Source of the DNA: Halopseudomonas nanhaiensis
GTDB taxonomy: Bacteria > Pseudomonadota > Gammaproteobacteria > Pseudomonadales > Pseudomonadaceae
Reading direction: 5' to 3'
Assembly: GCF_020025155.1 (NCBI RefSeq)
Contig: NZ_CP073751.1
Location: 2,294,001-2,358,000 of the forward strand
DNA: 64,000 bases
Below are positions 1-64,000 of the stretch, in pieces. The stretch's first letter is position 1, and the number at the start of each line of letters is the position of its first letter. Both the position numbers and the translations under genes were made by a program. The notes beneath the pieces were generated by a model that saw nothing but the letters and a program-made list of their open reading frames with translations, was not told where the DNA came from and did not search any database.

Positions 1-750
1 CTCGAACTCCTCGACGCTTTCCAGGCGGCCCTGGGCGTTGATCGAAATCAGCATGTCAGAGCGATCCGGCATCGGCGGCGCGCCGATCTGGCCGGCGGAG
101 ACCTGGATGTTCTGCTCGCGCACCGCATTACTGATGTCGCCAGCCGTCACTCCCAGCGCAGCGGCTCGCTGAGGGTCGATCCACAGCCGCATGGCGTAGT
201 CACCCGAGCCAAACAGCCCGGCCTGCCCCACCCCGGGGATCCGCGCCAGCTCATCGCGAATGTGCAGTACCGCGTAATTGCGGATATAGGTGGCATCCAG
301 ACTGTCGTCCGGCGAGGTCAAGTGTACCGCCATCATCAGATTGGGCGACTGTTTCTGCGTGGTCACGCCGAGCTGGCGGACATCCTCAGGCAGACGCGGA
401 AGCGCCTGGGACACACGGTTCTGAACCTGAACCTGCGCCTGATCAGCATCGGTACCCAGCGCGAAGGTGACGGTCAGCGCCAGGCTGCCATCGCTGCCGG
501 CGACCGACTTCATGTAGATCATGTCCTCGACGCCGTTGATAGCTTCTTCCAGCGGCGTTGCCACGGTTTCGGAAATGGTCTGGGGGTTGGCTCCGGGGTA
601 GCTGGCACTCACCAGCACGCTCGGCGGAACCACCTCCGGATACTCGCTGACCGGCAGCAGTGGGATGCTGATCAGCCCCACCACGAAGATGATGATCGAC
701 AGCACCGAAGCAAAGATCGGCCTGTCTACGAAGAAACGCGAAATATTCAC
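1..750 (-). CDS. RND multidrug efflux permease, N-terminal part (cut by window edge)
   Basis: Inner-membrane proton-driven pump subunit of a tripartite drug exporter (HAE-1 class). Only the first 250 codons are present; the gene runs off the left edge. The reading frame begins at a GTG (748-750) and gives NISRFFVDRPIFA, the usual N-terminus of AcrB/MexB/MexF proteins, followed by TM1 and the conserved stretches SEYPEVVPPSV, SYPGANPQTI and ATPLEEAINGVEDMIYM of the first porter subdomain. It lies 80 bp downstream of the adaptor gene on the same strand, so the two form an operon; an outer-membrane factor gene may follow outside the window. The start has only a weak purine-rich SD, so translation may depend on the upstream gene. 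Class assignment is secure; the substrate is not known. Confidence 0.93.
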   Translation of the reverse strand, partial: MNISRFFVDRPIFASVLSIIIFVVGLISIPLLPVSEYPEVVPPSVLVSASYPGANPQTISETVATPLEEAINGVEDMIYMKSVAGSDGSLALTVTFALGTDADQAQVQVQNRVSQALPRLPEDVRQLGVTTQKQSPNLMMAVHLTSPDDSLDATYIRNYAVLHIRDELARIPGVGQAGLFGSGDYAMRLWIDPQRAAALGVTAGDISNAVREQNIQVSAGQIGAPPMPDRSDMLISINAQGRLESVEEFE

Positions 751-830
751 GGCAACAGCCCCCCGGAGCGCGTCGGTTGACGCGCCCGATTCAGTATCAG
801 AAAGAAGATGGGATAAGGCGGAACGCTAGC

Positions 831-1985
831 TCATCGAGACATCGTCGCAGCGACCACCGGCGCCGGCGAGCTGCGCATGGTCACCAGCGCCGGGGCAACC
901 TGCATGCCGGGGAACGCGATCTTCTGCAACCCGTTGACCACCACGCGTTCACCTGCTGCCAGCCCGGCCGTGACGACCAGCATGCCGTCCACCCTGCGAC
1001 CGGTCTGCACCACCCGCCGCTCGGCTCGGTTATCGTCGCTCAGCACGTAAAGATAGCGCCGGTCCTGGTCAGTCATCACCGCCTTCTGGTCCACCAGAAG
1101 CGCTTCGGGCGCCGAGGCGATCGGCATTTCGACCCGAGCGAACTGACCGGGGCGTAGCGCACCGTCCGGGTTGGCTACCCGAGCCCGATACTGCAGGGTC
1201 CCGGTGCGGGGGTTGTATTGGTTGTCGACAAAATCCAGCTGCCCGCGGAAGGGGAAATTGTCCTGTCCCGCCAGCCCGATGCGCACCGGGGTCTTCGGCC
1301 CATGCGGATTGTCCTGCACGGTCTGCTGGTCACTTTCGAAGTAGACGTAGAGCGGGTCCACCGACACGAGTGTGGACAACAGGGTTGTATCGGCCGTCGC
1401 CAGATTGCCTCGGCTGACCTCAGCGCGGCCGATCCGCCCACTGACCGGCGCCTTGACCTCGGTATAGGCAAGATTCAGCTGCGCACTCTGGAGTGTTGCA
1501 CTGGCTGCTTCCACCGCCGCCTCAGCCATGCGCTTTGCCGCGCTACGCTGCTCGAACTCTTCGCGGGAGATCGCCTGGCGCTTCCAGAGCTGTTCCGACC
1601 GGGCGGCTTCGCTGGAAGCCAATGCCAGCCGACTGCGGGCCTGGGCCAACTCGGCCTGGGCGAGCTGCTCGCGAGCCTGGTACGGCCGCCGGTCGATGAC
1701 AAACAGTACATCGCCTTCGCTGACCAGAGCCCCCTCCTGAAAACGCACCTCCTCTATATAGCCGCTTACCCTCGGACGAAGCTCGACTGTCTGCGGCGCT
1801 TCAACTCGACCGCTGAAGGCTCCCCACAGGGTTACCGGCTCGGCTTCGACAACCGCCACCTCGACTTCCGGAGGGGGTACGGCTGCGGCATCGTCCTCGC
1901 CTCGGGCATCGCAGCCGGCCAGGACAGCCGAAAGAAAGGCCGCGAGCATCGCTGCCTTGGCATTGTTGATAGTGGTGGTTCGCAT
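831..1985 (-). CDS. RND efflux periplasmic adaptor (membrane fusion protein), lipoprotein
   Basis: Links the inner-membrane RND pump to an outer-membrane channel in the periplasm. The 384-residue product has a lipoprotein signal with lipobox LAGC (Cys25), then a barrel-sandwich/lipoyl start (VELRPRVSGYIEEVRF), an alpha-hairpin (about 95-170), the second lipoyl half (VKAPVSGRIGRAEV) and beta-barrel/MP domains containing YNPRTGTLQYRARVANP, as in MexE/AcrA-type adaptors. The start at 1985 is chosen because GGAAGCGAG lies just upstream and the lipoprotein signal begins there; a longer in-frame extension to 2186 would put about 67 non-signal residues in front of it. The permease gene follows after 80 bp. 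An AraC-family regulator is divergent across a 327-bp intergenic region with repeated operator-like boxes. Confidence 0.93.
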   Translation of the reverse strand: MRTTTINNAKAAMLAAFLSAVLAGCDARGEDDAAAVPPPEVEVAVVEAEPVTLWGAFSGRVEAPQTVELRPRVSGYIEEVRFQEGALVSEGDVLFVIDRRPYQAREQLAQAELAQARSRLALASSEAARSEQLWKRQAISREEFEQRSAAKRMAEAAVEAASATLQSAQLNLAYTEVKAPVSGRIGRAEVSRGNLATADTTLLSTLVSVDPLYVYFESDQQTVQDNPHGPKTPVRIGLAGQDNFPFRGQLDFVDNQYNPRTGTLQYRARVANPDGALRPGQFARVEMPIASAPEALLVDQKAVMTDQDRRYLYVLSDDNRAERRVVQTGRRVDGMLVVTAGLAAGERVVVNGLQKIAFPGMQVAPALVTMRSSPAPVVAATMSR

Positions 1986-2102
1986 GGCGTTCTCGCTTCC
2001 GATCCGGGTCATGGTTACAGGTCGTTCAGCACGCAGGGCGTCGAACAGGCTGAACGATACGGTCGCGAGCATGTGCATGGGTAGCGGATTACTGCCGCAT
2101 GA

Positions 2103-2281
2103 TTGCCTGATCCTGTAGAACGAATCACAGGCATATGTGAACACCAGTCCAAAAACGTGCATCAGCCTGAAACAACGCACCGCCATGAGCCCTATGATAC
2201 GGGCGATTGCGCAATCCTGTCGGATACTTGCCTAATTCTGCAACCGTCACGAGGCCGTCATGATACTTACCTAATCCTGTA
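2103..2281. promoter_or_regulatory. Four-copy direct-repeat operator between RND operon and AraC regulator
   Basis: Four same-orientation copies of a 15-bp box occur in the 327-bp divergent intergenic region (1986-2312): TTGCCTGATCCTGTA (2103-2117), TTGCGCAATCCTGTC (2207-2221), TTGCCTAATTCTGCA (2228-2242) and TTACCTAATCCTGTA (2267-2281). The last two share an upstream GATAC. Start-to-start distances are 104, 21 and 39 bp; 21 bp is two helical turns, the usual arrangement of AraC-family half-sites. Binding by the adjacent AraC-type regulator is inferred from position, repeat form and spacing. Confidence 0.7.
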
Positions 2282-2287
2282 TATACT
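2260..2287 (+). promoter_or_regulatory. Candidate sigma70 promoter of the AraC-type regulator
   Basis: A good -10 (TATACT, 2282-2287) sits 16 bp after a -35-like ATGATA (2260-2265). The fourth operator repeat (2267-2281) fills the spacer, so occupancy would be expected to block the regulator's own transcription. The SD of the gene (GGAG, 2302-2305) follows. Confidence 0.45.
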
Positions 2288-2312
2288 GCGTGCACGTCTT
2301 CGGAGAAATGCC

Positions 2313-3293
2313 ATGGATACCGCCGCCTTTCCTTTTACGCTGGACAATCCCCAGCAGTCACCCGCCTTGCCTGTACTGCCCGAGTGTCGCGAGCTGGCCG
2401 AGCTGGTCTCGGCCCGTGTGACGCAGGAAGGGGTATATGAAACCGATATTCCCGGCCTCGACCTGTTCCGGGTGGACGCACCCACTCCGTGCATGTCGAC
2501 CGTCTACGAACCCTCCCTGTGCGTCATCGCACAGGGGCGCAAGACGGTACAACTGGGTGATCGGGAAATCGTCTACGGCGCGCTCACCTACATGGTGTCC
2601 AGCGTCGATCTTCCGGTGAACGGGCAGGTGGTGGATGCGTCGCCTGAACATCCGTTTCTGGCAGTGAAGATCAACATCAACCCGGCCGAGGTGGCCGAAC
2701 TGGTGCTGCAGCTGGGTGATGCCGTACCGGCAGTGGAGCCCAGCGACTGCCCCTACTCCGCCTGCGGGCTATGCGTCACGCAGGTGGACCTGGGCATCCT
2801 CGACGCCATGACCCGGCTGGTGAGACTGCTCGACTCCCCCACCGATGCACGGATACTCGCCCCGCTGATTCAGCGCGAAATCATCTACCGTGCCCTGGTC
2901 GGTGCGATGGGCGCACGGATGCGCGAATTCGTCTCGGCGGATAGCCAGTCCAATCGAATCTCGCGAGTGATTTCCGTGCTCAAGGACCGGTTTGCCGAAC
3001 CCCTGCGGGTGCGCGAACTGGCAGAAGACGTGAACATGAGCGAGTCCACGCTGTATCACAGTTTCAAACAGGTCACGCGCATGTCGCCGCTGCAGTTTCA
3101 GAAGAAGCTGCGTCTGCACGAAGCCCGGCGACTCATGCTCAGCGAAGGGCTCGAGGCCGCCACCGCAAGCTATCGAGTGGGCTATGAAAGCCCCTCGCAT
3201 TTCAGCCGGGAATACAGCCGGATGTTTGGAGCGCCGCCACGTGCGGACGTTATCAAGCTGCGCGGTGAAACCCGAATGGGCATGCCTGCCTAG
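2313..3293 (+). CDS. AraC-family transcriptional regulator with AraC_N cupin domain
   Basis: DNA-binding regulator, 326 residues. The N-terminal half is the AraC_N (PF06719-type) sensor domain: PSLCVIAQGRKTVQLGD and YMVSSVDLPVNGQV are characteristic. The C-terminal ~100 residues carry two helix-turn-helix units (RVRELAEDVNMSESTLYHSF and SYRVGYESPSHFSREYSRMF). The ATG at 2313 is chosen over upstream in-frame starts because GGAG is 7 nt before it and family members begin near here. Divergent from the RND efflux operon, with repeated sites between, so it probably controls that operon and itself. The inducer cannot be told from sequence; relatives are often tied to aldehyde or stress-responsive genes. 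Confidence 0.93.
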   Translation: MDTAAFPFTLDNPQQSPALPVLPECRELAELVSARVTQEGVYETDIPGLDLFRVDAPTPCMSTVYEPSLCVIAQGRKTVQLGDREIVYGALTYMVSSVDLPVNGQVVDASPEHPFLAVKININPAEVAELVLQLGDAVPAVEPSDCPYSACGLCVTQVDLGILDAMTRLVRLLDSPTDARILAPLIQREIIYRALVGAMGARMREFVSADSQSNRISRVISVLKDRFAEPLRVRELAEDVNMSESTLYHSFKQVTRMSPLQFQKKLRLHEARRLMLSEGLEAATASYRVGYESPSHFSREYSRMFGAPPRADVIKLRGETRMGMPA

Positions 3294-3558
3294 CATTCGC
3301 ACCTTCACATTGCGGGGCGGGATCGGGCGCGAACACGCCTGCGCAATGCTACGGCATCGCGAATCTGCGGCGGCGCTTCATAAACTGTTACAATGCTTCG
3401 GTTTGCCGCCAGCCGTTGAATGCGCCAGACATTTTTCTGGAATTTCCAGCGAACCCTTAATCGACAGCGTACTGTGAGACACCGTCCAGACAGTCCTTCT
3501 TTCGACTGCTGCGGATCGCCCGGTGCACTGACGCTGACTTGAGAGCGCGTGAGTCACA

Positions 3559-6500
3559 ATGCACAGAAAAAGCCCGAAAGTGACCAACAAGGGCGTACTG
3601 GGGCTGGACCCCAAGGTTGCCGCAGGCCTCGCGGCCGTATTTGTGTTCTTCCTGTTGAGCACAGCAGTCGCCGTCTATAACACCCACCTGCTCAGATCAA
3701 GCCACCAGAGCGTTGCCCAGACGCATGAGACAATCGTGGCCATCGACCGACTTCTCGTGGAAGTACAGGACGCGGAAACCGGACAGCGAGGCTTCCTGCT
3801 CACCGGCGATAAGCGCTACCTCGAGCCATACAATCGAGCCGTTTCGCAGGTGCAGAACCGGATGAAGCGTGTCGAGGCGCTGATCCGGCTGGATGATGCG
3901 CAACGTCGTCGGTTCGACGACCTGAGAGGGTACGTCGACACGCGGTTCCGCGAACTCGAGGCGATACTCAATATCTATCTCCGTGAAGGTCAGGCGGCGG
4001 CGATCGCCGGCGCCAATCTGGAGCGTGGCAAAGCGGAGATGGATGCTATACGCAGCACGATTCTCCAGATACGCGATGAAGCCGCCAATGTTCGCGCTGA
4101 ACGCGTGGAGGCGATGCATAGTGCCTACACTGTCGCCTTCATAACCAGTGCTCTCTCCGGAGCACTGGGCATTGCACTCACGTTGACCATCTTTACCCTG
4201 ATCCGCCGGGCGACGCTTGCACGGCGGCGCGAGCAATGGCTGCAGAACGCTCAAGTGAGCCTGGGAACGGTCGTCCTCGGCGAGCAATCCACCGAACAGC
4301 TGGGCGAAAACATTCTGCGTTTCCTTACCAGCCATCTCGGAGCCGTGTCAGGCGCTATCTACGTGGAAAACAGCGGCGAATATCAGTTGCTCGGCAGATA
4401 TGGCGTGCCTACAGACGTTACCCTGCCATCCAAATTTGATGGAAACGACAGTCTCTTCGCGCATGTATTGCAGGATCATCGGGCCATTACCGTCGGAGAA
4501 CTACCGGAAGGCTACATTGCCTTCGGTTCTGCTCTCGGCAAGCAGTCGCCCCGCTACCTCGCGCTGGCACCTGCCATGGTAGACGGCGAAGTGAAAGCCG
4601 TTTTCGAACTGGGCTTCCTCAACCCTGTCGGGGATCTAGCGCTATCGATGATGGAACAGTCGTCCGGTGCCATCGCGGCAGCCATCCGATCCGCCGAGTT
4701 CCGCGTCCAACTCCAGACCCTGCTGGCGGAGACGCAGCGTCAGGCTGAACAAATGCAGGTCCAGAGTGAAGAGTTGCGCGTCTCCAACGAGGAGCTGGAG
4801 GAGCAAAGCCGAGCATTGAAGGAATCCCAGGCCCGTCTGGAGCAGCAACAGGTGGAGCTGGAGCAGACCAACACGCAGCTCGAGCAGCAGGCGCAGGAAC
4901 TCGAATGTCAGCGCGACGACCTGGAGAAGGCCAACGAACTGATCAACCTCCGCGCGCAGGAAGTGGAACAGGCCAGCCGGTACAAGTCGGACTTCCTCGC
5001 CAACATGTCACATGAGCTGCGCACACCGCTGAACTCCTCGTTGATTCTGGCCAAGCTGCTTGCCGACAACCAGGACGACAATCTCACCCCCGAGCAGGTC
5101 AAATACGCGCAGACGATCCAGTCTTCGGGTAATGATCTGCTGAACCTGATCAATGACATCCTCGATCTGTCCAAGATCGAGGCGGGCCATGTGGAGATCC
5201 GGCCCGAACCGATGTCCACCGAACGCATGGTCAATTCGCTTCGTCATCTGTTCGATCCAGTCGCCAATGAAAAGGGGTTGGCATTCTCACTGGAAACCCT
5301 GCCTGACGCCCCGGCCGTCATTGAAACCGACCCCCAGCGACTGGAACAGGTGCTCAAGAACCTGATTGCCAATGCCATCAAGTTCACCGACAAGGGCAGC
5401 GTTACGCTGACCGTGCGTTCGCTGAGCGACAATCAGGTGGCCCTGTCGGTTACCGATACCGGGATAGGCATCGCCGAGGAGCAGCAGGCGCGCATCTTCG
5501 AAGCCTTCCATCAGGCCGATAGCACCATCAGCCGCAAGTTTGGCGGCACCGGTCTCGGGCTGTCGATTTCCCGCGAGGTAGTCCGGTTGCTCGGCGGCAC
5601 GCTGCATCTGAAGAGCACCCCCGGGACCGGCAGCACCTTCACTGTTGTGCTGCCAAGGCAGTATGACTCTTCCGCAGTGGCCATTCAGGCTCCGGATGTA
5701 CAGCCGCAGCCCTTGGCACCTGCCTCCCTGCCTTCCCCGGCACAAGGCTCGGCCTACGTTCCGCTGGGAAACGTCGTGGACGACGACCGGCTCAAGTCCG
5801 ACGAGGGCGCGCGGCGGCTGCTGATCATCGAGGATGATCGCTCGTTTGCCATGATCCTGCGCGATCTGGCGCGCGAATCAAACTTCCAGGCACTGGTGGC
5901 CGAAACCGCTCACGAGGCACTGCAGCTGGCTCGACAGTTCCTGCCCAGCGCCATCGTGCTCGACGTGGGCCTGCCCGATCAGTCCGGCCTGTCGGTCCTC
6001 GACCGCCTGAAGCGCGACGTGCGGACCCGCCACATACCGATTCATATCATCTCCGCCGACGACTATTCCGAGCGCGCCCTGTCGCTTGGCGCGATCGGCT
6101 ATGCGTTGAAGCCCGTACAGCGCGACGAACTGGTCGGCGTACTGAAAACCCTCGAGGCAAAGATCTCCCAGAACGTGCGACGCGTGCTCATCGTGGAAGA
6201 CAACACGGTGCAGCGCGAAGCGGTGAGTAATCTCATCGGCTCGCATGACGTCGAAACGGTTGGCGCCGGAACGGCCGCCGAGTGTGTTGCGCTACTCCAG
6301 ACACAGACCTTCGACTGCATGGTGCTTGACCTGTCGCTTCCGGACGCCTCCGGCTTCGAACTTCTGGAAACGCTGAGTCAGAACCGCGAGCACTCGTTCC
6401 CGCCGGTGATCATCTACACCGGCCGGGTGCTGACGCGGGAAGAAGAGCAGCTGCTGCGCGGCTATTCCAAGTCGATCATCATCAAGGGCGCCAAGTCGCC

Positions 6501-6996
6501 GGAGCGGTTGCTTGATGAAGTCACCCTGTTCCTGCATCAGGTTGTGTCCGAGCTACCGGACGAACAACAGCGGATGATCCGCAAGGCGCGCAATCGCGAT
6601 TCGCTGCTCGAAGGGCGGCGCATCCTCATCGTGGAAGATGACGTGCGCAACGTCTACGCGCTGACCAACATCCTCGAGCCGCGCGGAGCGCTCATCGAGA
6701 TCGCACGCAACGGCGAGGAAGCGCTGCAGAAACTCGACCGCGCATCCACCCAGCCAGACGGTCAGATCGACCTCGTGCTGATGGACGTCATGATGCCGGT
6801 CATGGATGGTCTGACGGCTACCCGCCACATCCGCAAGAATCCGAACTGGAAGAAACTGCCCGTCATCGCTCTGACGGCCAAGGCCATGCCGGATGATCAG
6901 CAGCGTTGCATCGAGGCCGGCGCCAACGATTACATGGCCAAGCCACTGGATGTGGAAAAGCTGCTGTCGCTCGTCCGGGTCTGGATGCCGCAATGA
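3559..6996 (+). CDS. CHASE3-GAF hybrid histidine kinase with three receiver domains
   Basis: Membrane sensor kinase of 1145 residues. In order: TM1 (about 20-40), periplasmic CHASE3 domain (about 45-185, with VEVQDAETGQRGFLLTGD), TM2 (about 190-215), a GAF-like domain (about 230-375), a long Gln/Glu-rich coiled coil (about 385-480), HisKA with phospho-acceptor His485 (SHELRTPLNSS), HATPase_c (TGIGIAEEQQARIFEAF, GGTGLGLSIS), then three REC domains with phospho-aspartates Asp802, Asp924 and Asp1076 (VLDVGLP, VLDLSLP, LMDVMMP). No Hpt domain is seen. First gene of a four-gene operon; its stop overlaps the CheR start by ATGA. Several receivers on one kinase suggest a phosphorelay or phosphate sink. 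The signal is unknown. Confidence 0.95.
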   Translation: MHRKSPKVTNKGVLGLDPKVAAGLAAVFVFFLLSTAVAVYNTHLLRSSHQSVAQTHETIVAIDRLLVEVQDAETGQRGFLLTGDKRYLEPYNRAVSQVQNRMKRVEALIRLDDAQRRRFDDLRGYVDTRFRELEAILNIYLREGQAAAIAGANLERGKAEMDAIRSTILQIRDEAANVRAERVEAMHSAYTVAFITSALSGALGIALTLTIFTLIRRATLARRREQWLQNAQVSLGTVVLGEQSTEQLGENILRFLTSHLGAVSGAIYVENSGEYQLLGRYGVPTDVTLPSKFDGNDSLFAHVLQDHRAITVGELPEGYIAFGSALGKQSPRYLALAPAMVDGEVKAVFELGFLNPVGDLALSMMEQSSGAIAAAIRSAEFRVQLQTLLAETQRQAEQMQVQSEELRVSNEELEEQSRALKESQARLEQQQVELEQTNTQLEQQAQELECQRDDLEKANELINLRAQEVEQASRYKSDFLANMSHELRTPLNSSLILAKLLADNQDDNLTPEQVKYAQTIQSSGNDLLNLINDILDLSKIEAGHVEIRPEPMSTERMVNSLRHLFDPVANEKGLAFSLETLPDAPAVIETDPQRLEQVLKNLIANAIKFTDKGSVTLTVRSLSDNQVALSVTDTGIGIAEEQQARIFEAFHQADSTISRKFGGTGLGLSISREVVRLLGGTLHLKSTPGTGSTFTVVLPRQYDSSAVAIQAPDVQPQPLAPASLPSPAQGSAYVPLGNVVDDDRLKSDEGARRLLIIEDDRSFAMILRDLARESNFQALVAETAHEALQLARQFLPSAIVLDVGLPDQSGLSVLDRLKRDVRTRHIPIHIISADDYSERALSLGAIGYALKPVQRDELVGVLKTLEAKISQNVRRVLIVEDNTVQREAVSNLIGSHDVETVGAGTAAECVALLQTQTFDCMVLDLSLPDASGFELLETLSQNREHSFPPVIIYTGRVLTREEEQLLRGYSKSIIIKGAKSPERLLDEVTLFLHQVVSELPDEQQRMIRKARNRDSLLEGRRILIVEDDVRNVYALTNILEPRGALIEIARNGEEALQKLDRASTQPDGQIDLVLMDVMMPVMDGLTATRHIRKNPNWKKLPVIALTAKAMPDDQQRCIEAGANDYMAKPLDVEKLLSLVRVWMPQ

Positions 6997-7826
6997 GCGA
7001 AACCTTCGAAAGGATCGAGGACATCGAGATTCGCCTGCTGCTGGAGGCGCTCTATCATCGTTATCACTACGACTTTCGCAATTACACGCTGGCCTCGATC
7101 AGGCGCCGGTTGCGCCAGGCAAAGCAGGACCTCGGCTTCTCGAGCATCTCCGCCATGCAGGAGCGTGTACTGCACGACCCAGACATGCTGCCGCAAATGC
7201 TCCGTTACCTTACGGTCCAGGTCAGCGAAATGTTTCGGGATCCAAGCTACTTCCGGGCCATCCGCGAAAGCGTGATACCGCACCTGCGCACCTACCCTTC
7301 GCTGAAAATCTGGATCGCCGGCTGCAGCACCGGCGAAGAGCTCTACTCGTTCGTGATTCTGTTTCGCGAGGAAGGTCTGGAGGACCGGACCCTGTTCTAT
7401 GCCACCGACATCAACCCCGAAGCACTGGCACAGGCCGAGGCAGGCATTTACGATGCCGAGCGGGTCCGCGAGTTCACCGAGAATCACCGCCTGTCCGGTG
7501 GCCGGACCTCTCTTTCGGACTACTATCACAGTCGTTACAACCGCTGTGTCTTTGACAAGAGCCTGCGCCGTAACGTGGTGTTTTCGGATCACAGCCTGGT
7601 AACCGATCAGGTCTTTGGCGAAATGCATCTGGTGTCCTGCCGGAATGTGATGATCTATTTCGATCGCGCCCTGCAGGAACGCGCGGTGGGTCTGTTCAAG
7701 GACTCTTTGCTGAGAAACGGTTTCCTGGGGCTGGGCGCGAAGGAAAGCTTGAGATTCTCGGAGCACGCCCGCGCGTTTCGTGATTTCGTGCGGGTCGAAA
7801 AAATCTACCAAAGGACTGACTCATGA
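6993..7826 (+). CDS. CheR-type protein-glutamate methyltransferase
   Basis: S-adenosylmethionine-dependent methyltransferase of the CheR family (277 residues), which in chemotaxis methylates receptor glutamates. An all-helical CheR_N (about 1-75, with YDFRNYTLASIRRRL) precedes the SAM domain, with the glycine loop IWIAGCSTGEELYS, then FYATDINPEAL and the late motif VSCRNVMIYFD. The canonical loop has Pro where Leu stands here (GEE-L-YS). Starts at the ATG in ATGA overlapping the kinase stop and ends with ATGA overlapping the CheB start, so translation is coupled. No receptor is encoded in the operon; the natural partner may be the hybrid kinase or a remote receptor. Confidence 0.94.
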   Translation: MSETFERIEDIEIRLLLEALYHRYHYDFRNYTLASIRRRLRQAKQDLGFSSISAMQERVLHDPDMLPQMLRYLTVQVSEMFRDPSYFRAIRESVIPHLRTYPSLKIWIAGCSTGEELYSFVILFREEGLEDRTLFYATDINPEALAQAEAGIYDAERVREFTENHRLSGGRTSLSDYYHSRYNRCVFDKSLRRNVVFSDHSLVTDQVFGEMHLVSCRNVMIYFDRALQERAVGLFKDSLLRNGFLGLGAKESLRFSEHARAFRDFVRVEKIYQRTDS

Positions 7827-8395
7827 CCAGCCCAGCCCGCGGAGCCGTCATCATCGGTGCATCGGCGGGGGCGCTCGAGGCGTTGTCACAGCTTCTGCCC
7901 GCGCTGCCGGCCACATTCCCGCTGCCGATCTTCGTAGTCGTTCATGTGCCGCCGGACAAGGACAGCGTACTGGCCGAGATTTTCGATGCGAAGTGCAGGC
8001 TCCGCGCCATCGAAGTGGAGGACAAGGAGCCGGTCGAGGCAGGCGTCATCTACTTCGCCGCCCCGAATTACCACATGTTGCTCGAGGACCGGGTGACCAT
8101 AGTGCTGTCCAATGACGACGCAGTCCTTTTCTCACGCCCTTCGATCGATGTAGCAATGGAGAGCGCAGCCGACGTGTGGGGAGCAGAGCTGATCGGCATC
8201 CTGCTGACCGGCGCCAACCGTGATGGCGCACGCGGCCTCCAGGCAATCTCGCACGCCGGCGGCACAGTGATTGTCCAGGAGCCGGAGGAAGCCTACGCGC
8301 GGGCGATGCCCGACGCGGCGCTGACGCTGACACCGGGTGCGCGGGTCATGACGCTCGCGGACATCTCGTCCTATCTGATGAGCATCCCGACATGA
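7823..8395 (+). CDS. Stand-alone CheB methylesterase domain (no receiver)
   Basis: Protein-glutamate methylesterase catalytic domain, 190 residues, lacking the N-terminal receiver of chemotaxis CheB. The triad is visible: Ser14 in IIGASAGALEAL, His41 in VVVHVPPDKDS and Asp134 in ILLTGANRDGARGL (usually GMGNDGA). The end of the fold, GGTVIVQEPEEAYARAMPDAA, is intact. It overlaps CheR and the following REC-kinase by 4 bp each. Without its own receiver, its activity would have to be governed by protein contacts, plausibly by the receivers of the flanking kinases (inference). Confidence 0.93.
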   Translation: MTSPARGAVIIGASAGALEALSQLLPALPATFPLPIFVVVHVPPDKDSVLAEIFDAKCRLRAIEVEDKEPVEAGVIYFAAPNYHMLLEDRVTIVLSNDDAVLFSRPSIDVAMESAADVWGAELIGILLTGANRDGARGLQAISHAGGTVIVQEPEEAYARAMPDAALTLTPGARVMTLADISSYLMSIPT

Positions 8396-9564
8396 ACTCG
8401 CCGGTCAAATTTCTGCTGGTAGACGATCTATCGGAAAACCTGCTCTCCCTTGAAGCCTTGCTGCGCCGCGACGATCTCGAACTGCTGCTGGCAACATCGG
8501 GCGACGAGGCACTTGAGCTGCTGTTGACCCATGATGTGGCGCTCGCGTTGATCGACGTACAGATGCCTGGACTCAGCGGTTTCGAGTTGGCGGAGCTTAT
8601 GCGCGGTAATGAGCGGACACGGCGCATTCCGATCATCTTTGTCACGGCCGGAAGCCACAGTGCCGAAAGGAGATTTCAGGGCTACGAAGCCGGCGCCGTC
8701 GACTTCATCCAGAAGCCGATCGAGCCCGACATTCTGCGCAGCAAGACCGAGGTGTTCTTCGAGATATACCGTCAGCGTCAGATGATCGCGGAACAGCGCG
8801 ACCTGCTGCAGGCGCAGGCGGACGCCCTGCGGCTGGCCGCATCCCGCAAGGACGAGTTTCTTGCGGTGTTGGCTCACGAGTTACGCAACCCGCTCGCAGC
8901 CTTGCAGGGCGGACTCGAGCTGCTGCTGCGCAAGCCGGACGAAGCCCAGGCGGAAAAGATCAACGGATTGATGCAGGTGCAGATGACGCATCTGGTGCGC
9001 CTGGTCGACGACCTCCTGGACGCATCACGCATTACCCAGGGCAAGATCGAACTGCGCACCTCGACCTTCGATCTGAGGGACGCCGTAGTCGCGGCCGTGG
9101 AGATGGCACGGCCGGCAATCGAGGCGCAGGGCCATGCGCTGGTCCTGCACATGACTGAACAGCGCATCGAGATAGTCGCCGATCCGGTCCGTATCACCCA
9201 GTGCATCGCCAACCTGCTCAACAATTCCGCCAAATACACCCCCCAGGGCGGACGTATCGAGATCACCGTCGAAGACGGCCCTGACGCGTATCGCGTGACC
9301 GTGGCCGACAACGGCCTCGGTCTGACGCTGGATGCCACCGCAGCAATCTTCCGGATGTTCGAGCAGGTGGAGGATCATATCGGTCATGCTGGCGGTGGGC
9401 TCGGCATCGGCCTTGCTCTGGTCAAGCAACTGGTCGAGCTGCACGGTGGAAGCATTGCCGTCTCCAGCGACGGCCCCAATCAGGGCAGCGCCTTCACGCT
9501 CGAGCTTCCCCGGCCCGAACTGCGCAGCGACCACCCAGTGAGCGCAGGCACCGCCGTCAGCTAA
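8392..9564 (+). CDS. REC-HisKA-HATPase response regulator/histidine kinase
   Basis: Soluble 390-residue protein with an N-terminal receiver (VDD at 10-12, phospho-Asp55 in LIDVQMPGLSG, Lys in IQKPIEPD), a short linker helix, HisKA with His162 (FLAVLAHELRNPLAALQGG) and HATPase_c (LNNSAKYTPQGG, DNGLGLTLDA, GGGLGIGLALVKQLVELHGG). No membrane segment is present. As the last gene of the overlapping operon it can receive phosphate from the hybrid kinase on its REC and act as a second kinase. There is no DNA-binding output, so the terminal effector lies outside the operon. Confidence 0.94.
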   Translation: MNSPVKFLLVDDLSENLLSLEALLRRDDLELLLATSGDEALELLLTHDVALALIDVQMPGLSGFELAELMRGNERTRRIPIIFVTAGSHSAERRFQGYEAGAVDFIQKPIEPDILRSKTEVFFEIYRQRQMIAEQRDLLQAQADALRLAASRKDEFLAVLAHELRNPLAALQGGLELLLRKPDEAQAEKINGLMQVQMTHLVRLVDDLLDASRITQGKIELRTSTFDLRDAVVAAVEMARPAIEAQGHALVLHMTEQRIEIVADPVRITQCIANLLNNSAKYTPQGGRIEITVEDGPDAYRVTVADNGLGLTLDATAAIFRMFEQVEDHIGHAGGGLGIGLALVKQLVELHGGSIAVSSDGPNQGSAFTLELPRPELRSDHPVSAGTAVS

Positions 9565-9702
9565 GCGAAACGGCGCTGCCCTGGGCGCTTTCTACCGCTC
9601 GTCTATCTTCCATTCCTCTCGGCAGTCGAGTTGAACGATGCCGCTGGCAGTCACTCTGCATCTACAGCAGCCACGAAACTTCGAGAGGCAGGACACCCCC
9701 TG

Positions 9703-10113
9703 ATGGACGATTCCGACAGACGCACCGCAAAGACCTCAATTCCGGTTCTGGAAGAGCGGGCCACCGTGTCAAAAAGGTCGGTCACTACCGGTGTCACGAC
9801 GATAGACAAGCATGTGGAAGCTCAAAACCATCTGGTTTCGGAAATGCTTCAGAGTCGGGGTGCGTCGGTCGAGCGGGTGCCGAAGGGTCATGCAGTCGAC
9901 ATCGAGCATCCACCCGAGGTCCGTACCGAAAACGGCACCACCATCGTTCCTGTGCTCGAGGAAGTACTGGTTGTTGAGAAGCGGCTTCTTCTAAAGGAAG
10001 AACTGCATATACAGCATTACGTGAAAGATGTGCCCTACACCCAGGAAGTGACGTTGAGAAACGAGAATGTGGTGATCAAGCACAGCGACGGCGACCTTTC
10101 AAAACCGGACTGA
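9703..10113 (+). CDS. DUF2382 (YsnF/AvaK) stress protein
   Basis: Small soluble protein, 136 residues, with a single DUF2382 domain: SIPVLEERATVSKRSV at the start and IVPVLEEVLVVEKRLLLKEE later, the repeated [I/V]PV[LI]EE pattern of this family. The biochemical function is unknown; relatives are annotated as stress-associated. The ATG at 9703 has AGGA 9 nt upstream; an in-frame TTG at 9631 would add 24 residues but has a poorer ribosome site. A longer paralogue with the same motif follows 54 bp on. Confidence 0.8.
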   Translation: MDDSDRRTAKTSIPVLEERATVSKRSVTTGVTTIDKHVEAQNHLVSEMLQSRGASVERVPKGHAVDIEHPPEVRTENGTTIVPVLEEVLVVEKRLLLKEELHIQHYVKDVPYTQEVTLRNENVVIKHSDGDLSKPD

Positions 10114-10167
10114 GCTGCGTGCCTCGCGCCAAACTGAAACCAATGACATCAACCTCGGGAGATGACC

Positions 10168-11067
10168 ATGAGACACACTCTGGTAGCAGCATTCGACACG
10201 CTCAAAGAAGCACAGGCGGCGAAATCGCAACTGATGACCAAGAACATCCGAGAGGTCGATATTTCAGCGTCCGAGCTGAATAACGATCCCTCCAGCACCA
10301 CCCGCAGCACGACTGCCGATCGCAGCGGTGACCAGGATGAATCCTTTGGCGACAAGGTCAGTGACTTTTTCGCGTCACTGTTCGGCGAAGACGAGAACCA
10401 TCGCCCGCATCACCATGGGACTGCCTATCCCGAGGCGTATCGTCGGGGTGCGGCCCTGGTCACGGTTAAAGCAGCGAATGACGACCAGGCTGAAGAAGTT
10501 GAGGCCATTCTCGAGCGCAACGGCGCAATCGATATCGACGAGCGCTCTGCCACCTGGAACACCGACGGCGCCAGCAAGCACGTCGCCGGCAAGCATATCG
10601 GCGCTGGAGATAAGTCCGGCGCTACCGATCGCTCGGTCGACCACAGCGGCGAGCGCGCTTCCATTCCGGTCATCGACGAGGACCTCAAGGTAGGCAAGCG
10701 TCAAGTGAACAAGGGCACGGTCCGTGTGGTGTCGCGCGTGACCGAACATCCCGTTGAGGAAAACGTACGCCTGCACGAAGAACATGCTCACGTGGAACGG
10801 CGCCCGGTTGATCGGGCGGCAAATCCCGAGGAGCTGAAAAACTTTAAATCCGGTTCGCTCGAGATCCAGGAAACCGAAGAAGAAGCCGTCGTCGAAAAAC
10901 GTGCGCGCGTGGTCGAGGAAGTTGTTGTCGGCAAAGAGTCGTCCGATCGAGAAAAAACCATTCGCGATACCGTCCGCCACACGGATGTCGATGTGCAGAA
11001 CGACGCCACTCGCCGCGACGCCACGCTGGACAAAACCAACAAGCCGAACGACCGCTTCAAGAGCTGA
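10168..11067 (+). CDS. YflT-like/DUF2382 two-domain stress protein
   Basis: 299-residue cytoplasmic protein. The N-terminal ~120 residues look like the GSP17M/YflT heat-stress fold (MRHTLVAAFDTLKEAQAAKS, then ALVTVKAANDDQAEEVEAIL). The C-terminal half is DUF2382 (SIPVIDEDLKVGKRQVNKG, VRLHEEHAHVERRPVDR, EEAVVEKRARVVEEVVVG). ATG 10168 is preferred over 10162 because GGGAG (10157-10161) is correctly spaced from it. Composition is strongly charged, rich in Glu, Asp, Arg and Lys, with Thr/Ser-rich linkers. Probably co-transcribed with the single-domain DUF2382 gene upstream. Function unknown. Confidence 0.85.
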   Translation: MRHTLVAAFDTLKEAQAAKSQLMTKNIREVDISASELNNDPSSTTRSTTADRSGDQDESFGDKVSDFFASLFGEDENHRPHHHGTAYPEAYRRGAALVTVKAANDDQAEEVEAILERNGAIDIDERSATWNTDGASKHVAGKHIGAGDKSGATDRSVDHSGERASIPVIDEDLKVGKRQVNKGTVRVVSRVTEHPVEENVRLHEEHAHVERRPVDRAANPEELKNFKSGSLEIQETEEEAVVEKRARVVEEVVVGKESSDREKTIRDTVRHTDVDVQNDATRRDATLDKTNKPNDRFKS

Positions 11068-11401
11068 TCGTTGCCGATGTCCGCATGACCTGGAGGCCGC
11101 TTAACCGCGGCCTTTCAGTGCCCGCCCCTCCTGTCAGGCCCTCCTCCTGCGCTTCTTCGCTGCGCCCAGGGCTCATCTGCTTGAGCGCCGGTTACCGAGC
11201 CGCGTGCCAGATGTACCGCCGCCTCACTCCAACGCCCGAGCGCAGCTCGGCAGACACGAGACTTGGTCTGCCGCCTGGAGAATCGAGCAGCGATGCGTTG
11301 CGTCTGGTGTCAGCAGCACCGAACTAGCTGGCTCTCGCCTGTTCTGAAGTAATTCAAGCGCTGTTGCCAGATGAGCGCCAACACATCTCTATGAGCTGAT
11401 T
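11068..11401. other. 334-bp intergenic stretch with two hairpins
   Basis: No supportable gene. A GC-rich hairpin at 11094-11113 (AGGCCGC, 6-nt loop, GCGGCCT, then TTC) just after the DUF2382 gene could be a weak terminator. A second hairpin at 11248-11273 has an 8-bp stem (CGGCAGAC/GTCTGCCG, 10-nt loop) but no T-tract. The remainder shows no clear promoter. Confidence 0.4.
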
Positions 11402-13465
11402 ATGAGTAACCCGCATTCCTTTCTGGCCGGTGGTGGCGAAATGGGTGCGCTCATGCGTGCCCATGACTGGACCACCACGCCGCTGGGCTCGCCCGACAGC
11501 TGGCCTCAATCGCTACGCACGGTCGTTTCGACCTGTCTGAACTCGCCTGTGCTTGGCACCATCCTCTGGGGTCCGGAGCTACGGATGCTGTACAACGACG
11601 CGTACATACCATCGATGGCAGACCGGCATCCGGACGCCCTGGGCCGCCCCGTGGCTGATGTATGGGGCGCTACCTGGGAGGCGGTCGCATCCCCCTTCCT
11701 CCAGGCCATGGCCACCGGTCGCGGTTTTGCGCAGGAGCGCATCGAACTGCCGATGGTTCGGCGCGGCCAGCCCGAGACGACGTTCTGGACATTCACCGCC
11801 AGCCCGATTCGCGGGGAAGGAGGAAAGATCGTCGGCCTGTTCAACCAGGGCTTTGAGGTGACCGCACAGGTAGTCGCCGAGCGCGAGCGGGAACTGGCCG
11901 AGACACGACTGCAGCGGCTCAATGCCAGCCTGTCCGAGGAGGTGACGGTTCGTACCGAGGAACGTGATCTGATGTGGGACACCGCACCCGATCTGATGCT
12001 GATCATCGATTTCAACGGCATATTTCGCAGAGTTAACCCTGCCTGGACGACTCTGCTTGGCTACGCTCCGGAGGAACTGGTGGGCCACCATGTCAACGAG
12101 TTCGTCGTGGACGAGGATCACAGCGGCACGGTGAATGCCTATGAGCGAACGGGGCGCGGCGAGCAGCTGCGCGTCATCAACCGCTATCGGCACAAGGATG
12201 GTTCAGTCCGCTGGATCTCCTGGGCCGCCGCGCCGGCCGGTACACTGACCTACGCCACGGGCCGTGACATCACAGGCGAGAAGGAACAGGAAGCCGCTCT
12301 GGAAAAGGCTCAGGGCCAGCTTCGCCAGGCACAGAAAATGGAAGCGGTGGGGCAATTGACCGGTGGACTGGCGCACGATTTCAACAATCTCCTGACCGCC
12401 ATCTCCGCAAGTCTGGATCTCATCCGTCTTCGCATCGAGCAGAAGCGCCACCAGGACGCCGGGAAGTACATCAGCGCAGCGCAGGGTGCGACCAAGCGCG
12501 CTGCGGCGCTGACCCACCGCCTGTTGGCCTTCTCACGCCGTCAGACACTGGCCCCGCGCGCAGTCGACGCTAATCTGCTGATAGAGGGCATGCTCGATCT
12601 CATACGGCGCACCGCAGGACCCGGCGTGGCGGTGGAATGTGCCGGCGACGACTATCTGTGGCCCGCCCTCGTCGACCCGTCACAGTTGGAAAACGCCCTG
12701 CTCAACCTGTGTATCAACGCGCGCGATGCCATGCCGGGAGGGGGGCGCATCGTCATTGAAACCAGTAACTGCGTGCTGGACGCCGAAGCTGGCAAGCAAC
12801 GCGATCTTCCTCCTGGAGAGTACCTGCGGTTGCGTGTCAGTGACAGTGGGACAGGTATGCCGCCGGAGATCATCGCCAGGGCCTTCGATCCCTTTTTTAC
12901 CACCAAGCCGATTGGCATGGGCACAGGACTCGGGCTCTCGATGATCTACGGGTTCGCCAAGCAGTCGGGTGGGCAGGCGCGAATAACATCGGCTGTCGGC
13001 CGGGGTACCCAGGTGTCGATCTATCTGCCCCGCCATCTGGGTGAAGCAGGGCTGGAAACCGGGCTGCGCGAGGAGTCTTCGTTAAGCGGCTCCGACACCG
13101 GCGAAACGGTGCTGGTGGTAGACGACGAGGCGACCTTGAGGATGTTGGTCAGCGACGTACTTCAGGACCTGGGTTACACGGTTCTGGAAGCGGCTGACGG
13201 TCTGACCGGGCTGGAGACTCTGCAGTCTGACATACGGATCGACCTTCTGGTAACGGACGTTGGGCTTCCAGGGGGCATGAATGGACGCCAGCTGGCCGAT
13301 GCAGGACGGGTGTGCCGCCCCGGGCTGCCCGTACTGTTTATCACCGGCTATGCCGAACACGCGCTATTCGACACCGCGAACCAGGAAAGCGCGATGACGG
13401 TTCTGACCAAACCGTTTGCCATCGCCACACTGGCGTCGACCATTCGCGAGCTCTTGAGAGCCTGA
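11402..13465 (+). CDS. PAS-PAS hybrid sensor histidine kinase
   Basis: Soluble 687-residue hybrid kinase. The first ~165 residues form an N-terminal PAS-type sensor of a group common in hybrid kinases (WTTTPLGSPDSWPQSLR, LYNDAYIPSM, RHPDALGRPVADVW). A second PAS domain (about 195-295: PDLMLIIDFNGIFRRVNPAW) follows. HisKA has His325 in GGLAHDFNNLLTAIS (HDFNN-type acceptor), HATPase_c carries NLCINARDAMPGGG, DSGTGMPPEI and GTGLGLSMIYGF, and a C-terminal REC has Asp619 (LLVTDVGLPGG). No membrane segments. Stands alone, with no adjacent regulator. A weak GAG lies before the ATG. The ligand of the PAS domains is unknown. Confidence 0.94.
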   Translation: MSNPHSFLAGGGEMGALMRAHDWTTTPLGSPDSWPQSLRTVVSTCLNSPVLGTILWGPELRMLYNDAYIPSMADRHPDALGRPVADVWGATWEAVASPFLQAMATGRGFAQERIELPMVRRGQPETTFWTFTASPIRGEGGKIVGLFNQGFEVTAQVVAERERELAETRLQRLNASLSEEVTVRTEERDLMWDTAPDLMLIIDFNGIFRRVNPAWTTLLGYAPEELVGHHVNEFVVDEDHSGTVNAYERTGRGEQLRVINRYRHKDGSVRWISWAAAPAGTLTYATGRDITGEKEQEAALEKAQGQLRQAQKMEAVGQLTGGLAHDFNNLLTAISASLDLIRLRIEQKRHQDAGKYISAAQGATKRAAALTHRLLAFSRRQTLAPRAVDANLLIEGMLDLIRRTAGPGVAVECAGDDYLWPALVDPSQLENALLNLCINARDAMPGGGRIVIETSNCVLDAEAGKQRDLPPGEYLRLRVSDSGTGMPPEIIARAFDPFFTTKPIGMGTGLGLSMIYGFAKQSGGQARITSAVGRGTQVSIYLPRHLGEAGLETGLREESSLSGSDTGETVLVVDDEATLRMLVSDVLQDLGYTVLEAADGLTGLETLQSDIRIDLLVTDVGLPGGMNGRQLADAGRVCRPGLPVLFITGYAEHALFDTANQESAMTVLTKPFAIATLASTIRELLRA

Positions 13466-13685
13466 CGCTGTCATCGGCAGCGAGAGCGAGTGCCAATCCC
13501 GAGTGACCCGGGATCGGTGTACAGCGGTTCTCGTCTGCGACGCGATGACGTTCTCCAGCGACGCCTCGGCGATGACGGCGCGCTTCGCAGACGCGGACCA
13601 TCAGTAATCATTCAACTCGCTTATGAAGTCGGGCCGAGTCACCCAAACCGGTATATTCGGCTGATCAAACATGAGAGGAGCCGTC

Positions 13686-14492
13686 ATGAGTTCGCCTACC
13701 AACCCAGACACCGTCCTGGCCGAGCGCCATGGCCCGACACTTGTGCTGACGCTCAATCGACCGGACAAGCGTAACGCGCTGGAAACGGCCATGTATGTGT
13801 TGATGGAAAAGCACATTGACGAGGCGCTGGAGGATCCGGGCATCGCCAATTTCGTCCTGCGAGGTTCCGGGGACTTCTTCTGCTCCGGCGGTGACCTGCG
13901 TTCGCTGGAAACCCGCGCAGCATTGCCCGTGCATGAACGCGCCGCGCTGATTCAGCGGTTGCACGATCTGGTATTGAAGTTGAAATACTGCCCCAAACCG
14001 GTCATTGCCGCCATCGAGGGCGGAGCAGCAGGTGCCGGTGCCTCCCTGGCTTTCGCGGCGGATCTGATCGTGGCCGCCCGGGGCTCGTACATTTCGCTGG
14101 CCTACGTCAAGGCGGGACTGGTCCCGGACGGTGGTGGCTCGGCGTTTCTGGCCCAGTCCCTGCCCCACCAGCTGGCGGCAGAAATTGCATTGTTCGGCGG
14201 TCGCTTGCCTGTGGAACGGTTCGCCGATGCCGGTGTGGTCAATCGCGTCGTCGACCCCGGCAAGGCGCTTGATGTCGCGCTGGAAATGGGTCGTCAGCTG
14301 GCTGACGGCGCCCGGGAGTCGCAACGGGTAATTCTCCAGCTACTTGCCGAGCCGGATCGAGAGGCGTTCGAGCGTCAACTCGAGCGGGAAAAACAGCACA
14401 TGGCCGATGCGCTCGGCGGCGCCGAAGCCGCGGAAGGCATAGCGGCCTTCAAGGAAAAGCGCGCACCACGGTTCCCGTCTCCGCGGGTCTGA
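13686..14492 (+). CDS. Enoyl-CoA hydratase/isomerase family protein
   Basis: Crotonase-fold enzyme, 268 residues, acting on acyl-CoA thioesters. Visible motifs: LTLNRPDKRNALET, the oxyanion-hole segments LRGSGDFFCSGGDLRSLE and AAIEGGAAGAGASLAFAADL, and YVKAGLVPDGGGSAFLAQ. The second position has Asp (VPDGGGS), as in PaaG/isomerase-like members rather than classic hydratases, so double-bond isomerisation is possible. ATG 13686 is chosen since AGAGGAG (13674-13680) is 5 nt upstream; the earlier in-frame ATG at 13671 lacks one. Monocistronic by context, so the pathway cannot be told. Confidence 0.9.
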   Translation: MSSPTNPDTVLAERHGPTLVLTLNRPDKRNALETAMYVLMEKHIDEALEDPGIANFVLRGSGDFFCSGGDLRSLETRAALPVHERAALIQRLHDLVLKLKYCPKPVIAAIEGGAAGAGASLAFAADLIVAARGSYISLAYVKAGLVPDGGGSAFLAQSLPHQLAAEIALFGGRLPVERFADAGVVNRVVDPGKALDVALEMGRQLADGARESQRVILQLLAEPDREAFERQLEREKQHMADALGGAEAAEGIAAFKEKRAPRFPSPRV

Positions 14493-14680
14493 TACCCAAT
14501 AGCTGGTTGAGCCTTCAGCCAGCGTCCCTTGTTGCCTGCGTCCCCTTCCCTTCCTTCTCCTCTTCGCCCCCGACGTGCGCCAAGGCTCCACAGCACGAAG
14601 CAGCCGAACTGGCACGAAGAATGCTGGCATTTCACCATCAACCAAGCGAGCGTCAACGAAGCGACGCCGAGGAGTGTTTG

Positions 14681-14917
14681 ATGACTGCCACGCAAGCCGA
14701 TCGTCGCCGGTTCCCCCAGATGCGCAAGCACGTCGATGCAATGATCGCCGACGGCGCCGTGATACTGGGCCGTAACCCATTGAAGATAATGCATCGCGCA
14801 AAGGTGCATACTCTGCTGGATGGAATACTCGTCACCGAGGGCCTCGAGCTCTGGCCGCTGGAGGCGGATGTCTTCGAGATTCGCTGCTCGCTGCCGGTCG
14901 ACGCGGTGGTGGCGTAA
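14681..14917 (+). CDS. Small hypothetical protein (78 aa)
   Basis: Not recognised. ATG 14681 has an excellent SD (GAGGAG, 14669-14674, 6-nt gap), which supports a real gene of 78 residues; the in-frame extension upstream is low-complexity and has none. The product is soluble with a basic N-terminus (RRRFPQMRKHVDAM) and a mixed C-terminal part (HTLLDGILVTEGLELWPLEAD); no signal peptide, membrane segment or known motif. It precedes an RsbRD-type kinase on the same strand by 162 bp. Confidence 0.6.
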   Translation: MTATQADRRRFPQMRKHVDAMIADGAVILGRNPLKIMHRAKVHTLLDGILVTEGLELWPLEADVFEIRCSLPVDAVVA

Positions 14918-15079
14918 GCCTCACCGGATGCTGGTGCCTGCACGAGGGTGGCTGCACAACGAGGCGACCCGCCGCCCCTTCCAAACCGGCCCATCACATG
15001 AACCACACGAACCACATGAGCGAGGCTGCTCTTCGTGAGCCTGTACTAAGCTGCACGAAACCGCTTCGGAGACCGCGAC

Positions 15080-16201
15080 ATGCGTTTGCACGAATTCATA
15101 GCTTCAAACATGGAAGCTATTCTCAAGGAATGGGAAGACTTTGCCCGAACGATACAACCGCCTGACGGCGACATGAATGTGACGGATCTGCGTGATCACG
15201 CGGAACAGATGCTGCTGGTGATAGTCGGGGATATGGCAACCGAGCAGAGCGATGCGACGCGAAAGGAAAGATCCCAAGGGAACGGGCCAGACAAAAATTC
15301 GCAGACCGCAGCCGAGACGCACGCAGATGAACGCCTGCTTTCGGGGTTTTCACTCACCATGCTGGTGTCCGAATACCGCGCGCTGCGCGCTAGCGTGCTG
15401 TCCTTATGGACCCGGCATGGTCGCCCGTCCGAGCACGGAGAAATGGAGGACATCATTCATTTCAATGAAGCCATGGATCAGGCGCTGGCCGAATCCATAG
15501 CGCGATACTCCGCTGCCATCAACAAGAACTCCGATGTGTTTCTCGGCATGCTGGGACACGATCTTCGCTCACCCCTGCAGTTTCTCAGCATGGGCGCGCG
15601 GAAACTGAAGGATACGAAGGATGGCAACGCGCAGCATGTTCAGCTCGGAACCCACATGCTCGACAGCGTGCAACGCATGACGGAGATGCTGGACAACCTG
15701 ATGGACTTTACCGAAAGCAGGATCGGCAGCGGGATCCGGATAGACAGGCGACCGGCCGACCTGGCAGAGATAGCGGGCCGGATCGCCAGGGAGTTTCGCG
15801 GCTCGCATCCTGACCACTCGATCAGAGAGGTCGCCAGGGGCGATTGTTCGGGTCACTGGGATGTCGGCCGGGTAGGCCAGATATGTCAGAACCTCATCGG
15901 CAACGCACTCGAGCACGGCGCTGCGAGCGGTGAGATTGTCGTCACCTGCGACGGTCGATCCAGCGCGGTGACACTTAGCGTGCACAACCACGGTGTTCCC
16001 ATACCCCGCAGCCAGCACAGTCGAATATTTCAGCTATCCGCGAGAGGCCACTCCCAGCCGGCCAACGGCGGGAAGCATGTCGGTCTGGGGCTTTACATCG
16101 TCAATGAGCTGGTCGCCGCCCATGCCGGCTCGGTAAGCGTGCTTTCCAGCGAGGAAGGCGGCACGCTCTTCAAGGTTGAGCTGCCCCGAGGCGCCGCCTG
16201 A
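15080..16201 (+). CDS. RsbRD-like sensor histidine kinase
   Basis: Soluble 373-residue kinase. The N-terminal ~150 residues (LHEFIASNMEAILKEWEDFA, DLRDHAEQMLLVI, SGFSLTMLVSEYRALR) resemble the RsbRD/RsbR N-terminal helical domain of stress-signalling proteins. HisKA follows with His160 in FLGMLGHDLRSPLQFLS, then HATPase_c (NLIGNALEHGAASG, HNHGVPIP, HVGLGLYIVNELVAAH). The G1-type box reads HNHGVPIP rather than the usual DxGxG, a degenerate ATP-lid motif also seen in related HDLRSPL kinases. No receiver or cognate regulator adjoins. Confidence 0.88.
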   Translation: MRLHEFIASNMEAILKEWEDFARTIQPPDGDMNVTDLRDHAEQMLLVIVGDMATEQSDATRKERSQGNGPDKNSQTAAETHADERLLSGFSLTMLVSEYRALRASVLSLWTRHGRPSEHGEMEDIIHFNEAMDQALAESIARYSAAINKNSDVFLGMLGHDLRSPLQFLSMGARKLKDTKDGNAQHVQLGTHMLDSVQRMTEMLDNLMDFTESRIGSGIRIDRRPADLAEIAGRIAREFRGSHPDHSIREVARGDCSGHWDVGRVGQICQNLIGNALEHGAASGEIVVTCDGRSSAVTLSVHNHGVPIPRSQHSRIFQLSARGHSQPANGGKHVGLGLYIVNELVAAHAGSVSVLSSEEGGTLFKVELPRGAA

Positions 16202-16280
16202 CAAGCCGTCAAAAACAGCCGCCTGCGTCAAACATGCTGCCCGATACAGCATGTTCCCTGGCGAACGACCGCGGCCAGCA

Positions 16281-17927
16281 TCAACTGTGATTGGCGGTCC
16301 TGAACTGACCAGCCAGACGGTCGAGTTCGATAGCCGTACGCTTGAGCTGATCGGTATTGCCCACGGTGCTCTTCAACTCGCGCATGACCCGATCACCCAA
16401 GGTGGCCAGTTGCGTCAGACTACGAGCAATCTCGTTCGAGGTATGCGACTGTTCTTCTGCGGCTGCTGCAACCTGCTGTGTCATGCCGGTAATGGTGCTG
16501 ATGGCCTCGCCGATGGACACCAGCGCGCTCCGTGAATGCTCGACCTGGACCTGCATTTCTTCCGACTGGCGGAAGCTGTCGGACATCTTCTTTACCGCAC
16601 CGGAGGTACCGGTTTGCAGCGAGTCGATCATCTTCTCGATTTCCATTGTGGAAGACTGCGTGCGACTGGCCAAGGTTCGAACCTCATCGGCAACGACTGC
16701 AAAGCCGCGGCCCTGCTCTCCTGCTCTCGCTGCTTCAATGGCTGCGTTGAGCGCCAGCAGGTTGGTTTGCTCGGCGATACCGCGAATGACGCCCAGAACT
16801 GAACCGATCGACCGTGAACTGGTTTCCAGTTCGGCTATGGATGAGCTGGCAAGTGTAATGTCGCCGGCCAGCCTGCCCATCATGCTCGAGGTCACATCCG
16901 CCGTCTGATGGCCCAGATCGCTCTGCGCCCCGGCTTCCCGCGCGGCGACCGACGAATCGGTCATGCGGGCGGCCACTTCCTGGGCAGTAGCACTCATCTC
17001 CTCCACAGCAGAAGCAATGGTGTCGAGTTCGTTCTTTTGTTGATCGAAAGACTTCTCCGCCACGACCATTGCCTTACCGACTTCGTCGGCAATCGTGAGG
17101 TTGAGGGCAACACCGGTGCGCAGATCGTCAACGACCTTGGTGAGCTTGTCGGTGAAGGCATTGAATCCCCGCGCCAGCCCAGCCACTTCATCATTGCCCT
17201 GACTGTCCAGCCGTCGCGTCAGATCGCCTTCACCTGTGGCGATGTCGTTCATCGCCTGCATGGCCTGGCGCAGGGGCCGGGTGATGCTTCTGGCGATCAT
17301 CAGGTTGATCGACAGCAGCGCGATGAGGCCGCCACCCGCCAGCAACAGGAGCGTACGAATTTCGGCCCAGAACGCTGCCGACACATCGTCGAGATAGATG
17401 CCCGAGCCAAGCACCCAGCCCCACGGCTCGAACAGGGCCACGTAGGAAATCTTGGCCACCGGCTCGGTAACGCCTGGCTTGGGCCAATAGTAGTCGACAA
17501 ACCCAGCCTTGCTGGCAGAGACGACGTTATTCATCTCTCTGAACAGCCGTTTGCCATTCGGATCGGCCACCTCCGCAATGCTGTTGCCTACCAGTTTGGT
17601 GCTGAAGGGATGCATGATCATCATCAGATCCAGCGTATGCACCCAGAAATAATCATTTTCACCGTAGCGAAGACCTTCGATGACCCGGGCGGCGGCGTCC
17701 TGCGCCTGTTGCTGAGTCATTTCTCCGCGTACCTGCATCTGATGGAAGTGGTTCAACACGCCGTGGGTCGATTCGACCAGGTGTTGCGTTTTCAGGGCCC
17801 GGTCATTGAGCAACGCGGCGCGGTAGTCGAGGGCAAACAGGCTGCCCAGACCCGCAATGAGCATCAGGGCAATGAGGGTGGCGGCAGCAAGCCGCTGGGA
17901 AATGGAAAAACGGCGCAATTGAAGCAT
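16281..17927 (-). CDS. Methyl-accepting chemotaxis protein with sCache_2 sensor
   Basis: Transmembrane chemoreceptor, 548 residues from the chosen start. Order: TM1 (about 10-32), periplasmic sCache_2 domain (about 35-185; [41 protein letters not shown]), TM2, HAMP ([20 protein letters not shown]) and the cytoplasmic signalling domain with hairpin tip [20 protein letters not shown]. The start at 17927 ([16 protein letters not shown]) gives a normal receptor N-terminus; an in-frame ATG at 17999 would add 24 residues without a ribosome site. sCache_2 receptors often sense small organic acids, but the ligand here is not deducible. Confidence 0.92.
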
Positions 17928-18049
17928 GAGATTACCCGCAAGGTAGAGGTTCGGACGTCGCGGCCAGGTGTTATGAAATCTCCCCCGGCCTGCGCACACT
18001 TTCCTATCGGCCCCTGACTGCGCGTCATTAGCCGAATTCGACGAAAGGG

Positions 18050-18352
18050 TCAGCCTCGGTTTTCCTCCTCATTCGCAGCGTCGTCAGCTGCCTGGTCTCC
18101 GCTCGGCTCGTCGTCCGCGGGCTTGCCAAGGGTTTCGTTGACGCTCTTCTGGGCGTCGTCCAACTGCTCGTTCAGTTGCTCGACGGTGTCGCCAACCGCC
18201 TCACTGACCAACTGTCGCGCCAGCTCGGTACTTTTCTCTACCGTTTCGTCCACGAGCTTTTGCGCCGATTCCTCTGCGGCGTCACAGCCGGTCAAGGCAG
18301 CCAGTGCGAGGCCAAGGGTCAGCAAGGCGGCATTGCGAGTGGGAACATTCAT
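18050..18352 (-). CDS. Small acidic lipoprotein, coiled-coil
   Basis: 100-residue predicted lipoprotein: signal with lipobox LTGC (Cys23), then a heptad-like helix rich in Glu, Gln, Val and Leu ([20 protein letters not shown]) and a strongly acidic tail ([20 protein letters not shown]). GGAG precedes the ATG at good distance. It follows the TerC-family gene by 58 bp on the same strand and is probably co-transcribed. No specific function recognised. Confidence 0.75.
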
Positions 18353-18410
18353 GTGTGTATCTCCAGATGGGGGTCCTGATCGGGAGGCCTGCGCGGCCTC
18401 CCTTTCACGG

Positions 18411-19415
18411 TCAAACGTCGGCTTTCACTTCGATGGCTATCGGAGCCGCGCCGCGGGTCTTGTACAGCGATACCAGCACGCCACCGATCAACAGACCCAG
18501 CGTCACGCCGAGCGATATGCTCGAGGGGATCTTGCCGATGATGCCGACCAGGAAGATCTTCGAGCCGATGAACACCAGCACCAGAGCCAGCGCGTACTTC
18601 AGATAGGCGAAGCGGTGAATCATGGCTGCCAGAGCGAAGTACAAAGCACGCAGACCGAGGATGGCGAAAATGTTCGAGGTGTAGACGATGAACGGGTCCT
18701 GGGTGATGGCGAAGATCGCCGGCACGCTGTCCACCGCGAATACCAGGTCGGCACACTCGATCAGGATCAGCGCCAGGAACAACGGCGTCACCCACAGCAC
18801 GTTCTTGCCGCTTGCGTCAGGCTGCCTTACGAGGAACCGCTGTGCGTGCAAGCGATCGGTTACGCGCAAATGCCTGCGCAGGAACTTCACGAAGGCGTTC
18901 TTCTCCAGGTCGGGGTGGTCGTCGACCTTGGCGAACAGCATCTTCACACCGGTCGCAGCGAGGAAGGCACCAAAGACATAGAGAATCCAGCTGAATTCGT
19001 GGATCAATGCTGCGCCCAGGCCGATCATCAGCGCGCGCAGCACGATCACGCCCATGATTCCCCAGAACAACACCTTGTGCTGATACTGCCGCGGAATCGC
19101 CAGGAAGCTGAAGATCAGCGCCATGACGAAGACGTTGTCCATCGACAGGGATTTTTCGATGAGAAAGCCGGTGAGGTAATCCATGCTCGCATCGCTGCCC
19201 TTCTGGAAGAATACCCAGAGGCCGAACAGCAGGCCGGCACTGATGTAGCCGGCAGACAGCAAGAGACTTTCACGCACGCCAATCTCCCGATCGTCGCGAT
19301 GCAAGACACCCAGATCGAAGGCCAGCAGAGAGAAAACGACAGCTAGAAAGACAAGCCACAACCAGGTGGCGGTTCCGAGAAACTCGGCGAGCAGAAACGG
19401 TTCTAGGGCGGTCAT
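18411..19415 (-). CDS. TerC/Alx-family integral membrane protein
   Basis: Polytopic inner-membrane protein, 334 residues, about nine hydrophobic helices, of the TerC/Alx family linked to Mn2+ export and alkaline or tellurite response. Family hallmarks: LAFDLGVLHRDDREIGVRES, FLIEKSLSMDNVFVMALIF and LILIECADLVFAVDSVPAIFA, which hold conserved acidic residues within membrane helices. The ATG at 19415 has a strong SD (AAGGAGG); a longer in-frame start at 19472 would overlap the leader hairpins. Followed by a small lipoprotein gene. Exact substrate unproven. Confidence 0.92.
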   Translation of the reverse strand: MTALEPFLLAEFLGTATWLWLVFLAVVFSLLAFDLGVLHRDDREIGVRESLLLSAGYISAGLLFGLWVFFQKGSDASMDYLTGFLIEKSLSMDNVFVMALIFSFLAIPRQYQHKVLFWGIMGVIVLRALMIGLGAALIHEFSWILYVFGAFLAATGVKMLFAKVDDHPDLEKNAFVKFLRRHLRVTDRLHAQRFLVRQPDASGKNVLWVTPLFLALILIECADLVFAVDSVPAIFAITQDPFIVYTSNIFAILGLRALYFALAAMIHRFAYLKYALALVLVFIGSKIFLVGIIGKIPSSISLGVTLGLLIGGVLVSLYKTRGAAPIAIEVKADV

Positions 19416-19427
19416 GAGCCCCTCCTT

Positions 19428-19475
19428 ACAGTCAAGTTGAACAGACTGTGATTCCGACATCGCGGTATACACCGC
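19428..19475 (-). promoter_or_regulatory. Structured leader upstream of TerC-family gene
   Basis: Two small hairpins precede the SD: ACAGTC/GACTGT (19428-19433 with 19444-19449, 10-nt loop) directly before AAGGAGG, and GCGGT/ACCGC (19462-19466 with 19471-19475, 4-nt loop). TerC/Alx genes are often under Mn/pH-responsive leader RNAs (yybP-ykoY type). I do not see that motif clearly, so a regulatory RNA is only a possibility. Confidence 0.3.
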
Positions 19476-19627
19476 CAGAGGGGCCCGGCTTCACGGCGCT
19501 AAAGTATCACCCGCCGCAACGCGCGCAATAGCCTGGACCCTGCAAAGCATTTCCAGTTATGTCAAAGCCGCGTTACCTGCAGGCGTCGCCGCTTGCGACG
19601 TGTGACGGACTGTCGTAGAGTCGCCCA

Positions 19628-19990
19628 ATGAACCGGACCATGCGGCTGTTCCTTGCCCTGTTTTTCACCATTGCGCTTCCCGCCAACGGGATGGCGCAGG
19701 TGCTCATGCAGGCAGGATCGTACACGCCCGACCCGGTTCCGATGAGCTCGCATGACATGCATTCGATGATGTCTGACGCCGACATGCAGCATGTGATGGC
19801 TGCCTGTAACGATCACGACAGCAATGGACTGGTGTGTGACTCCGGTGAAGAGTGCAAGACGAGCGGCCTGTTGCAGCTTCACTTCGGCAAGTCTCATGCG
19901 CTCACGCCTGCCCTGCCCCCGTTGATCGCGGAAGCCGGCTTTCTCCCGCTCCCGCTACCCGAGCCGCTCTGGCACCCTCCCCGTAGCTGA
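19628..19990 (+). CDS. Secreted Met/His/Cys-rich small protein at head of Cus cluster
   Basis: 120 residues. Signal peptide (LFLALFFTIALPANGMAQ), then a segment rich in metal ligands (SSHDMHSMMSDADMQHVMAA) and spaced cysteines (CNDHDSNGLVC, CDSGEEC), ending in a Pro-rich tail. No firm family; it resembles the loosely conserved DUF2946/CopL-like proteins found at copper loci. It sits 103 bp before the CusC-like gene on the same strand, so a periplasmic Cu/Ag-binding role is a reasonable inference. Confidence 0.65.
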   Translation: MNRTMRLFLALFFTIALPANGMAQVLMQAGSYTPDPVPMSSHDMHSMMSDADMQHVMAACNDHDSNGLVCDSGEECKTSGLLQLHFGKSHALTPALPPLIAEAGFLPLPLPEPLWHPPRS

Positions 19991-20093
19991 TTCCTTGTCT
20001 GCCTGAACGACTGCCGGCGCACTGACGCGCCGGCTGGACGATTGCGTGCCGGCTGCATTGGCCGTCGCGCGCGGATAGCGACGGAATCCAATC

Positions 20094-21344
20094 ATGACAA
20101 GCCGAACCCCCCGGGCCCGCATCTGTGCCGCGGTCCTGCTGGCAGGCCTGCTGGCACTGCCGGGTGTGAGCGTCGCGCTCACCCTCGAGCAGGCGCTACA
20201 ACTTGCCGAAGCCGAAGCGCCTGCGCTTCAGGCGCAGCGCGCCAATCTGACTGCGGCACGCAGCGCCGCTATTCCAGCGGGCGAGCTGCCTGACCCGCAG
20301 CTGCGGCTGGGCCTGCAGAACCTGCCGATCGAAGGCGACGACCGCTGGCAGATGGGCGCAGAGCCCATGTCCATGCAGATGCTCGGATTGATGCAGGAAG
20401 TACCCAACCGGGCCAAGCGTCAGGCACGCATGGACGCCGCGGAAGCCGCGGTGTCGCTGGCCGATGTCGAGCAGCGTCTGACCCGCCTGCAGGTCAGGCA
20501 GCAGACAGCCCAGGCCTGGATCATGACGCTGGCAGTCGAGCGGAAACTCGATCTCTTCAGCGAGCTGTACCGCGAAAACGAGCTACTCGCCAGGGCGGTC
20601 GACGCACGCCTTGCCGGCGGCGCGGGGCTGTCAGCTGACCGGGTTGGCCCGCGCCAGGAAGCCCTCGACCTTGCCGATCAGCAGGACCTGCTCGAGCGTG
20701 ACCAGCTAACCGCCCGCGCGGAACTTTACCGCTGGATCGGCGATGCAGCGCGACAACCCTTGACCGGGGACTGGCCGCACTGGGCCGATGACCTTGAGCA
20801 CTACCAACACAACCTGCAGCGGCATCCGGAGCTGCAGGCCTTTGACCCGATGACGCGGCGCGCTGAAGCCGACATCGCCGAAGCCGTGGCGGACAAGACT
20901 CCGGACTGGGCCTGGGGCGTCGACTATCAACGTCGTGGGCGCGGCTTCGGCGACATGATCAGCTTGAGCGTCAGCATGGACCTGCCCGTGTTCACCGGCA
21001 CCCGGCAAACCCCACGCATCGAAGCCGAACGCGCCCGGTTGGCCACGGTAGAGTCCCAGCGCGAGGACCTGCTGCGTCAGCACGCGCGCGAGCTTGCCGA
21101 AGAGATCGCCGAGTACCAGCGACTCGATCGCGGCGTCGCCCGCCTGGAGCAAACCGCCTTGCCGCTGGCAACGCAGAAGGTGCAGCTGGCCATGGCGGAC
21201 TATCGCAGTGGCAGGGGCGAGTTGCGCTCGGTGATCGAGGCTCGCGCGCAGCGTGTGGAAACACGCCTGCTTGCCATTGACCTGGCCCGCGACCGCGCCC
21301 TGAGTGGTGCCCGCCTGCACTTTGCCTTCGGAGACACCCCATGA
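20094..21344 (+). CDS. cusC: CusC/CzcC-type outer-membrane efflux protein
   Basis: Outer-membrane channel component (TolC superfamily, 416 residues) of a heavy-metal RND exporter. A signal peptide is followed by two OEP repeats; LTLEQALQLAEAEAPALQAQ and GELPDPQLRLGLQNLPIEGD are typical of the CzcC/CusC branch. No lipobox Cys is seen. The Met-rich strip MGAEPMSMQMLGLMQ is of interest for a Cu/Ag system. Its stop overlaps the adaptor ATG by ATGA, so it belongs to the cusCBA operon. Confidence 0.88.
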   Translation: MTSRTPRARICAAVLLAGLLALPGVSVALTLEQALQLAEAEAPALQAQRANLTAARSAAIPAGELPDPQLRLGLQNLPIEGDDRWQMGAEPMSMQMLGLMQEVPNRAKRQARMDAAEAAVSLADVEQRLTRLQVRQQTAQAWIMTLAVERKLDLFSELYRENELLARAVDARLAGGAGLSADRVGPRQEALDLADQQDLLERDQLTARAELYRWIGDAARQPLTGDWPHWADDLEHYQHNLQRHPELQAFDPMTRRAEADIAEAVADKTPDWAWGVDYQRRGRGFGDMISLSVSMDLPVFTGTRQTPRIEAERARLATVESQREDLLRQHARELAEEIAEYQRLDRGVARLEQTALPLATQKVQLAMADYRSGRGELRSVIEARAQRVETRLLAIDLARDRALSGARLHFAFGDTP

Positions 21345-22825
21345 CTTCCAGACTCGGTCGGTTCGCGTTACTGATGGCGATGCCCGTGATGACGCTCGCC
21401 ATTGCCGTTCATGCACAACAGGACGGCTCTTCGGACCGTGAAGTGCTGTATTGGTACGATCCCATGTATCCGCAGCAGAAATTCGACGCCCCGGGGCCGT
21501 CGCCGTTCATGGACATGGATCTGGTGCCGCGCTATGCAGATCAGGGCGGTGATCGCGCCTCGATCAGCATTGATCCAGGCATCATGCAGAATCTCGGCAT
21601 GCGGCTGGCGACGGCGCAGGAAGAGCGCATCAGCCAGTCGATCGAAGCGGTCGGCACGCTGGAATACAATCAGCGCAAGGTGGCGCAGGTGCAGGCACGC
21701 AGCGCCGGGTTCGTCGAGCGGGTATATGACCTCGCCCCTGATGACATCATCGAGCAAGGCGCGCCTCTGGTGGACGTATTCATCCCTGAATGGGCGACCG
21801 CGCAGGAGGAGTACCTTGCCTTGCGCGACCTCGACGTACCCGACCTGCTTGCCGCAGCGAGGCAGCGACTCCGTCTGGTCGGCATGCCCGCCGAGACGAT
21901 TCAGGCGCTCGAACGCAGCGGGCGCGCCAGCACTACCTGGACCATTTCCAGCCCGATCGACGGCGTCGTGCAGGAACTCGACGTCCGTGAAGGCATGACC
22001 GTTGCCGCGGGTGATTCTCTGGTGCGCATCAATGGCCTGGACACCGTTTGGCTCGAGGTGGCAGTGCCGGAAGCGCAGGTGGCCGAGTTGCGCCCCGGAC
22101 AATCGGTGACCGCGCGTCTTCCCGCTTTTCGCGGAGAGCATCTGGAAGGAACCATCACCGCTGTATTGCCCAGCGCGAACATCGACAGCCGCACCGTACG
22201 CGTCAGGGCCGAGCTGCCCAATCCGGAGCGCCGCCTGCGTCCCGGCATGACCGCCGAAGTCAGCCTGAGCAGTGATGAAACCACTGCGCTGATGGTTCCC
22301 AGCGAAGCAGTCATCCGTACCGGACGCCGCAATCTGGTCATGCTGGCCGAGGGTGAAGGCCGCTTTCGGCCTGTGGAAGTTCGCGTTGGTCGGGAATCCG
22401 GAGACAGGACCGAGATTCTCGAGGGCCTCGAATCCGGGCAGCAGGTGGTTGCATCCGGTCAGTTCCTGCTCGACTCCGAAGCCAGTCTTCGCGGGCTGAC
22501 GGCACAGACGCCTGGCGCGTCCTCGGCACCTGCAGACCCCGGCCCCTCCGCCCTGCATGAAGCGGAAGGGACGGTGATCGGTATCGACGGCGACATGCTG
22601 GGGCTCGAGCACGGACCGTTCGAGACGCTCGGCATGCCCGGCATGACCATGCCGTTTCCGGTAGCCGACATGCAGCTGCTGGAAGGCATCGAGCCAGGTG
22701 ATCGGGTCCGTGTCGGGGTGAGCGAGTCCGACGACGGGCTGACTATCGAGCGAATCGAGCAACTGCCCAACGGCGCTTCGGGAGACGGGCATAAGCAGCA
22801 CAACCACGGGGAGCACCAGCCATGA
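21341..22825 (+). CDS. cusB: CusB-type metal efflux adaptor with fused CusF domain
   Basis: Periplasmic adaptor, 494 residues. After the signal peptide comes a heavy-metal-binding domain ([20 protein letters not shown] with [10 protein letters not shown]), then the adaptor core ([50 protein letters not shown]). The C-terminal ~85 residues are a CusF-like OB domain: [20 protein letters not shown] followed by [10 protein letters not shown], ending in a His-rich tail ([10 protein letters not shown]). Thus one polypeptide has two metal-capture modules plus the adaptor. Overlaps CusC and CusA by 4 bp each. Confidence 0.92.
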
Positions 22826-25800
22826 TCGCGGCAATCATCCGCTGGTCTGTGGCCAACCGGTTTCTCGTGCTGCTCGCTACGCTGTTTTCCGTGGCCTGGG
22901 GCATCTGGTCGATACAGAACACCCCGGTCGACGCCCTGCCGGATCTGTCCGACGTGCAGGTGATCATTCGCACGCCCTACCCGGGTCAGGCTCCGCAGAT
23001 CGTGGAAAACCAGGTCACCTACCCGTTGACTACCACCATGCTGTCGGTACCCGGAGCAAAAACGGTGCGAGGGTATTCGTTTTTTGGCGACAGCTACGTG
23101 TACGTGCTGTTCGAGGATGATACCGACCTGTACTGGGCCCGCTCACGCGTGCTGGAGTACCTGAGTCAGGTCCAGACGCGCCTGCCCGATTCGGCGAGGC
23201 CCGCCCTCGGCCCCGACGCCACCGGGGTCGGCTGGATCTACCAGTACGCGCTCGTCGACCGCACCGGCGCGCACGACCTGTCACAGTTGCGCTCGCTACA
23301 GGACTGGTTCCTGCAATACGAGCTCAAGACCCTGCCCAACGTTGCCGAAGTCGCGCCGATCGGCGGTATGGTCAGGCAGTATCAGGTGGTACTCGACCCC
23401 ATCCGCATGGCCAGCCGTGGCATCACCCAGCAACAGGTCGCCCAGGCCATAGACGAGGCCAACCGTGAGACCGGCGGCAGCGTACTGGAACTGGCCGAAA
23501 CCGAATTCATGGTCCGTGCCTCAGGCTATCTGCAATCGCTGGACGACTTCCGGGCGATTCCGCTGCGGCTGGACCGCGGTGGCGTACCGGTAACGCTTGG
23601 CGACGTCGCCCACGTTCAGCTAGGCCCCGAAATGCGCCGCGGCATCGCCGAACTCGATGGCGAGGGCGAAGTGGTAGGCGGGGTGGTCATCCTGCGCAGC
23701 GGCAAGAATGCCCGGGAAACCATACGCGCCGTGCAAGCCAGGCTGGACGAGCTGCAGAAGCGGCTCCCGGAGGGCGTGGAGATCGTCACCACCTATGATC
23801 GCAGCACGCTGATCGACAGCGCAGTGAGCAACCTGAGTCGCAAGCTGGTGGAGGAATTCGTGGTGGTCGGGCTGGTCTGCGCCCTGTTCCTCTGGCATCT
23901 GCGCTCATCGCTTGTCGCCATTGTGTCGTTGCCGGTCGGCATCCTGATCGCCTTCGCCATCATGCAGCGCCAGGGTGTGAACGCGAACATCATGTCGCTT
24001 GGCGGCATAGCCATCGCCATCGGCGCCATGGTGGATGCCGCCATCGTGATGATCGAGAATGCCCACAAGCACATCGAAGCCTGGCACCGGCGCCATCCTG
24101 ATAGCGAGCTCAAGGGAGATGCCCACTGGAAGGTGATCGTCGACGCAGCGGTCGAAGTCGGCCCTGCGCTGTTCTTCTGTCTGCTGATCATCACGCTGTC
24201 GTTCATCCCGGTGTTCACCTTGCAGGCCCAGGAGGGTCGGCTGTTCGGTCCGCTGGCGTTTACCAAAACCTACGCCATGGCCGCCGCGGCGGGGCTGGCG
24301 GTGACGCTGGTGCCGGTACTGATGGGCTACTGGATCCGCGGAAGGATTCCCGACGAGCATCGCAATCCACTCAATCGCGGGCTGATCAAGGTGTATCAGC
24401 CGCTGCTCGACGCGGTGCTGCGCTGGCCCAGGGTGACGCTGCTGGTCGCCGTACTGATATTTCTCACCGGACTCTGGCCGGCCAGCAAGCTCGGTGGGGA
24501 ATTCCTGCCGCCGCTGGATGAGGGCGATCTGCTGTACATGCCCACTGCCCTGCCCGGCCTGTCCGCGCAGAAAGCCTCCGAGCTCTTGCAACAGACCGAC
24601 CGATTGATCAGGACCGTCCCCGAGGTGGCCCGGGTATTCGGCAAGGCCGGCCGGGCCGACAGCGCAACCGACCCCGCACCGCTGGAGATGTTCGAGACGA
24701 CCATCCAGTTCAAGCCTCGTGACCAGTGGCGCGAGGGCATGACGCCGGAGAAACTGGTCGAGGAACTGGATCGCGCGGTCCAGGTGCCGGGGCTGGCCAA
24801 TCTGTGGATTCCACCCATCCGCAACCGCATCGACATGCTCGCCACCGGCATCAAGAGCCCGATCGGTGTGAAGGTATACGGCACCGATCTGGCACAGATC
24901 GACGAGGCGACGCAGGCGATCGAGCAGGTAGCCAGGACCGTACCGGGGATCACGTCGGCGCTCGCCGAACGCATGACCGGCGGACGGTACATCGATGTCG
25001 ACATTGATCGCGCCGCGGCTGCGCGCTACGGCCTGAACATCGCCGACATGCAGTCCATTGTTGCCGGCGCGATTGGCGGGGAAACCATTGGCGAGACGGT
25101 GGAAGGGCTCGCGCGCTATCCGATCAGCCTGCGCTATCCGCGAGAATGGCGAGATTCCCTGACCGAGCTTCAGGCGCTGCCTATCTATACGCCGCTGGGC
25201 AGTCAGATCACACTCGGTACCGTCGCCGACGTGGGAATCAGCGATGGCCCGCCGATGCTCAAGAGTGAGAACGCGCGGCTGACTGGCTGGGTGTATATCG
25301 ATGTACGGGGTCGCGATCTAGCCGGGGTGGTGCAGGAGCTGCAGCAGCGGATCGAGGCCGATGTGTCGATGGCCCCGGGAATGAGCATCAGCTACTCCGG
25401 ACAGTTCGAGTACCTCGAGCGCGCCAATCAGCGCCTGATGCTGGTGGTACCGGCGACACTGCTGATCATTTTCGTGCTGCTCTATTTCACCTTCGCACGG
25501 GTCGGCGAAGCGCTGCTCATCATGACCACCCTGCCCTTCGCTCTGACCGGCGGGATCTGGTTTCTGTATCTGCTGGACTTCAACCTGTCGGTGGCCACCG
25601 GCGTCGGCTTCATTGCGCTGGCCGGCGTCTCGGCCGAATTCGGCGTGATCATGCTGCTCTATCTGACCAACGCCTGGTCCGAGCGGCAACGCGATGGCGC
25701 AACCGACCGCGGCGCATTGCTGGACGCCATCCGCGAAGGTGCCGTGCAGCGCGTCCGGCCGAAGGCCATGACCGTGGCGACCATCATCGCCGGACTTCTG

Positions 25801-25977
25801 CCCATTCTGTGGGGCAGCGGCACCGGCAGCGAAATCATGAGTCGCATCGCCGCGCCCATGGTGGGCGGCATGATCACCGCCCCGTTGCTGTCCCTGTTCG
25901 TTTTACCCGCGGCCTACCTGCTGATGCGCCGCCGCTCGACCCAAGCCGTCAGTAACCCCTCTGGAGAGACCCGATGA
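22822..25977 (+). CDS. cusA: CusA-type Cu(I)/Ag(I) RND efflux permease
   Basis: Inner-membrane heavy-metal efflux permease (HME-RND, 1051 residues, normal length). Starts [20 protein letters not shown]4 reads [20 protein letters not shown], the form seen in monovalent-cation CusA/SilA rather than the divalent CzcA form. Periplasmic Met-containing segments are present. The C-terminal half holds [20 protein letters not shown] and [15 protein letters not shown] overlap with cusB; its stop overlaps the cusF start the same way, so stoichiometric co-translation is expected. Exports Cu(I)/Ag(I) through CusBC (family knowledge). Confidence 0.95.
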
Positions 25978-26342
25978 AAAACACGCTTTCATTCTGCCTT
26001 ACCCTGACTTTCTCGTTTGCGCTGGCTGCCAGCGCAACGGCTGGCAAGCACGCCGAGATGCAGCATGGCTCCGGCCATGACGCTCAACAGCATGGCGAGA
26101 ATCACGACGAGGCCTCCGCGCAGCCGATCACCACTACCGGTACCGTGAAGAAGATTCACCCGGACAAGGGCATGCTGACCATCGCCCACGCTCCGGTACC
26201 GGAACTGGAATGGCCGGCGATGACCATGCGCTTCAACGCGACCGCTGAACACATCGATCAGGTGCAGGAAGGTGACGAGATCCGCTTCGAATTCACGTCG
26301 AAAGGCATGAACAATTCGGTGATCTCGATTACCAAGCAGTAA
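25974..26342 (+). CDS. cusF: CusF-type periplasmic copper/silver chaperone
   Basis: 122-residue periplasmic protein: signal peptide, a His-rich stretch ([20 protein letters not shown]), then the CusF OB-fold with the full metal site: His in LTIAHAPV, Trp in LEWPAM and two Met in AMTMRF. CusF hands Cu(I)/Ag(I) to CusB/CusA. It overlaps cusA by 4 bp. A second CusF domain is already fused to CusB, so the system carries duplicate chaperone modules. Confidence 0.93.
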
Positions 26343-26348
26343 CAGTCT

Positions 26349-26384
26349 CTGCGCCGGGCGTCCTCACCTTGGTGCCCGGCGCAG
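26349..26384 (+). terminator. Hairpin between cusF and DsbA-like gene
   Basis: An 11-bp perfect stem (CTGCGCCGGGC / GCCCGGCGCAG) with a 14-nt loop lies right after the cusF stop. No T-tract follows, so it may slow decay or attenuate rather than terminate; the next gene starts 26 bp beyond. Confidence 0.5.
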
Positions 26385-26410
26385 TCAACCGAACAGGAAA
26401 AGCAGAACCG

Positions 26411-27088
26411 ATGAATCGCAAATCGATCGTCCTCAGCTTCACCGCGTTGATCCTCATCAGCGTCGCACTTGCCGTGTACTATTTCGTCCGGGCCACCCCT
26501 GACGTGCCGCAGCGTGCAGCGCATCCGACACCCTCCGAAACCTCATCTCACGCCGCCGACCGCGGCCAGCTCACGCGCTTTCATTCGCCGTCGATCGGCC
26601 CGCGTACGGCGCCGGTGACCATCGTCGAGTTCTTTGATCCGTCATGCGAAGCCTGCCGGGCCTTTCATCCGGAAGTGAAGCGCATCCTGGCGGACTATCC
26701 CGACAGCGTGCAGCTGGTATTGCGCTACGTGCTGTTCCATCGCGGCTCGGAAGAGGTGTCGCGGATTCTTGAGACGGCGCGCAGACAGGAGCTGTTCGAG
26801 CCCGTGCTGGACGCTGTACTCGCCGCCCAGCCGGCCTGGCACGATGATCCGCAGGTGATCGCTGCCTGGGATGCGGCAGAGCGCGCTGGTCTGGACGTAG
26901 AGGAGGCACGCTCGGACATGATGGATTCCGCTATCGACGCGGTGCTCGAGATGGACATGAGCGATGCCAAGGCGGTAGGGATCCGCGGCACCCCGACGTT
27001 CTTCGTCAATGGCACACAATTGCGCCGACTGGGCCCGGCACCACTACGCGAGCTGGTGGAGCAGAAGATCGCCGAAGCGGCAGAGTGA
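26411..27088 (+). CDS. DsbA-family thiol-disulfide oxidoreductase, membrane-anchored
   Basis: 225-residue protein with a single N-terminal membrane segment (SIVLSFTALILISVALAVYYF) and a periplasmic DsbA/DsbG-like thioredoxin domain. Active site CEAC in FFDPSCEACRAFHPEVK; cis-Pro loop GIRGTPTFFVNG. CEAC is an unusual dipeptide among DsbA proteins. AGGA lies upstream of the ATG. It follows the cus genes, where it could keep periplasmic copper-protein cysteines in the right redox state (inference). Confidence 0.88.
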   Translation: MNRKSIVLSFTALILISVALAVYYFVRATPDVPQRAAHPTPSETSSHAADRGQLTRFHSPSIGPRTAPVTIVEFFDPSCEACRAFHPEVKRILADYPDSVQLVLRYVLFHRGSEEVSRILETARRQELFEPVLDAVLAAQPAWHDDPQVIAAWDAAERAGLDVEEARSDMMDSAIDAVLEMDMSDAKAVGIRGTPTFFVNGTQLRRLGPAPLRELVEQKIAEAAE

Positions 27089-27181
27089 CCCGAGCGCGGT
27101 AACGCCAACGGTGGTATCGCGCGTTGTTCATATTCATCAGCTAGCCTGTGGCGCGCCCAGACCTGTCAAGGATCCAGAGAG

Positions 27182-28372
27182 ATGGCCGACCCGATTCAGT
27201 CTGCGACCAGCCCCTGGTCAGTCTTTCGCATATTTCTGCGGCTGGGACTGACCTCCTTCGGAGGCCCGGTTGCGCATCTTGGTTATTTTCGTGAAGAGTT
27301 CGTCTCCAGACGAGCCTGGTTCAGTGACCGCAGCTATGCCGATCTGGTCGCGCTCTGTCAGTTCCTCCCGGGCCCGGCGAGCAGCCAGGTCGGCATTGCC
27401 ATCGGGTTGTCCCGAGCCGGCTACGCCGGTGCGCTGGCTGCCTGGCTCGGCTTTACCCTGCCATCGGCCATCGCACTGGTGCTGTTCGCGCTGGGTATTG
27501 CCCGACATCCGGAATTGCTGCCAGCCGGCGCACTGCAGGGCTTGAAGACCGCTGCAGTGGCCGTGGTCGCCCAGGCCGTATGGGAAATGGCGCGCAAGCT
27601 GTGTCCGGACCGGCCCCGCGTGACGCTCATGGCACTGGCGGCCGGTGGTGTCCTGCTTATTCCCCATGCCTGGGGCCAGGTGGCGGTCATCCTCGCGGCA
27701 GGCTGCCTCGGCCTGCTGCTGTTCAAACCGGCTGAGGCTGCGGCAGAGGACGCCTTGCCCTGCGCTATAGGCCGGCGCACTGGGCTGCGCTTTCTAGGCC
27801 TGTTCGCCGCGCTGCTGCTCGTGCTGCCGCTGCTGTCCGCAGCGCTGCCCGGCGGCGCGATAGAACTGATCGACGCATTCTACCGCGCCGGCGCACTGGT
27901 CTTCGGCGGCGGGCATGTTGTACTGCCACTGTTGCAAGCCGAGGTAGTGCCCGACTGGGTCGGCGGCGAAACCTTCATGGCAGGGTACGGCGCCGCGCAG
28001 GCGGTGCCGGGACCGCTGTTCACCTTTTCCGCCTTTCTTGGGGCCGCCATCAACGGCTGGTTGGGCGCCACGCTCTGCCTGCTGGCCGTCTTCCTGCCGT
28101 CGTTTCTGCTGGTGTTCGCCGCGCTGCCATTCTGGCAGGCCTTGCGCGGCAATCCTCGTGCGCAGGCGGCGTTGAGCGGCATCAACGCGGCGGTTGTCGG
28201 GCTACTCCTGGCCGCTTTGTATGATCCGGTGTTTACCAGCAGCATCGAGCGTCCTGAGCATTTTGCGCTGGCGGTCGCGGCATTGATCGCTCTGGTGTTC
28301 TGGAAGGTGCCAGCCTGGTTCCTGGTCATCGCTTGCGCGCTCGTCGCCACCCTGGCGTCGGCGTACGTTTAG
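27182..28372 (+). CDS. chrA: ChrA-family chromate transporter
   Basis: Two-half (long-chain) CHR transporter, 396 residues, about 10-12 membrane helices. The N-half has LGLTSFGGPVAHLGYFREEF and LCQFLPGPASSQVGIAIG; the C-half repeats the fold with ALVFGGGHVVLPLLQAEVV and GYGAAQAVPGPLFTFSAFLG. Exports chromate (family knowledge). Follows the Cus cluster by 93 bp on the same strand, extending a metal-resistance region. No chrB or chrF nearby. Confidence 0.93.
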   Translation: MADPIQSATSPWSVFRIFLRLGLTSFGGPVAHLGYFREEFVSRRAWFSDRSYADLVALCQFLPGPASSQVGIAIGLSRAGYAGALAAWLGFTLPSAIALVLFALGIARHPELLPAGALQGLKTAAVAVVAQAVWEMARKLCPDRPRVTLMALAAGGVLLIPHAWGQVAVILAAGCLGLLLFKPAEAAAEDALPCAIGRRTGLRFLGLFAALLLVLPLLSAALPGGAIELIDAFYRAGALVFGGGHVVLPLLQAEVVPDWVGGETFMAGYGAAQAVPGPLFTFSAFLGAAINGWLGATLCLLAVFLPSFLLVFAALPFWQALRGNPRAQAALSGINAAVVGLLLAALYDPVFTSSIERPEHFALAVAALIALVFWKVPAWFLVIACALVATLASAYV

Positions 28373-28541
28373 TCACACAGGCGAGAGCGGTTAGAGCAAC
28401 TTTAACGGTGATCAGATTGCCAAACGGATTGACCCGACAGACTGGGCCGAGCTTTCAGTACACGGTCACCCCCGGCGCACCAGGCACACTACACGCTAAC
28501 GTATCGGGTAATACCGTCTCTCAATCAAGTCAGGAGTTGTG

Positions 28542-29462
28542 ATGTCGTACCATCTTCGTCCCGATCGCAAGGCACCCAGGGAGATCCTCCGCGTCGTCAG
28601 CAAGCGCCTGGGGAAGGCACGCTCTGCACTCACTGCGCCCAAGGGCGAGCGCGCCCGCGGCGTCCACCAGGCTCGCAAGCGTTTCAAGGAGATGCGTGCG
28701 GTCCTGCGCCTGGTGCGCAAACCCCTCGGCAAGGACTTTGACCGGGAGAACCAGCGTATCCGTGATGCGGCACGCCTGCTGTCTTCATCGCGAGACGTCA
28801 CCGCGATCGTCGAAAGCTGGGATGCCCTGGCAGCAACCGATACCGACCTGTTTCAACAGGCGCAACTGCGAGCCGTGCGCAAGCGTCTGGCCTCGCGCAA
28901 ACCAAGCCCCGCGAGCGGCTCGGAGGACGACGCGATCGTCGAAGCGCTTGCCGCAGTCGAGTCGCTCGAAGCAGACATGGCCAAATGGAGTTTGAAGCCC
29001 AGCGGGTTCGATCTGTACGTCGACGGTCTGCAAAGAACCTACCGTGACGGGCGCAAGGCGCTCTCCGTAGCCGCGAAGGACCCGAGCGCACACAACCTTC
29101 ACGAATGGCGCAAGCGCGTGAAGGATCACTGGTACCACACCCGACTGTTGCTGCTTGGCTGGCCGGAACACTTCAAGCTGCGCTGCGCCTTGCTCAAGGA
29201 ACTGTCGGAGATGCTTGGCGACGAGCATGACCTGGCCATGCTCTGTCTGCTGATGGAAGAGCAACCGGACCTGTTCGGCGACGAGACACAACGTGAGCGC
29301 ATCGGCGCGGCGATCGACAAGCGACGCGAGTTTCTGCAAAGCCGTGCGCTGCGGCTCGGGCGCCGGCTGTATGCCGAGTCGCCAAAGGCGCTGCGTAAAC
29401 GCTGGGAAAGTTATTGGCAGCTCACCCGGCGAGAGCGGCGGTCACAGACGTCAAAAAGCTGA
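28542..29462 (+). CDS. CHAD domain protein
   Basis: 306-residue soluble all-helical protein with the CHAD fold and its conserved histidines and basic residues (GVHQARKRFKEMRAVLRLVR; NLHEWRKRVKDHWYHTRLLL; EMLGDEHDLAMLCLLME). CHAD domains bind polyphosphate, often together with CYTH domains, which are absent here. ATG 28542 is chosen because AGGAG is 5 nt upstream. A thioredoxin gene follows after 28 bp, likely co-transcribed. Confidence 0.92.
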   Translation: MSYHLRPDRKAPREILRVVSKRLGKARSALTAPKGERARGVHQARKRFKEMRAVLRLVRKPLGKDFDRENQRIRDAARLLSSSRDVTAIVESWDALAATDTDLFQQAQLRAVRKRLASRKPSPASGSEDDAIVEALAAVESLEADMAKWSLKPSGFDLYVDGLQRTYRDGRKALSVAAKDPSAHNLHEWRKRVKDHWYHTRLLLLGWPEHFKLRCALLKELSEMLGDEHDLAMLCLLMEEQPDLFGDETQRERIGAAIDKRREFLQSRALRLGRRLYAESPKALRKRWESYWQLTRRERRSQTSKS

Positions 29463-29490
29463 ACGCTGGCCTGAAACAGGAGAATCGACA

Positions 29491-29838
29491 ATGGGAATGA
29501 ACCACACCTACACCGACAAAGAGCCAACTCGCGATGCTGTCGACGCGCGGAAAGGACCGGTCGTTATCGAATTCGGTACCGCGTGGTGCGGGCACTGCCG
29601 CGCCGCCCAGGACGCTATCGCAGCCGCCTTCGACGGTCACCCTGGCGTCGAGCATCTGAAGATCGAGGACGGCCCCGGCCGGCGCCTTGGTCGCTCGTTC
29701 CGGGTGAAGCTCTGGCCCACCCTGATCTTCATGCGTGACGGTGAGGAGGTCGATCGGCTGGTGCGGCCAGGCGAGGCCGGAGACGTCCGTAAGGCCATGG
29801 CCCGGATCGACAGCGGCTCTGACCCGTCTGTCGAGTAA
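29491..29838 (+). CDS. Thioredoxin-family protein
   Basis: 115-residue soluble thioredoxin-like protein. Active site CGHC in VVIEFGTAWCGHCRAAQD and the cis-Pro loop LWPTLIFMRDGEEVDRLV. The CGHC motif resembles PDI rather than CGPC thioredoxin, implying a more oxidising potential. Start at ATG 29491 with AGGAGA 7 nt before; an in-frame extension to 29293 overlaps the CHAD gene and is rejected. Confidence 0.88.
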   Translation: MGMNHTYTDKEPTRDAVDARKGPVVIEFGTAWCGHCRAAQDAIAAAFDGHPGVEHLKIEDGPGRRLGRSFRVKLWPTLIFMRDGEEVDRLVRPGEAGDVRKAMARIDSGSDPSVE

Positions 29839-30042
29839 ATGCTCTAATTGCGCTTTCGTTTTCCGCCCGTCTGGCACGGGCCTGACCAGGCGGTCGCAGG
29901 CCCAGCCGCCAAGGCAGTGCTCCAACGGAGCCGGAACTTCCCCCTCGCCGCTTCGTTCTCAGAGTCAGGCTCTGGCAGAGCCTCCCGAGTGTGATCCACT
30001 CGCATATCACTTCGAAAAAAGAACAACAATGAGGTGCCAATC

Positions 30043-31821
30043 ATGACTCGCAAGCCCTTCCTCGGTGCCGCTCGCGGCGCAGCCCTGAGCCTTGCAATCG
30101 CCAGTGCTGCGCTGGCCGGCGCAATCACTCTCCCCGCGAACGCTGCAGGCAACGACCGGCCGATCGCCGGCGCGATCAGCGGCGGCGGAGCCGCCATCGC
30201 CCAACAGAAGTACGACATCACCATTACCTCGTTCGATGGAACCGAGATCGCGATGACCCTCTACCAGCCGCGGCTGGAGCAGGGTCAACCTGCACCGCTA
30301 CTCATGTATAGCCACGGCTGGAGCGGCAGCCGCTCGACGGATCTGAGCGAGACTGACGCATTGACCGAAGCTGCGCGCAAGGCATGGGACTCGGGTTACT
30401 TCGTCCTGACCTTCGATCAGCGCGGCTTTGGCGACAGCGGCGGCCAGGCTAATGTTCAGGACCCGGACGTCGAGGGCCGCGACATTCAGGCGATGCTCGA
30501 CTGGGCAGAAGCCAATCTCGCGCCGCATCTGGCATATCTACGCGGCGACCCCCTGGTCGGGGGGCTGGGCGTCAGCTATGGCGGCGGCTTCCAGTTGGTC
30601 GGCTCCAGCGTGGACGCGCGGTTTGACGCGCTGGTGCCCGTCATCACCTGGCACGACCTGTCATACAGCCTGACCCCGGAAGGCGTACCAAAAACGGCAT
30701 GGCTATCGTTTCTCACAGGTGTTGCCGCGACGGATCAGGCGCCGTGGGTGACTCAGTCCTATGCCGAGTCGCTCTCGGGCACGGCCAGCGAGGCAGCGGC
30801 GCAGCGCCTGGCCGGCCACGGCCTGGGCGCGTACTGCCAACCCCGCAGCGACGGCGCTGGTACACCGGCTGTCGATGCGCTGTTCATTCAGGGCGTCAAC
30901 GACACGTTGTTCAACGCCAATGAGGCGACCTGGAACTTCAACTGCCTGCGTGAGGCCGGCAATGATGCCTACCTGCTGGTCACCAAGGGTGGGCACGTGC
31001 TGCCTGCGCTGCAGGACGGTTCAGGTGGCGGGCTGACGAACCTGGGTGGGCTATATAACGACGTGCAGTGTGGCGACACCCGCTACCGGATCGCCGACCT
31101 CTCCTACGACTTTCTCGACGCCAAACTGCGCAAGCTGCAGCGCAATGTGGACATTCCCCGGGTCTGCCTGACCCAGGGCAATGGCAAGAGTGTAGTCGCC
31201 GACGACATGCCTACCGGCGGCATGGAGGTATCGATGGACAGCGGCAATCTGCTCGTCGGCCCACCGTCGATTGACGTGATACTGAACCTGTTAGGCAAGC
31301 TTGATCCTGCGAGGTTGGCTGACGTCCTGAGCCTACTGTCAGCGGATACTGCCAGCCTGCTTACCAGCGCACTGACCGGGCTGGTCACGGTCGACCCGGA
31401 CCGCGTTACCGCGATCCTCACCGAAATGGTCGAAACCCTACCACCGGCACTGCTCGCCGATCTTGGCACGGCTCCTCGCTTCGTTCCGCTGTACCGAGCC
31501 AGCAGTGATCAGGTGCTGGCTGGCCTGCCGTTGGCGAATCTGACCATAGAAGGCGACGCTGCACTGGATCCCCGGGTGTTTGTCGGGGTGGGCGTCAAGC
31601 GTCGCTTCCGCCTGAGCCCTGAGCTGTTGGGCGATCAGATCCTGCCGCTGCGCGGGACCGGCGCGCGCGATACCGAACTGGTCGGTGTGAGCACCGAGCT
31701 GCGCTATGGCGATGAGGTCGGTCTGATGCTTTACGGCTTCCATCCGCAGTACACACTGGGTTTTTCGCGCGTACCCAGCGCGGTCAAGCTGACCGGCAAC
31801 GTACAGTTGCCATTGCACTGA
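30043..31821 (+). CDS. Secreted alpha/beta-hydrolase (CocE/S15-like)
   Basis: 592-residue exported hydrolase. Signal peptide ([20 protein letters not shown]), then an alpha/beta-hydrolase core: [36 protein letters not shown] and the nucleophile elbow Ser178 in GVSYGGG, as in CocE/X-Pro dipeptidyl-peptidase-like enzymes. A long C-terminal region (about 350-592) has no motif I can name and may be a beta-rich accessory domain. Start ATG 30043 has GAGG 8 nt upstream; GTG 30034 is the alternative. Substrate (ester or peptide) unknown. Monocistronic. Confidence 0.82.
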
Positions 31822-31830
31822 ACCCCGTCC

Positions 31831-31858
31831 GACCCACCGGCTTCGGAGACGGTGGGTC
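31831..31858 (+). terminator. Hairpin after secreted hydrolase gene
   Basis: Perfect 9-bp stem GACCCACCG / CGGTGGGTC with a 10-nt loop starting 10 nt after the stop codon. No T-tract, so termination is uncertain. Confidence 0.45.
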
Positions 31859-31960
31859 GCCGGTGCTCCTGCAACGGGCGATCCGGGCAAGGCCGACGAG
31901 GTAGAGAAACGGCAGCCCGGGCCGATAGCAGCCTATGCATGCCCACTGTCAGAGATCGCC

Positions 31961-33274
31961 ATGTTCAATCATCAGTTGAAAAAGCAATTGCAGAACCAGG
32001 AAGCGGAGTTGTTCATGGCACGGCAGCTGGCAGACCAGATGAATGCCCATGCCCTGCTCATCGAGCTCGATGCGCAGGTCCGGGTGACCTCGGTCAACGA
32101 CAACTTTGCCCGCGCACTTGGTTATCGGGCCGACCAATTGCAGGGCCGCCCCCTGTCCGAACTGGTCCCTTCCTACGTGGCGAAGCTCCCCTGCTTCCAC
32201 AATTTCCGCGCCGCGATCGCCCGATTCGAACCCATCGCCGACGACTACCGCTACATTCACAGCAACGGCAGTCTGGTCTGGCTGCACATCGACTGGTTCC
32301 CGTTGCGCGATCAGAACGGCCGGCTGCAGTCGATCAAGGGGCATGCGCGGGAGGTGACTCGGGACATCCAGAGCGGGAAGGAAAACGAGGAGTTCATCAA
32401 GGCGCTCATCCGCTCGACAGCCGTCATCCAGTTCAAGCTGGACGGGACCATCATCACTGCCAACGAGCAGTTCCTGCAGGGGATGGGCTACTCGCTTCAG
32501 CAGATCGTTGGCAAACATCACAGCATGTTCTGCACCCCGGCGCTGAGTTCGTCACAGGAGTACAAGTCCTTCTGGCAGACCCTCAACCGCGGCGAATACA
32601 TCTCCAGCCGTTTTCAACGGATTGACAGTCGCGGCCGCGACGTGTGGTTGGAGGCCAGCTATAACCCGGTCTACGACGCCGAAGGCAATCTGTACAAGAT
32701 CGTCAAGTTCGCCAGCGTCGTCAGCGACCAGGTGGCCCGGGAAGAGGAAGTCAGGGAGGCGGCGCGGATCGCCTATGACATTTCCCGACAGACCGATGCG
32801 AGCGCAGAACGCGGTGCAGCGGTGGTCAAGGACACTGTGGTGACCATGGAACGCGTCGCTGCAGAGGTTGAGTCGGCGACCCACAGTATCGAAGCGCTGG
32901 GCAAGCAATCATTGCTGATCAACTCGATCGTACAGACCATCAGCGGCATCGCCGCGCAGACCAACCTGCTCGCGCTCAATGCGGCCATCGAGGCGGCGCG
33001 GGCCGGTGAACAGGGACGCGGTTTCGCCGTGGTAGCGGACGAAGTGCGTCAACTCGCTGGTCGGACCAGCGCAGCCACCGAAGAGATCGTCAGCGTGGTG
33101 GAAAAGAACCGGACGCTGGCCGATGAAGCGGTCCGGGACATGTCGACCAGCCGGGAGCAGGCTGCTCAGGGTCTGGCCCTGGCCAGTCAGGCCGGTACCG
33201 TCATCGTGGAGATCCAGACGGGCGCCAAGCAAGTGGTAGGCGCGGTCCAGCGTTTCGCCAACGAGCTCAGCTGA
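31961..33274 (+). CDS. Soluble PAS-PAS chemoreceptor, BdlA-like
   Basis: 437-residue cytoplasmic receptor with two PAS domains (about 20-140, [20 protein letters not shown]; about 150-265, [20 protein letters not shown]) and a short MCP signalling domain with tip [20 protein letters not shown]. No membrane helix. Length and order match BdlA, which in Pseudomonas aeruginosa links c-di-GMP and nutrient or redox signals to biofilm dispersion; orthology is inferred from architecture only. Monocistronic, followed by a 10-bp-stem hairpin. Confidence 0.88.
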
Positions 33275-33287
33275 TACGTGCGCAACC

Positions 33288-33318
33288 GCTGAAGGTGATG
33301 CGTCACAGCACCTTCAGC
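33288..33318 (+). terminator. Hairpin after BdlA-like gene
   Basis: 10-bp stem GCTGAAGGTG / CACCTTCAGC, 11-nt loop, 14 nt after the stop. No T-run follows, so it is a possible terminator or 3'-stabilising structure. Confidence 0.45.
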
Positions 33319-33378
33319 AGGCCGACGGATATTCCTGCAAAACTGTCCCACTGGTGAACTTTTACACGCTGCAACGGC

Positions 33379-33390
33379 CCTATCGATAGG
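33379..33390. promoter_or_regulatory. 12-bp palindrome upstream of RND operon
   Basis: Perfect palindrome CCTATCGATAGG, 43 bp before the adaptor ATG in the 159-bp gap. It could be a dimeric repressor site; no regulator gene adjoins. Confidence 0.35.
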
Positions 33391-33433
33391 CATCTGAACG
33401 CCCCTTGCCCACCGCCTTCGATAAGGATCATGG

Positions 33434-34510
33434 ATGTCACTTACGAACGTCTCCGCTTTCCGGCTGTTGTGTCCCCTGATTGTCTGTTCTGCGCTCGCGA
33501 CCGGTTGTTCCTCGGAGGAAGGCCCGGCCGACGCACCTCCCCGTGTAGCCCTGGTGCAATCCCTTCAGCCAGCCGATGCCTCCAGCGGTCCGCTGCGCTT
33601 TGCTGGCGTGGTGCGCAGCGCGGAGTCTTCGCAGCTCGCTTTCGAGGTCCCCGGACGCGTCGAGCGGTTTCTGATCGACGAGGGCGGGCAGATCGAACGT
33701 GGCCAGCCACTGGCCGAGCTGGACAGCACCGACTATCAACTGCAGCTGCGCGAAGCCGAAGCACGGGTGGCACAGCTGGAGGCTGATCTGGCGCGCAAGC
33801 GGACGCTTCAGACTGAGGGCATCCTTGCTCCGGCGGCTGTCGAGCAGCTGCAGGCGCAGGTCGTTTCAGCTCAGGTTGCACGCGACACCGCCCGGCGCAA
33901 TCTCGGACATGCCACATTGAAGGCCCCCTTTCCCGGCACCGTCGCCGCGCAACTGGTCGAGCCACAAATGGTCGTTTCAGCCGGTACGCCTGTGCTGTCG
34001 ATCCAGAGCGACGGCCCAATCGAGGTGCGTGTCGATCTTCCGGAGACGGCGGCCTCCGCGCTGCCGCTCGACCGGACACTGCAGGCCGAAGGCGAACTGG
34101 TCACCTCCGGAGCCAGCATCGAACTGCGCTACAAGGAGCACAGCACCCAGCCCTCCCCCGGCGGGCGCACCTACCAACTGGTACTCCAGGGCGAGCCGCC
34201 GGCGGGGCACACCCTGCTCCCGGGGATGGCCGTGCGGGTGCGCCTGAACCGGCCTGCTGCGCAGGAAACCGACGAATCCCAAGGGTTTCGCGTACCGCTC
34301 TCGGCGTTGATGAGCTCCCCCGCTGGCGATCACTTCATCTGGATAGCCGTTGATGGCCAGGCGCAACGACGCGACGTGGAGGTAGTCAGCCTGCACGAGG
34401 AGTACGTGGTCATTCGCGGTGAGCGTCTTGAACGAGGGAGCGCGGTCATCGTAGCCGGAGGTAGTCAGCTCTCCGACGGACTCAGCGTCCGCGCGCAGGA
34501 GCGTCGCTGA
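33434..34510 (+). CDS. RND efflux periplasmic adaptor, lipoprotein
   Basis: 358-residue adaptor with a lipoprotein signal (lipobox ATGC, Cys25). Lipoyl half 1 (VVRSAESSQLAFEVPGRVER), alpha-hairpin (about 90-150), lipoyl half 2 (ATLKAPFPGTVAAQLVEPQM), then beta-barrel (VRVDLPETAASALPL) and MP domain. Closest in feel to MdtA/MexH/VexC-like adaptors. ATG 33434 has AGGA 6 nt upstream. First gene of a three-gene operon with permease (4-nt gap) and OprM-like channel, so it is a self-contained exporter. Confidence 0.92.
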   Translation: MSLTNVSAFRLLCPLIVCSALATGCSSEEGPADAPPRVALVQSLQPADASSGPLRFAGVVRSAESSQLAFEVPGRVERFLIDEGGQIERGQPLAELDSTDYQLQLREAEARVAQLEADLARKRTLQTEGILAPAAVEQLQAQVVSAQVARDTARRNLGHATLKAPFPGTVAAQLVEPQMVVSAGTPVLSIQSDGPIEVRVDLPETAASALPLDRTLQAEGELVTSGASIELRYKEHSTQPSPGGRTYQLVLQGEPPAGHTLLPGMAVRVRLNRPAAQETDESQGFRVPLSALMSSPAGDHFIWIAVDGQAQRRDVEVVSLHEEYVVIRGERLERGSAVIVAGGSQLSDGLSVRAQERR

Positions 34511-34513
34511 CCC

Positions 34514-37500
34514 ATGGACTTCGCGCGCTACGCCATTTACAAGCCGGTCAATGTCTGGCTTCTGGTCCTGTTGTGCCTGGTTGGCGGCACCATGGCGTTC
34601 TTTGAAATGGGGCGTCTGGAAGATCCCGAGTTCACCATCAAGCAGGCTATCGTCAACCTCCAGTATCCGGGCGCCACGGCGCTGGAGGTCGAGCAGCAGA
34701 TCACCGAGCCGCTGGAAACCGCTATCCAGCAGATGACGCAGGTAAAGGAGATCCGCTCCCGATCCATGCCCGGGATGTCGGAGATTCAGGTCGAAATTCA
34801 GGATCGCTACACCGGTGACGAGCTCGAGCAGATATGGGATGAGCTGCGCAACAAGCTGGACGGCGCCCGCGGCGATCTGCCGCCGGACGCGCCGCCGCCT
34901 GTCGTCAACGATGATTTCGGCGACGTATTCGGCGTGTACTACGCGCTGACCGGTGAGGGCCTGACGCTGCGTGAACTGCACGACACGGCCAAGTCCCTGC
35001 GGCTGGCACTGCTGACCACCGAAGGCGTCGGTCAGGTGGAGCTGGCAGGGGAGCAGGAAGAGCGCATCAGCGTGCTGGTCGATGAAGCCCGCCTGGCTGC
35101 CCTGCGCCTGTCGCCGGAAGAGATCGTCGCTGCGCTGGCGGACGCGGATGCGGTGGTGGACGCGGGTGGGGTGCCCGCAGGTGAACTGTATGTGCGGCTG
35201 CGCCCCAGCGGAGACTTCAACACACTCGACACCCTGCGCGCGCTCCCGGTAGGACGCGGTCAGGCCACCGTCAGTCTCGGCTCGATAGCGACCATCGAGC
35301 GCGGCTATGCCGAGCGCCCTGCACAGATTGTCCGCTTCAATGGCGAGCCGGCCATCACCCTGGGCATAAGCGGTATTTCCGGCAGCAACATCGTCGAGGT
35401 CGGACAGCGAGTCGAAGCGACCATCGAGGCCGAAACCCCGAACATGCCGCTGGGCGCGACCCTGCATCCGATCTATCAACAGCACCGGGTGGTCGACGAT
35501 TCCGTCAACAGCTTCGCGCTCAACGTGTTCCTCTCGGTGGGCATCGTCGTTGGCGTTCTCTGCCTGGCGATGGGCCTGCGTGCCGGGCTGGTGATCGGCG
35601 CCGTGCTGTTTCTCACAGTACTCGGGACGCTGCTGGTCATGTGGATCGGCGGCATCGAGCTGGAACGCATCTCCCTCGGAGCACTGATCATTGCCATGGG
35701 CATGCTGGTGGACAATGCAGTAGTGGTCTGTGACGGCGTACTGGTGCAACGCCAGCGCGGGCTGAGCGTTCTTGAGGCATCCCGCAAGACCCTCGAGCAG
35801 ACGCAGATTCCACTGCTGGGATCGACGATCATCGGCATCCTGGCCTTCGCAGGCATCGGATTGTCGCAGGACACCACCGGCGAGTTTCTCTTCTCGCTGT
35901 TCTACGTCATCGCGGTTTCGCTGCTGCTCAGCTGGATCATCGCCCTGCTGGTGGTCCCCCTGCTGTGCGAGCTGCTGCTAGGCAATCGCTCTGACGCCGA
36001 GGCTGACGGGGCTGAGAGCTACTCCGGCCCGCTGTATGATCGCTTCCGGACGGTCGCCCGGTTCGTCCTGCGGTTTCGTCTGATAACCGTGGTCGCGCTG
36101 GTGCTCATGACAGTGGCCAGCGGCTTCGCCTTTTCCCGTCTGCCGCAGAGCTTCTTCCCGCCCTCAAGCACACCCTTGTTCTACGTCACCGGATTCCTTG
36201 CGCAGGGCACACACATTCGGGATACCAGCCGAACAGCGGAAGACGTGCGCAGCTTCGTCCAATCCTTTGATGGCGTCACCGACGTATCGACCTTTGTCGG
36301 CGCCGGTGCGTCGCGGTTCATGCTCACCTATACGCCAGAACAACCGAACTCGTCGCTGCTGCACCTGCTGGTGCGCGTGGAGGATGCAGAAGCCATCGGA
36401 TCTCTGGTACGGGAGCTCAACCAGCAACTGCCGAGCCGTTATCCCGCGATGGACGTCGCGGCGACACAATTTCTGTTCGGGCCGAACCCGGAGGCCAAGC
36501 TCGAAGCCCGCATCAGCGGGCCGTCCATCGAGACGCTGCGAGAGCTGGCCGAGACCGGTGTTCGCCTGCTGGAAACCGAAGGTCAGGTCATCAATGTGCG
36601 GTATGACTGGCGCGAGCGTGTCTCGGTCCTTCGGCCGCTGCTGGATCTGGACCGCCTTGCCGAGGCCGGGCTGACCCGGCAATCGGTGGCGCGGTCGCTG
36701 GCAGTCGCCAGCGAAGGCTCGCAGGTCAGCCTGTTCCGCGAAGAAGACGAGCTGATTCCGATCCTGCTACGCGCCAGTGCCGAGGATCGACTGCAGCCGG
36801 ACGGCCTGTTGCAGCGGTTGATCTGGAGCCCGGCCAGCGGCAGTTATCTGCCTCTGGCGCAGGTAGCCGATGGCGTCGAGGTTCAACCACAGGACACCCT
36901 GATTCGTCGCTTCGATCGTCAGCGCACCATCGGCATACGTGCAGAACCGCGCGATGGGGAAAACACCAACGCCGCCTTCCAGCGCATCCGCCCGATCATC
37001 GAGTCGATCGATCTGCCGCCTGGCTATACCCTCGAATGGGGCGGTGATCACGAGCAGTCTAGCGAGGCGCAGGCGGCTCTGATCGGCACCATCGCCCTGC
37101 CCTATCTGGGAATGATGCTGATTACCGTGCTGCTGTTCGGGCGTGTACGCCAGCCATTGATGATCTGGGCGGTGGTACCGATGTCGATCATTGGGGTCAG
37201 CGTTGGCCTGCATCTGGCCGGACAGTCCTTCGGCTTCATGGCGCTGCTCGGGCTGCTCAGTCTGACCGGCATGCTGATCAAGAATGCGGTGGTGCTGGTG
37301 GACGAAACCGACCGGCAGATCGCCGAGGACGTGCCGCGCATGACGGCCATCGTGGAAGCCTCCGCCTCGCGCCTGCGCCCGGTGGCGATGGCCGCCGGTA
37401 CCACGGTGCTGGGCATGGTGCCGCTGCTGTTCGACCCGTTCTTCGCCAACATGGCCGTCACCATCATGGGCGGGCTGAGTTTTGCCACGGTGCTGACGTT

Positions 37501-37561
37501 GCTCGCGGTGCCATGCCTGTACGCAATATTGATGCGGGTGCGCCAGGAGGAAACGGCATGA
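34514..37561 (+). CDS. RND efflux permease (TriC/MexW-like)
   Basis: 1015-residue HAE-type RND pump. N-terminus MDFARYAIYKPVNVWLLVLL, then FFEMGRLEDPEFTIKQAIV and YPGATALEVEQQITEPLE, a signature of the short-loop TriC/VexF/MdtB-related branch. TM4 reads GALIIAMGMLVDNAVVVCDG with a proton-relay Asp. Adaptor upstream (4-nt gap), outer-membrane factor downstream (ATGA overlap). Likely exports lipophilic drugs or metabolites; substrate unknown. Confidence 0.94.
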   Translation: MDFARYAIYKPVNVWLLVLLCLVGGTMAFFEMGRLEDPEFTIKQAIVNLQYPGATALEVEQQITEPLETAIQQMTQVKEIRSRSMPGMSEIQVEIQDRYTGDELEQIWDELRNKLDGARGDLPPDAPPPVVNDDFGDVFGVYYALTGEGLTLRELHDTAKSLRLALLTTEGVGQVELAGEQEERISVLVDEARLAALRLSPEEIVAALADADAVVDAGGVPAGELYVRLRPSGDFNTLDTLRALPVGRGQATVSLGSIATIERGYAERPAQIVRFNGEPAITLGISGISGSNIVEVGQRVEATIEAETPNMPLGATLHPIYQQHRVVDDSVNSFALNVFLSVGIVVGVLCLAMGLRAGLVIGAVLFLTVLGTLLVMWIGGIELERISLGALIIAMGMLVDNAVVVCDGVLVQRQRGLSVLEASRKTLEQTQIPLLGSTIIGILAFAGIGLSQDTTGEFLFSLFYVIAVSLLLSWIIALLVVPLLCELLLGNRSDAEADGAESYSGPLYDRFRTVARFVLRFRLITVVALVLMTVASGFAFSRLPQSFFPPSSTPLFYVTGFLAQGTHIRDTSRTAEDVRSFVQSFDGVTDVSTFVGAGASRFMLTYTPEQPNSSLLHLLVRVEDAEAIGSLVRELNQQLPSRYPAMDVAATQFLFGPNPEAKLEARISGPSIETLRELAETGVRLLETEGQVINVRYDWRERVSVLRPLLDLDRLAEAGLTRQSVARSLAVASEGSQVSLFREEDELIPILLRASAEDRLQPDGLLQRLIWSPASGSYLPLAQVADGVEVQPQDTLIRRFDRQRTIGIRAEPRDGENTNAAFQRIRPIIESIDLPPGYTLEWGGDHEQSSEAQAALIGTIALPYLGMMLITVLLFGRVRQPLMIWAVVPMSIIGVSVGLHLAGQSFGFMALLGLLSLTGMLIKNAVVLVDETDRQIAEDVPRMTAIVEASASRLRPVAMAAGTTVLGMVPLLFDPFFANMAVTIMGGLSFATVLTLLAVPCLYAILMRVRQEETA

Positions 37562-39036
37562 TCCGTCGCATCTGCTTCACGCTGGTGTCATCTGTCCTGA
37601 GTCTGTATCTGGCAGGGTGTTCGACTGCGCCGCAACATGAGACCCCGCAGCTGCCGCCCGACTGGTTCCACGCCAGCGAGCGCGCGTCGCTTGAACCGAC
37701 GGCCCTGGCACGCTGGTGGGATCGATTCGATGATCCGCAGCTCACGGCAGCGGTTACACGGGCGATGGAGGCCAACTACGACGCACAGCTGGCTATGCTT
37801 CGCATCGAGGCTGCCCGGGCGCAGTTTCGACAGGCCCGCGCGGGCCTGTTTCCGGTCCTCGACCTGCCCGGTTCGGCCAGTCGACAATGGATCGATGTGG
37901 ATCCGCCGGCAGCCGCCCGTGAGCAACTCCAGCAGTTCGACCTCGATCTCGACGAGGGCGTCTCGATCGACATGTGGGAGTTGGCTCTGCAAGCGAGCTG
38001 GCAGGTGGACCTGTTCGGAGCCAATCGGGCACGGACGCAGGGTGCCCGCCAGCAGGTACGCGCAGCGCAGGCAGAGTCGATCGCAGCGCGACTGAGCGTT
38101 GCTGGCGGCGCAGCGCAGGGGTATATCCGTATCCGTTCCATGCAGGCGCAACTGGCGCTGCTTGAAGAAGGCGAACAGGTCGCCGGGCAGTTCGCGCATA
38201 TCTCCCGAATGCTGTTCGAAGCCGGAGAGGTTACCCGGCTGGACGTCGAAGCGAGCGCTGCAGAACGCGAATCGATAGTCGCGCAGCGTCATCAGGCACA
38301 AGCCGCCCTGGCGCAAGCGCAGCTGGCCCTGGATACGCTGCTTGCTGTGCCCCCGGGCACGACTGCCGCACGGATGCGCGGCGGCGCGGGCGCAATCATC
38401 CCAATCGCCGACGAAGCCATTGCACCTGGCCAACCGATCGATCTGTTGCGCCGGCGACCTGACCTGATTGCCGCCGCGGCGGGCCTGCAGGGCGCGGACC
38501 TGCAAAGCCTGGCGGCACGCCGGGACCTCTTCCCGCAGTTATCCGTGCAGGCAGCGGCAGGCCGCTCGGGCCTCGCCGTGGGCGATGCTGTTTCATCTGC
38601 CTCCAATTTCGCCCGCATCGGTGCGACCTTCGCCCTGCCACTGCTGGACTACTCGCGCCGGCAGGCGGCAATAGCCCAGGCAGACGTCACCGGCGAGCAG
38701 GCTTATCTGGCTTTCCAGCAGGCGATCGCCGAGGCGCTGGAGGACGTCGAGGGAGCATTGGTCGACGTTGAAGGGCAACGCCGTCGTCAGAGGGCATTGC
38801 AGCGCACTCTCGCACACCGGGAACGGGCCCAGGCCCTGGCTCATCGCAGTTATGAACTCGGCGAAGCGAACCTGGCAGAGGTACTCGATGCGCAACGTGG
38901 GGCACTCGAAACGCGACGCCAGGTGGTCGAAGCACGGGCAGCTCTGGCCACCGCGCAGGTCGCGCTGTATCTCGCCCTGGGGGGTGGTTGGCAGGGGCCG
39001 GAACCCGGCACTGCAGCCGCGAGTGCGAGCCGATAA
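37558..39036 (+). CDS. OprM/NodT-family outer-membrane efflux lipoprotein
   Basis: 492-residue outer-membrane channel. Lipoprotein signal with LAGC (Cys21) and two OEP repeats (LTAAVTRAMEANYDAQLAML; RRPDLIAAAAGLQGADLQSL). ATG 37558 is chosen: AGGAGG 7 nt upstream, lipobox in the right place, ATGA overlap with the permease stop. Completes the tripartite pump encoded at 33.4-39.0 kb. Confidence 0.93.
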   Translation: MIRRICFTLVSSVLSLYLAGCSTAPQHETPQLPPDWFHASERASLEPTALARWWDRFDDPQLTAAVTRAMEANYDAQLAMLRIEAARAQFRQARAGLFPVLDLPGSASRQWIDVDPPAAAREQLQQFDLDLDEGVSIDMWELALQASWQVDLFGANRARTQGARQQVRAAQAESIAARLSVAGGAAQGYIRIRSMQAQLALLEEGEQVAGQFAHISRMLFEAGEVTRLDVEASAAERESIVAQRHQAQAALAQAQLALDTLLAVPPGTTAARMRGGAGAIIPIADEAIAPGQPIDLLRRRPDLIAAAAGLQGADLQSLAARRDLFPQLSVQAAAGRSGLAVGDAVSSASNFARIGATFALPLLDYSRRQAAIAQADVTGEQAYLAFQQAIAEALEDVEGALVDVEGQRRRQRALQRTLAHRERAQALAHRSYELGEANLAEVLDAQRGALETRRQVVEARAALATAQVALYLALGGGWQGPEPGTAAASASR

Positions 39037-39156
39037 CGCTGCGATCCGTCTGGCGCCGGCCCGCTCGGTCTCGACGCAGGGGAGCTAATCGGGCCACCGG
39101 GCGGTCTCTGTTTCAAGCACATCTCCTGCGCCGTCACGCTCTGCCGGAACACCACA

Positions 39157-40950
39157 ATGCCTATGCTCACAACCTGTCGCCACCTTTCGCTCCGTTCGCT
39201 GCTGCGTCTGCTGCTCGTCATGACATGCCTCACCAGCCTTCCCCTGGCGGCGCAAACCCCCGGCGAGACAGATCCTGCTGAACAGGAGGCAGCCGACGCG
39301 CCAGAGGTGCCGGCCGACCCGCTCGGGCGCACCACACCGCGCGGCGCCTTCAGCGGTTATATCCATGCGATGGCCGAAGACAGCTATGACGAGGCCGCCG
39401 AATACCTGGATCTGACCGGCCTGCCGCGGCGAATTGCGCGTCAGGGCGGAGCAGAAATCGCCCGCCGTCTGCGCATTGCCCTGGACCAGGGGGGCGACGT
39501 CCAGCCCTCGGTGGCCCTGAGCGAACAGCCGGAGGGCAAGTTGAACGATGGCCTGGCGCCGCACATGGAGCGCATCGGGTCGGTGGCGCTGGCCGGTGAA
39601 ACGGTGCCGCTGTATCTCGAGCGTACGCAGGAGACGGACGAGCCATTATGGCGGATCTCCTCGGAGACCCTGAAATACCTCCCTGAGACGCTCGACGAAG
39701 ACATGCACACGACGGTGGACCAGTTGCTGCCCAGCGTGCTGATCAAGCGCAAATGGCAGGGTGTACCGATCGGGCACTGGCTGGCCATGGTAACGCTGGC
39801 CGTTGCGGCCTACATGCTGAGCCGGCTCATCGTGGCGGCTGTGACCGGCGCGGCGCGGCGTATTCTGAAACGCCGCTTTCCCGATTATCCCGAGGGTCTG
39901 GTGCAGGCGTTTGCCTTGCCAGTTCAGGTCTATCTGGCGGTGATGATCTTCGTTGCGTCGGCGCAGCGCGCTGGCATCTCGATCATCGTGCGTCAGTATT
40001 TCAGCCAGGTCACGGTACTGGTTGCCTGGTTTGCCATCCTGTTGCTTGCCTGGCGGCTGGTCGATGTGATCGCCAGCGCCCTGCAGTCGCGCATGACCCG
40101 CCGAGCGAACATGGGCGCCCTGTCGGCGATCATGTTCTTTCGACGCAGTCTCAAGGTGCTGCTGGTCGCACTGGGGACCATCAGTGTACTGGACATCATC
40201 GGCTTCGACGTGACCACCGGCCTGGCGGCGCTGGGTATCGGCGGTATTGCAATCGCGCTGGGCGCACAGAAAACGGTGGAGAATCTGGTCGGTGGCCTGA
40301 GCCTGATCTTCGACCAACCCGTGCGCGTTGGCGACTTCTGCAAGGTGGGTGACATCGTCGGAACCATCGAGCAGATCGGCATGCGTTCGACCCGCATCCG
40401 CACGCTGGATCGCACCATGGTGGTGATTCCCAACGGCGACCTGTCGGCGCGCGTCATCGAAAACTATGCCCACCGTGATCGGTTCTGGTTCCACCCGGCG
40501 CTGGGCCTGAGGTACGAAACCACCCCCGACCAGATCCGCTACCTGTTGGTGGAGATTCGCTCGATGCTGTACGCCCACCCCCGGGTCGACCCCGATCCCG
40601 CCCGGGTACGCTTTACCGGGTTCGGCTCAATCTCGGTAAATCTCGAGATCTTTGCCTACGTATTGGCGAGCAACTACGACGACTTTCTTGAAGTGCAGGA
40701 GGATCTGTATCTGCGCATCGCCGACATCGTCAAGGAAAGCGGCACCGGCTTCGCCTTTCCGTCTCAGACCGTCTATCTCGCCTCGGACTCGGGGCCGTCC
40801 GAAGACGTCGTGCGTGCGGCCGAAGACAAGGTCCAGCAGTGGCGGGAGGCTGGAGATATGCCTCTTCCGCGCTTCGAGCCGGAGCGGGTCAGCGAACTGC
40901 AGGGCAGCATCGTCTACCCCCCGCCGGGTTCGAGCAGTCTGCGCAATTGA
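39157..40950 (+). CDS. MscS-family mechanosensitive channel with periplasmic N-domain
   Basis: 597-residue inner-membrane channel. Signal peptide (LLRLLLVMTCLTSLPLAAQ), a periplasmic domain (about 30-200), several TM helices, then the MscS core: pore helix LAALGIGGIAIALGAQKTVE, beta domain DQPVRVGDFCKVGDIVGTIE and STRIRTLDRTMVVIPNGDLS. Gates under membrane tension to relieve osmotic shock (family knowledge). Larger than E. coli MscS (286 aa), comparable with YbiO/YnaI-like members. Confidence 0.92.
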   Translation: MPMLTTCRHLSLRSLLRLLLVMTCLTSLPLAAQTPGETDPAEQEAADAPEVPADPLGRTTPRGAFSGYIHAMAEDSYDEAAEYLDLTGLPRRIARQGGAEIARRLRIALDQGGDVQPSVALSEQPEGKLNDGLAPHMERIGSVALAGETVPLYLERTQETDEPLWRISSETLKYLPETLDEDMHTTVDQLLPSVLIKRKWQGVPIGHWLAMVTLAVAAYMLSRLIVAAVTGAARRILKRRFPDYPEGLVQAFALPVQVYLAVMIFVASAQRAGISIIVRQYFSQVTVLVAWFAILLLAWRLVDVIASALQSRMTRRANMGALSAIMFFRRSLKVLLVALGTISVLDIIGFDVTTGLAALGIGGIAIALGAQKTVENLVGGLSLIFDQPVRVGDFCKVGDIVGTIEQIGMRSTRIRTLDRTMVVIPNGDLSARVIENYAHRDRFWFHPALGLRYETTPDQIRYLLVEIRSMLYAHPRVDPDPARVRFTGFGSISVNLEIFAYVLASNYDDFLEVQEDLYLRIADIVKESGTGFAFPSQTVYLASDSGPSEDVVRAAEDKVQQWREAGDMPLPRFEPERVSELQGSIVYPPPGSSSLRN

Positions 40951-40959
40951 CACATCGGA

Positions 40960-41430
40960 TTAGACGCTCAGCCCCGCGCCAGACAGGATAAGTACTGCGC
41001 CGGCCCTGCCAATCAGGCGGCGGGAACGCCGGGTCAGCCTGCCCATCAGGTGGTGCGCCTCGGCAGCCGAAACACGCTGCCGGCCGTAACCGCCACGGCT
41101 CATCCAGAACCAGCCGGCGGACGGCCGCGAGCGCGCTGTTGCGACGGTCGGCACGGCGTTGATCGCCGTCACGACATACAACGCGGCATGCATGTCCGCC
41201 AATCGACCTCCGGTGACGCCGGGTAGCCTGCGCGCTGCCCAGGCGCCATGCCAACGATTGATGGCCGCGGCGGGAACGGACTGGCCAGAAATACGCCATG
41301 TCACGCGGTATGGAGCCTGGGCATCGGGCCGCCAGGTCTGCGCGCAGGCGCCGGCGGCGCTCCACTCCAATCGCAGCTCATTGGTGGTAGAGCCTGGTGA
41401 TGAGTCCTGTGCGGTAGTGACGTCGTTCAT
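40960..41430 (-). CDS. Hypothetical protein divergent from two-component system
   Basis: 156 residues, not recognised. ATG 41430 has AGGAG at suitable spacing, and a TTAA-N7-TTAA promoter box of the adjacent regulator lies 66-80 bp upstream, which argues that the gene is real. The N-terminal part looks globular (LRLEWSAAGACAQTWRPDAQ), the C-terminus is Arg-rich with one short hydrophobic stretch (RLIGRAGAVLILSGAGLSV). Codon usage matches neighbours. Ends 9 bp from the convergent MscS stop. Probably part of the regulon of the two-component system (inference). Confidence 0.6.
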   Translation of the reverse strand: MNDVTTAQDSSPGSTTNELRLEWSAAGACAQTWRPDAQAPYRVTWRISGQSVPAAAINRWHGAWAARRLPGVTGGRLADMHAALYVVTAINAVPTVATARSRPSAGWFWMSRGGYGRQRVSAAEAHHLMGRLTRRSRRLIGRAGAVLILSGAGLSV

Positions 41431-41477
41431 GTGAAAAATCTCCTGTACGCGGACCGCTGACGGGCCCCGATGCCTGC

Positions 41478-41510
41478 ACAATGGGGGTAGCACCGTTAAT
41501 GAGCGGTTAA
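41478..41510 (-). promoter_or_regulatory. TTAA-N7-TTAA box and -10 of the divergent hypothetical gene
   Basis: Read on the minus strand: TTAACC at 41510-41505 and TTAACG at 41499-41494, 11 bp apart, then -10-like CATTGT (41483-41478) 10 nt after the second half-site. This is the class-II geometry of PhoB/PmrA-type regulators, where the box replaces the -35. It shares 19 of 21 bases with the box at 43644-43664. Confidence 0.6.
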
Positions 41511-41554
41511 GCCGAAGCTTCGTTTTTTGTTCGCCCCGCGGTTGCAGAACCAGG

Positions 41555-41587
41555 TTAACCACGCCTTAACCGTGAACGATTTACCCT
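41555..41587 (+). promoter_or_regulatory. TTAA-N7-TTAA box upstream of response-regulator gene
   Basis: TTAACC (41555-41560) and TTAACC (41566-41571), 11 bp apart, with a weak -10-like TACCCT (41582-41587) at the same offset as in the other two boxes. Suggests autoregulation of the two-component operon. Confidence 0.5.
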
Positions 41588-41681
41588 GCCGCGCTTGATC
41601 GCCGGCACAACGCTGCCGATGATGGGCGGACGCGCAGGACCGGATGCCCCGGCCGTGCATGAACAACGAGGCGGTGAAGGC

Positions 41682-42356
41682 ATGCTGGACATTTTGCTGG
41701 TTGAGGATGATCGCGATCTCGCGGCAACCGTCATGGAGTATCTCGAACTGGAAGGATTTCGCTGCGACCACGCCGACAACGGCGTTACCGCGTTGAAATT
41801 TGGTCAGGACAATGACTACGACGCCATGCTGCTCGACCTGAACCTGCCCCGCCTCGACGGGCTCAGCGTGTGTCAGCAGCTGCGCGCGGACGGTAACGAT
41901 GTGCCCATATTGATGCTCACTGCACGCGATCAGCTGAAGGACAAACTCGAAGGGTTTCGCGCCGGTACCGACGACTTTCTGGTCAAGCCTTTCGAACTGC
42001 AGGAACTGGTGGTGCGTCTCCTCGCCCTGACCCGCCGCCGCAGCGGCCAGGTGAAGATGCTGCAGTGTGCAGACCTGCGAATGGACCTCACTGCCCATGA
42101 AGTAACCCGCGCCGGTGTCACACTCAAGGTATCACCGATTGGCTGGAAGCTTCTCGAGGCGCTGCTGCGTGCATCACCTTCGGCGCTGCCCAGGCAGAAA
42201 CTCGAGCAGGCCGTCTGGGGCGAGGATGCACCCGACAGCAACGCGTTGAAGGTGCACATGCACCATCTGCGCAAATCGCTCGACGGCAATGCCGACCAGC
42301 CACTGCTGCACACCGTTGCAGGTTACGGCTTCGTCATACGGGAGCCGGCGCCATGA
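41682..42356 (+). CDS. OmpR-family response regulator (ColR/PmrA-like)
   Basis: 224-residue DNA-binding response regulator: REC domain (VEDD, phospho-Asp52 in MLLDLNLPRLDG, Lys in LVKPFELQEL) and a C-terminal winged helix (SPIGWKLLEALLRASPSALP, QAVWGEDAPDSNALKVHMHH, HTVAGYGFVIRE). The effector domain closely resembles ColR. ATG 41682 follows GAGGCGGTGAAGGC. Its stop overlaps the kinase start (ATGA). It probably binds the TTAA boxes at 41.49, 41.56 and 43.65 kb. Confidence 0.93.
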   Translation: MLDILLVEDDRDLAATVMEYLELEGFRCDHADNGVTALKFGQDNDYDAMLLDLNLPRLDGLSVCQQLRADGNDVPILMLTARDQLKDKLEGFRAGTDDFLVKPFELQELVVRLLALTRRRSGQVKMLQCADLRMDLTAHEVTRAGVTLKVSPIGWKLLEALLRASPSALPRQKLEQAVWGEDAPDSNALKVHMHHLRKSLDGNADQPLLHTVAGYGFVIREPAP

Positions 42357-43675
42357 TGCGCCTGCTCGGGCTGAAGGGCCTGGTGCTGATCACCCTGCTG
42401 ACGCTCGGTCTGGCACTGGTCGCGGGGTACACCTTCATCTCTGCGCGCTCCTACGTCAGCGGCATGGACAACATCATGGCTGGTCAGCTGGGCCGCGCGG
42501 CGATGCAGAGCGTAGCGTATCAGCTCGGCGTGCCCGGCCCACGCGAGGAATACGTGGTCACCCGGACCTGGGCGCAGCAGCCAGCAGTGATCCGGGAAGC
42601 CTTTGGCGACGAGCCCTCCGACATGGGCAAGCTGTACAAGGCCCACGTCGGTGGGGATGAACAGTTTGGCCGGCTGTATTTCGCGGTCAGGCAAGCTACG
42701 CCAGCGGGTGAGCGCTTTGTCACCCAGCAGCTGCTTTCTCCGCCCCGCATGGCCGGTATTCTGTCCCCGGCACAGGGTCGGCTGGTCAATCTGGCGCTCA
42801 TTGGTCTGGGGAGTGCCCTGGTCGTAGGCCTGGTCGTGATTCTGTTGTGGAGGAGGATTTCCACACCCATTGCAGCGCTGGGAAGCTGGGCCGCAGGCCT
42901 CAACGAGCGCAACCTCAACGAGCCCGTGCCGGACTTCGTCTACCCCGAGCTGAACCGGTTCGCCGAGTTGATGCGCAACAGCCTGGACACCGCGCAGCAG
43001 GGGCTGCAGCGCGAGCAGGCGTTCCTCAGCCACACCAGCCACGAGCTGCGAACGCCCATCAGCGTAGTACGCAACAATGTGGAGCTCCTGCGGAAGATCC
43101 AGAGCTCATCAGCTCACGCACCGGATCCGCGGGAAACGGAAATCGTCAATCGTATTGATCGTGCCAGCCTGACCATGAAGAACGTGACCGAGACGCTGCT
43201 GTGGTTGGGCCGGGATGACCGCGCTACGCACCCTTCCAGCGACATTCGTCTCGATCAGCTGATCGCCGAGCTGGTCGACGGCTTGCGCTATCTGCTCTCA
43301 ACCGGGGTGCAGTTGAGCCTCGATCTGTCCGCATCCCAACAGTATCTGCCCGAATCGCCGACCCGCATTGTGCTCGGCAATCTGATCCGCAATGCGTTCC
43401 AGCATACTCGGGAGGGTACGGTGGAAATATTTCAGCGCGGCGGCTTCGTGCGGATCGTCAACACGCCGCGTGATGCAGGAGAAACATCCGCCGATACCGG
43501 TTTCGGGCTAGGCCTGAAACTTACCGAGCGCTTTACCGAGCGGCTCGGCTGGGACTACTTGAATGAGCCTGCTGGTGCTGGACGCCGCGTGGAGGTCACC
43601 TTGATCGAGATGCCGGCGCCGGCAGAGCCCGTCGCCGAGGATGTTAACCACTCGTTAACGGTGCATCGGCGATAG
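42353..43675 (+). CDS. Sensor histidine kinase partner of the OmpR-type regulator
   Basis: 440-residue inner-membrane kinase: TM1 (about 7-28), periplasmic sensor (about 30-140, no known fold recognised), TM2 (about 148-168), HAMP-like linker (ISTPIAALGSWAAGLNERNL), HisKA with His230 (FLSHTSHELRTPISVVRNNV), and HATPase_c (VLGNLIRNAFQHTREGTVEI, TGFGLGLKLTERF). The N box is normal; DxGxG is replaced by a short NTPRDAG segment, as in several ColS-like kinases. Its last codons contain the TTAA box serving the following small gene. Confidence 0.92.
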   Translation: MMRLLGLKGLVLITLLTLGLALVAGYTFISARSYVSGMDNIMAGQLGRAAMQSVAYQLGVPGPREEYVVTRTWAQQPAVIREAFGDEPSDMGKLYKAHVGGDEQFGRLYFAVRQATPAGERFVTQQLLSPPRMAGILSPAQGRLVNLALIGLGSALVVGLVVILLWRRISTPIAALGSWAAGLNERNLNEPVPDFVYPELNRFAELMRNSLDTAQQGLQREQAFLSHTSHELRTPISVVRNNVELLRKIQSSSAHAPDPRETEIVNRIDRASLTMKNVTETLLWLGRDDRATHPSSDIRLDQLIAELVDGLRYLLSTGVQLSLDLSASQQYLPESPTRIVLGNLIRNAFQHTREGTVEIFQRGGFVRIVNTPRDAGETSADTGFGLGLKLTERFTERLGWDYLNEPAGAGRRVEVTLIEMPAPAEPVAEDVNHSLTVHRR

Positions 43676-43676
43676 T
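43644..43676 (+). promoter_or_regulatory. TTAA-N7-TTAA box and -10 before the 45-codon gene
   Basis: TTAACC (43644-43649), 11 bp to TTAACG (43655-43660), GTGC, then -10-like GATAGT (43671-43676). It overlaps the end of the kinase gene. Predicted transcripts start near 43683, giving a ~36-nt leader to the ATG at 43719. Nearly identical to the box at 41478-41510. Confidence 0.6.
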
Positions 43677-43718
43677 GGGCACAAGCGGGCAGGACCCGCA
43701 CCTTTTCAGGAGATTCCC

Positions 43719-43856
43719 ATGATCGATGCACAGACCACAGAACATGCTTCCAGACAACGTATCCGCTGCCGCTGGCTGCGCCGCGGCGCAATCTGCAAGC
43801 GCTCGGAGCCGACCGGCAAACTCGAGATGAACCAGGATTCCCCACGGCGCGGCTGA
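43719..43856 (+). CDS. Small Arg-rich protein (45 aa) under TTAA-box promoter
   Basis: Below usual gene-calling size. ATG 43719 has a textbook SD (AGGAG 43708-43712, 6-nt gap) and stop TGA 43854-43856. The 45-residue product starts MIDAQTTEHASRQR, has a basic middle with two Cys and two adjacent Leu/Arg pairs (RIRCRWLRRGAICKR) and ends in DSPRRG. No signal peptide or membrane helix; not recognised. It could be a regulator, a membrane-surface-binding peptide, or a leader for the downstream spermidine-synthase-like gene (67-bp gap). Confidence 0.55.
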   Translation: MIDAQTTEHASRQRIRCRWLRRGAICKRSEPTGKLEMNQDSPRRG

Positions 43857-43923
43857 ATCGTCGGCGTGGCCTGACGCTTCGATTCTCGGCATACTCTGCG
43901 GCCCCTCCCCGAACGGCTCGCCA

Positions 43924-44622
43924 ATGAAACGCTTCGTCCTGCTCGATACCGCTCCGATTCCCAACGACGGCGGAGCGCTCTGCCTGTTCGAGTATGGCGA
44001 GGACTTCGTCGTCAAGTTGCAGAGCGGCAAGGGCGGCCAGCTGATGAATACGCGCATGCATGGTTCCGAAGATGCGCTGGCGGAGATCCCCTGTAAACGC
44101 ATTGCCTCGCGCCAGAACGTTCGGGTGCTGATCGGCGGACTGGGGATGGGCTTTACGCTGGCAGCCGCGCTCAAGCAGCTGCGTGACGACGCAACGGTCA
44201 GCGTTGCGGAACTGGTCCCCGGCGTCATCGAATGGAACCGCGGCGCGTTGGGCGAGCGCGCCGGTTTACCGCTGAACGACAACCGCACCAAGCTTATCAA
44301 CGATGATGTGGTCAATGTGCTCAAGGCATCTGCGACCAGCTTCGATGCGATCATGCTCGATATTGACAATGGCCCCGAGGGGCTGACCCATCAGCACAAC
44401 ACCTGGCTATATTCGGCGGGCGGTCTCGCTGCGTGTTCACGGGCCCTTCGCCCGGGCGGATTGCTGGCAGTATGGTCAGCCAGCATGGATCGCCAGTTCT
44501 CCACCCGCCTCGTCCAGGCCGGTTTCAGCACCGAGCAGGTCCAGGTGTATGCGCACGGCAATCGTGGAGCCAGGCATACGATCTGGATCGGAACGAAAAA
44601 GTCCTCCTCCGGACCCGGCTGA
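43924..44622 (+). CDS. Spermidine synthase-like methyltransferase-fold protein
   Basis: 232 residues of the spermine/spermidine synthase superfamily (Rossmann fold). Motifs: VRVLIGGLGMGFTLAAALKQ (glycine loop), VAELVPGVIEWNR, and DAIMLDIDNGPEGLTHQHN. It lacks the N-terminal beta-domain of true SpeE, so the acceptor and even polyamine activity are unproven. Follows the 45-codon gene by 67 bp. In P. aeruginosa, pmrAB lies with spermidine-synthesis-like genes (PA4773-PA4774), a parallel to this arrangement. Confidence 0.85.
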   Translation: MKRFVLLDTAPIPNDGGALCLFEYGEDFVVKLQSGKGGQLMNTRMHGSEDALAEIPCKRIASRQNVRVLIGGLGMGFTLAAALKQLRDDATVSVAELVPGVIEWNRGALGERAGLPLNDNRTKLINDDVVNVLKASATSFDAIMLDIDNGPEGLTHQHNTWLYSAGGLAACSRALRPGGLLAVWSASMDRQFSTRLVQAGFSTEQVQVYAHGNRGARHTIWIGTKKSSSGPG

Positions 44623-44658
44623 GCGCTACACTCAAGCCGTACAGACGAGGAGTCGATG

Positions 44659-44997
44659 ATGTCGTCCCATGGTGATCGCCGAAACCGCGAAGCGGGCTAT
44701 CGTGAAAAGGCGCTGAAGATGTATCCCTGGGTGTGCGGTCGCTGCGCACGGGAGTTTACCGGCAAGCGCGTCAGCGAGCTGACCGTGCACCACCGCGACC
44801 ATAATCATGACAACAACCCCGAAGACGGCTCGAACTGGGAGCTGCTATGTCTGTTCTGCCACGATAACGAACACGCCCGTTACACCGATCAGCAGTATTT
44901 CAGCGAGTCGTCGACCGCCTCCCCGCAAACGAGGCCGGCCACACATAAGGCTTTCGAAGGGCTGGGTGCATTGCTGCGCAAGCCCGACGGCGACTGA
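44659..44997 (+). CDS. yajD: YajD-family HNH nuclease
   Basis: 112-residue small HNH endonuclease-like protein. Two CxxC zinc knuckles (CGRC; CLFC) flank the catalytic core LTVHHRDHNHDNNPEDGSNW with the family's His-rich HNH motif. Length matches YajD (about 115). ATG 44659 is preferred over 44656 because AGGAG (44648-44652) is 6 nt away. Substrate not known. Starts 36 bp after the synthase-like gene. Confidence 0.92.
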   Translation: MSSHGDRRNREAGYREKALKMYPWVCGRCAREFTGKRVSELTVHHRDHNHDNNPEDGSNWELLCLFCHDNEHARYTDQQYFSESSTASPQTRPATHKAFEGLGALLRKPDGD

Positions 44998-45006
44998 CCG
45001 CTTCAG

Positions 45007-45750
45007 TCATTTTTCATGAGCTGATCCGACCAGGCGGTCGATGAGTTGGCGCATGTTCACCCAGTGCGTGCCCTCCCAGAAGATTCGCTCACAGGCATCA
45101 CAGACGAAGAAGGCATCGTGCCGCGCAATCACCCGCTCCGGCAGACGATCGAGCACGTCACGTTTGTCTACCCGCCGAAATGTCACGTTGCAACCCAGGC
45201 AACGACTTAGGGGCCGCATGCGTCCTCGCAGGTCGAAACGCCGATGCACTTCAACCAGCTGTTCACGAGGTTCGATGGCGTCGACGTGACACCCAAGCCG
45301 GACCACACGCCGTTTTAGCAGCTCACGGTCCCGCGTAAGCACGATCCGATGCTCGCGACAGGCAAGCGCTGCGAGCTCGGCGTCGTCGTAACAGTTGTCG
45401 TAGAGGGTGTCGAACCCGGTCATTCGCAGCAAGCGCGCTAGCGCGCCCAGGTGCGAGTCGGCAACGAACCGCGGCGTACCGGCATAAGGATCGTTGGAGT
45501 TCGGTGCAAGGCATGCCGGGCCCCACGGAAACACGTCGATTCGGTCTCCGTCGCCGATCGCTGCGTCAAGCGTGCTTGCCGCCCCGTTTACAACGACCAA
45601 CCCCACCTCGGTGTGCGGCACGCCGAGCGCCTCGACCATGTGCTTCACGCTCGCATGCCGAGCGCAGCGCCGGCTGAACGCATGCGCCCTGTGCTCCATT
45701 GCGAGGAAGCGATTAAGCCTGGCGTTGAAGCAGAAAATCGCGGTGGTCAT
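45007..45750 (-). CDS. Mut7-C RNAse domain protein with ubiquitin-like N-domain
   Basis: 247 residues. N-terminal beta-grasp (Mut7-C ubiquitin) domain (about 1-85, FCFNARLNRFL, VVVNGAASTLDAAIGDGDRI, VFPWG) and a Mut7-C PIN-like nuclease domain (RFVADSHLGALARLLRMTGF with DTLYDNCYDDAELA; TRDRELLKRR) ending in a zinc ribbon (SRCLGCN, CDACERIFWEGTHW). Predicted RNA cleavage is family inference. Converges with yajD with a 9-bp gap. Confidence 0.92.
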   Translation of the reverse strand: MTTAIFCFNARLNRFLAMEHRAHAFSRRCARHASVKHMVEALGVPHTEVGLVVVNGAASTLDAAIGDGDRIDVFPWGPACLAPNSNDPYAGTPRFVADSHLGALARLLRMTGFDTLYDNCYDDAELAALACREHRIVLTRDRELLKRRVVRLGCHVDAIEPREQLVEVHRRFDLRGRMRPLSRCLGCNVTFRRVDKRDVLDRLPERVIARHDAFFVCDACERIFWEGTHWVNMRQLIDRLVGSAHEK

Positions 45751-45939
45751 GGCACCACTATGGCAGGAATGGCGAGCTTGTGCGGTGCTGTCCGACAGGC
45801 GCGCCGTCAGTCGAGTCCACTAACGGCTGACAATGCGTAGAAAGTTAAGAAAACATGAAACAATTATATGAAAGTGGACAACCACATTGACCACATAGTC
45901 AACGAAATGACGTTTTGAGAAGTGTAACTTGAAAGTGCC

Positions 45940-45975
45940 AACTTATTGACCGATAAGTTTAAACTAAAGAATAGT
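45940..45975 (+). promoter_or_regulatory. Candidate promoter with overlapping palindrome for GH5 gene
   Basis: -35 TTGACC (45946-45951), 18-bp spacer, -10-like AATAGT (45970-45975). A perfect inverted repeat AACTTAT-N6-ATAAGTT (45940-45946, 45953-45959) overlaps the -35, a position suited to a repressor. This would give a ~215-nt 5' leader. Confidence 0.4.
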
Positions 45976-46094
45976 GGCCATAAAGTATCATTTGAATATC
46001 AAAGGCTATATAAACTCAAACCGCTCGTCGCCAATATCGGCAGCGACCTCAAAAACATTACGTAGTTCCCTTTTTTTTAATTTTTTTTTAAATA

Positions 46095-46192
46095 AGATCG
46101 CACCTGCCCACTTCACATCAACGTAACACAGGAGCGTTTTGGCAGGAGTTCGTTAGTACCTGCCCCGCTGCGATCTACATAAAAAAGGATCT
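46095..46192 (+). promoter_or_regulatory. Leader with competing stems before the GH5 start
   Basis: AGATCGCA (46095-46102) pairs with TGCGATCT (46169-46176). Inside, GGCAGG (46141-46146) can pair with CCTGCC at 46103-46108 or with CCTGCC at 46159-46164. GATCTAC occurs twice (46172-46178, 46188-46194); the second copy overlaps the AAGGA SD, so AGATC could also mask the ribosome site. A riboregulatory switch is inferred. Confidence 0.4.
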
Positions 46193-46196
46193 ACTC

Positions 46197-47474
46197 ATGA
46201 CTCTCGGAACTCGGAATTCTGCCCGGCGCTGGCTATCGATACTCGCCTTCACTCTGGCAGCAGGCAGCCTGCAGGGCTGTATCGGCGGCGGTGGCGGTGG
46301 CGGCGGTGGAAGCACCACCAGCAGCGGCCCTCAGCCTACCCAGACTGTCACTGAAGAGCAGCCGTTGCAGCTGATTACCGAGTCTCCAACTCAACCGACC
46401 CTGACCAGTCCTTCGCCGTCCCAGGGTGCCACTTCCGGAACTGGCGAAAGCGGCAGCAATACCAGTTCCGGCTCCACCGGAAACGTAGTTAACAAAGATC
46501 CGAATCTTGGCACCGGCATGCTTGAACTTATCGGCTTAAACATCGCCGGTGCCGAGTTTACCAGCAGCGAGTTGCCCGGGAAACATAATACTCACTACTT
46601 CTTCCCGAGAGAGGGTGATTTTGATAAGTGGAGTTTGAAAGGAGTCAAATCCGTGCGTTTCCCTATCAAGTGGGAGCGCCTGCAGCCGGTTCTCAATGGC
46701 GAGTTTGACCCAACTTACGCCGGTCTTATCGATACTATGTTTACCCAGGCTACAAGGGCGAACATGGCGATCATCCTGGACATTCATAACTATGGCCGGT
46801 ATCGCAAGAACGTGATAGGAAGCGCTGAGGTTCCTTATGCCGCCTACCAGAACCTGATGGAGCGGATTGCCAAGAGATGGCAGGGCCGCAGCTCGCTGTA
46901 CGCCTACGACATCATGAACGAGCCGTACGGTGACGCCGACAAGACCTGGTTGGTGGCTGCGCAAAAAGGCATCGACGGGGTACGCAAGTACGATCGCCAG
47001 CGCCCTATCTATGTGGAAGGCATGTCTTGGTCAAGCGCCGCGCGCTGGGCAACTCACAGCAACGAGCTGCTGAAGCTGAACGATCCGATGGACAATCTGG
47101 TGTTCTCCGCCCACCTCTATCTGGATTCCGATGCGAGCGGCCAGAAATACAGCACGGATCTGACGGTCGATCCGATGGTCGGTGTGAAGCGGGCCACGCC
47201 TTTCATCAACTGGCTGAAGAAGAACGGCAAGCGCGGGCAGATCGGCGAGTCCGGCATTCCGGACGATCCGCGCTACCTGGAGGCGATGGATAACCTGCTG
47301 GGCTACCTGCAGCAGAATTGCATACCGATGACTTACTGGGCCGCTGGCCGGGCCTGGGGCGGCTATACCCTGTCGGCCGAGCCGTACAAGGACGGCACGG
47401 ACAAGGGACAGTGGAAGTTGCTGGAAAAGTATCTGGGCAAGGGCAACTGTTCCGACTACGGTCCGAGTGCATGA
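46197..47474 (+). CDS. GH5-family glycoside hydrolase (endoglucanase-like), lipoprotein
   Basis: 425 residues. Lipoprotein signal with LQGC (Cys28) followed by IGGGGGGGGGS and a ~70-residue Ser/Thr/Pro/Gly linker, then a GH5 (cellulase) catalytic domain: LIGLNIAGAEF, SVRFPIKWERLQP, LDIHNYGRY, acid/base Glu242 in YDIMNEPYGDAD, and nucleophile Glu351 in GQIGESGIP. Likely cleaves beta-1,4-glucans at the cell surface (family knowledge). AAGGA precedes the ATG. Stands alone with its own AT-rich promoter region and strong terminator; codon choice seems less GC-biased than its neighbours, suggesting acquisition. Confidence 0.92.
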   Translation: MTLGTRNSARRWLSILAFTLAAGSLQGCIGGGGGGGGGSTTSSGPQPTQTVTEEQPLQLITESPTQPTLTSPSPSQGATSGTGESGSNTSSGSTGNVVNKDPNLGTGMLELIGLNIAGAEFTSSELPGKHNTHYFFPREGDFDKWSLKGVKSVRFPIKWERLQPVLNGEFDPTYAGLIDTMFTQATRANMAIILDIHNYGRYRKNVIGSAEVPYAAYQNLMERIAKRWQGRSSLYAYDIMNEPYGDADKTWLVAAQKGIDGVRKYDRQRPIYVEGMSWSSAARWATHSNELLKLNDPMDNLVFSAHLYLDSDASGQKYSTDLTVDPMVGVKRATPFINWLKKNGKRGQIGESGIPDDPRYLEAMDNLLGYLQQNCIPMTYWAAGRAWGGYTLSAEPYKDGTDKGQWKLLEKYLGKGNCSDYGPSA

Positions 47475-47481
47475 ACCTTTG

Positions 47482-47513
47482 GCGGGCAACCTTCTGGTTG
47501 CCCGCTTTTTTTT
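47482..47513 (+). terminator. Rho-independent terminator of GH5 gene
   Basis: GCGGGCAACC (47482-47491), TTCT loop, GGTTGCCCGC (47496-47505), then eight T (47506-47513). A classic intrinsic terminator 8 bp after the stop; it ends 7 bp before the convergent alkene reductase. Confidence 0.95.
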
Positions 47514-47519
47514 GCTCCT

Positions 47520-48623
47520 TCAGCGCATCGTCGGGTAGTCCGTATAACCCTTCGCGCCGCCGCCATACAGCGTACTGCCATCCAGCGCATTCCAGTCTGC
47601 TCCCACCTCTATACGCTCCGCCAGATCCGGGTTGGCTATATAGGCACGACCAAACGCCACCAGATCCGCTTCGCCATTGACAATCGTCGCTTCAGCCGAC
47701 TCGGCCGTGTGGCCTCCGCAGTGGATCATCGTGCCGCTGTAAGTATCTCTGAGCGAGCGATACAGCTCGTCAAATCCCTCATAGGTGCCACCTGCCCAGT
47801 CCGGCTTGTTTACATGAACATAGGCCAGACCTTTGTCATTCAGCTGCTGGAGCAGATAGCTGAAGGTTTCCGTCGGATCAGCATCATGAACGTCGTTGAA
47901 GGTGCCCATCGGAGAAAGACGGATACCTACCCGTGAGCTGTCTGCCACCTCGGCAATGACCGCGTCGATCACCTCCAGTACCAGGCGAGCACGGTTTTCC
48001 AGGCTGCCACCGTACTGGTCGGTACGCTGGTTGCTGTCCGAGCAGAGGAACTGATCGAGCAGGTAACCATTGGCCGCATGCACTTCGACCCCGTCAAACC
48101 CGGCGGCCATGGCATTGGCTGCCGCTGCACGATAGGCCTCCACAACGCCGGCGATCTCCGATGTTTCCAGCGCGCGAGGCATGGCAGTACGCGCCTTGTG
48201 CGCAGAACCGTCCGGCTCGACAACGAAGCAATCGGCCTGAGCCTGGATGGCCGAGGGCGCCACCGGAGCCGCTCCGCCTGGTTGCAGGAGCGGATGCGAG
48301 ATACGACCGACATGCCAGAGCTGCATGAAAATCCGCCCACCTGCGCGGTGAACCCGGTCAGTAACCTGCTTCCAGCCTTCAACCTGTTCCTGACTGTGAA
48401 TGCCCGGCGTCCATGCATAGCCCTGCCCTTCCGGACAGATCTGTGTAGCCTCGCTGATGATGAGCCCGGCATTGGCCCGTTGCGCGTAGTATTCGGCATT
48501 CAACGGCCCAGGCACATTACCGGGCTGCAGCGCGCGCTGGCGGGTCAGTGGCGCCATGACGATACGGTTGGGCAGGTCCAGGGGTCCGAGTCTGACGGGT
48601 TTGAGCAGTGCGTTCTGGGGCAT
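47520..48623 (-). CDS. Old Yellow Enzyme-family alkene reductase
   Basis: FMN-dependent ene-reductase, 367 residues, of the NemA/XenB/OYE family, reducing activated C=C bonds or nitro compounds with NAD(P)H. Motifs: LGPLDLPNRIVMAPLTRQRA, ISEATQICPEGQGYAWTPGI, FMQLWHVGRISHP, DGVEVHAANGYLLDQFL, YGGSLENRARLVLEVIDAV and VAFGRAYIANPDLAERI. ATG 48623 has AAGGAG 7 nt upstream; the in-frame extension to 48749 is unsupported. Monocistronic, convergent with the GH5 gene. Confidence 0.94.
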   Translation of the reverse strand: MPQNALLKPVRLGPLDLPNRIVMAPLTRQRALQPGNVPGPLNAEYYAQRANAGLIISEATQICPEGQGYAWTPGIHSQEQVEGWKQVTDRVHRAGGRIFMQLWHVGRISHPLLQPGGAAPVAPSAIQAQADCFVVEPDGSAHKARTAMPRALETSEIAGVVEAYRAAAANAMAAGFDGVEVHAANGYLLDQFLCSDSNQRTDQYGGSLENRARLVLEVIDAVIAEVADSSRVGIRLSPMGTFNDVHDADPTETFSYLLQQLNDKGLAYVHVNKPDWAGGTYEGFDELYRSLRDTYSGTMIHCGGHTAESAEATIVNGEADLVAFGRAYIANPDLAERIEVGADWNALDGSTLYGGGAKGYTDYPTMR

Positions 48624-48779
48624 GGAGCAACTCCTTGGTGGTTTCGGGCCATGATACCAATGGAACGGCCTCGCAGCGGTTGCAACGAGGGTAGACTGAG
48701 CTGACGTCATTCCTGGTACCTGCCGCTTCAACCACATCCGAAGCAGCAATGTGCTGTTAGTTCAAATGAGCGAGCCCTC

Positions 48780-49751
48780 ATGGATCTGTTGTTTCTTGGC
48801 ACGTCTTCAGGCACACCCACCCGCTCGCGCAATGTCAGCGGCCTGGCGCTGATTGAAGAGACCGGTAAACGCTGGTATCTGATCGATTGCGGCGAAGCCA
48901 CGCAGCACCAGTTGCTTCGCACTCCGCTTTCGTTGCATGGCCTGACGGCGATCTTCATCACGCATGTGCACGGCGATCACTGCTACGGCTTGCCCGGCCT
49001 GCTCGCGAGTGCCGGTATGTCGGGCCGCCGTGAACCACTGGACATCATCGCGCCAGCGGGCATAGAAAACTGGATTCTTGCCACACTGCGCATGTCGCAC
49101 ACACATCTGCCATTCGAGCTGCGCTTTCACGCAACCGAGCAACTCGCCGAATGGCGCAACGTCAGTCTTTACGTCGAACGCGGTGAGTTGTCTCATCGTG
49201 TACCCTGTTTTGGATACAGCTTTACCGAGACCCGGCCCGACCCGAAGCTCGATGTCGACAAGCTGGTCCGAAGCGGAGTGCCGCGAGGCCCCATCTGGGG
49301 CGAGTTGGCTCGAGGGAAGGATGCCGTACTGGACGGCCGAAGGCTGCGAAGCGAGGAGTATCTGACGTTTGGCCGACCTCCGCGACGCATCGTCGTAGGG
49401 GGCGATAACGACCGACCGGAGCTTCTGAGCGACCTGTGCCGCTCAGCGGATGTGCTGGTCCATGAGGCGACCTATACACAGGATATCGCTGCCCGAGGGA
49501 AGACCCACTTCGGACACAGCACCGCCATCTCCGTTGCCAGCTTTGCCGAAGCGATGACGATCCCCAATCTGCTATTGACGCACTTCAGCGCCCGCTATCA
49601 GACAAACCCCGAGCGCAGCCCATCGATCGAGGACCTGCGCTGCGAAGCATCATCGGTGTACGGCGGACGCTTGTTTCTCGCTGAGGATCTGGCTCGCTAC
49701 CGCCTGGGCCGCGATGGGCGAGTCGAACAGTTGGCAGGTCCGCCGGGGTGA
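48780..49751 (+). CDS. rnz: Ribonuclease Z
   Basis: 323-residue metallo-beta-lactamase-fold tRNA 3'-processing endonuclease. N-terminus LLFLGTSSGTPTRSRNVSGL, the Zn motif IFITHVHGDHCYGLPGLLAS, ADVLVHEATYTQD and LLLTHFSARY are the RNase Z signatures, with the HST loop in KTHFGHSTAISVAS. Length is normal for the short bacterial form. Monocistronic; a GAGCGAG-like SD lies before the ATG. Confidence 0.93.
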   Translation: MDLLFLGTSSGTPTRSRNVSGLALIEETGKRWYLIDCGEATQHQLLRTPLSLHGLTAIFITHVHGDHCYGLPGLLASAGMSGRREPLDIIAPAGIENWILATLRMSHTHLPFELRFHATEQLAEWRNVSLYVERGELSHRVPCFGYSFTETRPDPKLDVDKLVRSGVPRGPIWGELARGKDAVLDGRRLRSEEYLTFGRPPRRIVVGGDNDRPELLSDLCRSADVLVHEATYTQDIAARGKTHFGHSTAISVASFAEAMTIPNLLLTHFSARYQTNPERSPSIEDLRCEASSVYGGRLFLAEDLARYRLGRDGRVEQLAGPPG

Positions 49752-49781
49752 CCAACACATGCCTTGCGGACCGTGCCTTGC

Positions 49782-51404
49782 CTATCGCAGGATTCTGGCG
49801 GTCAGCTCTGCCATATTGGCGGCGATAATTTGCAGTCGTTCGCTTGCAGCGGCAGTGCGGCCGACGTTCTGCTGATTGGTCTCGCCAATATCCCTGATCT
49901 GCGCGACGTTGCGTGTCATGTCGTCAACTACCGCATTCTGCTCTTCTGCGGCGGTGGCGATCTGACGGTTCATCTCTCGGATCGCCTCGACTGCTTCGGT
50001 GATCTGGCGCAGCGCCGCGCCGGCCTGGATTACTTCCTCCAGACCTTTTTCGCTGAGCTTCTGGCCTGCGTCGATTGCATGGACAGCGTCGACTGCGCCT
50101 CGCTGCACCGCCCCGATGATCTGATTGATTTCAGCAGTGGACGCCGCGGTTCGCTGCGCGAGGGTCCGCACTTCGTCAGCAACGACGGCGAATCCACGGC
50201 CGGCTTCCCCGGCGCGTGCTGCTTCGATGGCCGCGTTGAGCGCCAGCAGATTGGTCTGTTCAGCAACGCCTCGAATGACATCGAGCACCTGACCGATTCG
50301 GCCACTGTCGCTTTCCAGCTGCTGGATGACCGCCGCTGTCGCTGCAATCTCCTCGCGCATTCTGGTGATCGAAATCACAGTAGCCTGCATCACACCCTCC
50401 CCGTGCTGCGCGGCCTGGTCGGCGCCATCGGCCGAGCTGGCCGCCGCTGCAGCATGACGAGCGACTTCCTGCGCGGTGGCAGACATTTCTTCCATCGCCG
50501 TGGCAACCTGGTCCGTTCGGCTGAACTGCTCTCGAGTTCCCGCTCCCATGGTGGTCGCGACAGAGTTCAATGCTCCACTCGCCTCATCAAGCTCGGCACC
50601 GCTGCTCTGCAACTGGTGGAAGGTTTCGCCTAAAAACGTGCGCAGCCTGTTGGCGGCACCGGTCAACTGTCCTAGTTCATCGCTGCGGTTTGTCATGATT
50701 TGCTCACCGAGCCGACCGCGGCTGAGCGCATCGATACGCTCGATTAGCAAGCGGATGGGCGTTACCAGTACCTGGTCGATTCGCCAACCGCTGATGATGA
50801 TCAAGGCAATACCGGACAGCACCATGACAAGGATTCCCAGCAACATTGCCCGGTCAGCACTCTGTGCTATCTGAACTGCCTCCCGGTCCGCGCTCTCACG
50901 CAGCGACTGAACCAGCAGCGCCATCTGTTCAGATGTTGCGCGGTCGACGCCTTTTACAGCCTTATCCCCCGCCTGATGGTCGTGAGCCGCTGCGATGAAC
51001 GCCTGGCGGCCCTGGCGATACGCGGCGCCGAGCCGCGAATGCTCAACTCGAAGCTGCGCAACAGCAGCCTGGACCTCGACGGGAATGCCCTGCAGCGCGG
51101 CCAGGTCGCCCAGCGTGGCCTGAACATTCTGCTCCTGTAGCTGGAACGCCGCCCAATACTTGTCGAACGCAGCGGGATCTCCCCCCCGCAGCAATACGTT
51201 CTTCCATTCCTGCACCTGAGTCTTGAACTGGCTGTTGGCTCGATCGATGAGCTCACTAGCGCGCAGCGGTCCCTGCACCAGGTGCATGTACGCGTCGACC
51301 TTGGAGGACAGTACGCTGAAGCTGACCAAAGCGATGACTAGAAGCAGGGTGAGACTACCGGCTAAGAGCGCCAGGGTACGGGCACGTATCGACTTGCTAA
51401 GCAT
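49782..51404 (-). CDS. Methyl-accepting chemotaxis protein, helical sensor
   Basis: 540-residue transmembrane receptor: TM1 (about 10-30), a ~155-residue periplasmic region that looks all-helical ([40 protein letters not shown]), TM2 (about 190-210), HAMP, and a signalling domain with tip [20 protein letters not shown]. Start 51404 ([16 protein letters not shown]) gives TM1 in the normal place; the extension to 51473 lacks support. Ligand unknown. No che genes nearby. Confidence 0.91.
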
Positions 51405-51518
51405 GACGGTTCCAGTGGCACTAGGCCGAGAGAGCGGAGACGGGTTTCGCTCATGTATCGGCGCAACGATCAAGACCTTTAGTCAATATACAAAAGTTTA
51501 CCTATACATTTCAGCGGG

Positions 51519-51806
51519 TTACGGCCTCTTGCCGCTACCCGCTCTCATGCGCTGATAACCCGCGCGAGTCAACAGGATGAGGTTCACCGTCGTGGCGTAG
51601 GTGCAGTTGGCAGCCTTTAGCTCGTTGATGAGACCTTCGTGGCGGTCGGCCTGCAGGAGAAAGTAATCCTCCCCTTCGACCAGCTCTTCGCGGCAGGCCT
51701 TGAATGCGCGGAAGCTCGTTCCTTTCGGGACGCCGTTGAGCTCGTCGAGCTGGCGCAGGCTCAACGTATCGGTATTGGCGTAGCGGATGAAACTGGGTGC
51801 CGTCAT
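51519..51806 (-). CDS. Small ORF6N/KilA-like hypothetical protein
   Basis: 95 residues. The middle, GVPKGTSFRAFKACREELVE followed by GEDYFLLQADRHEG and LILLTRAGYQRM, resembles ORF6N/anti-repressor-type N-domains of phage proteins, where such a helix-strand block binds DNA. ATG 51806 has GAAGG 7 nt before. No other phage genes are seen nearby. Tentative family call. Confidence 0.6.
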   Translation of the reverse strand: MTAPSFIRYANTDTLSLRQLDELNGVPKGTSFRAFKACREELVEGEDYFLLQADRHEGLINELKAANCTYATTVNLILLTRAGYQRMRAGSGKRP

Positions 51807-51962
51807 CGTCTGGCCTTCGTAGCGTGGTAGGACAGTGTAACCGTTCGGCCATTTCCCCGAAGCCTCCCCCATCGGAGGGGCTAACCCGTTCGGCCGCTGC
51901 GGTTAGTATTCACGGAGACCGCAGCCGAGCGCTGCGCAGGATCGATACGACGGGAGCGGACG

Positions 51963-53438
51963 ATGGACGTGCACAACACATCGGCAAGGCCGCTGGCAGT
52001 GGTGATTATCGGGGCAGGCTTCGCTGGCCTGGGCCTGGGTATCAAACTCGACCAGGCCGGTATCAGCGAGTATCTGATTCTGGAAAAGGCCGATGACGTC
52101 GGCGGCACCTGGCGCGACAACAGCTATCCGGGTGCTGCCTGCGATGTGCCGTCGCATCTGTATTCGTTTTCGTTCGAGCCTAAACCGGACTGGTCGACCC
52201 GTTATGCCAGGCAGGCCGAGATCCACGAGTACATCCGGCACTGCGTGCGCAAGTATCATCTGGGTCCGCGCATCAGACTGGGATGCGAGGTGGTCGAAGC
52301 GCGGTTCAGCGAGCCTGAGGGCCTCTGGCATGTCAGCACCACGGACGGTACGGCGCTGACAACTCGCGCGCTGGTGAGCGCCTGCGGCCAACTCAACCGC
52401 CCCTTGTACCCCTCGATTCCCGGCCTCGACAGCTTTGCCGGCGAAGCCTTCCATTCGGCCAGATGGCGCCATGACGTCGATCTTGCCGGCAAACGGGTCG
52501 CAGTAATCGGCACCGGTGCGTCAGCTATCCAGTTCATTCCGCAGATTGCGCCGACGGTCAGCCAGCTCACGGTATTCCAGCGCAGCGCGCCGTACGTCAT
52601 TCCCAAGGCCGACCGCCAGTACACCAGCACCGAGCATCAGCGTTTGCGAGCCTGGCCAGCCCTGCAGCGGGCTGCGCGGGGGCTGCAGTACCTCGCACAT
52701 GAAGCCCGTGCGCTGGCTTTTATCAGCTACCCGAAGCTGATGCAGTCAACCGAAAAAGCCTTCTATAACAATCTGCAGCGCGGTGTGACCGACCCGCTCA
52801 AGCGCGCCAGACTGGTGCCCGACTACCCCATCGGCTGCAAGCGCATTCTGATAAGCAATGACTTCTACCCTGCGCTCGACCGGCCGAACGTTAAGATTGT
52901 CACCGAGCGCATCGAAGCCGTCGAGCCGGGCGGGGTGCGTACGGCGGAGGGCAGCCGATATGACGCTGACGTTCTGATCTACGGCACGGGCTTCGCAGCC
53001 ACGGAGTTTCTGGCTCCGATGCGCATTACTGGCCGCAACGGCCTGGAACTCAATCAGGTCTGGCGAACCGGCGCGGAGGCGTATAAAGGCATCAGCGTCA
53101 GCGGCTTTCCCAATCTGTTCATCCTCTATGGCCCCAACACCAATCTGGGCCACAATTCGATCGTCTACATGCTGGAAAGCCAGTTCCGCTATGTGCTTGG
53201 CTGCCTGGCAATACTGCAGCATCACCGCTTTCGCTACATGGACGTCAAGCGCAAGGCCCAGGAGGCCTTCAATGTCGAGCTTCAGAAGGCAGCGAGCACC
53301 ACGGTGTGGAGCGGCGGCTGCACGAGCTGGTATCAGACTGCCGACGGCAAGCAGACCAACAACTGGCCAGGCTACACGTTCGCCTATCGACGGCTGACCC
53401 GCACACCAGAGGTATCCGATTATGAATGTGCCCGCTGA
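51963..53438 (+). CDS. Flavin-containing (Baeyer-Villiger-type) monooxygenase
   Basis: 491-residue class B flavoprotein monooxygenase. FAD site VVIIGAGFAGLGLGIKL, NADPH site VAVIGTGASAIQFIPQ, and the BVMO fingerprint FxGxxxHxxxW realised as FAGEAFHSARW, with RHD where WP/D is usual. Inserts oxygen next to ketones giving esters, or hydroxylates long-chain alkanes in AlmA-like relatives. The stop lies 17 bp inside the following esterase gene, so the two work together: ketone to ester to acid plus alcohol (inference). Confidence 0.92.
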   Translation: MDVHNTSARPLAVVIIGAGFAGLGLGIKLDQAGISEYLILEKADDVGGTWRDNSYPGAACDVPSHLYSFSFEPKPDWSTRYARQAEIHEYIRHCVRKYHLGPRIRLGCEVVEARFSEPEGLWHVSTTDGTALTTRALVSACGQLNRPLYPSIPGLDSFAGEAFHSARWRHDVDLAGKRVAVIGTGASAIQFIPQIAPTVSQLTVFQRSAPYVIPKADRQYTSTEHQRLRAWPALQRAARGLQYLAHEARALAFISYPKLMQSTEKAFYNNLQRGVTDPLKRARLVPDYPIGCKRILISNDFYPALDRPNVKIVTERIEAVEPGGVRTAEGSRYDADVLIYGTGFAATEFLAPMRITGRNGLELNQVWRTGAEAYKGISVSGFPNLFILYGPNTNLGHNSIVYMLESQFRYVLGCLAILQHHRFRYMDVKRKAQEAFNVELQKAASTTVWSGGCTSWYQTADGKQTNNWPGYTFAYRRLTRTPEVSDYECAR

Positions 53439-54363
53439 TTACACTGCTCCGGCGTCCGATCAACCGCTGCTTCGGGCCATTCTGCGCGGCTCGATGAAGT
53501 CGCTGTTTCGCGGCATGATCCGTCCGCCCGTACCGATCGCTACCCAGCGCGCAGTGCTACGGCTCATGACCAGTGGCATGCCGACCGCCAAAGGCGTGAG
53601 CCGCAGTGCCGAGCGAATCGCCGGACGCCCCTGTGAATGGCATCGACCGGATTCCGGTGGCCCGCCGGTGGTTCTGTATCTGCACGGCGGCGCCTATCTG
53701 ATCGGCTCTCCGGCGACCCATCGCACCCTGTGTGCGGGCATCGCCGCGCGCGGTGACGTGAGCGTGTGTGCATTGGACTATCGGCTGGCGCCGGAGGACC
53801 CTTATCCAGCAGCCCGTGACGATGCCGTCGCTGCGTTTCAGGCACTTCTAGCCAGAGGTTTTAAACCGACGGAGATCGCGCTGGCCGGTGACTCCGCTGG
53901 CGGCAACCTGGTGCTGGTCACCGCGCTGCGTCTGCGTGAGCTGGGCATGCCGGCTCCCGCCGCCCTGGTGTGTCTATCTCCAGTGGTCGATTTCAGTTTT
54001 AACCAGCTGCATGCGCCGTCCGCGGGCGACCCGCTACTGAACCTCAGCTGGATCGAGCAAGCGATTCGGGCGTACTGCCCGCCCGGCGTAGCGCGAGACG
54101 CACCGGGGCTATCGCCAATTAATGCCGATCTGTCCAGTCTGGCACCCCTGCTGATTCAGGTGGGCGAAGAGGAGATGCTGCTTAACGACAGCTTCAGGTT
54201 GGCTGAAAAAGCGCGTACTGCGGGGGTGAAAGTACAGCTCGAGCTGTATCCCGGCCTCTGGCATGTATTCCAGGTCAACACCGGTGTGTTTCAGGCAGCT
54301 GACCACGCAGTGGATCGCATCGTCGAATTTCTCAATCGGACTGTACGAAAGTCAGTCGGATGA
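53422..54363 (+). CDS. Alpha/beta-hydrolase esterase (HSL family)
   Basis: 313-residue hormone-sensitive-lipase-like esterase. Oxyanion-hole HGGAYLIGSPATHR, nucleophile Ser158 in ALAGDSAGGNLVL, acid loop LLIQVGEEEMLLNDS and catalytic His in LYPGLWHVFQ. Cytoplasmic; no signal peptide. Starts 17 bp inside the BVMO gene, implying translational coupling and a role hydrolysing its ester product. Confidence 0.93.
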   Translation: MNVPADYTAPASDQPLLRAILRGSMKSLFRGMIRPPVPIATQRAVLRLMTSGMPTAKGVSRSAERIAGRPCEWHRPDSGGPPVVLYLHGGAYLIGSPATHRTLCAGIAARGDVSVCALDYRLAPEDPYPAARDDAVAAFQALLARGFKPTEIALAGDSAGGNLVLVTALRLRELGMPAPAALVCLSPVVDFSFNQLHAPSAGDPLLNLSWIEQAIRAYCPPGVARDAPGLSPINADLSSLAPLLIQVGEEEMLLNDSFRLAEKARTAGVKVQLELYPGLWHVFQVNTGVFQAADHAVDRIVEFLNRTVRKSVG

Positions 54364-54436
54364 ATGGCCGACAATTACGCGCCGACCGCTGCGAGACCCG
54401 GTATACTCGCCGCCCCTACACCAGATCGATTCTCCA

Positions 54437-54658
54437 ATGCACACCGAACCCAATGCTGCTGGCACCGTCGAAAAAGAAGTTGATGGCACTGCAGAACAGA
54501 TAGCCAAACGGCTCGACATGAAATCGCTGTTCTCGAATGAGGCGCTGGAGAAGAAGAAGGCGTCGCCGCAATGGCACAACCGAAACAGCACGGCGCATCA
54601 TGAGAAGCGCATCGGCATGGCGCCGAAGGGCACGCGCCGCTCGATGGGCAAGCGCTGA
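54437..54658 (+). CDS. Small basic hypothetical protein (73 aa)
   Basis: Not recognised. 73 residues with a mixed helical front (EQIAKRLDMKSLFSNEALEK) and a basic, flexible end (KRIGMAPKGTRRSMGKR) that could contact nucleic acid. SD is poor. Ends just before a bidirectional terminator shared with the KGG-repeat gene. Confidence 0.6.
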   Translation: MHTEPNAAGTVEKEVDGTAEQIAKRLDMKSLFSNEALEKKKASPQWHNRNSTAHHEKRIGMAPKGTRRSMGKR

Positions 54659-54669
54659 GATACAAAAGA

Positions 54670-54695
54670 AAAGCGGGAGCGCCCGCCCCCGCTTT
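54670..54695. terminator. Shared terminator between convergent small genes
   Basis: Stem AAAGCGGG / CCCGCTTT with a 10-nt loop. On the minus strand it is followed by TTTTCTTTT, making a good intrinsic terminator for the KGG-repeat gene; on the plus strand the T-run is only three. Confidence 0.75.
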
Positions 54696-54700
54696 GGCGA

Positions 54701-55012
54701 TCAGCTGTTTCGACCGCCGCCGTGGCTGTTCTGGCCACCTTTCTTGCCGGCTTCAGAGGCCTTTTCGCGATTATTGGCGAAGTTGCCGCTGCTGTTCTGG
54801 CCGCCCCTGCTGCCTGCTTCGGACGCGCGCTGCGGGTCGTTGGCAAAGTTGCCTCCGCTGTTCTGGCCGCCTCGCTGGCCAGCCTCCGACGCGCGTTGCG
54901 GATCGTTGGCAAAGTTGCCCCCGCTATTCTGACCGCCTTTCTGACCGGCCTGCGCAGCCTTCTCGCGATCGTTTGCGAAGTTGCCTGGATTGCCTTTGGA
55001 ATCGTTGGTCAT
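54701..55012 (-). CDS. KGG-repeat general stress protein (GsiB/Con-10-like)
   Basis: 103-residue hydrophilic protein made of four 22-residue repeats (residues 10-31, 32-53, 54-75, 76-97) of the form GNFANDPQRASEAGQRGGQN plus SG, containing the [K/R]GG motif of GsiB/Con-10 stress proteins. Very rich in Gly, Asn and Gln; probably intrinsically disordered and desiccation/stress related (family knowledge). ATG 55012 has GGAGG 5 nt upstream. DNA repeats are 66 bp. Confidence 0.9.
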   Translation of the reverse strand: MTNDSKGNPGNFANDREKAAQAGQKGGQNSGGNFANDPQRASEAGQRGGQNSGGNFANDPQRASEAGSRGGQNSSGNFANNREKASEAGKKGGQNSHGGGRNS

Positions 55013-55459
55013 GATGTCCTCCACTTGTGGAAAAAGCAGCCTGAGTATCAGGCGCCTTCGCACAATGGAGGGGATCTGGATCGTCAAAGTTTCGTGGTGT
55101 GACCAGTGGCCGACGGACGGTATTTTTCTCATTAAAATCAATATGATATCGGAGGAATATCGTGCCGACATGTCGGCCACCTGCCTCATTTTGCTTGATC
55201 AGGCTGCGCGAGTGGCGCCGCACAATCGGACCCTGGCGAAGCGCTGATTCGCTGGGCTCAAACCGTGACGTAGGTACTCTCTTCCACCCGCGCTGGACTG
55301 GCCACGCGGAACGCGTCGGACGCTTCATTGAACCGCCACGCCCCGGCATCGTCTCTGTCTTAGCAGCTAATACGAACCATCCGGACCCGGAGGCTCGAAA
55401 CGGATCGCCCGGCTGCATGACCAACCGAGACGCAGGCCAACGACAGGAGCCGCCTACTT
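55013..55459. other. 447-bp intergenic region
   Basis: Contains the upstream region of the KGG-repeat gene (minus) and of the DUF488 gene (plus). An AT-rich patch at about 55108-55160 could hold promoters. GATAT/ATATC arms flank a GGAGG (55147-55163) just before a GTG, but the frame that would follow overlaps the DUF488 gene and looks non-coding. Confidence 0.4.
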
Positions 55460-56047
55460 GTGAATGCACCACACACCGTCTGGACGATCGGACATTCAAC
55501 TCACTCGATCGAAGCCTTTATTGCTTTGCTCCAGCATTACGATATTGAAGCCATTGCCGATGTCAGACGTTTCCCTGGCTCGCGACGATTGCCGCATTTC
55601 GGCGAAGATGCCTTGCGTGCCAGTCTGCTCGAGCACGGTATCGAGTATCGTCTCATTCCTCAGCTCGGCGGGCGACGCCGGGCCGCGCCCGACACGCCGA
55701 ACACCGGCTGGCGCAACGCATCCTTCCGTGGCTACGCCGATCACATCGCTAGCGAAGAATTCGACGAGGGGCTTCGCATCCTTCTTGAGCTGGCCGGTCA
55801 GCGTCGCACCTCGATGATGTGCGCCGAAGTGCTGTGGTGGCGCTGTCACCGCTCTCTCGTGTCAGACGTGCTGAAGGTGCGCGGGATCGAGGTGCTGCAT
55901 ATTCAGGATGCGAAGCAGATCGGCGAACACCCTTTTACTGCGCCGGCCCGTCTGGTTGCCGGTAAGCTGAGTTACGCCCCCTCCGGCGGCGAGCCCCTGA
56001 ACGAGAAGCAGCGCAGCTACGGCGTGCAGACGAGCCTGGACTTCTGA
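55460..56047 (+). CDS. DUF488 family protein
   Basis: 195 residues, DUF488: TIGHSTHSIEAFIALLQHYD, ADVRRFPGSRRLPHF, MCAEVLWWRCHRSLVSD with the conserved Cys and HR motif, and YAPSGGEPLNEKQ. Enzymatic role unknown. GTG start with AGGAG (55445-55449) upstream. Monocistronic. Confidence 0.9.
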   Translation: MNAPHTVWTIGHSTHSIEAFIALLQHYDIEAIADVRRFPGSRRLPHFGEDALRASLLEHGIEYRLIPQLGGRRRAAPDTPNTGWRNASFRGYADHIASEEFDEGLRILLELAGQRRTSMMCAEVLWWRCHRSLVSDVLKVRGIEVLHIQDAKQIGEHPFTAPARLVAGKLSYAPSGGEPLNEKQRSYGVQTSLDF

Positions 56048-56149
56048 AGGCAAGCGTCGCACCGGTTGCTCGTCGGCTGCCTGCGGACGGCCGGAACAAC
56101 CCTCTCGGCTGCCGGTCATCTGCTTACACTCAACAATCGGGGATCATCC

Positions 56150-56827
56150 ATGCAAATCCAACAGTTGCTCAATCAGATTTCCAACAAGAACGGGCCGGAG
56201 AACGTACAGGGCTGGGAACGCGCGGCCTCGGCGGTAACCGGTCTGATGATGGTCAAAAAAGGGTTACGCGCTCGGGGCCTGGGCAGCCTGGTCCTTCTGG
56301 CAACGGGGGGCATGGCAATCATGCGTGCGGTGAACGGACGCTGCGAACTCAAGCGCATGCTGACCGAATCTCAGCACGGTGGGTCGCAGGGTGCGGACAA
56401 GGAGCGCTACAGCCACATGCCGATGGACTCGGAAGTGCACAGCCCTGACTTCAAATCCTCGGGTACTTCAATGCCCGACTCCACGCAGATGGGTAACGAG
56501 GCATCCGCCGCGCGCGGGGCGACGCCGTCCGGCAGTGCGACGGGCTCCAACGCGTCCGGTACCACCGGCAGCTCGGCCGCGTCAGGATCGTCCAGCGGTT
56601 CCGGTACCTCAGGCGGCGTCGGCAGCTCCGGCACCCTGGGCAACCCGACGCCAGCCGGAACCTCCGGGAGCACCAGCAAGCCAGGTAGCTCCAGTTCCGG
56701 AAGCTCCAGCAGCGGATCCACTTCAGGCAGCCCCAGCTCGTCCACCACGTCTGGAAGTGCGGGTAGCTCCAGCGCCACTGCTGGCTCCAATCCCTCCAGC
56801 AAACCTGATAGCACCGGCAACAGTTAA
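56150..56827 (+). CDS. YgaP/DUF2892-like membrane protein with Ser/Gly-rich tail
   Basis: 225 residues. The N-terminal ~75 residues look like the YgaP-type transmembrane domain (NVQGWERAASAVTGLMMVKK; LGSLVLLATGGMAIMRAV). The last ~120 are an extreme Ser/Gly/Thr/Pro low-complexity tail of GSS-, SGS- and TSG-like units, likely disordered. Start ATG 56150 follows CGGGGA; the in-frame extension to 56066 is rejected. Function unknown. Confidence 0.75.
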   Translation: MQIQQLLNQISNKNGPENVQGWERAASAVTGLMMVKKGLRARGLGSLVLLATGGMAIMRAVNGRCELKRMLTESQHGGSQGADKERYSHMPMDSEVHSPDFKSSGTSMPDSTQMGNEASAARGATPSGSATGSNASGTTGSSAASGSSSGSGTSGGVGSSGTLGNPTPAGTSGSTSKPGSSSSGSSSSGSTSGSPSSSTTSGSAGSSSATAGSNPSSKPDSTGNS

Positions 56828-56870
56828 CTGAAGCGAGAGGGGGCGTCGCCGTTCGACGCCCCCTGCCCTC

Positions 56871-58268
56871 TCATAGTGTTTTGCGAACCGGCGAACGCGC
56901 CGAGCCTCTCGCCGAGACCCAGTCAAACAGCGGCAGTAACAACACACTCGCACCGAACGCGGGCATGACCAGGGCAAGCAAGAGGGCCGCAGTTGCCACC
57001 CCCCACCTCGAACGCCGGGTCATCCGCCCCCAGATCGTAATCAATCCTGAAGACAGGGCCCCGGCATTGCGTGTGTTACGTCGCCACCACATTGCATAGC
57101 CGAGCATTACCATGATCACAACGCCTGCCGCGGTCAGTACCAGCAACAGCTGGTTCACCCAGCCGAACAGGCTACCCATGTGCGCATCGATTCCCCAGCG
57201 TGTGAGCTTGGCCGCAAGCGGATACGTCGCGAACTCCAGCCTGTCGACCACCTGCATGCTTCGCGGATCGATTGCCACCGCATCGACCTGGGTCGGCCAG
57301 CTTCGATCAATCTCGGTAACGGTCCAGGCGCGGTCGTGCCCCCCGGACGGTCGAATCTCGATTCGCCCGGCATCGATGCCAGCCCGGCGGGCGCCGAGCA
57401 ATACCTGGTCGAGCGGCGTGAGATCGACTGGGCTCTGCGGCGCGACGCCAGGCAAAGGCGCGTGATGCTCGGCATGCATATCAGCGGGCGCGCTGGTGTC
57501 CAGTCGAGTGTTCAGCGCCGGCGTCGCCATTCCGGCGAATGCCCGCGCCACCCCGATAGTGTCGCCCGCCCATTTCGACCAGGTCAGGCCCGTCGCAGAA
57601 AAGAACAGCATTCCGAGCAGCAGGCACAGGCCGAGGGATGAGTGCCAACGCTGCAACTCTGGTCTGCGCATGCTCCCGCGGCGATGGCGTACCCGCGCGC
57701 GCCAGACCAGCAGGCCGCCAGCTGCCATCAACCAGAGCCATGAAGCGGCCAGTTCGCTATACAGCCGACCCCACTCGCCGAGAAACAACCGCCGGTGCAG
57801 GTCCCCCAGCCAGCTGCGCAAGGGCAGTACGCCGGTGGTGCCATACACGGTCAGCTCGCCAAGCGGCGTGGCTGTGACTGGATCGACGAACACTGCCCAG
57901 TGCTCGGAAGCGTCCAGGCCCGGTACGCTGAACATCACCCGAGTGGTCAGGCCGGGGCCAGGTGACGGGCGAACGGCCGCCAAAGCCGCAGGTTCGCCGA
58001 GATATCGCTGCGCAGCGTCGACCTGAAGCGAAAGTGGCTGGACTGCACCGCGACTGTCAGTGAACAGAAGGTGTTGATAAAGCCGATATTCGAGTTGCGG
58101 GGTCAACGCGTAAAGCAGACCGCTCAACGCGGCGATCAGGATAAAGGGTCCGATGAACAACCCTGCGAGGAAATGCAGCCGGGTGATCAGAGCAAGCAGG
58201 AGCTTGTCCGTATTCCCGCGCGGTGTGGCTCCGGCCTGCTCGGTCGGATCCTGAAGAACGATGGACAT
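56871..58268 (-). CDS. PepSY-associated TM protein (PiuB-like)
   Basis: 465-residue inner-membrane protein with four or more TM helices and PepSY regions, as in PiuB-like proteins tied to iron/siderophore reduction. Segments: LITRLHFLAGLFIGPFILIA, LGDLHRRLFLGEWGRLYSEL, RWHSSLGLCLLLGMLFFSAT, LTRWGIDAHMGSLFGWVNQL with membrane His residues that could bind haem. The periplasmic loop has His-rich MHAEHHAPL. Follows the DUF2946 gene by 85 bp on the same strand; such pairs occur near TonB receptors or copper genes. Confidence 0.88.
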   Translation of the reverse strand: MSIVLQDPTEQAGATPRGNTDKLLLALITRLHFLAGLFIGPFILIAALSGLLYALTPQLEYRLYQHLLFTDSRGAVQPLSLQVDAAQRYLGEPAALAAVRPSPGPGLTTRVMFSVPGLDASEHWAVFVDPVTATPLGELTVYGTTGVLPLRSWLGDLHRRLFLGEWGRLYSELAASWLWLMAAGGLLVWRARVRHRRGSMRRPELQRWHSSLGLCLLLGMLFFSATGLTWSKWAGDTIGVARAFAGMATPALNTRLDTSAPADMHAEHHAPLPGVAPQSPVDLTPLDQVLLGARRAGIDAGRIEIRPSGGHDRAWTVTEIDRSWPTQVDAVAIDPRSMQVVDRLEFATYPLAAKLTRWGIDAHMGSLFGWVNQLLLVLTAAGVVIMVMLGYAMWWRRNTRNAGALSSGLITIWGRMTRRSRWGVATAALLLALVMPAFGASVLLLPLFDWVSARGSARSPVRKTL

Positions 58269-58353
58269 GAGTGTGGCGCCTTGTACAGGGCAGGAACTGA
58301 TACCTCTCCCGACGCGAGACAGACCGACGATAGGGAAAGGCGGAACGGTGTAT

Positions 58354-58803
58354 TCAGGTCAGGCGAAGCTGTGCGGGCGGGGCTCGGGGGTTGATCGCTG
58401 GCCGAAGCTGGCGTGGCGAAGTACGGCGTATGTCGGCAGCCATGGGGCGCGCCGGTACCAGGATGGGGAGCACCGTGTCGACAGCTGCTGTGGCAAGTGC
58501 GACGCCAGGCTGCGCCGAGGCGCAGCAACACGGGGAAGCCGGGTCAACCGAGGACGGTGCGTGGGCATCCTGCTCGGTCTGCACCAACGATGCAGACCCA
58601 GGCGGATGGAGGTGATGGTCATGCGCATCGGCTTGCGCGGCGGCAGTGATCGAGGCAGTGGCGCCCAGGCAGTGGCCTCCGATACCGTACGCCAGCCTGA
58701 CCTCGGCACTAGCACTCGCCAGCGCCGGCATACCCAGTACATGCATGAGCATGGCCAGACAGGCAAGCACAGCATAGGAACGGCGGCGTGACGGCTTGGA
58801 CAT
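58354..58803 (-). CDS. DUF2946-like Cys/His protein
   Basis: 149 residues. Signal-peptide-like N-terminus (SYAVLACLAMLMHVLGMPAL), then metal-ligand clusters: ADAHDHHLH and PASPCCCASAQ, followed by a basic Pro-rich tail. Matches the loose DUF2946 pattern, proteins of unknown function common in metal regions. Between DAHP synthase (30-bp gap) and PepSY gene, same strand. Confidence 0.72.
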   Translation of the reverse strand: MSKPSRRRSYAVLACLAMLMHVLGMPALASASAEVRLAYGIGGHCLGATASITAAAQADAHDHHLHPPGSASLVQTEQDAHAPSSVDPASPCCCASAQPGVALATAAVDTVLPILVPARPMAADIRRTSPRQLRPAINPRAPPAQLRLT

Positions 58804-58833
58804 CGAGGATCCCGGGCGGTGGGTCAGATGAGT

Positions 58834-59934
58834 CTACCTCAGCGCAGCCGCTTTGCCAGCCAGCCTGTCCGCCGCATGCAGCAGTGCCTGTTCGGTCTTC
58901 GTCCAGCCCAGACACCCGTCGGTAACCGAAACGCCGTAAGCCAGCTGTCCGGTGAGCGGCTGGGAGCCGTCGAACAGATGGCTTTCGAGCATCACCCCCC
59001 GCAGAGCAGTTTCTCCGGCCAGGCGCTGCTCGATCACCGACTCCAGCACAGCCGGCTGGCGCAGGGGATCCTTGCCACTGTTGGCGTGACTGCAGTCGAC
59101 GATCAGCCTCGCGTCGATACCCCGCTTCGCCAGTGCCGCTCGCGCCATTGAAACGTGATCCGGCCCGTAATTGGGGCCTGCAGAGCCACCACGCAAGACC
59201 AGATGCACGTCCGGATTGCCCTGTGTCCGGATCAGTGCAGGGCAGCCCAGCTCATCCACACCGAAATGCTGATGAGAATGGGCAGCCGAACCCATTGCGT
59301 CGCAAGCGATGCTCACGCTTCCGTCGGTGCCGTTCTTGAAGCCCACCGGCAAGTCCAATCCGCTGACCAGTTCGCGATGCACCTGCGACTCACTGGTGCG
59401 GGCGCCAATTGCCGCCCAGGCAAGCAGATCGTCGAGATAGCCCGCCGCCAGCGGCTGCAGGAGTTCAGTGGCTACCGGAAGGTCGAGCGCGATCATTGAA
59501 AGCATCAGCCGGCGGGACAGCGCAAGGCCTTCGGCCATATCGCCGCGCCCATCGAGGTGTGGGTCATACAGCATGCCCTTCCAGCCAATCGTCGTGCGCG
59601 GCTTTTCCACATAGGCACGCATGACCAGCAGCAGCGTGTCATTCACCTGGGTGGACAGGTGCGCGAGGCGTTCGGCGTATTCGAGCGCTGAGTCCGGCTC
59701 ATGGAGCGAACAGGGACCGGCAATGACCAGCAGGCGGTCGTCTTCACCGCAGAGTACGGCGCGCACTGCATCGCGCTGGCGAGCAATACGCTGGTCCAGC
59801 GAATCGCTGACCGGAATTTGGTGGCGCAGCTGAGCTGGCGATGGCAGCGGCTGGGTGGACCGTCGGGCGCGAACCGAAACGGGAGCGGTATCGGACAGGT
59901 TAATTACGTTTGCGGCAGGGATGGGAGCGTTCAT
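58834..59934 (-). CDS. aroF: 3-deoxy-7-phosphoheptulonate (DAHP) synthase, class I
   Basis: 366 residues. Condenses phosphoenolpyruvate and erythrose-4-phosphate, the first step of aromatic amino-acid synthesis. AroFGH-type signatures: VIAGPCSLHEPDSALEYAER, YVEKPRTTIGWKGMLYDPHL, GARTSESQVHRELVSGLDLP, VGFKNGTDGS, DCSHANSGK. Which paralogue (Tyr-, Phe- or Trp-sensitive) is not decidable here, so the symbol is provisional. SD GAGGA (59948-59944) lies 9 nt before the ATG and directly after a hairpin. Upstream are two aromatic-rich leader peptides and a terminator. Confidence 0.94.
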   Translation of the reverse strand: MNAPIPAANVINLSDTAPVSVRARRSTQPLPSPAQLRHQIPVSDSLDQRIARQRDAVRAVLCGEDDRLLVIAGPCSLHEPDSALEYAERLAHLSTQVNDTLLLVMRAYVEKPRTTIGWKGMLYDPHLDGRGDMAEGLALSRRLMLSMIALDLPVATELLQPLAAGYLDDLLAWAAIGARTSESQVHRELVSGLDLPVGFKNGTDGSVSIACDAMGSAAHSHQHFGVDELGCPALIRTQGNPDVHLVLRGGSAGPNYGPDHVSMARAALAKRGIDARLIVDCSHANSGKDPLRQPAVLESVIEQRLAGETALRGVMLESHLFDGSQPLTGQLAYGVSVTDGCLGWTKTEQALLHAADRLAGKAAALR

Positions 59935-59949
59935 GAGCTATTTTCCTCG

Positions 59950-59973
59950 GCCGTGGCGGTGCTCCGCCACGGC
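59950..59973 (-). promoter_or_regulatory. Hairpin between second leader peptide and DAHP synthase SD
   Basis: Perfect 10-bp stem GCCGTGGCGG / CCGCCACGGC with a 4-nt loop. It begins 1 nt after the leader stop codon and ends 1 nt before the GAGGA ribosome site of the synthase gene. A ribosome at the leader stop would melt it. No T-tract follows, so translational control is more likely than termination. Confidence 0.55.
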
Positions 59974-59974
59974 A

Positions 59975-60070
59975 TTATCGTGACGTTCGACTGGGTACTG
60001 GATGTGGTGCGACGGACGCGCCGGTAAATCGCCAGCTGCGGTAGGAAAACAGTCGATAGGTGCGATACAT
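59975..60070 (-). CDS. Second aromatic-rich leader peptide (31 aa)
   Basis: ATG 60070-60068 with SD GAGGA 7 nt upstream; TAA at 59977-59975. The first 15 residues, MYRTYRLFSYRSWRF, contain three Tyr, two Phe and one Trp, with five Arg; then TGASVAPHP and PVPSRTSR. This codon bias is that of an amino-acid-sensing leader, not a normal protein. It sits between the intrinsic terminator (60108-60141) and the DAHP synthase gene. Confidence 0.65.
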   Translation of the reverse strand: MYRTYRLFSYRSWRFTGASVAPHPVPSRTSR

Positions 60071-60107
60071 GGGCAGATCCTCGTGTGAATAGAAACAAAC
60101 AGCCAAT

Positions 60108-60141
60108 AAAAAACCCCGGTCGGGTTGCCGACCGGGGTTTT
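60108..60141 (-). terminator. Attenuator-type intrinsic terminator upstream of DAHP synthase
   Basis: 14-bp perfect stem (60110-60123 with 60128-60141; AAAACCCCGGTCGG / CCGACCGGGGTTTT), 4-nt loop, T6 on the minus strand. It lies 46 nt after the stop of the first leader peptide, the distance expected for a transcription attenuator. Confidence 0.85.
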
Positions 60142-60173
60142 GCGAAACTGCGTGGTGGCGACCCTCTGAATGG

Positions 60174-60217
60174 GCGCCTGCGGGGTATCAGGCGCGTATG
60201 CGGCTAAACCAATACCC
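60174..60217 (-). promoter_or_regulatory. Competing RNA pairings between first leader and terminator
   Basis: On the minus strand GCGCCTG (60195-60189) pairs with CAGGCGC (60180-60174). The loop of this hairpin, ATACCC (60188-60183), is also complementary to GGGTAT (60217-60212), which lies in the Gly-Tyr codons of leader 1. The two pairings exclude each other, so ribosome position could choose between them. Confidence 0.5.
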
Positions 60218-60316
60218 AAAATAGACTGCAACGTCGGCCAGACTCGGTCGCGCGCCCGTCACCCCGGCCGAAGCCGTGGCGATAATCGAAAGCGGTCGAG
60301 CGACACTAGCTGACAT
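60188..60316 (-). CDS. First aromatic leader peptide (42 aa) upstream of DAHP synthase
   Basis: ATG 60316 with SD AGGAG 6 nt upstream, stop TGA 60190-60188. The peptide starts MSASVARPLSII and near its end has VAVYFGYWFSRIRA: five aromatic codons (Tyr, Phe, Tyr, Trp, Phe) in six, immediately before the stop and a transcription terminator. This is the form of a classical attenuation leader for an aromatic pathway gene. A longer in-frame start at 60376 is unlikely because it lies upstream of the predicted promoter. Confidence 0.7.
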   Translation of the reverse strand: MSASVARPLSIIATASAGVTGARPSLADVAVYFGYWFSRIRA

Positions 60317-60340
60317 ACAGGTCTCCTGAAACGTGTTCAG

Positions 60341-60370
60341 ACTGTAGCGGATTCGCGTCGGATCACGCAA
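60341..60370 (-). promoter_or_regulatory. Candidate promoter of leader-aroF unit
   Basis: Minus strand -35 TTGCGT (60370-60365), 18-bp spacer, -10 TACAGT (60346-60341). Transcription would start near 60334, about 18 nt before the first leader ATG. Confidence 0.45.
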
Positions 60371-60407
60371 GCGCACGAAACGCGCCTTCCAACGCTTCTC
60401 CAGCGAT

Positions 60408-60433
60408 GAGCCGGCTTCAGCCGAAGCCGGCTC
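60408..60433 (-). terminator. Hairpin downstream of acylase gene
   Basis: Perfect 11-bp stem GAGCCGGCTTC / GAAGCCGGCTC, 4-nt loop, just after the acylase gene. No T-tract on either strand, so it may stabilise the 3' end. Confidence 0.45.
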
Positions 60434-60452
60434 GCACCATCACTCTCTCAGT

Positions 60453-62876
60453 TCAAGCTTGGGACCCACCGCCTGCTCGGCAATCTGTGCGGCGCTGAAG
60501 GGTAGCGCGATCCAGTTCTTGTCCGAATAGCGTCGTGTCTGGTCCCGGGTTGGGGCTGGTCGTGTCTGCGGACTGCGAGTACGCCAGGAGCGCCTCTACA
60601 ACGGGCCCGTTCTCGTCGAACGTAACCGTTTGCATGTAGGTAGGCCCCTTGTTGATCGGCGTGTAATTGCCGCTATCGTCCGGACCCGGGCCCTCTGCCA
60701 CGTTGAACACACCCTCCCGCCCGATGCCACCGTGCATGGGAATGCGCTCATCATTGTTGCCTGCATCGACGACGAACTGAATCTCGCCCAGCGACGCGTC
60801 AAGCGCGACATTCCTGCTCTGGAACAGGGCGATGGCATCACCCAGCGCGGTGCGGGTGTCGCTATCGATCACCAGTCCCCTCGGCGTATTGACCGGATCG
60901 TTCTGATCGAACGGTACGCTGAATACGTTGGCGGTAGTCTCCTGGAACGGAACGCGCTTCCAGAACTCACGGAACACATGCGCACCGCGACTATCGAGGT
61001 TGTTGCGCCGGTCCCAGTCATCGAGTACCTGACAAGCCGTGGTGGCGTCCACGGTTCCACCGTCGCTGGTAGGCATGATGGGGTCGATCAGACAATCATC
61101 CAGCACGTCGTCCAGCACCAGTTCTGCTGCATAGCTGCGGTTGCCATAGACCAGTGTCTGGAGCTGGTCGAGCGTGAAGCCGGCAGCGCCCAGACCGTCG
61201 CTGCCATCCAGACGATCCTCGAGTTGGACAAGCCCCATGCGCGAGCGCATCAGCAACGGTACCGCTTCGCCAATGGTTGCACCGGGGTAAGGCAGCAGAC
61301 GTCGCCGCAGTAATGGGGAGTAGCCCGTCAACGGCGCATCGGGGTTGCTCAGCCAGTAGCTGTCGTTGGAATTTGCCACGTAGTCGTTGCGTACCAGCAC
61401 AGGCAGATTGCCCGGACCAAAGATGCCCTTTTGCGGGGAGTCGGCGTCCTCGCCCCATTCACAGGCTGCGGTCGCGCCATTCAGGGCAGGGATCCCCGCA
61501 GCGGCCAGAGCCTGCAACGCGGGTTGGCCATCGATGCAGGCCTGGAACTTCTCGGTGGTGACGTGAGGCACGGTAGAGATATCGGCGTACATCGCTTTTC
61601 CGTAGCGATCGGTTGCGATGGTATTGACGAACGGCAAGCCGACGATGGTCTGGAGCTTGTCGACCAGATCCTCGACGCTGGTAGCCTTGTCCATTGCGAG
61701 CCATTGATTGATTGCCCGCGGATTCTCGGAGGCAGCGTCACGAATGGCAAAGGCGATACCTGCACCACCCCAGGGCGGCAGCTGATCGTTGACCAGATTC
61801 ACCGCAATCATCGGGCCGTAGTGAGACAGGTACACACTGCCCTGCTGCGTACTGCCATTGGCCAGCTGAATGCTTACGTCCACCCGCTCGATATCACGCT
61901 GTTCGAGCTGTCCGTCTGCAGTCTGAGACAGGTATTTCATCGGGTCGCCATCGACCAGCGCAAGCTGATACAAAGTGAAACGCTTGGCAGTCGAGACCGT
62001 GTGGCTCCAGGCGACATCCTTGTTGAAACCGATGTTCGGAAAGGGTTGCCCCTGCTGGCCTACGCCCATGACGTCCAGCTCGCCAGGCAACGTCAAATGG
62101 AACTCGTAGAAGCGCTGGACGCCGTCCCATGGCTCATGCGGGTTACCGTACAGCATGCCGTTGCCGCTGGCGGTAAGCTCCGATCCAAGCGCATAGGCGT
62201 TGCTGCCGCCGTTGGCAACGTTGATAGTGGTCATGTCGAAGCCGCTGTCGCTGTTGACGCTGGCGGCGGTCCCAGGCGGCTGAGCTGCAACGATCGGACC
62301 GACGAAGTTGGACAGCCCCCCTCGTAGCCCGCCCTTCCCGTATACGGCGAGCAGATCCTGCTCGGTAATCTCCCTGACCCAGGCCTGACCTGCGCAGGCG
62401 GGGTCGATATTCGCGGCGCCGGTGTCGCGCAAATAGCGGTTGTAGCCTGCGGCATAGCCGGATACGGCGTCCCTCACCTGCTGGTTCTGCGCATCCCAGA
62501 ACGTCTGACGCTGCGCAGCGGAGTTGTACCAGGTATAGAAAATGTCGCTGGCTACGCTGCCGTTGGCCAGGTAGCGGGCACTTTCGCCGTTGGCGAACAC
62601 GATCTCCTCGGCGAGCGAACAGATGTTGTCCTCGGCGAATGCATAGCCCACACCGTACCCGAGCCCCTTGTAATCCTGAGCGGTGATGTGCGGAATACCG
62701 AACTGCGTTCGCTGTATGTCCACGGAATAGGTGTTCTGCGCGGGAGGCGTCGGTTCGGCGACCGGTGGATCGTCATTATCACTGCCCCCGCTCAGGCAGC
62801 CGGACAGTGCAAGACTGGCGGTGACGCTCAGGATCGCAAAAACGCGGCCTCGAAGGCCGTATGGCTCGATCTGCAT
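60453..62876 (-). CDS. Penicillin/AHL acylase-family Ntn-hydrolase lipoprotein, apparent 3' frameshift
   Basis: 807 residues as read. Lipoprotein signal with LSGC (Cys27), then the acylase fold (VDIQRTQFGIPHITAQDYKG, GYGVGYAFAEDNICSLAEEI). The autocatalytic nucleophile is Ser225 in NGGSNAYALG, followed by YGNPHEPWDGVQRFYEFHLT. Such enzymes cleave amides of beta-lactams or acyl-homoserine lactones. The last 28 codons (from about 60544 to 60453) do not look like the family. In the +1 frame the same DNA encodes RRYSDKNWIALPFSAAQIAE, the expected C-terminus, ending at 60440. One missing G in the CCCGGG run at 60544-60549 explains it: a real mutation or a sequencing error. Confidence 0.88.
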   Translation of the reverse strand: MQIEPYGLRGRVFAILSVTASLALSGCLSGGSDNDDPPVAEPTPPAQNTYSVDIQRTQFGIPHITAQDYKGLGYGVGYAFAEDNICSLAEEIVFANGESARYLANGSVASDIFYTWYNSAAQRQTFWDAQNQQVRDAVSGYAAGYNRYLRDTGAANIDPACAGQAWVREITEQDLLAVYGKGGLRGGLSNFVGPIVAAQPPGTAASVNSDSGFDMTTINVANGGSNAYALGSELTASGNGMLYGNPHEPWDGVQRFYEFHLTLPGELDVMGVGQQGQPFPNIGFNKDVAWSHTVSTAKRFTLYQLALVDGDPMKYLSQTADGQLEQRDIERVDVSIQLANGSTQQGSVYLSHYGPMIAVNLVNDQLPPWGGAGIAFAIRDAASENPRAINQWLAMDKATSVEDLVDKLQTIVGLPFVNTIATDRYGKAMYADISTVPHVTTEKFQACIDGQPALQALAAAGIPALNGATAACEWGEDADSPQKGIFGPGNLPVLVRNDYVANSNDSYWLSNPDAPLTGYSPLLRRRLLPYPGATIGEAVPLLMRSRMGLVQLEDRLDGSDGLGAAGFTLDQLQTLVYGNRSYAAELVLDDVLDDCLIDPIMPTSDGGTVDATTACQVLDDWDRRNNLDSRGAHVFREFWKRVPFQETTANVFSVPFDQNDPVNTPRGLVIDSDTRTALGDAIALFQSRNVALDASLGEIQFVVDAGNNDERIPMHGGIGREGVFNVAEGPGPDDSGNYTPINKGPTYMQTVTFDENGPVVEALLAYSQSADTTSPNPGPDTTLFGQELDRATLQRRTDCRAGGGSQA

Positions 62877-63235
62877 GACAGCTTCCTTCTCAATGTTGTT
62901 GTTTTTGTATCGAGGCGACCTTGCTGTCTCTTGGGCAAGACAGTTGGTCGCTAGGAATGACGCTAGCAGGTGGCGTTCAGGCCAATTGTCGCCTTGGCGA
63001 CGATGTTGCGGGCCGGCACGCGCAGGTTTCGATACCGAGCCCCGTTCACGACACCCGCCAAGCGCAGCGGTTCGTCCCGTGATTCCGGGCTCCAGGTGAA
63101 ATCGACTCCAGGCGAGGCGATTGGCATCGCTGCCGGAAAACGCTATTTCAGCAAGCGGGTCGGGACCGGTTTATGTCCGAAATGCCCTGCCTTTTCATGG
63201 CCGGACGCCCCGACGCACGCCGGCTACGGCACCAT
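62877..63235. other. 359-bp intergenic region
   Basis: No supportable gene. It separates the acylase gene from the end of the beta-lactamase gene, both on the minus strand. No T-rich terminator or clear promoter is visible. Confidence 0.4.
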
Positions 63236-64000
63236 CTACTGCTCGCCCAGTGCATGCAGGGCGAGACGAATCCGCGCCTCGGCAGGAAAGTTCTTGTTCG
63301 CCAGAATCACCACGCCCTTGCGCTCAGCTGGCACCATTGCGATGTAACCGCCGAAGCCATTGGTCGATCCGGTCTTGTTGATCCATACATTGGGACTGGT
63401 ATCGGGCGAATCGAGCGGCGTTACATCATGCGTCCCGAGCACCATGTCGATGGAGTTGCCCGCGAGCAGGTCGGCTGGCTCGACGGGATAGGAATAGCGC
63501 TCCCATCCCAACGCCTGGGTCATGGGTCCAACCCGGTAGCGACCGCTCCGGGTTTCGGCAAGGGCCTCGGCCAACTCCGGCTCAGCGGGTGTGGCGCCCA
63601 GATGAATACTCACCAGACGGAGAAGATCGGCACTGGTCGACTTGATCCCGTAGGCCTCGTCCGAGAGGAACCCCGGCTCCAGTCGGATCGGCTCGCTGGC
63701 TTTGTTGTAACCCTGGGCGTAGCGCGACTCCTGCGACTCGGGAACCTCGAGAAAGGTGTCGTTCAGGCCCAGCCTGGGCAACAACATCTGCTCCAGTGCA
63801 TGGCGATAGGACATGTTCAGACTGCTGGCGGTAGCCATGCCGAGCAGCCCGATGCCCGGATTCGAATAGGTTCTGCGACGTCCCGGGGCATGACCTGGCA
63901 ACCAGTTCTGGAAATACTGCTCCAGCTGCGCAGGCGTCTCAACGTCATCAGGCACCTGCAGCGGGAGATCGCCTGCGCTGTGCGTCGCCAGGTCGAGTAG
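63236..64000 (-). CDS. ampC: Class C beta-lactamase, C-terminal part (cut by window edge)
   Basis: 255 codons including the stop; the N-terminus with the SxxK serine lies beyond the right edge. The visible part begins LLDLATHSAGDLPLQVPDDV and carries the class C motif YSN (RRRTYSNPGIGLLG), DEAYGIKSTSADLLRLV and the KTG triad in WINKTGSTNGFGGYIAMVPA, ending RIRLALHALGEQ. Periplasmic cephalosporinase by family. No ampR is visible inside the window. The acylase gene lies downstream on the same strand. Confidence 0.93.
   Translation of the reverse strand, partial: LLDLATHSAGDLPLQVPDDVETPAQLEQYFQNWLPGHAPGRRRTYSNPGIGLLGMATASSLNMSYRHALEQMLLPRLGLNDTFLEVPESQESRYAQGYNKASEPIRLEPGFLSDEAYGIKSTSADLLRLVSIHLGATPAEPELAEALAETRSGRYRVGPMTQALGWERYSYPVEPADLLAGNSIDMVLGTHDVTPLDSPDTSPNVWINKTGSTNGFGGYIAMVPAERKGVVILANKNFPAEARIRLALHALGEQ

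Follow-up and report, generated by a model that had tools for sequence, protein, structure and literature searches.

The question raised by this locus is why two short ORFs stand in series in front of a gene for DAHP synthase. In the window, by which we mean the whole 64,000 nt stretch of Halopseudomonas nanhaiensis DNA analyzed here, they occupy, on the minus strand, the intergenic span that separates a penicillin-amidase-family gene (60453-62876) from the synthase gene (58834-59934). We consider it likely that this 5′ region senses the supply of aromatic amino acids in two stages and would thereby control the synthase in transcription and then in translation. Its elements are listed in the direction of transcription.

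60341..60370, minus strand: weak promoter candidate TTGCGT-N18-TACAGT upstream of leader 1, read from the sequence.
60188..60316, minus strand: leader peptide 1, 42 codons, ending ...VYFGYWFSRIRA-stop, with SD AGGAGA at 60327-60322.
60217-60206, minus strand: regulatory codons GGG TAT TGG TTT of leader 1, read from the sequence.
60113..60230, minus strand: Rfam P15 (RF00627), the putative attenuator core, extending from the Tyr/Phe/Trp codons through the terminator stem (97 bits, E 1.8e-18).
60107..60141, minus strand: intrinsic terminator E:F followed by T6 (98.2% of cells paired, 64 sequences).
59975..60070, minus strand: leader peptide 2, 31 codons, MYRTYRLFSYRSWRFTGASVAPHPVPSRTSR, with SD GAGGAT at 60082-60077.
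60043..60054, minus strand: leader-2 segment GACTGTTTTCCT, complementary to the synthase start site (duplex of -13.8 kcal/mol with 59935-59947).
60026..60034, minus strand: leader-2 core TGG CGA TTT (W-R-F), near-invariant by codon counts in 143 WRF loci.
59950..59973, minus strand: 10-bp hairpin between the leader-2 stop codon and the synthase SD (z = -5.2 vs shuffles).
59935..59948, minus strand: synthase SD and start region, the predicted sequestration target (SD GAGGAAA at 59948-59942, ATG at 59934).
58834..59934, minus strand: DAHP synthase, type I AroFGH family, 366 aa (TIGR00034, 414 bits; PF00793, 243 bits).

Read base by base, both leaders lie where the original prediction had put them, with the lengths, SDs and aromatic end of leader 1 that it described; the peptide of leader 2 begins MYRTYRLFSYRSWRF. 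The strong terminator that it placed after leader 1 is likewise present, with a stem of 11 bp at 60138-60113, or the predicted 14 bp when the flanking A-T pairs are counted, and then T6. So is the 10-bp hairpin at the ribosome site of the synthase, which at 59973-59950 leaves 1 nt to the leader-2 stop codon on its 5′ side and 1 nt to the synthase SD on its 3′ side. The two protein families in the list confirm the downstream gene as a DAHP synthase, and the best match among solved structures is a Tyr-sensitive enzyme (PDB 6agl).

To find such ORFs twice is rare by chance: among 10000 dinucleotide shuffles of 59935-60370, 92 contained at least one SD-led ATG ORF with at least four W/Y/F per 10 codons and one contained at least two, while the real sequence has two, with scores of 5 and 4. 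A simple terminator scan gave one hit against a shuffle mean of 1.7, which is no excess, so that the support for the terminator is its conservation. A promoter scan found none, the candidate upstream of leader 1 being below the scan threshold, and of 150 loci examined for a -10 motif upstream of leader 1, 12 had a match. A separate transcription terminator after leader 2 was considered and rejected, as 58500-61500 holds one terminator-like site only and no T run is visible by eye 3′ of the post-stop hairpin. Elsewhere on the minus strand, a small protein downstream of the synthase (58357-58803) has a sub-threshold match to DUF2946 and adjoins a PepSY_TM gene (56874-58268), and the Rfam terC RNA (RF03067) lies at 19445-19496 (48.3 bits, gathering score 39.9).

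The original prediction had proposed a search of Rfam without naming a family. This search assigns unit 1 to P15, its 97 bits standing above the gathering threshold of 70. The Rfam entry types P15 as a gene, a Pseudomonas sRNA, whereas we read unit 1 as the core of a putative cis attenuator with coding content. With strict filters, under which weak matches are lost, 337 of 398 genomes of the Pseudomonas family (14 of 19 genera) and none of 14 control genomes contained P15. Another sample, filtered in the same strict way, yielded it in 31 of 58 genomes, all 31 from the window's genus, and in none of the 21 other-family genomes.

For comparison among relatives we parsed 151 loci (92 and 59 in two batches; 149 distinct sequences) from all 14 genera with P15 and from a single Alcanivorax record. 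A locus was parsed when leader 1 showed a loose aromatic motif and an ORF carrying a W-type motif could be taken as leader 2; the 59 loci of the second batch also needed a leader-2 SD match of at least 3 bases. The presence of both leaders in 151/151 loci is therefore by construction; the counts of GYWF, WRF and codons are not. Among the 93 first-batch loci with leader 1, the leader-2 motif was missed only in L014, which runs into a contig end, and L001, the one failure with a complete downstream stretch; L001 has a W without WRF and was added by hand. Nine first-batch loci had no leader-1 motif. Three of them (L110, L118 and L119) showed both leaders when refetched as L197-L199, four (L120-L122 and L124) have a different single leader, and none was seen in L123 and L125. 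L200 was dropped as truncated, and L032 duplicates the contig of L008. The downstream protein matches the synthase of the window, in the same orientation, in 139 of the 151 loci; 11 of the other 12 have too little downstream sequence but were fetched by a synthase match.

Six members of the window's genus gave no match to P15. In three of these (G024, G027 and G029, parsed as L121, L120 and L122), a single different leader ending in WAWFGFGFYYRQSSGRLCFS precedes a 55%-identical synthase, a terminator-like hairpin adjoins the synthase SD, and no leader 2 was seen. G055 (L124), a relative within the order, has one aromatic leader and a terminator-like hairpin before a DAHP synthase homologue, with neither P15 nor a visible leader 2, and G030, which gave no P15 match, yielded only a distant paralogue. 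The single-leader relatives thus resemble the window in having an aromatic leader and a terminator-like hairpin before a DAHP synthase homologue, but differ in the leader peptide, in lacking P15 and a visible leader 2, and in the position of the hairpin at the synthase SD. One-stage and two-stage arrangements of the same step therefore coexist in the group.

Leader 1 contains GYWF in 144 of the 151 parsed loci and has an SD match of at least 4 bases in 149. Its TAT-TGG-TTT is nearly invariant, with TAT in 141 and TTT in 146 of the 147 YWF loci. In addition to the terminator E:F, four helices were identified in unit 1, whose alignment comprises 64 of the 76 listed representatives.

60183..60217, minus strand: hairpin A:B (GGGTAT with ATACCC) over the aromatic codons (91.8% of cells paired, 64 sequences).
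60157..60178, minus strand: hairpin C:D (GGCGCCC with GGGTCGCC; 93.5% of cells paired, 64 sequences).
60174..60195, minus strand: alternative hairpin B:C (GCGCCTG with CAGGCGC) at the leader-1 stop codon (91.1% of cells paired).
60122..60164, minus strand: predicted antiterminator D:E (GGGTCGCCACC with GGTCGGCAACCC; 81.6% of cells paired, 8-pair core).

The helices of the attenuator state (A:B, C:D and E:F) form standard pairs in 95.2% of cells and in at most 60.0% when slid, and those of the antiterminator state (B:C and D:E) in 86.0% and at most 55.1%, respectively. As the original prediction had expected of relatives, aromatic codons, SDs and terminator recur in the parsed loci, and three pairs of E:F have changed on both sides in the 64 sequences, exceeding shuffles; no pair of A:B or C:D has done so in this set. 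For B:C and D:E together, cells with double changes number 16 against a shuffle mean of 6.3, above all shuffles, while the two pairs changed on both sides are no excess, as 474 of 500 shuffles reach two. One position of D:E is unpaired in 61 of the 64 sequences and a second one in 30.

We simulated stalling by folding the RNA up to the terminator loop, when the 3′ arm is not yet made, with the position of the ribosome masked, in 75 loci (L137 and L198 left out). The expected number of D:E pairs was 7.10 with the ribosome at the Trp codon, 4.65 at the stop codon and 4.84 without a ribosome. Between the stop and Trp positions, D:E rose by more than 0.5 pair in 48 of the 75 loci and fell in 4 (p = 8e-9), and relative to the ribosome-free RNA the Trp position raised it in 41 and lowered it in 13. 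On average, placing the ribosome at the Tyr or Trp codon favored the antiterminator in folding. In minimum free energy (MFE) folds of the window, a Trp stall gave both B:C and D:E and a Tyr or Phe stall gave B:C without D:E; in two of the five loci shown, L072 and L109, D:E was absent under the Trp mask. Since the Trp-stalled ribosome favors the antiterminator and B:C and D:E alternate with the other helices, these models support a his-type, six-segment transcription attenuator in unit 1. The trpL/pheL-type attenuation originally predicted gains support as attenuation from the conserved aromatic codons, the terminator and the antiterminator folding, but the predicted form is the six-segment his type and not the simplest trpL form.

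Leader 2 was found in all 14 P15 genera. It holds W in 150 of the 151 loci and WRF in 143, with eight lacking WRF, and its SD matches at least 4 bases in every parsed locus. Of the 143 WRF loci, 141 use CGA for Arg and 142 use TTT for Phe, whereas in four window genes CGA accounts for 15 of 121 Arg codons and TTT for 10 of 50 Phe codons. Between two and six Tyr codons (mean 3.5; the whole peptide was counted in L040 and L117) precede the W motif, and by inspection Tyr is the most frequent aromatic residue there. In pairs of equal length, single-base codon changes were 1683 synonymous to 2005 not in frame and 719 to 2783 and 1003 to 2927 in the other frames; these are 486 overlapping comparisons, which are not independent, and 46 non-overlapping pairs gave 117 to 147 in frame. 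This in-frame excess of synonymous changes indicates that the leader 2 ORF is coding.

Leader 2 is not uniform in length. A long form of 48-54 codons occurs in 40 loci (L071-L100, L114, L115, L132-L134, L136, L137, L160, L194 and L195), in which residues such as RSGQPAASDRS are inserted between WRF and the C-terminal Arg-Thr. The DNA of this insert looks unusually conserved in the alignment of the g35 group, which suggests an extra RNA element. Outside the family, Alcanivorax sp. DP30 (L040) has a P15-like leader 1, assigned by motif, and a shorter second ORF, MYRYQPTTLQLKGLWPQILLTLRR, without WRF. In the genome of the window, TGGCGATTT-N20-50-CGAACR has one match, at leader 2. The idea that the leader-2 core is a widespread element was rejected, as this pattern matches in 20 of 22 genomes, many times at unrelated places. 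So was the idea that the TGGCGA core pairs with TCGCCA in unit 1, because some lineages keep the core but by eye have lost TCGCCA.

RNAalifold gave no useful shared structure for the leader-2 region in the window's genus (-3.2 kcal/mol) or a mixed group (-0.5 kcal/mol), and a shared structure of -29.6 kcal/mol in the g35 group. Pairing between leader 2 and the synthase start site was therefore tested by swapping partners, in 150 loci (L001 left out) with 50 representatives. The leader-2 segment from W-30 to W+15 formed a stronger duplex with its own start site than with swapped ones (-11.61 vs -10.23 kcal/mol, p = 5e-5). None of the four control segments had such an excess: W-60 to W-15 gave p = 0.27, and W+15 to W+60 (p = 0.999), the final 45 nt of leader 2 (p = 1.0) and synthase +6 to +51 (p = 0.9997) showed a deficit. 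When 20-nt windows were scanned, those starting at W-18, W-12 and W-6 held the excess. The signal remained when partners were swapped within groups only (p = 1.5e-4). It was carried by the 29 short-leader representatives (p = 5e-5) and was absent from the eight long-leader ones (p = 0.64); the 13 representatives of the window's genus gave a value that is only suggestive (p = 0.08). An earlier test on 90 loci and 38 representatives gave p = 2e-4 for all, 0.07 for the window's genus and 0.22 for g35. The partners vary by lineage, being GACTGTTTTCCT with AGGAAAATAGCTC in the window, CATGACTGGCG with CGCCAGATCATG in Azotobacter and ATGACTGGCG with CGCCAGTCAT in other lineages, and in many lineages CTGGCG is itself part of the duplex. 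The pairing model does not account for the invariance of TGGCGATTT; the core persists where other bases form the duplex, as they do in the window.

Masking 28 nt of leader 2, as a ribosome might, lowered the energy needed to open the start site for masks centered from W-27 to W+12, most at W-12 (mean -1.02 kcal/mol, p = 3e-6 uncorrected for 14 masks). At W-12 the change exceeded 1 kcal/mol downward in 22 and upward in 2 of the 50 representatives. Masks at W+18 to W+36 had no effect on this energy, and a mask at the leader-2 stop codon raised it by 0.88 kcal/mol (p = 0.0015). The accessibility of the SD alone, a weak test, rose slightly (best mask +0.07, p = 0.025 uncorrected). At the window's own locus, masking barely altered the energy for opening the start site (6.3 to 6.1), a result that speaks against the model there. 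In longer folds, the W mask raised the accessibility of the start site in the window (0.26 to 0.63) and its neighbor L016 (0.09 to 0.68), and the helix between leader 2 and the start site disappeared from the MFE fold of the window. As the complementarity is specific to the own start site and the controls show no excess, these comparisons support translational attenuation by leader 2. The translational control that the original prediction had assigned to the second unit therefore gains support family-wide, from coding and from the complementarity of the Trp-codon region to the start site, but not from the thermodynamic model at the window's own locus.

The hairpin after the leader-2 stop codon is a further common element. 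Five of the 50 representatives have no room for it; all 45 others fold below -8 kcal/mol, with a mean z of -2.92 and z below -2 in 33. Across lineages it is built from quite different sequences, and it likely brings the start site near leader 2 or prevents local pairing of the site.

The favored two-stage model takes its anatomy, conservation, coding, conserved stems and location-specific complementarity directly from these sequences. From them we infer stalling, termination, read-through, the switching of translation and the identity of the dominant amino acid. With an ample supply of Tyr, Trp or Phe, the ribosome on leader 1 would reach the stop codon and the P15 terminator would form. A ribosome stalled at GGG-TAT-TGG-TTT would cover A, so that B could pair with C and D with the 5′ side of the terminator, and RNA polymerase would read on. 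On the transcripts that escape, leader-2 RNA near the Tyr/Trp codons would pair with the synthase SD and start region, the stable post-stop hairpin shortening the distance between the two. A ribosome held at these leader-2 codons would remove the pairing partner and free the start site.

An extension of this model is conceivable but doubtful: TGG-CGA-TTT would be a programmed stall, by a slow CGA or by the WRF peptide, joining Trp/Tyr charging to translation status in a family-wide gate, and the P15 'sRNA' would be the aborted product of the first check. If so, the first committed aromatic step would be checked twice by different physics.

Among the alternatives, the one that survives best, though we judge it unlikely, is that only unit 1 regulates and leader 2 is a translated spacer without amino-acid sensing of its own, whose ribosomes aid synthase initiation by coupling, keep Rho off or prevent refolding. 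It would explain why the pairing signal rests on the short lineages and is missing from the long-leader representatives, why masking has no effect in the window's own fold, and how G024, G027 and G029 manage with one leader. A mere spacer would hardly be expected to keep W and WRF almost throughout the loci, to place at least two Tyr codons ahead of the W motif, or to confine start-site complementarity, among the segments tested, to the Trp-codon region. Rather unlikely is a second alternative, that the WRF core is a nascent-peptide or slow-codon arrest element (TGG then CGA), with stage 2 sensing something other than, or besides, charged aromatic tRNA. CGA is a slowly read codon, and its strong preference over background, like that for TTT, fits such an element, as does the retention of the core where it is not the best pairing partner. 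The eight loci without WRF argue against it, and the use of CTGGCG in the start-site duplex of many lineages would conserve those bases anyway.

That P15 is mainly a trans-acting sRNA, or that its leader peptide acts in trans, with the place before the synthase secondary, appears very unlikely. The filing in Rfam as an sRNA gene agrees with it, and the peptide of a terminated leader can acquire a second role, as in Sinorhizobium, where peTrpL reportedly acts in trans. P15 nevertheless contains the aromatic end of an SD-led ORF and, in the parsed loci, precedes the synthase in the same orientation (139 by protein match, 11 more by how they were fetched). A metabolite-binding riboswitch, as suggested from synteny in the accessible text of a 2008 paper (PMC2527527), is the least probable reading, because base conservation is centered on the Tyr-Trp-Phe codons, which belong to a translated-looking ORF, and on the helices alternating around these codons.

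The two-stage reading offers a candidate function for an Rfam family so far described just as a Pseudomonas sRNA, and it predicts control of entry into aromatic synthesis across much of a large bacterial family. It would bear on the engineering of Pseudomonas for aromatics, and as a natural system it would allow attenuation of transcription and of translation by the same supply to be separated by simple mutations. We take PA1750 to be the P. aeruginosa counterpart of the synthase gene. The main text of a term-mapping paper (PMC8297930) names neither PA1750 nor P15, aroF or DAHP, and another report, in its accessible part, names P15 among the sRNAs of an earlier screen without recovering P15 itself (PMC2375449). 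The open-access text of PubMed Central, as far as it is accessible, yielded no description of P15 as an attenuator or of a second leader before DAHP synthase. Nor did that open-access text yield a leader-peptide transcription attenuator followed by a second leader-peptide translational stage for the same pathway.

The first stage has well-known counterparts. In hisL, pheL and trpL, an SD-led leader peptide with clustered codons for the end product is combined with mutually exclusive hairpins and an intrinsic terminator, and unit 1 has in common with them the leader, the clustered codons, the alternative hairpins and the terminator. The window differs in its mixed Tyr-Trp-Phe codons, in its six segments and in the second leader that follows the terminator. 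Two successive checks of one amino acid are known from the rtpA (anti-TRAP) leader of Bacillus subtilis, first in transcription and then in translation via a leader peptide. There the first stage is a T box, whereas in the window it would be a leader-peptide attenuator, and both phylum and gene are different. Serial sensing by two leaders, which the original prediction called unusual, is rare but not unprecedented: according to the accessible text on Salmonella mgtCBR, tandem attenuators with two short ORFs in one leader respond to two separate signals, one stage to ATP and one to proline, and both act on transcription (PMC3641672). In comparison with mgtCBR as described there, the second stage of the window is predicted to act on translation, and both of its stages concern aromatic supply. 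Transcription and translation attenuation are also reported to be combined in the vmlR leader of B. subtilis, in the part of that paper available (PMC9226507). The parts of the window's leader thus appear to be of known kinds, and what seems new, judging from sequence, is the combination of the two stages for one pathway.
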